Both the position numbers and the translations under genes were made by a program. From NCBI GenBank assembly GCA_009379895.1, contig WHSW01000019.1:1-32487 (forward strand): a DNA stretch of 32,487 nt, given 5' to 3'. The DNA comes from Solirubrobacterales bacterium (GTDB taxonomy: Bacteria > Actinomycetota > Thermoleophilia > Solirubrobacterales > 70-9). The notes under the pieces are model-generated. The model was given only the letters and a program-made list of their open reading frames with translations. It was not told the origin of the DNA and did no database searches. Below, in pieces: positions 1 through 32,487 of this stretch. Positions within the stretch are counted from its first letter, which is position 1; every line of letters starts with the position of its first letter.

Positions 1-1077
1 GAGCTGGGCGTGCACCGGCGTCGCCAGGTGCTGGATGTTCGCCACCTTGACCAGGCTCGGCTCCGACTCGATCTCGACCCAGACCGAGCGCGGCGCCAGG
101 GCCCGCTCGATCCGCCGGGCGACGATCTCGTGCTCGCTGCGGTTCTTGGCGCTGCGCAGCAGCTGCTCGCCGAGGTGGTCGTCGACCGCGGGGTCGGCAC
201 TGCGCCTGGTCGAGCCGGCGAGGGCGACGGTCGCCGCGCCGGCCCCGCGGCGGCGGATCAGCAGCTCCGGGCTGGCCCCGAGGAAGGCTCCCTCGGGCGA
301 TCCCACGCAGAAGCAGAAGCACGATTCGAAGGCCGAGCGCAGGGCGCCGAAGGTGGCGGCCGGGTCATGCGCGGCGGGCGCCTGGACGGCGACCTCGCGC
401 GCGAGGGCGACCTTCTCCAGCTCCCCCGCGGCGATCCGCGCGGTGGCGGCGGCGACCGACGCCTCGTAGCGCCCCGGCGGCGTGACGCTGACGATGCTGG
501 TCGCGCCGCGCGGGTGCGGGTCGAGCAGCGGCAGCTCGCGCTCGCGTAGCGAGGCGAGTCGGGCGCCGAGGCGCTCGCGAGCCTCGGCCGCCTCGACGCC
601 CGCTCCCGCCACCGCGCTGAGCGTCAGCCAGCAGCGCCCGCTCACCCGCAGCAGCGAGAGCTCGGGGAGCACGAGCAGGGCGGGCGGAAACGATGACCAG
701 TGCGCCGCCGAGGCCCCGTCGCCCGCGAAGGCGAACCCCCCGGTCCACACCGGGCCGGCGCCGGCCGGAAGGCCGTCGGGCTCGTCGGCGATCCTGCCGC
801 GTGCGATCACCGCGCACTCGGAGGTCAGGTCGGCGAAGCGACCGTCCCCGCGTGACACCGCCTCGTGGGCCGCGCCCAGGCCGGCGAGCGCGAACCCGTC
901 GCGGTCGGGCTGCTCCCAGGTGAACCAGCGGTCCCCCGCCAGGCGCGAGGCGAAGGCGGCCGCCGCCGGGTCGGCGAGCTCGGTCTCGGCGGTGACGCTG
1001 ACCAGTCGTCGCGACCCGCCCTCGGCCCGAGCGAGCAAGCCCTCGAGCGATCCGAGGATGCCCGTCGTGTCGAGCAT
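1..1077 (-). CDS. menF: Isochorismate synthase MenF (partial, cut by left edge)
   Basis: This gene converts chorismate to isochorismate, the first committed step of menaquinone (or siderophore/salicylate) synthesis. Reading the minus strand from an ATG at 1077 gives 359 open codons that run off position 1, so the C-terminus is missing. The chorismate-binding core is plain: a GELEKVALAREV segment with the general-base Lys, then FLGASPELLIRR, ALAGSTRR, LLRSAKNRSEHEIV and VKVANIQHLATPV. The N-terminal 180 residues are the usual poorly conserved subdomain. It lies 33 bp downstream of ilvN in the same direction and may be read through from ilvBN. MenF and salicylate-type EntC enzymes look alike; the menaquinone role is inferred from this being a presumably aerobic actinobacterium with ndh2, not shown by neighbours in view. 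Confidence 0.88.
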   Translation of the reverse strand, partial: MLDTTGILGSLEGLLARAEGGSRRLVSVTAETELADPAAAAFASRLAGDRWFTWEQPDRDGFALAGLGAAHEAVSRGDGRFADLTSECAVIARGRIADEPDGLPAGAGPVWTGGFAFAGDGASAAHWSSFPPALLVLPELSLLRVSGRCWLTLSAVAGAGVEAAEARERLGARLASLRERELPLLDPHPRGATSIVSVTPPGRYEASVAAATARIAAGELEKVALAREVAVQAPAAHDPAATFGALRSAFESCFCFCVGSPEGAFLGASPELLIRRRGAGAATVALAGSTRRSADPAVDDHLGEQLLRSAKNRSEHEIVARRIERALAPRSVWVEIESEPSLVKVANIQHLATPVHAQL

Positions 1078-1110
1078 CCGCGTCGGCCCCGGCGCCCGCC
1101 GTCGCGAGGC

Positions 1111-1665
1111 CTAGGCCTCGGGGCGCGACTTGGTGATCGCGACCTCGCCGGTGCGGGCCATCTCGATCAGGCCGTGGGGGCGCACCATCCGCTCGAACGA
1201 GTCGACCTTCTCCTGTGAGCCGGTGACCTCGATCGTCAGCGAGCGCCGCGAGACGTCGACGACCTTCGCCTCGTAGATCTCGGCGAACTGCATGATCTCG
1301 GCGCGGCCCTCGACCGACGCGTTGACGCGAAACAGCGCCATCTCGCGGGCGACGGTGCCGTTCGGCTCCATGTCGCGGATCTTGATCACGTTGACTAGCT
1401 TGTGGAGCTGCTTGGTCACCTGGTCGATCGGGTGCACGGCGCCGTCGAGCGTGAGCGTGATCCGCGACACGTCAGGGTCGTCGGTCGGGCCGACCGCGAG
1501 CGTGTCGATGTTGAACCCGCGGCGGCTGAACAGACCGGCGATCCGCGCCAGGACGCCGGGCTTGTCCTCGACCAGCAGCGAGAGGATGTGCTTGCGCCCG
1601 GTCAGCTGCCGGCTCGCCTCGAGGTCCTCGAGGCGCACGACGTCCTGCGTTCCCGGCTCGGACAT
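1111..1665 (-). CDS. ilvN: Acetolactate synthase small (regulatory) subunit
   Basis: This is the regulatory subunit of acetohydroxyacid synthase, which binds branched-chain amino acids through an ACT domain and activates the large subunit IlvB. The 184-residue protein has the N-terminal ACT signature HILSLLVEDKPGVLARIAG followed by RRGFNIDTLAVG, and the C-terminal ALS_ss_C part (EIMQFAEIYEAKVVDVS). The length is ordinary for bacterial IlvN. The ATG at 1665 shares one base with the TGA of ilvB (TGATG), so translation is coupled. An open frame continues far upstream but is only antisense-type coding inside ilvB. No ilvC follows; the next gene is menF. Confidence 0.95.
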   Translation of the reverse strand: MSEPGTQDVVRLEDLEASRQLTGRKHILSLLVEDKPGVLARIAGLFSRRGFNIDTLAVGPTDDPDVSRITLTLDGAVHPIDQVTKQLHKLVNVIKIRDMEPNGTVAREMALFRVNASVEGRAEIMQFAEIYEAKVVDVSRRSLTIEVTGSQEKVDSFERMVRPHGLIEMARTGEVAITKSRPEA

Positions 1666-3344
1666 CAGCCCACCATGTCCCGCGCCGCGTGGCCCGCCGG
1701 GATCATCGGATAGCAGTTCTCGTTCTGGGTCACCCGCACGTCGAGCAGCACCGGGCCCTCGGTGTCGAGCGCCGCGCGCATCGCGTCGCGCAGCTCGGCC
1801 TTGTCCGAGCACTGCATCCCGGTCCAGCCGAACGCCTCGGCGAGCTTGGGCCAGTCCGGGCTGGGGCCCATCGCGACCGACTGATAGCGCTCCTGCCAAA
1901 ACAGCTCCTGCCACTGGCGGACCATGCCGAAGTGCCCGTTGTTCATCAGGAACACCTTGACCGGGATCTCGTGCTGCGCCGCGGTCGCGAACTCCTGGCA
2001 GACCATGACCAGCGAGCCGTCGCCGGCCAGGCAGACCACGGTCTCGTCGGGGCGGGCGACCTTGGCGCCGATCGCCGCCGGCAGCCCGAATCCCATCGTC
2101 CCCAGCCCGCCCGAGTTGAGCCACCGGCGGGGCTCGGAGAAGTGGTAGTACTGCGCCGCCCACATCTGGTGCTGGCCGACATCGGAGGTGATGATCGCGT
2201 CGCCCTCGGTCGCCTCGTACATGGCCTCGATCATGAACTGGGGCTTGATCTCGGAGTCGTGCGAGTCCTCGTAGCGAAGCGGGTGCTCGTTCTGCCAGGC
2301 GCGGATCCGCTGCCACCAGTCGTCGAGCCGGCTCGAGTCGGCGTCGAGCGCCCGGTACTCGCGGGTCAGCTTCGGCAGCACGTCGGCGGCGTCGCCGACG
2401 ATCGGGATGTGCGCGGGGACGTTCTTGGAGATCTCGGCCGGGTCAACGTCGATGTGGACGAACTTGGCTCGGGGCGCGAACTCCGACAGCTTGCCGGTGA
2501 TCCGGTCGTCGAAGCGGGCGCCGACGCAGACGATCAGGTCGGCCTCGTCCATCGCGTAATTGGCGGCGCGGGTGCCGTGCATGCCGAGCATCCCGAGCCA
2601 CTGCTCGTGCGGCGCTTCGAACGCGCCGAGCCCCATCACGGTCAGGGTCACCGGCAGCCTGTCGGTGAGGCAGAACTCGCGAAACTCCGTCGACGCGTTC
2701 GCGTTGACGATCCCGCCGCCGCCGTAGATCACCGGCCGCCGGGAGTTGGCGAGCGCCTTGGCGGCGATCCGGATCTGCTTGATGTTGCCCTCGGTCGGCG
2801 GCTTGTAGCCGGGCAGGGTCGGCGTCCCCTGGGCGGGCTGGTAGTCGATCTCGGCCCGCGAGAGGTCCTGCGGGATGTCGACCAGCACCGGGCCGGGCCG
2901 CCCCGTGGAGGCGATGTGGAAGGCCTGGTGGATGTAGTCGGGGATCTGGCGCGGGTCGGTGACCAGGAAGGAGTGCTTGACGACCGGCAGGGTCATCCCG
3001 GTGACGTCGGCCTCCTGGAAGCCGTCGGTGCCGATCTGGTCGGTGCGCACCTGGCCGGTGATGAACACGGTCGGCACGGAGTCGAGGTTGGCGTCGGCGA
3101 TCGCCGTGATCAGGTTGGTGGCCCCCGGCCCGGAGGTGGCCATCGCCACTCCCACCTTGCCGGTCGCCTTCGCATAGCCCTCCGCGGCATGCCCCGCGCC
3201 CTGCTCGTGGCGAGCCTGGATGTGGATCAGGTCAGCGTCGTACAGCGCGTCGTAGATCGGCAGGTTGGCGCCGCCGGGGATGCCGAACACGTGCTCGACG
3301 CCCTCTGCCTTGAGCGCCTGAAATAGTGCGTCCGCGGCTCGCAT
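1665..3344 (-). CDS. ilvB: Acetolactate synthase large subunit (ThDP-dependent)
   Basis: This is the catalytic subunit of acetohydroxyacid synthase. It condenses two pyruvates to acetolactate, or pyruvate and 2-ketobutyrate, in valine, leucine and isoleucine synthesis. The 559-residue protein shows the N-terminal ThDP PYR domain with the catalytic Glu at about residue 47 in [20 protein letters not shown] and the [15 protein letters not shown] motif. The central FAD/TH3 domain has [11 protein letters not shown], and the C-terminal PP domain has [15 protein letters not shown] ending in the NN pair that binds Mg-ThDP. The ATG at 3344 places the conserved [10 protein letters not shown] at residues 16-25, as in the family. 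It starts 63 bp after the tetR stop; no leader-peptide attenuator is visible in that gap. Confidence 0.97.
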
Positions 3345-3407
3345 CGAGCCATCGTAGCAGCGGGCTTTCGCCCGCTCGCAAGCGCGATTCCGGTGGATCG
3401 TCGGCGG

Positions 3408-6444
<3,037 letters not shown>

Positions 6445-6451
6445 CGGTGCC

Positions 6452-6488
6452 TGCTATGCAGTTTGGGTGCATAGCATGCAATCTGCAT
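6452..6488 (+). promoter_or_regulatory. Palindromic operator of the toxin-antitoxin operon
   Basis: A perfect inverted repeat with 9-bp arms, TGCTATGCA and TGCATAGCA, spans 6452-6476 with a 7-base spacer. A second, smaller palindrome ATGCA-N3-TGCAT (6476-6488) shares its last base. The four ATGCA/TGCAT half-sites sit in unusually AT-rich DNA directly before the ribbon-helix-helix antitoxin gene. A possible -10 (TAGAGT, 6491-6496) follows immediately. Ribbon-helix-helix antitoxins of the FitA/VapB type are known to bind such paired half-sites and repress their own operon, so autoregulation is a strong inference. Confidence 0.8.
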
Positions 6489-6504
6489 GTTAGAGTCCAT
6501 GGAC

Positions 6505-6735
6505 ATGGCCAAGACGCTTCAGGTCCGCAACGTTCCCGAGTCCGTACACCGCGAGCTGCGGGCTCGCGCGGCCACTGCGGGCGTGTCGCTCTCCGACTAC
6601 GCGCGTGCTGAGCTGGTCCGAGTCGCCGAACGACCGCCCCTGAGCGACGTTCTCGCTCGCGCGGGCAGCCGAAGCGGCGGAGCGGCGACCCGGGAGATCG
6701 TCGCCGCCGTGCGCGTCGGGCGCGACCGGGGCTAG
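6505..6735 (+). CDS. FitA/VapB-type ribbon-helix-helix antitoxin
   Basis: This 76-residue DNA-binding antitoxin would neutralise the PIN toxin encoded next to it. It opens with MAKTLQVRNVPESVHREL, the FitA-type ribbon strand and first helix, followed by RARAATAGVSLSDYARAEL. The C-terminal half (RPPLSDVLARAG) is the expected toxin-binding tail. In-frame ATGs also exist at 6487 and 6499. I prefer 6505 because family members begin two or three residues before the RNxP strand, 6487 lies inside the operator palindrome, and a -10-like TAGAGT at 6491-6496 would give an almost leaderless message. The toxin gene begins one base after the stop. Confidence 0.87.
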   Translation: MAKTLQVRNVPESVHRELRARAATAGVSLSDYARAELVRVAERPPLSDVLARAGSRSGGAATREIVAAVRVGRDRG

Positions 6736-6736
6736 G

Positions 6737-7138
6737 TTGCTCGTCGTCGATACGTCGGCCGTGCTCGAGGCGATTGCCGCGGCGAGCCCCGATCGAGGCC
6801 TGGTCGATCGACTCGCCGCGGACGGGGACCTGCACGCGCCCCATCTCCTCGACGTCGAGGTCCTGCACGCGCTCCGTGGCCTGGTCCGCGGCCGCAAGCT
6901 GTCGGGTGATCGAGCCGCCGATGCGCGCGCCGACTTCGCGGACCTGGCGATCGTCCGCTACGGGCACGAGCCGCTGGCCGACCGCATCTGGGGGCTGCGC
7001 GACAACCTGACCGCCTACGACGGAGCCTTCGTCGCACTCGCCGAGGCCCTCGAGCTTCCCCTTCTCACCTGCGACCGACGGCTCGCGTCGGCACCGGGTC
7101 ACTCGGCGCAGCTCGAGGTCTACGGCGCGGCAGTCTGA
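6737..7138 (+). CDS. PIN-domain ribonuclease toxin (VapC/FitB family)
   Basis: This 133-residue PIN-domain protein is probably an Mg-dependent endoribonuclease that cleaves tRNA, rRNA or mRNA when released from its antitoxin. All four acidic positions are present: Asp5 in VVDTSAVLE, Glu near 41 in LLDVEVLHAL, Asp near 95 in TAYDGAFVALAE and Asp near 113 in LTCDRRL. It should therefore be active. The start is a TTG one base after the antitoxin stop, so translation depends on the upstream gene. The convergent zinc-ribbon gene ends 8 bp beyond its stop. Confidence 0.88.
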   Translation: MLVVDTSAVLEAIAAASPDRGLVDRLAADGDLHAPHLLDVEVLHALRGLVRGRKLSGDRAADARADFADLAIVRYGHEPLADRIWGLRDNLTAYDGAFVALAEALELPLLTCDRRLASAPGHSAQLEVYGAAV

Positions 7139-7145
7139 GACAGCC

Positions 7146-7436
7146 TCAGGCCCGCAGCCGCCCCGGCCGGACGTCCTCGGGCTCGGGGAGGTGCAGGTCC
7201 TCGCCACAGCGGCGACAGACCTGGACGTAGAGCTTGACGACCGCGCCGCAGTTCGGACAGCGCCGCTCGGGCTCCGCCCGCTCGACGCGGTACAGGAAGG
7301 CGGCGATCAGGCCGAGGACCGGGACGACGCCGCCGACGATGAACCAGATGAAGAACGAGCTGCCCTTGCCGCGCCCGACGATCCCGGTCGCGAGTGCGAA
7401 CGCAAGCGCAATCACGACGTAGGCGCCACCAGCCAT
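7146..7436 (-). CDS. Small two-TM protein with C-terminal zinc ribbon
   Basis: This is a 96-residue protein of unknown function. Two hydrophobic helices (about residues 4-21 and 28-48) are followed by a charged linker and a zinc ribbon with Cys60-x2-Cys63 and Cys74-x2-Cys77 (RRCPNCGAVV, VCRRCGEDL). The ATG at 7436 begins directly with the first membrane helix. An open frame extends upstream to 7616 but overlaps ndh2 and gives low-complexity sequence. It lies 58 bp downstream of ndh2 in the same direction, so it may be the last gene of the gat-ndh transcript. Such zinc-ribbon membrane proteins are common in actinobacteria without an assigned role. Confidence 0.75.
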   Translation of the reverse strand: MAGGAYVVIALAFALATGIVGRGKGSSFFIWFIVGGVVPVLGLIAAFLYRVERAEPERRCPNCGAVVKLYVQVCRRCGEDLHLPEPEDVRPGRLRA

Positions 7437-7494
7437 CAGGCTGATTGTGGCCGATCGCGGCGCGCCGCAGGCGTGTGCGAGCCGCGGCGGGTTG

Positions 7495-8817
7495 CTACAG
7501 GGGCCGGTGGGTGCCGCCGCGGGCGTAGACCTCGGCGCGCAGCGGGCGCGGATGACCGATCGAGCCGAGCTCGGCGAGGTCGCGGCTGAACGGCAGTCCG
7601 ACGGTCCAATCCGCAACCGCGCGGATCTTGCGGGCCGTGCCCGGGATCTGGCTCATGTGGTAGCTGCGAGCCAGCCACCAGGCCGGGAAGCCGTGAAAGG
7701 AGGCGGGGCCGAGCTTGCCGACCGCCTTGTAGCGCCCGAGGTTGACGAACGCGGCCCTGGCCCGGTAGCCGAAGCGCCTCGGACTCGTCTCGACGCCGAG
7801 CCCGCAGGCGATGTTGTGGGCCACCACGGGTCCCTGGCGGACCGCGTGCTGAGCGGTCGGCGGGCACGGCGCTCGACCGTCCTTGTTGGGATCGGGGACG
7901 GCGGCGCAATCGCCGATCGCCCAGACGCCGCTCAGGCCCTCGACGCGCAGGTACTCGTCGACGCGCACCTTGCCCCGCGCGTCGAGCGGCAACGACAGCG
8001 AGCCGAGGCTCGGGTGGGGGGCGACCCCCGCGGTCCAGACGATCGTCCGGGTGGGGACCCGCTCGCCGGTGGAGAGCCGGGTCGAGTCCGCCGCCGCCTC
8101 CTCGATCCGCGTCCCGAGGCGGACCTCGATCCCGCGACCGCGGAGCTGGCGCAGCGCGTACTCGGAGAGGTCGAGCGGGACCTCCGGCAGCACGCGGTCC
8201 GTCGCCTCGACCAGGATCCAGCGCATCCCGTGCAGCCGCGCGCGCGGATAGCGGTCCATCGCGTCGGCGGCGAAGTCCTGAAGCTCAGCCAGCGCCTCGA
8301 GGCCGGAGTAGCCACCGCCGACGAAGACGTAGGTGAGCAGCTGCTCGCGACGCGCCGGATCCTCGGTGGCGTTGGCCTGCTCGAGCGTCTCGATCACGTG
8401 ATTGCGCAGCCAGATCGCGTCGGCGAGGCTCTTGAAGCCGATCGCGTGCTGGTCGAGGCCCGGCACGGGCAGCGAGCGCGAGACCGAGCCGACGGCGAGC
8501 AGGAGCTGGTCGTAGCGAACCTCCTCGTCCTCGCCCTCGTGGGTCCGCAGGGTCACCGTCCGCGCCCCGGGGTCGTGGGCGTGGACCCCGCCGAGGCGCA
8601 GATAGGTGCGCCGCAGGATGTCGCGCAGCGGGGTGACCACGTGGCGGGGCTCGAGCGTGCCCGCGGCGGCCTCGGGCAGGAACGGCGTGTAGAGCAGGAA
8701 GTTGACGTCGTTGACGAGCATCAGGCGCGCCGACTGCTTGGGCAGCAGCCGCTCGAGCTCGCGCGCCGCGGAGGCCCCGCCGAAGCCACCGCCGACGATC
8801 ACGACGTTCCAGGCCAT
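7495..8817 (-). CDS. ndh: Type II NADH dehydrogenase / NAD(P)/FAD-dependent oxidoreductase
   Basis: This 440-residue flavoprotein probably passes electrons from NADH to menaquinone at the membrane face without pumping protons. The first Rossmann fold (VIVGGGFGGASAARELER, residues 5-22) binds FAD and the second (YVFVGGGYSGLEALAEL) binds NADH. The late FAD motif VWAIGDCAAVP and the downstream QHAVRQGPVVAHNI segment are typical of NDH-2. The C-terminal part has the hydrophobic and aromatic character (FPAWWLARSYHM) used for membrane attachment. Its ATG at 8817 shares one base with the gatB stop (TGATG), so a respiratory gene is coupled to the tRNA amidotransferase operon. A related ferredoxin/sulfide reductase role is less likely. 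Confidence 0.85.
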   Translation of the reverse strand: MAWNVVIVGGGFGGASAARELERLLPKQSARLMLVNDVNFLLYTPFLPEAAAGTLEPRHVVTPLRDILRRTYLRLGGVHAHDPGARTVTLRTHEGEDEEVRYDQLLLAVGSVSRSLPVPGLDQHAIGFKSLADAIWLRNHVIETLEQANATEDPARREQLLTYVFVGGGYSGLEALAELQDFAADAMDRYPRARLHGMRWILVEATDRVLPEVPLDLSEYALRQLRGRGIEVRLGTRIEEAAADSTRLSTGERVPTRTIVWTAGVAPHPSLGSLSLPLDARGKVRVDEYLRVEGLSGVWAIGDCAAVPDPNKDGRAPCPPTAQHAVRQGPVVAHNIACGLGVETSPRRFGYRARAAFVNLGRYKAVGKLGPASFHGFPAWWLARSYHMSQIPGTARKIRAVADWTVGLPFSRDLAELGSIGHPRPLRAEVYARGGTHRPL

Positions 8818-10283
8818 CAGGCGCCGAGGCGCTCGCGGATCAGACGGGTGACCTCCGCGCCCTCGGCCCGGCCCTTGGTCTCGCGCATGACGAAGCCGAC
8901 CAGCGGCCCGATCGCCTTCGGGTTGCCGCCGCGCACGCGCTCGGCCGCCTCCGCCTCCGCCTCGATCGCGCGCCCGACGATCGCCTCGAGCTCGCCCGAG
9001 TCGTCGATCTGGCCGAGGCCCTCGCGCTCGACTATCGCCCGCGGATCGCCGCCCTCGGCGACCATCGCGGCCAGCACACTGCGCGCGGCACCGGAGGAGA
9101 CCTCGCCGCGCTGAGCCATCGCGGCGAGCTTCCCGAGCGCCGGCGGCTCGACCCGCGAGCTCGCCGGCGAGTCGCCGTCCTGATCGGCGTCGCGCAGCGC
9201 CGCGACCAGATCGCCGGCGACCCAGTTGGCGATCACCGGGGCGTCGACGTCGGGCGCCGACTCGACGACCCGCTCGAAGTAGTCGCCGAGCTCGGCGTCG
9301 AAGGCAAGCTGGGTCGCCTGGGCAGCGGCCAGGCCGAGTTCGGCCGCGTAGCGCTCGCGGCGCTCGGCGGGCAGCTCGGGCAGCGACTCTCGGGCGCGCG
9401 CCAGCATCGCCTCAGTCGGCGCCAGCGGCACCAGGTCGGGCTCGGGGAAGTAGCGGTAGTCATGCGCCTCCTCCTTCGAGCGCAACGAGGTCAGCGACCC
9501 GCCGCGGGGGTCGAAGTGCAGCGTCTCCTGGACGACCTCCTGACCCGCGTCGAGGATCGCGCGCTGGCGCTCGATCTCGGCGGCGATCCCGCGCTCGATG
9601 AAGCGGAAGCTGTTCATGTTCTTGAGCTCCGTCTTCGTCCCGAGCCCGCTCGATCCCGCCGGGCGCAGGGAGACGTTGGCATCGCAGCGCAGGCTCCCCT
9701 CCTCCATGTTCACGTCGGAGGCGCCGATCTGGCGGATCGTCGTGCGCAGCAGCTGCAGCCACTCGCGCGCCGCGGCGGGGTCGCGCAGGTCGGGCTCGGA
9801 GACGATCTCGACCAGCGGGGTGCCGGCGCGGTTGAAGTCGACCAGCGACTCGCCCGAGCCATGGATGCGCCCCGACTCCGAGACGTGGACCAGCTTCGCC
9901 GCGTCCTCCTCGAGGTGGACGCGGTGGATGCGCACCTCGCCGAGCCGGCCGGCGGTCGCAAGCGGGGTGTCGTACTGGCTGATCTGGTAGGCCTTCGGGT
10001 TGTCGGGATAGAAGTAGTTCTTGCGGGCGAAGATCGAGCGCGGGGCGATTTCGCAGTCGAGCGCGAGGGCGATCTCGAGCGCGTAGAGGACCGCCCGCTC
10101 GTTGGTCGTCGGCAGCGACCCGGGGTGCGCGAGGCAGATCGGGCAGGTGTGGACGTTGGGCCGGTCGCCGAAGGAGAGCTCACAGCCGCAGAACATCTTC
10201 GTCCGCGTCCGCAGCTGGACGTGGATCTCGAGCCCGATCACGGGCTCGTAGCGCGCCTCGCTGGTCGCGCCTCGCTCGTTCAT
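8817..10283 (-). CDS. gatB: Asp/Glu-tRNA(Asn/Gln) amidotransferase subunit B
   Basis: GatB is the tRNA-binding kinase subunit of GatCAB. It phosphorylates the misacylated Glu (or Asp) on tRNA before transamidation. The 488 residues contain the GatB catalytic core with EPVIGLEIHVQL, the zinc site Cys32, Cys34, Cys47, Cys50 (FCGCELSFG, TCPIC), FYPDNPKAYQISQYD, and the C-terminal YqeY-like helical tail (NPKAIGPLVGFVM). The ATG at 10283 overlaps the stop of the small metallopeptidase gene by 4 bp (ATGA) and is the only start that keeps the family N-terminus. With gatC and gatA upstream, and gltX elsewhere in the window, it serves the indirect route to Gln-tRNA and possibly Asn-tRNA. Confidence 0.96.
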   Translation of the reverse strand: MNERGATSEARYEPVIGLEIHVQLRTRTKMFCGCELSFGDRPNVHTCPICLAHPGSLPTTNERAVLYALEIALALDCEIAPRSIFARKNYFYPDNPKAYQISQYDTPLATAGRLGEVRIHRVHLEEDAAKLVHVSESGRIHGSGESLVDFNRAGTPLVEIVSEPDLRDPAAAREWLQLLRTTIRQIGASDVNMEEGSLRCDANVSLRPAGSSGLGTKTELKNMNSFRFIERGIAAEIERQRAILDAGQEVVQETLHFDPRGGSLTSLRSKEEAHDYRYFPEPDLVPLAPTEAMLARARESLPELPAERRERYAAELGLAAAQATQLAFDAELGDYFERVVESAPDVDAPVIANWVAGDLVAALRDADQDGDSPASSRVEPPALGKLAAMAQRGEVSSGAARSVLAAMVAEGGDPRAIVEREGLGQIDDSGELEAIVGRAIEAEAEAAERVRGGNPKAIGPLVGFVMRETKGRAEGAEVTRLIRERLGA

Positions 10284-10567
10284 CCGTAGCCCAGCGCGTG
10301 CAGCTGCGCCTCGTCCATGCCCAGATAGTGGCCGACCTCGTGCAGGACGGTCCGGCGCACCTCGTCGAGGTTCGGGTTCGCCGCCCGGAAGACGACGATC
10401 CGGTGCAGCTCGCCGATCGGGTCGTAAATCCCCATCAGGTCGTCGGGGTGCGACTCCTCGACGATCACCGCGACCTCGCCGATCCGCTCGTGCACCCACT
10501 CCGGCAGCGAGTCGAGCGCCTCGATCGCCGCGTCGCGCACCTCCTGCTCGCTGAGCGGCGAGCTCAC
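10280..10567 (-). CDS. Minimal zincin-type metallopeptidase (PF06262-like) inside the gat operon
   Basis: This 95-residue protein matches the small metallopeptidase family with a single zincin motif. The zinc signature is [20 protein letters not shown] near residues 68-87, an HExxHxxGxDE pattern with the catalytic Glu present. The N-terminal part ([19 protein letters not shown]) and [13 protein letters not shown] agree with the family. It is wedged between gatA and gatB with 4-bp overlaps on both sides: GTG at 10567 over the gatA TGA, and its TGA over the gatB ATG. It must therefore be co-translated with the amidotransferase. No substrate is known; a role with GatCAB is only suggested by position. 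Confidence 0.82.
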
Positions 10568-12027
10568 CGCGGCGCTCCCTCAAAGGCGAAGGCCCGCTCC
10601 AGCGCGTGGGCGGCGTCGAGCAGCTTCGACTCCGTGAAGGCCGGGGTGGTGAGCTGCAGGCCGACCGGGAGCTCGGGCCCGCCGCCGGGGGGCGTGGCGA
10701 GCCCCGCGGGGATCGAGATCGCCGGGATCCCGGCTAGCGACATCGGCACGGTGAAGTAGTCGGAGAGATACATCGCCAGCGGGTCGGCGGTCCGCGCGCC
10801 GAGCTCGAAGGCGACCGAGGGCGAGGTCGGGGTGACGATCAGGTCGCAGCGCTCGAAGGCGCGCGCGAAGTCCTCGGCGATCCTGGTCCGCACCCGCAGC
10901 GCGCGGCCGTAGTAGGCCTCGTAGTAGCCCGAGGAGAGCGCGTAGGTGCCGAGCATGACCCGGCGCTTGACCTCGGCGCCGAACCCCCGTGCCCGCGTCC
11001 GCTCGTACATCTCGACCAGCCCCCGCTCACCGTCGACCCGCAGCCCGTAGCGAACCCCGTCGTAGCGCGCCAGGTTCGACGAGGCCTCCGCGGGCGCGAT
11101 CACGTAGTAGGCCGAGATCCCGTGCGACGCGTGCGGGAGCTCGACCTCCTCGACCTCGCCGCCGAGCTCCTCGATCGTCGCCAGCGCGCGCTCGAAGGTC
11201 TCGGCGACCCCCGGCTCGACCCCCTCGGCGTGATGGGAGAAGTCGCGCGCGACGCCGACCCGAAGGCCCGCCAGGTCCTCGCGCGAGGGAAGCTCGACCC
11301 CGGCCTCAATCCCGACCGAGGTCGAGTCGCGCCGGTCGCGGCCCTGCATCGCGCGCAGCAGCAGCGCGGCGTCGGTGACGTCGCGGGTCAGCGGCCCGCA
11401 CTGGTCGAGCGAGGAGGCGAAGGCGACCATCCCGTAGCGCGAGATCGCCCCGTAGGTGGGCTTCAGGCCGACGATCCCGCAGAGCGAGGCCGGCTGGCGG
11501 ATCGAGCCGCCGGTGTCGGTGCCGATCGCCCAGGGCGCGAGCCGGCCGGCGACGGCGGCCGCCGAGCCGCCCGAGGAGCCGCCGGGCACCCTGGCGCGAT
11601 CCCAGGGGTTTAGCACCGGCCCGTAGGCCGAGTTCTCGGTCGAGGAGCCCATCGCGAACTCGTCCATGTTCGTCTTGCCCAGCAGCCGCGCCCCGGCCTC
11701 GCCCAGCCTGCGCACGGCAGTCGCCGTGTACGGCGGCCGGTAGCCCTCGAGGATCCGTGAGCCGGCCGTGGTCTCGATCCCCTCGGTGCAGAACAGGTCC
11801 TTGACCGCGATCGGCATCCCGCGCAGATCACCCGCCCCCCGCCCGCTCCCCGGCTCGGGGTCCGGGGCCGGTCGGGCCTCGCCCGGCTCGGCTCGCCACA
11901 GGTAGGCGTTCAGCTCCTCACCGGCGGCCGCCGCGGCGTGAGCCTCGAAGTACTCGTCGGCCGACAGCTCCCCGGCCTCGATCCGGCGCAGCGCGGCGGC
12001 CGCGGACAGCTCGAGCAGCTCGTTCAC
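10564..12027 (-). CDS. gatA: Asp/Glu-tRNA(Asn/Gln) amidotransferase subunit A
   Basis: GatA is the amidase subunit of GatCAB, releasing ammonia from glutamine for transfer to the aminoacyl-tRNA. The 487-residue amidase-signature protein keeps the Ser-cisSer-Lys triad: Lys76 in [11 protein letters not shown], Ser151 in [15 protein letters not shown] and Ser175 in [14 protein letters not shown]. The spacings (75 and 24) are those of characterised GatA. The glutamine-pocket region [14 protein letters not shown] is also present. The start is a GTG at 12027 overlapping the gatC stop by 4 bp. Residues 46-66 form a Pro/Gly-rich insertion that looks poorly conserved. Confidence 0.96.
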
Positions 12028-12314
12028 CGGGCCTGCGGCGACGGGGCGCGGAAGGCGCCGTCCTCGGCGTCGGGGGCCGGCGCGAGCGCCCGCTCGCGCT
12101 CCAGGCTGGCCTCCGGCTCGTCGGGGCGCAGGACGTTGTCGAGCGCCACCACGTGGGCGGTCGGCTCGACGCCGTCGAGGTCGAGCGCGGAGATCCGGTC
12201 GACGTGCTCGAGGATCCCCGAGAGCTCGCCCGCCATCGTCTCCAGCTCATCCTCGGAGAGCTCGAGGCGAGCCAGGCGCGCGACGTGGAGGACCTGCTCG
12301 CGATCGATCACCAC
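12024..12314 (-). CDS. gatC: Asp/Glu-tRNA(Asn/Gln) amidotransferase subunit C
   Basis: GatC is the small belt subunit that stabilises the GatA-GatB contact. The 96 residues show the family pattern: [20 protein letters not shown], then [19 protein letters not shown] and the late VLRPDEP motif. Two GTG codons in a row (12314 and 12311) could start translation, and I give the first. It is the first gene of the order gatC-gatA-metallopeptidase-gatB-ndh, all linked by 1- to 4-base overlaps. Two GC-rich hairpins lie just upstream, separating it from the preceding membrane protein gene. Confidence 0.94.
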
Positions 12315-12336
12315 CGCGATTCTACGAGCAGGTTGA

Positions 12337-12393
12337 CGGCGGCCGCCCGAGGGCGGCCGCCGTGCGCTCTCCTCCCGAGCGAGAAGGCTCGGG
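12337..12393 (-). terminator. Two GC-rich hairpins between the four-TM gene and gatC
   Basis: Two perfect hairpins lie downstream of the membrane protein stop at 12402. One is CCCGAGC/GCTCGGG (12374-12380 and 12387-12393, 6-base loop). The other has 12-bp arms CGGCGGCCGCCC/GGGCGGCCGCCG (12337-12348 and 12351-12362) around only two bases. There is no clear T-tract, as is usual in very GC-rich actinobacteria. They probably end the upstream transcript and leave gatC with its own promoter, but could also act as a leader structure for gatC. Confidence 0.55.
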
Positions 12394-12401
12394 CTACGGG
12401 T

Positions 12402-12962
12402 TCAGGCCGCCGGGCCCCCGGACGCGGGCGGCCGGCCCTCGGACGGAGGTGGCGGTGGCGAACCGCCGCCCATCCGGTCCTGCAGGCGGTCGGACTGGGC
12501 GCCGAAGCTGGTCCCCTCCTCCTGCATCGCGCGCCAGCCCCCGTAGGCGATGCCGGCCGCCGCGAGCAGGCCGATGTAGAGCCAGAACTCGCGGCCGATG
12601 TCACCCTCCCCGGGCGGGTCGATGAGCCGGTAGAGGACCAGGAGCGTCGAGAGGATCCCGAGGCCCGCGGTGATCGCGCTGGCGGCCACGGGAAGCGCCA
12701 CGCTCTGTGACATCGCGGTCGCCGCCGCGAAGGCGACCGCGACGATGATCGTCACGAACAGCACGATGTCGATGAAGCCGAACGACTGCCACGCGCTGGC
12801 CGTGGTGTCGACGTCCGGGGCGAAGCCCAGGTCCTGGGCCTGCTGCAGGACCTCGCCGGCGGCGCCGCCGATGCCGTACCAGGGCAGGAACATGACGATG
12901 AAGAGCACGATCGCCGAGACGCCCGCGATCAACTCTCCCGTCCTCAGCTTGCCTACGTCCAT
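12402..12962 (-). CDS. Four-TM membrane protein of unknown function
   Basis: This is a 186-residue protein I do not recognise beyond its topology. Hydrophobic helices are predicted near residues 10-30, 63-84, 89-111 and 126-144. Between the first two lies a 30-residue polar loop with FLPWYGIGG at its start, which is common in short actinobacterial membrane proteins. The C-terminal 40 residues are soluble and low-complexity, with a PPPPP run and Gly/Pro-rich end. The ATG at 12962 is 50 bp after the folD stop in the same direction. Two hairpins follow its stop. Nothing in the neighbourhood points to a specific role. Confidence 0.75.
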   Translation of the reverse strand: MDVGKLRTGELIAGVSAIVLFIVMFLPWYGIGGAAGEVLQQAQDLGFAPDVDTTASAWQSFGFIDIVLFVTIIVAVAFAAATAMSQSVALPVAASAITAGLGILSTLLVLYRLIDPPGEGDIGREFWLYIGLLAAAGIAYGGWRAMQEEGTSFGAQSDRLQDRMGGGSPPPPPSEGRPPASGGPAA

Positions 12963-13012
12963 CGAGTCTCCCTGTGCATTGTCGCGGGTGGTGCGCGCCG
13001 CAGCCTACATGC

Positions 13013-13867
13013 CTACCGCGGACGATCCGATGCCGCCCGCAGGGTGTTGGAGAGCAGCATCGCGATCGTCATCGGCCCGACCCCGCCCGGGACGGGGGTG
13101 ATCGCGCCCGCGACCTCGGCGACCGCGTCGAAGTCGACGTCGCCGACGAGCCCGTCCTCGGTGCGATTGATGCCGACGTCGATCACGCTCGCGCCCGGCT
13201 TGACCATGTCCGCCGTGACCACGCGCGGCGAGCCCACCGCCGCCACCAGGACGTCGGCGCGCGAGCAGACAGCGGCCAGGTCGCGGGTGCACGAATGGCA
13301 CACGGTCACGGTCGCGTTCTCGCCAAGCAGCAGCGAGGCGAGCGGGCGACCGACCAGGATCGAGCGCCCGAGCACGACCGCCTCGGCGCCCTCGAGCTCG
13401 GCGCCCGCGTGGCGCAGCAGCTCGAGCACCCCTCGCGGCGTGCACGGGACGAGCCCGGGTCGACCCTGGGCGAGCAGCCCGGCGTTCGTCGCGGTCAGCC
13501 CGTCGACGTCCTTGGCCGGGTCGATCGCCGCGATCACCGCGTCCTGGTCGATCTGCCCCGGGAGCGGCAGCTGGACGAGGATCCCGTCGACCGTCTCGTC
13601 GCCGTTCAGCGACCCGATCAGATCGAGGAGCTCGTCCTGGGGCGTCGCCGAACCCAGCTGCTGATGGATCGAGCGCATGCCGACCTCCTCGGTCTGCTTG
13701 CGCTTGCCCGCCACATAGACCTGCGACGCGGCGTCCTCGCCGACGACCACGGTCGCCAGGCCGGGCAGGTCGCCGTCGCGCGCCGCCGCGAACTCGCGCA
13801 CGCCCTCGGCGACCCGCTCGCGCACCTCCGCCGCGAGGGCCCTGCCGTCGATCACCCGAGCGCTCAC
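13013..13867 (-). CDS. folD: Bifunctional methylenetetrahydrofolate dehydrogenase/cyclohydrolase
   Basis: FolD interconverts 5,10-methylene-, methenyl- and 10-formyl-tetrahydrofolate, supplying one-carbon units for purines and fMet. The 284 residues show the catalytic [13 protein letters not shown] motif (Tyr51, Lys55), the substrate-binding [10 protein letters not shown] and PAKDVDGLT (Asp122 region), and the NADP-binding [18 protein letters not shown]. The [16 protein letters not shown] signature closes the protein. The length is typical. The start is a GTG at 13867, directly before the RVIDGRALA strand. It lies 102 bp downstream of the uvrD stop, with a strong hairpin between them. Confidence 0.96.
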
Positions 13868-13936
13868 GAAAGCGGCCTCAACGGCGGCCGGGCTCGGCTT
13901 CGCCCTGTCGGGCTCCGCCTCACCAGGAAGTCCCGG

Positions 13937-13966
13937 GCGCCTCGGCGCTGGCCACTGCCGAGGCGC
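13937..13966 (-). terminator. Hairpin terminator after the uvrD/pcrA gene
   Basis: A perfect 10-bp inverted repeat, GCGCCTCGGC and GCCGAGGCGC (13937-13946 and 13957-13966), with a 10-base loop begins 3 bases beyond the TGA of the helicase gene. It has no T-tract. Position and stability suggest transcription termination or 3'-end protection before folD. Confidence 0.55.
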
Positions 13967-13969
13967 GTC

Positions 13970-16291
13970 TCACGCCACCCTCTTGAGCGGCGCGTAGTCG
14001 GCCATCAGCTTGCGCTCGGCCCCGTCGTCGGCGAATCGCACGACCACCACCGGGCCCGCCTCGACCGCGGTCACGACCCCCTCGCCGAAGCTCGCGTGCA
14101 GGACGTCGTCGCCGACCGAGTAGGGCACGGGCGGCGGCGCGGGTTGCCTCGGCTGCGGGGCCGCGAAGCCACCGCCGGTCCTCCTCGACCCACCGAGCAC
14201 CGTCTGCCGAGCGTCGCCGGACGACCAGCCGGTGGCGGTGGTCGCGACGTGGCGCTCGACCAGCCCCTCGGGCAGCTCGCCGAGAAAGCGCGAGGGTAGG
14301 TTCCAGCTCGCGCCGCCGTGCAGCGAGCGCCGCCGCGCGTAGGTCATGCACAGCCGCTCGCGCGCGCGGGTCGCCCCGACGTAGCAGAGGCGGCGCTCCT
14401 CCTCGAGGTTGTCCTCCTCGAGCGAGCGCGAATGCGGGAAGACCCCCTCCTCGCAGCCGATCATGAAGACGGCGTCGTACTCGAGCCCCTTGGCGTTGTG
14501 GAGGGTCATCAGCGTCGCCAGGCTCTCGGAGTCGCGCAGGTTGTCCTGCTCGGAGATCAGCGAGATCTGGGCCAGGAACTGCTCGAGCGGCGTCGCCTCC
14601 CCATCTCCCTCGAGCTCACGGTTGGCATCGAACTCGCCCGCGACGCCGACCAGCTCCTCGAGGTTCTCGATCCGCCCCTCGGCCTCGACCGTGCGCTCGG
14701 CCGCCAGCGCCTCGATGTAGCCGCTCTCGCGCAGCGTCGCCTCGATCAGCTCGGCGACCGAATCGTTTCGCTCCGCGCGCCGGCGCAGGTGCGCCATCGT
14801 CTCGGCGAAGCGCGCGACCGCCCGCAACGCCGCGGCACCGAGCCCGGGGACGCTCTCGGGGTGGCTGAACGCCTCCCAGACGTCGGCCCCGATCGTGTTC
14901 GCGTGCGAGAGCAGCACGCGCGCGACCGATGTCTGCCCGACGCCGCGCTTGGGCGAGTTGACGATCCGCGTGAAGGCGCCCTGGTCCTGCGGGTTGACCA
15001 GCCAGATCAGGTAGGCCACCGCGTCCTTGATCTCGGCGCGCTCGTAGAACTTCGTCCCGCCGATCACCTGGTAGGGGATCTCGAAGCGCACCAGGGTGTC
15101 CTCGAGCACCCTGCTCTGCGCGTTCATCCGGTAGAAGACCGCGATCCCGTCGCGCGGCGTGCCCTCCTCGACCAGCCGGTTGACCTCCGAGGCGACATAG
15201 CGCGCCTCGGCGTGCTCGTCGTCGAACTCGGCGATCGTCAGCTTCTCCCCCGTCGCCCCGTCGGTCCAGAGGTGCTTCTTCTTCTGGCTGGTGTTGTGCT
15301 CGATCAGCGCGTTGGCCGCGTCGAGGATCGTCTGCGTCGAGCGGTAGTTCTGCTCGAGCAGGACGGTCGACGCGTCGGGGAAGTCGTGCTCGAAGTCGAG
15401 GATGTTGCGGATGTCGGCGCCGCGCCAGCCATAGATCGACTGAAAATCGTCCCCAACAACGGTCAAGTTCCGGTGCTCCTCCGTGAGCAGCTGCAGGAGC
15501 CGGTACTGGGCGCGGTTGGTGTCCTGGTACTCGTCGACCAGCACCCACGGGAACTGGTTGCGGTATTTCTCGCGCACGTCGGCGAACAGCTCGAGCAGGT
15601 TGACGGTGCGCACGAGCAGGTCGTCGAAGTCCATCGCGCTCGCCTCGACCATGCGGCGCTCGTAAAGCGTGTAGACGTCCGCCACCTCCTCCTCGAAGGT
15701 CGAGCCGGCGGCCTGGGCGTAGTCGGTCGCGTCGACGAGCTGGTTCTTGGCGGAGGAGATCGCGGCCTTGACCGCCCGCGGCGGGCGACGCTTGGGGTCG
15801 AGCTCGAGCTCGGTGAGGCAGCGCTTGACCATGCGCACCGAGTCGGCCTCGTCGTAGATCGTGAAGGCGCGCTTGTAGCCGAGGCGCTGTGCGTCGGCGC
15901 GCAGGATCCGCGCGCAGGCCGAGTGAAAGGTGGTCACCCACATCACCCTCGAGACCCCGCCGACCAGCTCGGCGACCCGCTCGCGCATCTCGCCGGCGGC
16001 CTTGTTGGTGAAGGTGATCGCGAGGATCTCGCTCGGCCGCGCCCGGCCGGTGGCGAGCAGCCAGGCGATCCGGTGGGTGAGCACCCGAGTCTTGCCCGAG
16101 CCCGCCCCGGCGAGCACCAGCAGCGGCCCCTCGCCGTGCGTGACCGCCTCACGCTGGGCGGGGTTGAGCCCGGCGAGCAGGCGCTCGACCGCGTCCGCGC
16201 CGGGCTCGACCGGCGCTCCCTGAACCGTTTCACTGCTCACCTCAGCGAGAATAGTCCGGGTCGCGGCGCTTCCGGCGGGCTCGCCGCTCAA
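13970..16291 (-). CDS. pcrA: ATP-dependent DNA helicase, UvrD/PcrA type
   Basis: This superfamily 1A 3'-5' helicase acts in nucleotide excision repair, mismatch-type repair and removal of RecA or stalled polymerase. The 773 residues contain motif I AGAGSGKT (61-68), ITFTNKAAGEMRERV (Ia), VDEYQDTNRAQYRLL (II), GDDFQSIYGWRGADI (III), LEQNYRST (IV), LMTLHNAKGLEYD (V) and CYVGATRARERL (VI). The final 50 residues (VGDDVLHASFGEGVV) form the PcrA-type Tudor-like domain that contacts RNA polymerase. Motif III has Phe where Asp is common. The listed TTG at 16291 overlaps the cysE stop (TTGA). A GTG at 16240, after an AT-rich patch, is an alternative giving 756 residues. Confidence 0.95.
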   Translation of the reverse strand: MSGEPAGSAATRTILAEVSSETVQGAPVEPGADAVERLLAGLNPAQREAVTHGEGPLLVLAGAGSGKTRVLTHRIAWLLATGRARPSEILAITFTNKAAGEMRERVAELVGGVSRVMWVTTFHSACARILRADAQRLGYKRAFTIYDEADSVRMVKRCLTELELDPKRRPPRAVKAAISSAKNQLVDATDYAQAAGSTFEEEVADVYTLYERRMVEASAMDFDDLLVRTVNLLELFADVREKYRNQFPWVLVDEYQDTNRAQYRLLQLLTEEHRNLTVVGDDFQSIYGWRGADIRNILDFEHDFPDASTVLLEQNYRSTQTILDAANALIEHNTSQKKKHLWTDGATGEKLTIAEFDDEHAEARYVASEVNRLVEEGTPRDGIAVFYRMNAQSRVLEDTLVRFEIPYQVIGGTKFYERAEIKDAVAYLIWLVNPQDQGAFTRIVNSPKRGVGQTSVARVLLSHANTIGADVWEAFSHPESVPGLGAAALRAVARFAETMAHLRRRAERNDSVAELIEATLRESGYIEALAAERTVEAEGRIENLEELVGVAGEFDANRELEGDGEATPLEQFLAQISLISEQDNLRDSESLATLMTLHNAKGLEYDAVFMIGCEEGVFPHSRSLEEDNLEEERRLCYVGATRARERLCMTYARRRSLHGGASWNLPSRFLGELPEGLVERHVATTATGWSSGDARQTVLGGSRRTGGGFAAPQPRQPAPPPVPYSVGDDVLHASFGEGVVTAVEAGPVVVVRFADDGAERKLMADYAPLKRVA

Positions 16292-17034
16292 CCCCCGGTC
16301 GGTGAGCGCCCCTGCTTCGGCCGCAGCTCGGTGACCTCCCCCTTCGGGGCCTGGCCGTCGAGGGTCTCGAGCCGCCGCTCGAGCGAGGCGATCCGCTCCG
16401 AGAGCGCCTTGATCGCGTCGGCGATCGGGTCGGGCAGGTGAATCCAGTCGGCGTCGGGGCCCTCCACGCGCCGGCCCTCGACCTTCACCGGGTGGCCCGG
16501 GTTTCCGACCACGGTGGAGTCGGGCGGGACGTCCTCGATGACGACGGTGTTGGCGCCGACCTTCGCCCCGCGCCCGACGTAGATCGGGCCGAGCAGCTTC
16601 GCGCCGGAGCCGATCGTGACGTCGTCGCAGACGGTCGGATGGCGCTTGCCGCGCGCGAACCCGGTGCCCCCGAGCGTGACCCCCTGATAGAGGGTCACCC
16701 GATCGCCGATCTCGGCCGTCTCGCCGATCACCACGCCGGCGCCGTGGTCGATGAAGAACTCGGCCCCGATCTTCGCCGCGGGGTGGATCTCGATTCCGGT
16801 CACGGCGCGGCTGGCGAAGGCGATCGCCCGCGGCGCCAGCGGCATGCCCGACGCATAGAGCGCGTGCGAGACGCGGTGCGCGAGCAGCGCCTGCACCCCG
16901 GCCCAGCTCGAGAGGATCTCGACCGTGCCGACCCCGCGCGCGGCGGGGTCACGGTCACGCGCGGCGGCGACGTCGCAGCCGACCTCCTGCGCCACCCGCC
17001 GCAATGTCGAAAGCCCGAACATCCTGAGCCTCAT
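16288..17034 (-). CDS. cysE: Serine O-acetyltransferase
   Basis: CysE makes O-acetylserine from serine and acetyl-CoA, the substrate of cysteine synthase. The 248 residues have the short helical N-terminus with WAGVQALLAHRVSHALY, then a left-handed beta-helix of hexapeptide turns (IHPAAKIGAEFFIDHGAGVVIGE, with the catalytic Asp-His pair) and GVTLGGTGFARGKRHPTV. The C-terminus extends beyond the usual end with a predicted coiled coil (IADAIKALSERIASLERRLE). The longer N-domain of enterobacterial CysE is missing, as in EpsC-type enzymes. The ATG at 17034 is listed; ATG 17022 is equally possible. It follows cysK by 88 bp and overlaps the helicase start by 4 bp. Confidence 0.94.
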   Translation of the reverse strand: MRLRMFGLSTLRRVAQEVGCDVAAARDRDPAARGVGTVEILSSWAGVQALLAHRVSHALYASGMPLAPRAIAFASRAVTGIEIHPAAKIGAEFFIDHGAGVVIGETAEIGDRVTLYQGVTLGGTGFARGKRHPTVCDDVTIGSGAKLLGPIYVGRGAKVGANTVVIEDVPPDSTVVGNPGHPVKVEGRRVEGPDADWIHLPDPIADAIKALSERIASLERRLETLDGQAPKGEVTELRPKQGRSPTGG

Positions 17035-17047
17035 CCCGCCAGCTGAC

Positions 17048-17119
17048 CCGTCCGAACCGGACGCGAAGCGGAGGGTTCGGACGGAACGTTGGTTCTCAAG
17101 GATTCGGACGGAGCGTTAG
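17048..17119 (-). repeat. Inverted and direct repeats between cysK and cysE
   Basis: An 11-bp perfect inverted repeat, CCGTCCGAACC (17048-17058) and GGTTCGGACGG (17074-17084), encloses a 15-base loop. Its right arm recurs as a near-identical direct copy: TTCGGACGGAACGTTGG at 17076 and TTCGGACGGAGCGTTAGG at 17103. The block fills most of the 88-bp gap between the two cysteine genes. It may work as a terminator or mRNA-processing element, or be a member of a dispersed palindromic repeat family; only a genome-wide search could tell. Confidence 0.5.
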
Positions 17120-17122
17120 GTG

Positions 17123-18063
17123 TCACGGGGAGAAGAATGGCAGCGACATGTAGCGCTCCCCCCCGTCCGGGGCGATCGCGACGATCCGCTTGCCCGCCAT
17201 CTCGGGGCGGACGGCGACCTCGAGGGCCGCCGCGAAGGCCGCGCCGGCCGAGATCCCGATCAGCAACCCCTCGCTGTGGGCGGCGTCGCGGGCGGCCGCG
17301 AGCGCGGCCTCGTCGTCGACCGCGATCACCTCGTCGATCACCTCGCGATCGAGCACCGCGGGGACGAAGCCGGCGCCGATCCCCTGGATCTTGTGCGGGC
17401 CCGCGGCGGCGCCCGAGAGCACGGCCGAGGTCGCCGGCTCGACGGCGACGACCCGAACGCCCGGCCGTCGCTCCTTGAGCACCTGGCCGACCCCGGTGAT
17501 CGTTCCCCCGGTCCCGACCCCGGCGACCAGCGCGTCGACCTCGCCGCCGGTGTCGCGCCAGATCTCCTCGGCCGTCGTGCGGCGATGGACCTCGGGTTCG
17601 CGGGGTTGGAGAACTGCTGGGGCATGAAGGCGCCGCGCTCGGCGACGATCCGCTCGGCGAGCGCGATCGCCTCCCCCATCCCCCCCATCGACGGCGTCTC
17701 GTGCACCTCCGCCCCATAGGAACCGAGCAGCTTGCTGCGCTCCCTGCTCATGCCCTCGGGCAGGGTGAGGACGAGCTCGTAGCCGCGGGCGGCGCAGACC
17801 ATCCCCAGCGCGATGCCGGTGTTGCCGCTGGTCGGCTCGACGATCACACCGCCCGGCGAGAGCTTGCCCTCGCGCTCGGCGGCGTCGATCATCGCGACGC
17901 CGATCCGATCCTTGACCGAGCCGCCGGGATTGACGTACTCGAGCTTGGCGACCAGCTCGGCATCGAGCCCCTCGCCGAGCCGCTGGAGCCGGACGAGCGG
18001 TGTGTTGCCGACCACCACCGATGCCTCCGGCGCGACCTGCGTCTCGCTGCGCGTGACCGACAT
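17123..18063 (-). pseudogene. cysK: Cysteine synthase A, interrupted by a one-base frameshift
   Basis: CysK is the PLP enzyme that converts O-acetylserine and sulfide to cysteine. From the ATG at 18063 the reading frame shows TPLVRLQRL, the PLP lysine Lys51 in [26 protein letters not shown] and [17 protein letters not shown], up to [10 protein letters not shown]. The frame is then lost. The rest of the protein continues one frame over ([40 protein letters not shown]) to the TGA at 17123. Adding one G to the GGG run at 17594-17596 restores [17 protein letters not shown] and a normal 313-residue enzyme. This is either a real inactivating deletion or a homopolymer sequencing error. It is transcribed into cysE. 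Confidence 0.88.
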
Positions 18064-18203
18064 CAACCGTTCAAGGTATCCGCAACGACCCGATCCCACG
18101 CTTCGCCGCCGACCGCGGGTGGCTCTACGCTTGCGCGCTCAACGCAGAGCAAGCAACGTCCTCGGGGGGCGGGGTAATCCCGGGCCGAGAAGGAGATCGC
18201 CGA

Positions 18204-18635
18204 ATGCCACGTCCCAGACCATCGTCTCGCCCGCGCGCCCTCGCGGCGACCGCCGCCTGCGTCGCCGCCCTCGGGCTCGCGGCCTGCGGCGGAGACGACG
18301 AGGACGGCACCACCACGACGACCGGCACCGAGGCGGCCGACACGACCACGACGACGACCGGCGAGTCGACGAGTACGACCTCGACGACAGAGTCGACGAC
18401 CAGCACCCCGGAGACGGCCGACGTCGATGCCCTGCGCGACCAGTTCAACGAGCAGCTTCACCAGGTCCTGACCGAGCAACAGGGCCTGACCGCCAGCCAG
18501 GCGGACTGCGCGGTCGACGAGCTCCAGGACTCGCTCACCGACGATGCGCTTCAGCAGGTCGCCGAGACCGGCAAGCCGCCCGAGGGCCTGATCGACGCGG
18601 CGTTCGAGGCGGGCGCCACCTGCAAGGACGAGTAG
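18204..18635 (+). CDS. Putative lipoprotein with Thr-rich linker
   Basis: This is a 143-residue exported protein of unknown function. A basic N-terminus and hydrophobic stretch end in the lipobox LAAC (Cys28), so it should be lipid-anchored to the outer face of the membrane. Residues 35-70 are a low-complexity Thr/Ser/Glu linker. They are followed by a compact predicted helical domain of about 70 residues with two cysteines (QADCAVDELQ and GATCKDE) that could form a disulfide. A strong ribosome-binding site (AAGGAG) lies 9 bases before the ATG. It is divergent from cysK, and the SnoaL-like gene starts 39 bp after its stop. Confidence 0.78.
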   Translation: MPRPRPSSRPRALAATAACVAALGLAACGGDDEDGTTTTTGTEAADTTTTTTGESTSTTSTTESTTSTPETADVDALRDQFNEQLHQVLTEQQGLTASQADCAVDELQDSLTDDALQQVAETGKPPEGLIDAAFEAGATCKDE

Positions 18636-18674
18636 CGCTGCGAGCCCCGACTCGCCGCGAGATACTGGCGGGCG

Positions 18675-19079
18675 ATGTCGGAGGAGAACCTCGAGATCAT
18701 CCGCCGGATCTATTGCCGGACGCTTCGGCTCGACCCCGAGCTATTGGCGGCGCTCGGCGAGCTTGCCGCGCCCGACGCGGCGTTCGATTTCACCGACGCC
18801 TACCCCGACGGGCCAGTGGTGAGAGGCGTCGAACGGGTGCGCCGGATCGCTGCCAACTGGCCGTGGGGCGCGCTGCACTTCGAGCCGGAGCGCTTCATCG
18901 ATGTCGACGCCGAGCGGGTGCTGGTGTTCATCCGGGCGACCGCCACGGGGGTCGGGAGCGGCGTTCCGGTCGAGCGCCGGACCGCCCACGAGTGCACGTT
19001 CAGAGGGGGGCGCCTCGTGCGCTTCAAGGTGTATTCCGATCGGGAAGAGGCCCTCGAGGTCGCCGGGCTTCAGGAGTAG
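18675..19079 (+). CDS. SnoaL-like / NTF2-fold protein
   Basis: This 134-residue protein has the pattern of small NTF2-like (SnoaL-like) proteins. An N-terminal helix SEENLEIIRRIYC is followed by LAAPDAAFDFTDAYPDG, a beta-sheet region with HFEPERFIDVDAERVLVFIRA, and HECTFRGGRLVRFKVYSDREEALEVAGL at the end. The fold serves both as enzyme (isomerase, cyclase) and as ligand-binding partner, so no reaction can be named. Members ending in this way are abundant in actinobacteria. It lies 18 bp upstream of the LuxR-type regulator in the same direction and is probably co-transcribed with it. Confidence 0.82.
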   Translation: MSEENLEIIRRIYCRTLRLDPELLAALGELAAPDAAFDFTDAYPDGPVVRGVERVRRIAANWPWGALHFEPERFIDVDAERVLVFIRATATGVGSGVPVERRTAHECTFRGGRLVRFKVYSDREEALEVAGLQE

Positions 19080-19097
19080 CGGGGTGCGCTGAGAATC

Positions 19098-20735
19098 GTG
19101 GAGCCAGGGCATGAGCTGGAACGCGGCCGCGAGGCACTCGGCGCAGGGTCATGGCTCGCAGCGGCAGAGCTGCTTACGCGTTCCGATCGCGAATCGCCCC
19201 TCGGCGCCGCCGACCTCGAGCTGCTGGCGACGGCGGCATACATGCTCGGCCGCGACGACGAGTACCGGTCGACGCTCGAGCGCGCTCACCACGCCCACCT
19301 CGAGGCCGCCGAGACGGAGCCCGCAGTTCGATGCGCGTTCTGGCTCGGGCTTGCCCTGCTCCTGCAGGGACAGACGGCCCCCGCGACCGGCTGGTTCGCG
19401 CGCGCCGAGCGGATCTTCGAGGGCGAGGGCATCGACTCGGTCGAGCGGGGCTACCTCCTGATCCCCGGGCTCCTGCAGCGGAGTGCGGCAGGCGATCATG
19501 ACGGCGCCCGCGCGATCGCCTGGCAGGCCGCCGCGATCGGCGCCCGCTTCGGCGACCGCGACCTGCAGGCACTCGTAGTTCAGGAGCAGGGCCACGCCCT
19601 GGTCAGGTTGGGGCGCGCCGAGGAGGGCCTGCGCTTGGTCGATGAGGTCATGCTCGCGGTCACCTCGGGGGACCTCTCACCGATCGTCACCGGTCTCGTC
19701 TACTGCAACACGATCGCGTTCTGTCAGAGCGTCTACGAGCTCCGCCGCGCCCGCGAGTGGACCGACGCGCTCTCGCGCTGGTGCGAGCAGCAGCCCGACA
19801 TGGTCGCTCACACCGGCGTCTGCCTCGTCCATCGCGCCGAGATCCTGCAGCTGCGCGGCGCCTGGGAGGAGGCGCTCGAGGAGGCCCGGCGCGCCGGCGA
19901 GCGATTCACGCTCGGAAACTACGACGCGCAGGCGGACGCGCGGGCCCGCTACCGCCAGGGTGAGGTCCACCGCCTCAAGGGAGACTTCGCGCTCGCCGAA
20001 GAGGCCTACCGCGAGGCGAGCTCGGGCGGCTGGGAGCCGCAGCCCGGCCTCGCCCTCCTGCGGCTCGCCGAGGGAGACGGCGCCGCTGCCGTGGCTTCGA
20101 TCCGGCGCGTGATCGGGGAGACGGCCGACCCCCTTGAACGTGCCGGGCTGATCGCGGCGCGGGTGGAGATCATGATCGCCATCGGTAAGGCCGGCGATGC
20201 CCGCGGCGATTGCGCCGAGCTCGAGCGGACCGCCGAGCACCAGGGCAGCTGGGTGCTGGGCGCGATGTCGTGCCAAGCCAGGGGCGCGGTCGAGCTCGAC
20301 GCCGACGAGGCGGCGGAGGCGCTGGTTTCGCTGCGCCGGGCGTGGCGGATGTGGCGGCAGCTCGAGGCGCCGTATGAGGCCGCGCGGGTGCGCGAGCTAA
20401 TCGGCCTGGCCTGTCGCGAGCTCGACGACAACGACGGCGCGGCGATGGAGCTGGAGGCGGCGCGGGCGGCCTTCGAGACACTCGGCGCGCGGCCCGACCT
20501 GGCCCGGGTCGAAGCCCTGCCCGGCGCGGCCGAGCCCGAAGCCCACGGCCTCACCGCCCGTGAGCGCGAGGTCCTGCGCCTGGTCGCGGACGGGCGCACC
20601 AACAAGGCGATCGCGGCCGAGCTGGTCCTCAGCGAGCGCACGATTGATCGCCATGTCAGCAACATCTTCGCCAAGGTCGGCGTCTCCTCGCGTGCCTCGG
20701 CGACTGCCTTCGCCTACGAGCACGACCTCGTCTGA
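19098..20735 (+). CDS. LuxR-type transcriptional regulator with long TPR-like sensor region
   Basis: The 545-residue protein has about 470 residues of helical, Ala/Glu/Leu-rich repeats resembling tetratricopeptides (for example RARYRQGEVHRLKGDFALAEEAYREA), then a C-terminal GerE/LuxR helix-turn-helix: LTAREREVLRLVADG, TNKAIAAELVLSERTIDRHVSNIF and KVGVSSRASATAFAYEHDLV. There is no N-terminal AAA/STAND ATPase domain and no receiver, so the signal probably enters through the repeat region. The start is a GTG at 19098. It precedes, by 122 bp, the alpha/beta-hydrolase, FAD oxidoreductase and MBL genes and is the likely regulator of that block. Confidence 0.87.
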   Translation: MEPGHELERGREALGAGSWLAAAELLTRSDRESPLGAADLELLATAAYMLGRDDEYRSTLERAHHAHLEAAETEPAVRCAFWLGLALLLQGQTAPATGWFARAERIFEGEGIDSVERGYLLIPGLLQRSAAGDHDGARAIAWQAAAIGARFGDRDLQALVVQEQGHALVRLGRAEEGLRLVDEVMLAVTSGDLSPIVTGLVYCNTIAFCQSVYELRRAREWTDALSRWCEQQPDMVAHTGVCLVHRAEILQLRGAWEEALEEARRAGERFTLGNYDAQADARARYRQGEVHRLKGDFALAEEAYREASSGGWEPQPGLALLRLAEGDGAAAVASIRRVIGETADPLERAGLIAARVEIMIAIGKAGDARGDCAELERTAEHQGSWVLGAMSCQARGAVELDADEAAEALVSLRRAWRMWRQLEAPYEAARVRELIGLACRELDDNDGAAMELEAARAAFETLGARPDLARVEALPGAAEPEAHGLTAREREVLRLVADGRTNKAIAAELVLSERTIDRHVSNIFAKVGVSSRASATAFAYEHDLV

Positions 20736-20818
20736 GTTCGTCGCGCCTGGGTGAAATCGCCCATCGGCGCGCACCGAAGTTGGGTGGTTCGGCCGATGCG
20801 GACTCCCCCCGCCGCGCC

Positions 20819-20824
20819 TAGGTT
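20819..20824 (+). promoter_or_regulatory. Candidate -10 element for the hydrolase-oxidoreductase operon
   Basis: A TAGGTT hexamer stands 33 bases before the GTG of the hydrolase gene, in the 122-bp gap after the LuxR gene. No good -35 is visible at the right distance, which would fit activation by a regulator such as the adjacent LuxR protein. Evidence is limited to the hexamer and its position. Confidence 0.3.
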
Positions 20825-20857
20825 CGCTCTCGAGATGACCAGCCCGAAGGAGCGAAG

Positions 20858-21760
20858 GTGACGACCCCGACCCAGCCTGAACGGCCCGCCACTGCCACTG
20901 CTACCGCGCTCGAGGCGCGCGCGCGGCTCGTCGGAGCTCTGCCCGTGGACGAGATCCGCCTCGAGATCGAAGGGATCTCGACCGTGCTGCTCGCGGGCGG
21001 CGACGGGCCGCCGATCGTGTTCCTGCACGGCCCCGGCGGCAACGCCGCGCACTGGATGCGCGTGATCCCGGACCTCGTCGCCACGAATCGGGTGATCGCC
21101 CCCGACCTCCCCGGCCAGGGCGCGTCGGAGCTCGACGAGGCGCCGCTCGACGGCGAGCGGGCGCTGGCCTGGCTCGGCGCCCTGATCGAGGAGACGTGCG
21201 AGCCGCCGCCGGCCCTCGTCGGCAACGCGCTCGGCGGCGCGATCGCCGCCCGCTTCGCCGCTCGCGCGGGTGAGCGGGTCGGACGTCTCGTCCTCGTCGA
21301 TGCGCTCGGGCTCGCCGACTTCGACCCCGCGCCGCCGTTCGGGGCGGCTCTCGACGAGTTCCTCAACGCGCCCGGCGAGCAGACTCATGACGGCCTCTGG
21401 GCTCACTGCGCGCATGATCTCGACCGCCTCCGTGGCGACATGGGCGACGGCTGGGACCGGTTCAAGGCCTACAACGTCGATCGCGCCACCACGCCGAGCG
21501 TCGCGGCCGCACTCGGTGCGTTGATGGGGGAGTTCGGATTCCCCGCGATCCCGGCGGCGGAGCTCGAACGAATCGCTGTCCCGACGAGCGTGATCTGGGG
21601 CCACCACGATCTCGCCACCCGGCTCGCAGCCGCCGAATCCGCGTGCGAGCGCTACGGCTGGCCCCTGCGAGTGATCGAAGACTGCGCCGACGATCCACCT
21701 GTCGAACAACCCGAGGCCTTCCTGGCCGCGCTCCGCGAGGCGCTCGGGGAGGATCGATGA
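20858..21760 (+). CDS. Alpha/beta-hydrolase-fold protein lacking the catalytic nucleophile
   Basis: The 300-residue protein has a full alpha/beta-hydrolase layout: the oxyanion-hole strand PPIVFLHGPGGNAAHW, RVIAPDLPGQGAS, a nucleophile elbow, an acid-strand VIWGHHDLATRL and the closing VEQPEAFLAALREAL. The elbow reads VGNALGGAIA, so the Ser of G-x-S-x-G is Ala124. At the catalytic-His position, where relatives have GH before the P-x-x-EQP segment, there is Ala-Asp (277-278). Only the acid Asp251 remains. A classical esterase activity is therefore unlikely; ligand binding, lyase or cofactor-free chemistry is possible. GTG start with GAAGGAG 6 bases upstream; its stop overlaps the oxidoreductase start by 4 bp. 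Confidence 0.85.
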   Translation: MTTPTQPERPATATATALEARARLVGALPVDEIRLEIEGISTVLLAGGDGPPIVFLHGPGGNAAHWMRVIPDLVATNRVIAPDLPGQGASELDEAPLDGERALAWLGALIEETCEPPPALVGNALGGAIAARFAARAGERVGRLVLVDALGLADFDPAPPFGAALDEFLNAPGEQTHDGLWAHCAHDLDRLRGDMGDGWDRFKAYNVDRATTPSVAAALGALMGEFGFPAIPAAELERIAVPTSVIWGHHDLATRLAAAESACERYGWPLRVIEDCADDPPVEQPEAFLAALREALGEDR

Positions 21761-23184
21761 GCACCGCCGCCAGTCAGGCATTCACCGTCGACGATCGGGC
21801 CGTCGAGGCGCTCGGCCGCCGTCTGAACGGGTTGTTGCTGACCGCGCAGAGCCCGGAGTTCGAGGACGCGACGCGACTGTGGAACGGATTGATTCGCAAA
21901 ACACCGGAGCTGGTCGTCCGGCCGGCGGACACCGCCGACGTCCAGGCGGCGGTCGGATTCGCGCATGAGCACGGCCTCGCGGTCTCCGTGCGCGGCGGCG
22001 GCCACAATATCGCCGGGACGGCGCTGGCCGAGGGCGGCCTGACCGTCGACATGTCGCAGCGGCGCGCCGTGATCGTCGACCCGCAGGCACGAACGGCGAT
22101 CGTCGAGCCCGGATGCCTGCTCGCCGACGTCGACCGCGAGACGCAGGCCCATGGCCTCGCCACGCCGCTCGGCTTCATCTCGGAGGTCGGCGTCGCCGGT
22201 CTCACCCTGGGCGGTGGACTCGGCTATCTGACCCGCCGCTTCGGCTGGACGGTCGACAATCTGCTCGAGGTCGAGATCGTCACCGCCGATGGGCGCACAC
22301 TCGAGGCGAGCCGCGAGCGAAACGAGGACCTCTTCTGGGCGATCCGCGGCGCCGGTGCGAACCTTGGCGTTGTCACCTCGCTGACCCTGCGTCTGCACGA
22401 GGTCGGCCCCGCCGTCTACGGCGGCCTGATCGCCTGGCCGTTCGAGCGCGCGCGCGAGATCCTCGAGGCCTACCGGTCGCTGACCGCGACGGCGCCGCGG
22501 GAGCTGGCGGTATGGATGAATCTGCTGCGGGCCCCGGCGGCGCCGTTCGTCCCCGAGGCCTGGCAGGGAGAGCTGGTCGCGGCGATGGCCGTCTGTTACA
22601 GCGGCGACCTCGGTGCGGCCGGCGAGGCGCTGGCGCCGATCCGAGCGCTGCCCGACCCGGTGATCGAGCTTCTGGCCGAGCAGCCTTACACCCAGATGCA
22701 GTCCTACCTCGACGACGGCGAGCCGAAGGGTGATCACTACTACTGGCGCTCCGACTACGCCGCCGGGCTCTCCGACGAACTGCTAGAGACCTGGCGCGAG
22801 TTGGCGGCCGAATGCCCGATCCCGAGGGCGCAGATGGGACTGCTTCACCTCGGCGGGGCGCTGAACGAGTGCGATCACGACGACGGAGCGGTCGGCAATC
22901 GTGACGCTCGCTTCGCCCTCGGCGCGATCGGCATCTGGGACCCGGACGAGGCCGGGGCCGATTCGTTCCCGCAATGGATCCGCGAGGCAGGAGACCGATT
23001 CCGTCCCTTCTCGACCGGCGGCAGCTACATCAACTTCCAGACCGACGATGAGGGCGCCGACCGCGTGCGCGCGATGTACGGAAGGAACTTTGAGCGCCTA
23101 CTGGAGATCAAGCGGCGCTATGACCCCGACAACCTCTTCCGCTCGAACCGGAACATCGATCCGGCTCGCGGCGGGCACCGCTAA
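21757..23184 (+). CDS. FAD-binding oxidoreductase of the berberine bridge/VAO type
   Basis: This 475-residue flavoenzyme oxidises an unknown small molecule, probably a sugar, alcohol or polyketide-like substrate. The FAD_binding_4 domain shows PADTADVQAAVGFAHEHG and SVRGGGHNIAG, in which His83 is the expected covalent 8-alpha-histidyl FAD site, then GLTLGGGLGYLTRRFGW and EIVTADGRTLEAS. The C-terminal BBE motif RRYDPDNLFRSNRNIDP is intact. The second covalent position, a Cys in bicovalent relatives, is replaced by Ser in GFISEVGVAGL, so a single His link is expected. The ATG at 21757 overlaps the stop of the hydrolase-fold gene by 4 bp, making these two a translational pair. Confidence 0.92.
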   Translation: MSTAASQAFTVDDRAVEALGRRLNGLLLTAQSPEFEDATRLWNGLIRKTPELVVRPADTADVQAAVGFAHEHGLAVSVRGGGHNIAGTALAEGGLTVDMSQRRAVIVDPQARTAIVEPGCLLADVDRETQAHGLATPLGFISEVGVAGLTLGGGLGYLTRRFGWTVDNLLEVEIVTADGRTLEASRERNEDLFWAIRGAGANLGVVTSLTLRLHEVGPAVYGGLIAWPFERAREILEAYRSLTATAPRELAVWMNLLRAPAAPFVPEAWQGELVAAMAVCYSGDLGAAGEALAPIRALPDPVIELLAEQPYTQMQSYLDDGEPKGDHYYWRSDYAAGLSDELLETWRELAAECPIPRAQMGLLHLGGALNECDHDDGAVGNRDARFALGAIGIWDPDEAGADSFPQWIREAGDRFRPFSTGGSYINFQTDDEGADRVRAMYGRNFERLLEIKRRYDPDNLFRSNRNIDPARGGHR

Positions 23185-23214
23185 CGTGGCCGGGCCCGGG
23201 CGGGTGCTCGCCCC

Positions 23215-24309
23215 GTGACAGCTCTCTTCTCCACCGTCGAACCCCTCCATCCGGCGCCCTCGCGCTACCAGGGTGGCCTGACCGAGGCCGGCGCCGGCGT
23301 TCACGCCTGGCTCCAGCCGAACGGGCTCCTGGGTGAGAGCAATGCCGCGCTCCTGATCGGCGCCGGGAGCTCGCTGCTGATCGACACGCTCTGGGACCCG
23401 ACGCTCACTCGCCGGATGCTCGCGGCGATCGCGCCCCTGGTCGCCGAGGCGCCGATCGAGACCCTCGTCAACACTCACTCCGACGGCGACCATTGGTGGG
23501 GAAATCAGGAGGTGGTGGGCGCCGAGATCATCGCCACCGAGGCCGCCTCGGCCGTTATGCAGACTCAGACGCCGGGCGAGATCAAGCGCTTTCGCGCGCT
23601 CGCGCGCGGATTGGGCCTCGCCGGTTCGAGCGCGATTCCGTATCCGCGCCGCAAGGAGACGGCCGTCGTCGCCGCCTACGTGGGCGAGGCGCTGAGGCCG
23701 TTCGGCTTCGACGATGTGCGGTTGACACCGCCGACACGCACGTTCTCCGGCCGGCTCGAGCTCGACATCGGTGGGCGCGTGGTGGAGCTGATCGAGGTCG
23801 GCCCCGCGCATACCCCCGGCGATCTGATCGTCTGGATCCCGGACGCTCGCGTTGCGATCGCCGCCGACATCCTCTTCATCGGCGTCACCCCGATCATGTG
23901 GGCCGGCCCGATCGAGGGCTGGATCGCCGCGCTCGAGCTGCTGCTCGACCTCGGGGCGGAGCGATTCGTTCCCGGCCACGGACCGATCTGCGGCGCCGAC
24001 GAGGTTGGCCGCTTGATCGACTATTGGCGCTGGCTAGAGCGGGCCGCCGGAGGCCGGCTCGCCGACGGGAGCGCACCCGCCGAGGTGGCGCGCGCGTTGG
24101 TCCTCGGCGACGAGATCGTCGCGGCGGGCTTTGCCGACTGGCTCGGGCCGGAGCGCGCGCTCGTCAATGTGCGGACGATCGATGCCCACCGGCGCGCGGC
24201 CGCCAAGCTTCCCGGCCCGCGCGAGATCGTCGATGCCTTCTTTCGCATGGCGCTCCTCGCGCACGACTTCGATGCCCGCCGAGCGTCCGTTCATGGTGGC
24301 GAGCGTTGA
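23215..24309 (+). CDS. MBL-fold metallo-hydrolase
   Basis: The 364-residue protein is a metallo-beta-lactamase-fold hydrolase. The metal motif is VNTHSDGDHWWGN (residues 85-97), which has His88-x-Asp90-x-Asp92-His93 instead of the usual HxHxDH. Later ligands are in VGPAHTPGDLIVW, VAIAADILFIG and RFVPGHGPICG. This variant is common in a subgroup of actinobacterial MBL proteins of unknown substrate. The C-terminal 90 residues after the core are helical. The GTG at 23215 is 30 bp after the oxidoreductase stop, so it probably closes the same operon. A role in hydrolysing the oxidised product, such as a lactone or ester, is a guess from context. Confidence 0.88.
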   Translation: MTALFSTVEPLHPAPSRYQGGLTEAGAGVHAWLQPNGLLGESNAALLIGAGSSLLIDTLWDPTLTRRMLAAIAPLVAEAPIETLVNTHSDGDHWWGNQEVVGAEIIATEAASAVMQTQTPGEIKRFRALARGLGLAGSSAIPYPRRKETAVVAAYVGEALRPFGFDDVRLTPPTRTFSGRLELDIGGRVVELIEVGPAHTPGDLIVWIPDARVAIAADILFIGVTPIMWAGPIEGWIAALELLLDLGAERFVPGHGPICGADEVGRLIDYWRWLERAAGGRLADGSAPAEVARALVLGDEIVAAGFADWLGPERALVNVRTIDAHRRAAAKLPGPREIVDAFFRMALLAHDFDARRASVHGGER

Positions 24310-24416
24310 TCGGCGCGAACCGCTCAGGCATCGGCGCTCACGATCCTTCTCTGTCAGCCCGCCGACGGCCCCGGCCACCATCCTCCGATACTGCGCGGTC
24401 GACTTTTGGCTTGAAC

Positions 24417-24432
24417 AAGCGAGACTTCGCTT
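24417..24432. terminator. Weak hairpin between convergent MBL and Rrf2 genes
   Basis: A 6-bp inverted repeat AAGCGA/TCGCTT with a 4-base loop lies in the 139-bp gap between two convergent genes. It is the only clear structure there and could act as a bidirectional terminator, although the stem is short. Confidence 0.3.
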
Positions 24433-24448
24433 CCTGAAACTTGGGACC

Positions 24449-24847
24449 TCAGATGTAATACATGCCCGCGCCGGACTCCGTGGCCTCACGGTGGGCGATG
24501 TCGGCGATCGTCGTGCCGCTGAAGACGTCGCGCAGCGCCTCGACGCCCTCCTTCCAGATGCCCCCGGCCTCCGCGGCCTCCTCCCCCACCCTCCCGTCGA
24601 GGGCCTGGACAACCTCGAGCACGGTGATCTCCTCCGGGGGGCGGGCCAGCGTGTAGCCGCCCTTGACGCCGCGCTGACTCTGCAACAGGCCGTCGCGCCG
24701 CAGCGTCGAGAACAGCTGCTCGAGGAACTGGACCGGCATCTGGCGGCGCTCTGCGATCTGCGCGATCGGAACTGGCCGCTGGCCCGAGCGCGCCAGCTCC
24801 GCCATCGCGACCACCGCGTAGCGCGACTTCGAGGTGACCGAGATCAT
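24449..24847 (-). CDS. Rrf2-family transcriptional regulator
   Basis: This 132-residue winged-helix regulator begins VTSKSRYAVVAMAELAR, as Rrf2 proteins do, followed by the recognition region PVPIAQIAERRQMPVQFLEQL and LLQSQRGVKGGYTLARPPEEIT. It has no cysteine at all, so it cannot hold the iron-sulfur cluster of IscR or NsrR. It is closer in that respect to CymR, the cysteine-metabolism repressor. Since broken cysK and cysE lie about 7 kb away, control of sulfur genes is only a guess. I chose the ATG at 24847 because AAAGGA precedes it by 6 bases; an upstream in-frame ATG (24877) lacks such a site. Confidence 0.88.
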   Translation of the reverse strand: MISVTSKSRYAVVAMAELARSGQRPVPIAQIAERRQMPVQFLEQLFSTLRRDGLLQSQRGVKGGYTLARPPEEITVLEVVQALDGRVGEEAAEAGGIWKEGVEALRDVFSGTTIADIAHREATESGAGMYYI

Positions 24848-24926
24848 CGCGATCCTTTGTAGCGGATGGCGCCCCAAAAACCTCGCTCCTACCGGGGTCC
24901 GGCGGGCTGCCCGGCGCGGGGAGGGC

Positions 24927-24932
24927 TAGGAT
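24927..24932 (+). promoter_or_regulatory. Candidate -10 element of the response-regulator gene
   Basis: The hexamer TAGGAT precedes a leader of about 90 bases with three hairpins and then the GTG at 25027. It resembles actinobacterial -10 sequences; no matching -35 is evident in the GC-rich DNA upstream. Confidence 0.3.
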
Positions 24933-24938
24933 GGCTCG

Positions 24939-25010
24939 GCGGTCCGCGATGACCGCGATAGCCGGCCGAAGGACGGTCGGCGGGAGCTTCCCGGGGTTGC
25001 GGACCTCCCG
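24939..25010 (+). ncRNA. Structured 5' leader with alternative hairpins (unassigned)
   Basis: Three stems follow one another. GCGGTC/GACCGC is at 24939-24956 and CCGGCC/GGTCGG at 24962-24980 (one G-U pair). The third, CGGGA/TCCCG at 24981-24993, competes with CGGGAG/CTCCCG pairing 24981-24986 to 25005-25010. The mutually exclusive third stem, next to the GTG at 25027, is the layout of a riboswitch or translational control element. The stretch GATAG-stem-loop-AGCTTCC vaguely recalls the cyclic-di-GMP-I class, but the conserved GGGCAAACC and GACGCAAAGCC blocks are missing, so I do not assign it. In-frame codons also run through it from 24931. Confidence 0.35.
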
Positions 25011-25026
25011 ATGCTTAGGGGTAGGA

Positions 25027-25647
25027 GTGAGCGAGGAACAACGCTGCCTGGTGATCGATGAGCACCCGACGATCCGTCTGGGAGTTCGTCGGCTGCTCGC
25101 CGATCGCTATCAGGTCGAGGAGGGGGCCGACGGCCGGGACGCGCTCGAGCTGATCACCCTGCTGGGGGAGTTCGACGTCGCGATCGTCCAGCTTGCGGGC
25201 GGGGCCGACGGGGCCGTCGACGCCCTCTTCGGCATCGCCGCGATTCGCGCCCTGCACAAGGCGCGCCCGGGGATGGGGATCGTCGCGCACGGGCCAAGGC
25301 CCGAGCGTCACGCCGCGACCGAGGCGTTCGGCGCCGGCGCGCAGTGCTTCGTCGCCAAGAGCTCTCCCGTCACGTCGCTGGCGCAGGCGGTCGACGCGGC
25401 CGCCGACGCCGAGCGCTTCCTCGACCCGGCGGCCGCGGGCAACGGGACCGCCGCGGGCCTGACCCCGCGCCAGCGGGAGATCCTCCAGCACTACGCCGAC
25501 GGTCGCTCGACCGTGCAGGCGGCCGAGCGGCTGGGGCTCAGCGCCGAGACCGTTCGCACGCACACGAAGGCCACGCTCGCCCGGCTCGAGGCGCACGACC
25601 GCGCCCACGCGGTCGCGATCGCGCTCAGAAGCTCGTTGATCGAGTAG
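25027..25647 (+). CDS. LuxR/NarL-type response regulator with degenerate receiver
   Basis: The 206-residue protein has a receiver-like N-terminus and a GerE/LuxR helix-turn-helix C-terminus (LTPRQREILQHYADGRS, then AAERLGLSAETVRTHTKATL). In the receiver the acidic start is VIDEHPTIRLGVRRLL, but the phosphorylated Asp is Gln55 (FDVAIVQLAGG). The conserved Thr/Ser is His88 in GIVAHGPR; Lys111 is kept. Phosphorylation is therefore not expected and it should be regulated in another way, for example by ligand or partner. The GTG at 25027 puts the first strand at the usual place; AGGGG lies about 6 bases before it. An ATG at 24931 would add a 32-residue low-complexity extension. Confidence 0.85.
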   Translation: MSEEQRCLVIDEHPTIRLGVRRLLADRYQVEEGADGRDALELITLLGEFDVAIVQLAGGADGAVDALFGIAAIRALHKARPGMGIVAHGPRPERHAATEAFGAGAQCFVAKSSPVTSLAQAVDAAADAERFLDPAAAGNGTAAGLTPRQREILQHYADGRSTVQAAERLGLSAETVRTHTKATLARLEAHDRAHAVAIALRSSLIE

Positions 25648-25659
25648 CGCGCCGCGGGC

Positions 25660-27045
25660 TCAGGAGGCGGCCCCGAGGCGCGCCAACGCGGCGTCGACCC
25701 GCTCGAGCGCGCGCTCGCGGCCGAGCGCCGCGAGCGACTCGAAGATCCCGGGCGAGACCGTCGTCCCGGTGATCGCCACCCGCAGCGGCTGGTAGACGTC
25801 GCGCGGCTTGGCGTCGAGGCGCTCGACGAGCTCGCCGAGCGCGGCCTCCAGCGTGCCTGTGTCGAACGGCTCGCTGGCCCGCAGAACCCCGGCCGCCGCC
25901 TCGAGCCGCCGCGCCGCGCCGGCGTCCATCACCTTGGCCCAGGCTCGCTCGTCGTCGACGGGCGCCTCGAAGAGGAAGCGCACCAGCGGCCAGAGCTCGG
26001 TCAAGGTCTGAGCCTTCTCCTGGGCGATCGCGCACGCGGCGCGCAGCCGCCCGGGGTCGGCGACGGCATCGGCGTGTCCCTCGCGCTCGAGCTCGGCGGC
26101 CGCCGCCTCGACGTAGTCGTCGAGCGCGAGCTCGCGCATGAAGCGGCCGTTGAGCCAGCGCAGCTTGCGCTCGTCGAAGATCGCCGAGGCACGCCCGACG
26201 CGCTCGATCGCAAAGCGCTCGACGAGCTCGGGGGTGGAGAGGATCGTCGTGTCGTCCTCGGTGCCCCAGCCGAGCAGGGCGAGGTAGTTGCGTACGGCGG
26301 CGGGCAGGTAGCCGCCGGCGCGCAGCTCCTGGACCGAGGCGGCGCCGTGGCGCTTGGAGAGCTTCTTGCCGTCGGGCCCGTGGAGCAGGGGCAGGTGCGC
26401 GTAGCGCGGCGGCTCGACGCCCAGCGCCTCGAGGACGAGTAGCTGCTTGGGCGTGTTGGACAGGTGGTCGTCGCCGCGGATCACGTCGCTGATCGCCATC
26501 TCGGCATCGTCGACGGCGACCGCGAAGTTGTAGAGCGGCGTGCCGTCGCCGCGGGCGATGACGAAGTCGTCGGTGAGGCGATTCTCGAACCGAACCGGCC
26601 CCCGGATCAGGTCGTCGACCACCGTCTCCCCCTCGTCGGGAACCCGCAGGCGGATCGCCGCCCCGGGCCCGGACGCGGGCTCGCCTCGGTAGCCGGTACC
26701 CCCGTGTGCGTCCTTGAAGGCGCGCACGTCCGCCGCCGTCGCGGGGTCCGGGTAGGCGTGCCCGGCGTCCACCAGCTCGGCGATCCTGGCGCGATGGCGC
26801 TCGCCCCGCTCGGCCTGGCTCAGCGGCCCCTCGTCCCAGTCGAGCTCGAGCCAGCGCAGCGCGTCGAGGATCTGGGCGACGTTCTCGGGCGTCGAACGCT
26901 CGCGGTCGGTGTCCTCGACGCGCAGGACCAGCGTCCCGCCGGTCCCCCGCGCGTAGAGCCAGTTGTAGAGTGCCGTCCTCGCCCCGCCGATGTGCAGGGC
27001 GCCGGTGGGCGAGGGGGCGAAGCGGACTCTCGGGGATTGGTTCAT
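25660..27045 (-). CDS. gltX: Glutamyl-tRNA synthetase
   Basis: GltX charges tRNA-Glu with glutamate. Because a GatCAB operon is present it is probably non-discriminating and also loads tRNA-Gln for later amidation. The 461 residues show the HIGH motif in RVRFAPSPTGALHIGGART, VLRVEDTDRERST, YNFAVAVDDAEMAISDVIRG with the following GDDHLSNTPKQ, and the KMSKS-type KKLSKRHGA. The C-terminal anticodon-binding helices are present (VDDERAWAKV, YQPLRVAITGT). ATG 27045 is the last possible start, six residues before the APSPTG block. An open frame runs to 27174 but would overlap the divergent nfo gene. Starts of the two genes are only 4 bases apart. Confidence 0.96.
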   Translation of the reverse strand: MNQSPRVRFAPSPTGALHIGGARTALYNWLYARGTGGTLVLRVEDTDRERSTPENVAQILDALRWLELDWDEGPLSQAERGERHRARIAELVDAGHAYPDPATAADVRAFKDAHGGTGYRGEPASGPGAAIRLRVPDEGETVVDDLIRGPVRFENRLTDDFVIARGDGTPLYNFAVAVDDAEMAISDVIRGDDHLSNTPKQLLVLEALGVEPPRYAHLPLLHGPDGKKLSKRHGAASVQELRAGGYLPAAVRNYLALLGWGTEDDTTILSTPELVERFAIERVGRASAIFDERKLRWLNGRFMRELALDDYVEAAAAELEREGHADAVADPGRLRAACAIAQEKAQTLTELWPLVRFLFEAPVDDERAWAKVMDAGAARRLEAAAGVLRASEPFDTGTLEAALGELVERLDAKPRDVYQPLRVAITGTTVSPGIFESLAALGRERALERVDAALARLGAAS

Positions 27046-27049
27046 CACT

Positions 27050-27949
27050 TTGCTGATCGGCGCGCATGTTTCCACAGCGGGGGGGCTCGACAAGACGGTC
27101 GGGCGCGGGGTCGAGCGCGAGTGCGACGCGATCCAGATCTTCCACCAGAGCCCGCGCATGTGGCGGCCGACCAACTACACCGACCGGGATTTCGCCGGGT
27201 TTCGCACCGCCCTCGCGGCCTCGCCCATCGAGTCCGTCGTGATCCACGCGGTCTACCTGGTCAACTGCGCGAGCAAGGAGCGCGATACTCGCTCGAAGTC
27301 GATCGCCTCCCTGAGCCACGCGCTGCGCGTCGGCGACGCGATCGGCGCCGGCGGCGTGGTCCTGCACGCCGGGGCGCGCAAGGGCGAGCCGCACGGCGCC
27401 TCGATGAGGCGGGCGGCGAAGGCGATCGCCAGGGCGCTCGCGAGCTCCGAGGAGTGCCCGGTGCTGCTCGAGAACACGGCGGGCACGCAGGGCCCGTTGG
27501 GCCGCAACTTCGACGAGCTGGCCGACCTGATCGACCTGCTCGACGGCGACCGGAGGGTCGGCGTCTGCATCGACTGCTGTCACCTGCTCGCCTCGGGGTA
27601 TGAGATCCGCGACCCCGAGGCGCTGAGCGCCGTCGTCGACGAGCTCGACGCCAAGGTCGGGCTGCGCCGGCTCCGCTGCCTGCACGTCAACGACTCGAAG
27701 ATCCCGCTGGGCGGCAACCGCGACCACCACGCGAACCTCGGCGAGGGCGAGCTCGGCGATCGCGGGCTGGCGACCTTCCTCTCCGAGCCGCGCTTCGCGG
27801 AGCTCCCGGCCCTGATCGAGACGCCCGGCCCCGACGGCCACGGCCCCGATCTCGCCGAGGTCAAGACCGCCAAGCGGCTGCGCAAGCGCGGGATCGCCGC
27901 CCGCAAACGACGCGGGCGGCGATCGAAGCGAACGGCGTCCAGGCGCTAG
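27050..27949 (+). CDS. nfo: Deoxyribonuclease IV (AP endonuclease)
   Basis: This Zn-dependent AP endonuclease cleaves 5' to abasic sites in base-excision repair. The 299 residues form a TIM barrel with the family signatures LLIGAHVSTAGGL, HQSPRMWRPT, VLLENTAGTQG, GVCIDCCHLLASGYEI, HVNDSKIPLGGNRDHHANLGEG and ALIETPG, which supply the metal-binding His, Glu and Asp residues. The basic C-terminal tail (KRLRKRGIAARKRRGRRSKR) is longer than in E. coli and may help DNA binding. I chose a TTG at 27050 because the protein should begin just before IGAHVS and GGGG lies upstream. The open frame to 26990 is antisense to gltX. Its TAG stop shares the palindrome CTAG with the convergent gene. Confidence 0.93.
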   Translation: MLIGAHVSTAGGLDKTVGRGVERECDAIQIFHQSPRMWRPTNYTDRDFAGFRTALAASPIESVVIHAVYLVNCASKERDTRSKSIASLSHALRVGDAIGAGGVVLHAGARKGEPHGASMRRAAKAIARALASSEECPVLLENTAGTQGPLGRNFDELADLIDLLDGDRRVGVCIDCCHLLASGYEIRDPEALSAVVDELDAKVGLRRLRCLHVNDSKIPLGGNRDHHANLGEGELGDRGLATFLSEPRFAELPALIETPGPDGHGPDLAEVKTAKRLRKRGIAARKRRGRRSKRTASRR

Positions 27950-28362
27950 GCCAGATCGGACGACCGGCGCGAGACCGCGCGCTGGAGCGCGAGGCCGAGA
28001 CCGGTCACCGCGAGCGCCACGGCGGCCATCGCGATCACGTCGAAGCCCGTGAAGGGCAGCGGACCGACCCGAGCGCTGAGACCGGATGCCGAGGCTGAGT
28101 TCGGCGCCGCATTCGAGACGTTCGTCGCGGCCGGCGGCGTTCCGTCATCGTTGCCGCCCGGGCTGCCGCCCGCGTTGCTCTCGTCGTTGCCGTCCGGGCT
28201 GACGTCGTTGGCGGGCGGGGTCACCTGTTCCACCTGGTCCGAGTACTGGTTGTCCGTCGGGCTCACCTGCTGTGCCCCAGCGAGCGCCGGCGCGACGAGC
28301 GCCGAGCACCCGACGACGATCAGCAATCCGGTGATCTTCTTCTTCAGTGATGTGGCTTTCAT
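27946..28362 (-). CDS. LPFTG-anchored cell-surface protein (sortase substrate)
   Basis: This 138-residue exported protein appears to be covalently attached to the cell wall. It has a Sec signal peptide (MKATSLKKKITGLLIVVG to about ALAGA, residues 1-30) and a disordered Asn/Asp/Gly/Pro/Ser-rich middle. The C-terminal sorting signal is LPFTG at 102-106, followed by a hydrophobic stretch (109-127) and a basic tail with RR. There is no recognisable folded domain, so it may be a stalk or spacer. The start at 28362 has a strong AAGGAG site. It is divergent from the histidine kinase operon, sharing a repeat-rich control region. No sortase gene lies in the window. Confidence 0.85.
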   Translation of the reverse strand: MKATSLKKKITGLLIVVGCSALVAPALAGAQQVSPTDNQYSDQVEQVTPPANDVSPDGNDESNAGGSPGGNDDGTPPAATNVSNAAPNSASASGLSARVGPLPFTGFDVIAMAAVALAVTGLGLALQRAVSRRSSDLA

Positions 28363-28418
28363 GAAATCCCTTTCTCCTTGAGTGGCAGCGAAAGCAGGCT
28401 GAACGTACGCCGACACCG

Positions 28419-28455
28419 TGAGACGGACGTGAGCCGCAGATGAGAAACGCTCTCA
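28419..28455. promoter_or_regulatory. 11-bp-phased TGAG direct repeats in the divergent control region
   Basis: TGAG recurs exactly 11 bp apart at 28419, 28430 and 28441 (GTGAGACGGAC, GTGAGCCGCAG, ATGAGAAACGC). The inverted word CTCA follows at 28452. One-helical-turn direct repeats are the known binding pattern of OmpR/PhoB-family regulators. The pair encoded next door includes such a regulator. The block lies 57-94 bp upstream of the LPFTG gene start, where an activator site would be expected. Confidence 0.5.
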
Positions 28456-28502
28456 TGCTCATGCTCCGCGATCCGACTCTCACAGTCATGGTCCGCGATC
28501 CG
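28449..28502. repeat. Imperfect 27-bp tandem repeat before the kinase gene
   Basis: Two adjacent 27-bp units (28449-28475 and 28476-28502) match at 22 positions. Each begins with CTCTCA and ends with TCCGCGATCCG, with TCATG in the middle. They abut a -10-like TAGATT (28506-28511), replacing any normal -35. A tandem operator for the two-component regulator is the simplest reading. Confidence 0.6.
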
Positions 28503-28518
28503 GGTTAGATTGGCCGTT

Positions 28519-29970
28519 GTGTTGATCGACTCTCGGCCTCGCGGCGCCGCCGGTGGGCCCGCGGGGGAGACCGCAGCGCGCAGGCGAATGCTCGCCGGGG
28601 TCCGGACCCAGATCCTGGCCTCCTTTCTGGCGCTGCTGGTGGTCTCGACCGCGGCCTCGCTGTTCGTCCTGCGTGAGGTCATGCTCTCCCGGATCGGCGA
28701 TCAGGTCGACGAGGAGCTGACCGTCGAGGTCAACTCCCTGCCAGCCCTGGAGGCGACCGGGCGGGGGCCGAGCGGCCGCACGTTCAAGAGCGCCGAGGAG
28801 CTCCTCGACGCGTTCATGGATCAGCAGGCCCCGCCGGCCGACGGCGCGCTGATCGGGTTCGTCGACGGGCGACGGTACCGGGCGGATGTCACCAGCCTGG
28901 CCGAGTCCGAGCTAGCCGACTCCTTCGACGGCCTCGCCAACACGTCGGAGCCCGCGTCGGGCGCGATCGACACGCCGCGCGGCGAGGCTCGCTTCGTCGC
29001 GATCCCGATCGGGGAAGGCGCGGGCGTTCTCGTCGCGACCTCCCTGGTCGCAGGCGAGCGCGACCAGGTCGAGAGCGCGGTCAGGATCGCGATCGGCGTC
29101 TCGAGCGTCGTCCTGCTGCTGGCCTCGCTGTTCATCTGGCTCGCGGCCGGGCGCGTGATCGCTCCGATCGAGGCGCTGTCGCGAACGGCGCGGACGATCA
29201 GCGAGACCGACCTCTCGGCCCGGATCCCGGTGCGCGGCGGCGATGAGATCGCCGAGCTGGGGACAACCTTCAACGGGATGCTCGACCGCCTCGAAACCGC
29301 GTTCGCCGGGCAGAAGGACTTCCTCACCGACGTCAGCCACGAGCTCCGCACGCCGATCACCGTGATCCGAGGACACCTCGAGACGCTCGGCGACTCCCCC
29401 GCCGAGCGCGAGGAGGCAATCGCGGTCTGCCAGGACGAGCTCGATCGCATGAGCCGCTACGTCGACGACCTGCTCCTGCTCACCAAGGCGCCCCGCCCCG
29501 ACTTCCTGCGGCCCGGGCCGGTCGACCTCGACCTGTTCACGCACGACCTGTTCGCCAAGGCGCGAAGTCTCGGCGAGCGCGACTGGCGACTCGAGGGCGC
29601 CGCGGTGGGGATCGTGGTCGCCGATGCGGATCGCGTCACCCAGGCGATGATGAACCTCGCCGAGAACGCGGTCCGCCACACGCACGAGGGCGACCCGATC
29701 TGGCTCGGCAGCTCGCTGGTCGGCGACCAGGCGCGGCTTTGGGTTCGCGACGACGGGCCGGGCGTCGCCCCCGAGGATCGAGAGCGAATCTTCGAGCGCT
29801 TCGGGCGCGGCGAGGCGCGCGGCACGCACCGGGCCCCGGAAGGGACCGGGCTCGGGCTCTCGATCGTGCGCGCGATCGCCGAGGCCCACGATGGCGCGGT
29901 CGAGCTCGATTCGGGGGCGACGACCGGCTCGACCTTCTCGATCCTGCTCCCGGCGGCGCCGGCGCCGTGA
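28519..29970 (+). CDS. Membrane sensor histidine kinase
   Basis: The roughly 483-residue protein is the sensor of a two-component pair. It has a TM helix (about 31-51), an extracytoplasmic domain of about 130 residues, a second TM (about 190-214), HAMP (PIEALSRTARTISETDLSARI) and HisKA with the phospho-His at about 274 in FLTDVSHELRTPITVIRGHL. The HATPase follows: N box NLAENAVRHTH, G1 DDGPGV, F box RIFERFGRG and G2 GTGLGLSIV. All catalytic boxes are intact. The start is uncertain: TTG 28510, GTG 28519 or ATG 28588. GTG 28519 lies 8 bases after TAGATT, which suggests a leaderless message. Its stop overlaps the regulator start by 4 bp. Confidence 0.93.
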   Translation: MLIDSRPRGAAGGPAGETAARRRMLAGVRTQILASFLALLVVSTAASLFVLREVMLSRIGDQVDEELTVEVNSLPALEATGRGPSGRTFKSAEELLDAFMDQQAPPADGALIGFVDGRRYRADVTSLAESELADSFDGLANTSEPASGAIDTPRGEARFVAIPIGEGAGVLVATSLVAGERDQVESAVRIAIGVSSVVLLLASLFIWLAAGRVIAPIEALSRTARTISETDLSARIPVRGGDEIAELGTTFNGMLDRLETAFAGQKDFLTDVSHELRTPITVIRGHLETLGDSPAEREEAIAVCQDELDRMSRYVDDLLLLTKAPRPDFLRPGPVDLDLFTHDLFAKARSLGERDWRLEGAAVGIVVADADRVTQAMMNLAENAVRHTHEGDPIWLGSSLVGDQARLWVRDDGPGVAPEDRERIFERFGRGEARGTHRAPEGTGLGLSIVRAIAEAHDGAVELDSGATTGSTFSILLPAAPAP

Positions 29971-30632
29971 CCCGCATCCTGGTCGTCGAGGACGAGGTGC
30001 GCCTCGGGTCGTTCCTCGAGAAGGGCCTGCGCTCGAGCGGATTTACCACCACCGTCGTCGGCGACGGGCTCACGGCGGGCGCCCTGGCGCGCGACGAGGA
30101 CTTCGACCTGATGATCCTCGACCTCGGCCTGCCAGGCAAGGACGGCCTCGACGTGCTGCGCGACCTGCGCGCGAACGGACAGCGGCTGCCGGTGATCGTT
30201 CTCACGGCCCGCGGCGACCCGCACGATCGGGTGGCCGGGCTCGAGAGTGGCGCGGACGACTACCTGCCGAAGCCGTTTCACTTCGAGGAGCTGATCGCGA
30301 GAATCCGGTTGCGGCTGCGCGACGGCGGGACCCGGGCCGCCGAGCAGCCCCAGCTGCAGGTCGGCGACGTCGCTCTCGACCTGCGCACCCGTTGGGCGAC
30401 CGTCGGCGACGAGAGGCTCGAGTTGAGCGCGCGCGAGTTCGAGCTGCTGCGGGCGTTCCTCGAGCACCCGAACCAGGTGCTCAGCCGCGAGCAGCTGCTG
30501 GCGCATGTCTGGGGTTACGACTACGACCCTGGGTCGAACATCGTCGACGTCTACGTCGGCTACCTGCGCCGCAAGCTCGGCGGTGAGCGCTTCGAGACGG
30601 TCCGCGGCGTCGGGTACCGCTTCCGGGCGTGA
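29967..30632 (+). CDS. OmpR-family response regulator
   Basis: This 221-residue partner of the upstream kinase has an intact receiver: acidic pocket in ILVVEDEVRLG, phospho-accepting Asp52 in MILDLGLPGKDG, the Thr in VIVLTARGD and Lys in YLPKPF. The C-terminal winged helix is also complete (LELSAREFELLRAFLEHP, LSREQLLAHVWGYDYDP, VDVYVGYLRRKL, VRGVGYRFRA). The GTG at 29967 overlaps the kinase TGA (GTGA). In turn its own stop overlaps the AAC(3) gene, so three proteins are made from one coupled message. Likely targets include its own promoter region with phased repeats. Confidence 0.95.
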   Translation: MTRILVVEDEVRLGSFLEKGLRSSGFTTTVVGDGLTAGALARDEDFDLMILDLGLPGKDGLDVLRDLRANGQRLPVIVLTARGDPHDRVAGLESGADDYLPKPFHFEELIARIRLRLRDGGTRAAEQPQLQVGDVALDLRTRWATVGDERLELSAREFELLRAFLEHPNQVLSREQLLAHVWGYDYDPGSNIVDVYVGYLRRKLGGERFETVRGVGYRFRA

Positions 30633-31459
30633 CGGAGCGGGCCGTGACTCGTTCGCGCCTGGTCGCGGACCTGCGTCGCCTGGGGGTCCGAGCGGGCGGC
30701 GTGACGATGGTGCACACCCGGATGAGCGCCATCGGTTGGGTGGTCGGGGGCAGCGAGACCGTGGTGCGGGCGCTGCTCGACGTCCTCGGCCCCGCGGGAA
30801 CGCTCGTCGCCTACGCCTCGTGGGAGGAGCACGTCTACCGCGCCGCCGACTGGCCGCGCGAGCATCGGGACGCCTACCTCGCCGAGCCCCCCGCCTTCGA
30901 CCTGGCAACCGCCGAGGCCGCCCGTGAGCATGGTCGGATCCCCGAGCGGGTGCGAACCTGGCCGGGCGCCGAGCGCAGCTCGCACCCGGAGGCCAGCGTG
31001 GTTGCGGTCGGGGCGCGCGCGGGGTGGCTCACGGCGTCGCACCCCACCGACGACGCATACGGCGCCGAGAGCCCCTTCGCTCGCCTGGTCGAGGCCCAGG
31101 GCCAGGTCCTGCTGCTCGGCGCGCCGCTCGACACCGTCACCCTGCTGCACCACGCGGAGGCGATCGCGCGCGCGCCGCGCAAGCGCCGCGTCACCTTCCG
31201 CGTCCCGGTGGCCGAGCCGGGCGGCGTCGTGGAGCGGACCTTCACCGACATCGACACGTCGGCCGGGGCCTTTCCATACGAGGGGCTCGGGCTCGAGGAG
31301 GACGAGTTCGCCGTCATCGCCCGGGCGGCCCTGGCCGCCGGCGTCGGCGTCCGCGGCCACGTCGGGCGGGCCGAGTGCCATCTCTTCAGCGCCCCGGAGC
31401 TCATCGCCCTCGCCGTGGCGTGGCTCGAGGATCGCTTCGGGACCGGCGGTCGCCGTTAG
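30629..31459 (+). CDS. AAC(3)-family aminoglycoside N-acetyltransferase-like protein
   Basis: The 276-residue protein matches the antibiotic N-acetyltransferase (AAC(3)) fold, which uses acetyl-CoA to modify the 3-amino group of deoxystreptamine aminoglycosides. It shows VRAGGVTMVHTRMSAIGWV, then the active-site region RSSHPEASVVAVG and TASHPTDDAYGAESPFARL, and VLLLGAPLDTVTLLHHAEAI. Many chromosomal members of this family have not been shown to inactivate antibiotics and may acetylate other amino sugars. The start is a GTG at 30629 overlapping the response-regulator stop by 4 bp. Expression is therefore tied to the sensor pair, which hints at an inducible, envelope-linked function. Confidence 0.88.
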   Translation: MTERAVTRSRLVADLRRLGVRAGGVTMVHTRMSAIGWVVGGSETVVRALLDVLGPAGTLVAYASWEEHVYRAADWPREHRDAYLAEPPAFDLATAEAAREHGRIPERVRTWPGAERSSHPEASVVAVGARAGWLTASHPTDDAYGAESPFARLVEAQGQVLLLGAPLDTVTLLHHAEAIARAPRKRRVTFRVPVAEPGGVVERTFTDIDTSAGAFPYEGLGLEEDEFAVIARAALAAGVGVRGHVGRAECHLFSAPELIALAVAWLEDRFGTGGRR

Positions 31460-31465
31460 ACGCGT

Positions 31466-31487
31466 GAGCGCCAGGCGAGGAGCGCTC
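31466..31487. terminator. Short hairpin between convergent genes
   Basis: GAGCGC (31466-31471) and GCGCTC (31482-31487) can pair across a 10-base loop, in the 36-bp space between the stops of the acetyltransferase gene and the convergent small membrane protein gene. A bidirectional terminator is plausible, perhaps together with the much stronger hairpin at 31516-31554. Confidence 0.35.
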
Positions 31488-31495
31488 GGTCGCAG

Positions 31496-31657
31496 CTAGG
31501 GCCGCGCGGACCGCTCCGTCGACGCGCCGTTGTTGATCGACGGCGCGTCGACGGTGTCCTCGCTGAAGACGAATACGAAGATCGCCACGATCGCGATCCC
31601 GAGTGCGACGCCGAGGACGATCCCGAGGACGAGATCGCCCCGCCCACGCCCCGCCAT
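31496..31657 (-). CDS. 53-residue single-TM protein
   Basis: This is a very short gene with a basic start (MAGRGRGDLV), one long hydrophobic helix (about residues 9-31, rich in Val, Ile and Phe) and a polar tail SEDTVDAPSINNGASTERS. The ATG at 31657 lies 9 bp after the stop of the CADD-like gene, so the two form an operon. The codon pattern is as GC-rich as in neighbours and the start-to-stop length suits a small membrane protein. A perfect 15-bp hairpin lies inside its 3' half. Function unknown. Confidence 0.6.
   Translation of the reverse strand: MAGRGRGDLVLGIVLGVALGIAIVAIFVFVFSEDTVDAPSINNGASTERSARP
31516..31554. repeat. Perfect 15-bp inverted repeat inside the small TM gene
   Basis: CCGTCGACGCGCCGT (31516-31530) and ACGGCGCGTCGACGG (31540-31554) are exact reverse complements around a 9-base loop. 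This is the longest perfect hairpin I noticed in the window. It lies in coding sequence of the 53-residue gene and 57 bp beyond the stop of the convergent acetyltransferase, so it may end that transcript. Confidence 0.7.
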
Positions 31658-31666
31658 CGAGTCCGC

Positions 31667-32284
31667 CTAGACCCCGTCGAGCAGGCGCCAGTTGGCGCGC
31701 ACGGCCGACTCGGCGGCGGCCACCAGGCGGTCGGGGTCGGCGCCGTCGCGCTCGGCGATCAGCTCGCCGACCTCTGCGGCGTGCTCTGTGTCACGGGTCT
31801 CGTGGACGCGAAAGTAGGCGGTGGCGGGGCCGTCTCGATAGCCGTAGCGCGCGAGCAGGCCGGCGCGCTTGGTGCGTGAGATCTCGGGCTGGGAGCCCTC
31901 GATCGCGTACAGGCGCGCCAGGGCCTCGTCGGGGGGGCCGGCGGCGGTCCAGGCGCGCACGCAGGCGAGCGTCTCAGGGGTCGCCGCGGCGTCGAGCTCG
32001 CCGCCCGCCTCGGCCACGAAGCCGTCCCACAGGCGCAGGTGCCCCCGCTCCTCGGCGGCGTGGCGGCGCAGCTCCGCGCGCTCGGGCAGCGCGCCGGCGG
32101 CGGCGTCCGAGACGGTCGCGATCGCCTCGACCGCATGGCGGTACTGACCCGCGTAGCGGGCCAGCTCCTCGCCGGTGAGCTCACCGGCGCTCCATCGGCG
32201 ATAGAAGGGATGGCGCAGCACGTCCCAGCGCCGGCGCGCGGTCTCGATGCGCTCTCGGGTGCGCTCCCACGTCCTCTCGTCCAC
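31667..32284 (-). CDS. TenA/PqqC/CADD-like protein, putative heme-oxygenase-fold diiron oxidase
   Basis: The 205-residue all-helical protein belongs to the TenA/PqqC superfamily. It opens with WDVLRHPFYRRWSAGELTGEELARYAGQY. A set of residues matching the metal ligands of heme-oxygenase-like diiron oxidases (CADD, UndA) is present: Glu79-x2-His82 (AEERGHLRLW), Glu129 (LYAIEGSQPE), and His161-x3-Asp165-x2-His168 (RVHETRDTEHAAE). TenA thiaminases lack this full set. CADD relatives act in p-aminobenzoate formation and others cleave fatty or amino acids, so the substrate is open. GTG start at 32284 with GAGAGGAG 7 bases upstream. It heads a two-gene operon with the small TM protein. Confidence 0.85.
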   Translation of the reverse strand: MDERTWERTRERIETARRRWDVLRHPFYRRWSAGELTGEELARYAGQYRHAVEAIATVSDAAAGALPERAELRRHAAEERGHLRLWDGFVAEAGGELDAAATPETLACVRAWTAAGPPDEALARLYAIEGSQPEISRTKRAGLLARYGYRDGPATAYFRVHETRDTEHAAEVGELIAERDGADPDRLVAAAESAVRANWRLLDGV

Positions 32285-32334
32285 GGCCGTGCTCCTCTCG
32301 TCGGTCTGCTCGCGGCCACCCCGGTCGGGCGACG

Positions 32335-32340
32335 AGCATA
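32335..32340 (-). promoter_or_regulatory. Candidate -10 element for the CADD-like gene
   Basis: On the minus strand the hexamer TATGCT lies 50 bases before the GTG start. The surrounding DNA is otherwise very GC-rich. No clear -35 is seen. Confidence 0.35.
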
Positions 32341-32430
32341 ACGCGCGTCGCGGCCGGTACCGGCGGACGGGCCGCCCGTTCGTGTAGGAGGGCGGGCGCG
32401 TGCGCGCGTGGCGGCGGCGTGGCGGCGTAT

Positions 32431-32487
32431 TGTGGTCGGTGTTAGTGGGCCGACGTAAGATAGGTTGATAAAGGTTTGCTAAAGTTT
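32431..32487 (+). promoter_or_regulatory. AT-rich control region with phased direct repeat at right edge
   Basis: After a GC-rich, low-complexity stretch the last 57 bases become AT-rich. The nonamers TTGATAAAG (32465-32473) and TTGCTAAAG (32476-32484) differ at one position and lie 11 bp apart. TTGATA could also serve as a -35 whose -10 falls beyond the window. It is probably the operator/promoter of a plus-strand gene just outside. Confidence 0.45.

Follow-up and report, generated by a model that had tools for sequence, protein, structure and literature searches.

A conserved alpha/beta-hydrolase-fold subfamily lacking the catalytic Ser and His: a candidate non-hydrolytic protein of LuxR-headed gene cassettes

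The stretch of DNA analysed here in its entirety (the window; 32,487 nucleotides of contig WHSW01000019.1, assembly GCA_009379895.1, from a Solirubrobacterales bacterium) encodes a protein of the alpha/beta-hydrolase fold in which neither the nucleophilic Ser nor the catalytic His is present, and we conclude that this protein and its Ser-less homologues constitute a genuine new subfamily within a known fold. The best reading is of a re-purposed, non-hydrolytic active site within a LuxR-headed cassette of tailoring-type enzymes. The fuller explanation, of a conserved non-hydrolytic subfamily whose rebuilt pocket serves small-molecule chemistry in such a cassette, is the best overall, and we give it about an even chance of being right.

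The altered active site

The gene (20858-21760, plus strand, as for all window features below) is intact, opening with GTG at 20858 and closing with its last codon at 21755-21757 and a TGA stop at 21758-21760, and its inverted repeats look as expected of GC-rich sequence. The 300-residue product matches Abhydrolase_6 (PF12697, 71 bits) and Abhydrolase_1 (PF00561, 62 bits) above their curated cut-offs, and a structure model (pTM 0.69) retrieves many alpha/beta-hydrolase entries of the PDB at probability 1.00, which establishes membership of the fold. None of the NCBIfam models reaches its own cut-off on this protein, placing it outside every named NCBIfam family. The model was built from three sequences and can be used in the core, but its quality in the cap is low (pLDDT below 50 across most of residues 180-222), and no geometry was taken from it.

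The meta-cleavage-product C-C hydrolases, a family of which a cap Arg is a feature, include the closest solved relatives found by profile search, CarC (1J1I, E 8e-28) and HsaD (E ~1e-23), the group being also among the top fold matches, and the window protein has its core, acid, oxyanion loop and cap layout in common with CarC, HsaD and BphD. In a profile alignment with checked residue numbers, Ala124, Asp251 and Asp278 correspond to HsaD Ser114, Asp241 and His269, with Trp199 in place of the cap residue Arg192 and Cys184 aligned without a gap to Met177; the signature Ser, His and cap Arg of the C-C hydrolases are thus all missing. The Ala lies in the nucleophile elbow, LVGNALGGA (residues 120-128; 21215-21241), and after strand 8 the protein reads V-I-E-D-C-A277-D278-D279-P, in which the segment E-D-C-A-D278-D279-P (21677-21697) replaces the catalytic His loop and Asp278 stands where His is expected. 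The oxyanion loop HGPGG and the acid Asp251 are retained. An earlier note on this DNA had read Ala124 for Ser, Ala-Asp (277-278) at the His position, and a kept oxyanion part and acid in an unbroken frame, all of which the alignment bears out. By coincidence, HsaD entry 2wud has Ala at 114 and reads the same GNALGG.

Cys184 (codon 21407-21409) lies in the cap, and because the model is weak there its placement in the pocket is predicted from the sequence alignment. In HsaD, a docking study put the equivalent Met177 among the residues contacting the reactive ring of the inhibitor beside Ser114 (PMC5603573).

A single switch in a patchy family

Relatives were sought in the window's own genome and 100 of its relatives, in draws from its class, phylum and order (399, 396 and 232 genomes, respectively), in the groups around other matches, in a named genome collection and among plasmids. 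With the window included, this gave 28 complete family members, together with fragments; 23 are Ser-less and five (L051, L052, L053, L054 and L163) keep the Ser. The 22 further complete Ser-less homologues, at 43-65% identity, are spread over several groups of bacteria, one plasmid of Sinorhizobium and plasmids of haloarchaea. The family is present in 16 of the 396 genomes of the phylum draw and absent from the other genomes searched in the window's own taxonomic family, and in the plasmid collection it is carried by plasmids of Sinorhizobium meliloti, Haloterrigena and Halorussus, that collection being the source of the haloarchaeal members. Because members are both patchy and plasmid-borne, horizontal spread is likely; the viral contigs searched held no relatives. 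Gene calls at the related loci came from a simple script and were homology-checked only for the genes reported here.

Position 124 is occupied in the Ser-less proteins by Leu, Val, Ala, Gly, Thr, Ile or Met, the hydrophobic Leu, Val, Ile or Met in most of them, and in none of the 23 does the elbow offer a hydrolase nucleophile (Ser, Cys or Asp). The catalytic His after strand 8 is equally absent (His278 in 0/23), and the acid after strand 7, Asp251, is invariant (23/23). So is Cys184 (23/23), with Asp279 in 22 (Met in L045) and Asp278 in 21 (Asn in L040, Ala in L162). In contrast, all eight Ser-retaining sequences compared (five family members and three outgroups) have His278, and none has Cys184. 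The earlier note had proposed asking whether the elbow Ala is conserved; the Ala itself varies, but the lack of Ser there is conserved, along with Cys184 and Asp278/Asp279. That note had not remarked that fixation of Cys184 and Asp279 accompanied the loss of the Ser-His pair.

In a tree of the family all 23 Ser-less proteins fall on one side of a single branch, and in a tree calculated without the elbow, Cys184 and His-loop columns they form one clade (support 95/90), with one change needed in 95% of the bootstrap trees. Since they form one clade, the Ser-His switch occurred once. Because the switch is a single event, counting rows offers no test of the link between Cys184 and the loss of Ser; on these alignments the informative part is the later invariance of Cys184. 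Pairwise dN/dS among relatives is 0.17-0.38, indicating purifying selection by a simple method in which dS is probably underestimated at high GC. One Ser-retaining relative (L163:4982-5788), 52% identical to the window protein, has both Ser and His, lacks Cys184 and has a methyltransferase upstream, making it a good ancestral-type comparison.

These data bear directly on whether the window gene is simply an ordinary hydrolase that has decayed or been mis-sequenced or misassembled. The assembly is fragmented, with 610 contigs and 88% completeness, so a binning error at the window is possible, with the family result unaffected, and both the contig number and the absence of the gene from searched genomes of its own taxonomic family would fit decay or error. 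The 22 other complete homologues nevertheless share the loss, in intact frames and under purifying selection, and on this ground we reject the idea, which we rate as next to impossible. The catalytic residues might also have migrated, with Cys184 serving as nucleophile or an Asp replacing the His, and the fixation of Cys184 and Asp278/Asp279 when Ser and His were lost would suit such a hidden hydrolase. Against this, the alignment puts Cys184 on the cap, away from the oxyanion hole, and the bulk of members fill the elbow with Leu, Val, Ile or Met; we regard retained hydrolysis as very unlikely.

Known functional classes of the fold fare no better. A haloalkane dehalogenase or epoxide hydrolase is ruled out for all 23 by an elbow without Asp and the missing catalytic His, and a C-C hydrolase by the lack of His (as well as of Ser or Arg). 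The cofactor-free dioxygenases HOD, QDO and AqdC resemble what we propose for the window protein in that they put the fold to work outside hydrolysis and can do without the nucleophile, AqdC carrying a natural elbow Ala, but HOD and AqdC need a His-Asp dyad as general base (PMC10548524). As QDO likewise requires the dyad and the His is missing in 23/23 Ser-less members, a dioxygenase of the HOD/AqdC type is excluded too. The earlier note's broader suggestion of a non-hydrolytic use of the fold is upheld to the extent that the absence of Ser and His in 23 of 23 makes this a conserved non-hydrolase candidate.

Partner enzymes and LuxR-headed cassettes

The ATG of the next gene, at 21757, overlaps the stop codon of the window gene as ATGA, and that gene encodes a 475-residue BBE-type FAD oxidase (21757-23184; Pfam FAD_binding_4 and BBE). 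The overlap makes translational coupling to the flavoenzyme likely, as the earlier note had said; its further step, that the gene is therefore expressed, goes from gene overlap to expression and stands only as a deduction. Thirty bases 3' of the oxidase is a gene for a metallo-beta-lactamase-fold protein (23215-24309; Pfam), possibly co-transcribed in the same operon, of which no homologue was seen in the related loci; it resembles SoxH-related models below their cut-offs.

The oxidases of the window, L009, L013 (L013:8955-10343) and L131 are 55-64% identical to one another and at most 46% identical to paralogues. Among solved structures the window oxidase is closest to EncM (E 1e-96), a flavin-N5-oxide BBE-like oxygenase whose FAD-linking His aligns with His83 of the window oxidase, kept in an RGGGH motif. 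The second linkage site lacks a Cys, and the sequence suggests a single covalent FAD link through His83. The EncM pocket residue Thr139 is replaced by Val144 in the alignment, and Glu355, likewise a pocket residue, by Gly362; because these positions differ, EncM chemistry is not to be assumed for the window oxidase. L013 also has Val at the Thr139 position, and L009 and L131 have Thr, the two Val sequences being too few to build on. The T139V variant of EncM showed oxidase activity (PMC7662398).

A BBE-type oxidase accompanies the Ser-less protein at only three of the 23 loci, the window, L009 (as neighbour) and L013 (as fusion). The commonest partner, at 11 loci, is a UbiE-like or class I methyltransferase, fused in L014 and L035 and separate in L036, L037, L040, L043, L046, L047, L049, L160 and L162; L050 has an FMO-like enzyme, six loci (L010, L039, L041, L044, L045 and L048) have no recognised partner and two (L042 and L161) are cut by the contig end. 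Three loci have an additional, smaller class I methyltransferase, placed directly after the Ser-less gene at L036:8843-9457 and L040:4029-4637 and after the first methyltransferase at L043:9057-9647. The proposal in the earlier note of a dedicated partner of a BBE-type oxidase does not survive these counts, nor is the pairing exclusive from the side of the oxidase, for at L131 the same BBE subfamily lies behind a regulator of the same kind with no Ser-less protein. The outcome that the note had named as fatal to its reading, homologues in a BBE context with normal Ser and His, was not encountered; the L013 fusion and the L009 neighbour both lack the two residues.

The main rival to a catalytic role takes its strength from this gene organization. 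The Ser-less protein may be a binding-only pseudoenzyme subunit that presents substrate to, or stabilises, the oxidase or methyltransferase. GID1, neuroligins and NDRG are examples of non-catalytic receptors or binding proteins of this fold, which recognise a specific ligand or protein without hydrolysis. In-frame natural fusions join it to both kinds of partner (a BBE oxidase in L013, methyltransferases at either end in L014 and L035), the start/stop junctions at the methyltransferase loci are as tight as that in the window, and most members have a hydrophobic residue at the nucleophile site. However, the strictly conserved pocket Cys and acids exceed the needs of a scaffold, both the BBE and the methyltransferase subfamily can be found behind the same LuxR at loci with no Ser-less protein, and the six loci without a recognised partner disfavour a purely accessory role. 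We judge the binding-only subunit a real but minority possibility.

Upstream in the window lies a gene for a 545-residue TPR-LuxR transcriptional regulator (19098-20735; Pfam), itself preceded by one for a SnoaL-like small protein (18675-19079; Pfam). The regulator is a conserved neighbour of the family, found upstream in the same direction at 19 of the 23 Ser-less loci; an FMO-like gene intervenes in L050 and ∼1.1 kb without a recognised gene in L009. The regulators of related loci are 44-60% identical to that of the window, compared with only 30% for its best paralogue in its own genome. This subfamily (window 19098-20735; L090-L139) heads small cassettes in which the enzymes are interchangeable. 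Downstream of it may lie an FMO-like enzyme, a methyltransferase, an acyl-CoA dehydrogenase-like enzyme, a triad-bearing hydrolase (L125) or a BBE oxidase without a Ser-less protein (L131), and from this variety we conclude that it heads small cassettes combining several enzyme subfamilies. Two loci (L053:5794-7880 and L054:2117-4143) have the order LuxR, FMO-like enzyme, triad-bearing hydrolase relative, and their FMO matches the ArsO and MSMEG_0569 models below cut-off.

The constancy of one LuxR subfamily upstream raises the thought that the Ser-less protein might sense a ligand and control the adjoining regulator, by analogy with the E. coli esterase Aes, which inhibits the LuxR-type regulator MalT by direct interaction (PMC10427625). 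Yet Aes acts through the nucleotide-binding part of MalT (PMC10427625), and the regulators of the window type give no Pfam match for such an ATPase domain. Furthermore, the fusions join enzymes and none was seen to the regulator, the haloarchaeal members keep the methyltransferase and lack LuxR, and most carriers of the LuxR family have no Ser-less protein (68 versus 16 of the 396 genomes in the phylum draw for the LuxR and the Ser-less/triad protein families, respectively). Co-regulation of this kind seems to us improbable.

A putative non-hydrolytic role and its significance

We therefore return to a rebuilt, non-hydrolytic active site as the preferred reading. The alignment and tree show that a single ancestral event removed the Ser-His pair and fixed the cap residue Cys184 and Asp278/Asp279 beside the retained Asp251. 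The rebuilt pocket may still bind a small molecule, and the most likely activity would be non-hydrolytic acid-base chemistry, such as isomerisation, cyclisation, decarboxylation or similar. Catalysis is suggested by the conserved residues, with the proviso that a binding-only role would conserve a pocket too. The partner enzyme would act on the same compound, before or after the Ser-less protein; this would be the BBE-type flavin oxidase in the window and usually a SAM methyltransferase in the relatives, with none recognised in some. The gene is adjacent to the regulator and would be controlled within the TPR-LuxR-headed cassette. More tentatively, and in our estimation as a minority possibility, the Cys184/Asp251/Asp278-Asp279 group could define a new enzyme type, able to bind a metal or a cationic substrate and to carry out a step other than hydrolysis, and combined in modular fashion with flavin oxidases as well as methyltransferases under regulators of a single family.

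The members from Haloterrigena and Halorussus carry the annotation 'alpha/beta hydrolase', and for the Ser-less members the database name 'hydrolase' is probably wrong. Neither the family nor the gene combination was found in the open-licence literature, which is weak evidence of novelty. Together these data describe a clade, with members in both bacteria and haloarchaea, that lost the two catalytic residues in a single switch and fixed a new Cys and Asp, predicted from the alignment to lie in the pocket. Because close relatives such as L163 and L051 keep the ordinary triad, the route from hydrolase to non-hydrolase is directly testable across one branch. The loci also indicate that small cassettes headed by a LuxR regulator, with interchangeable tailoring-type enzymes, form a family.
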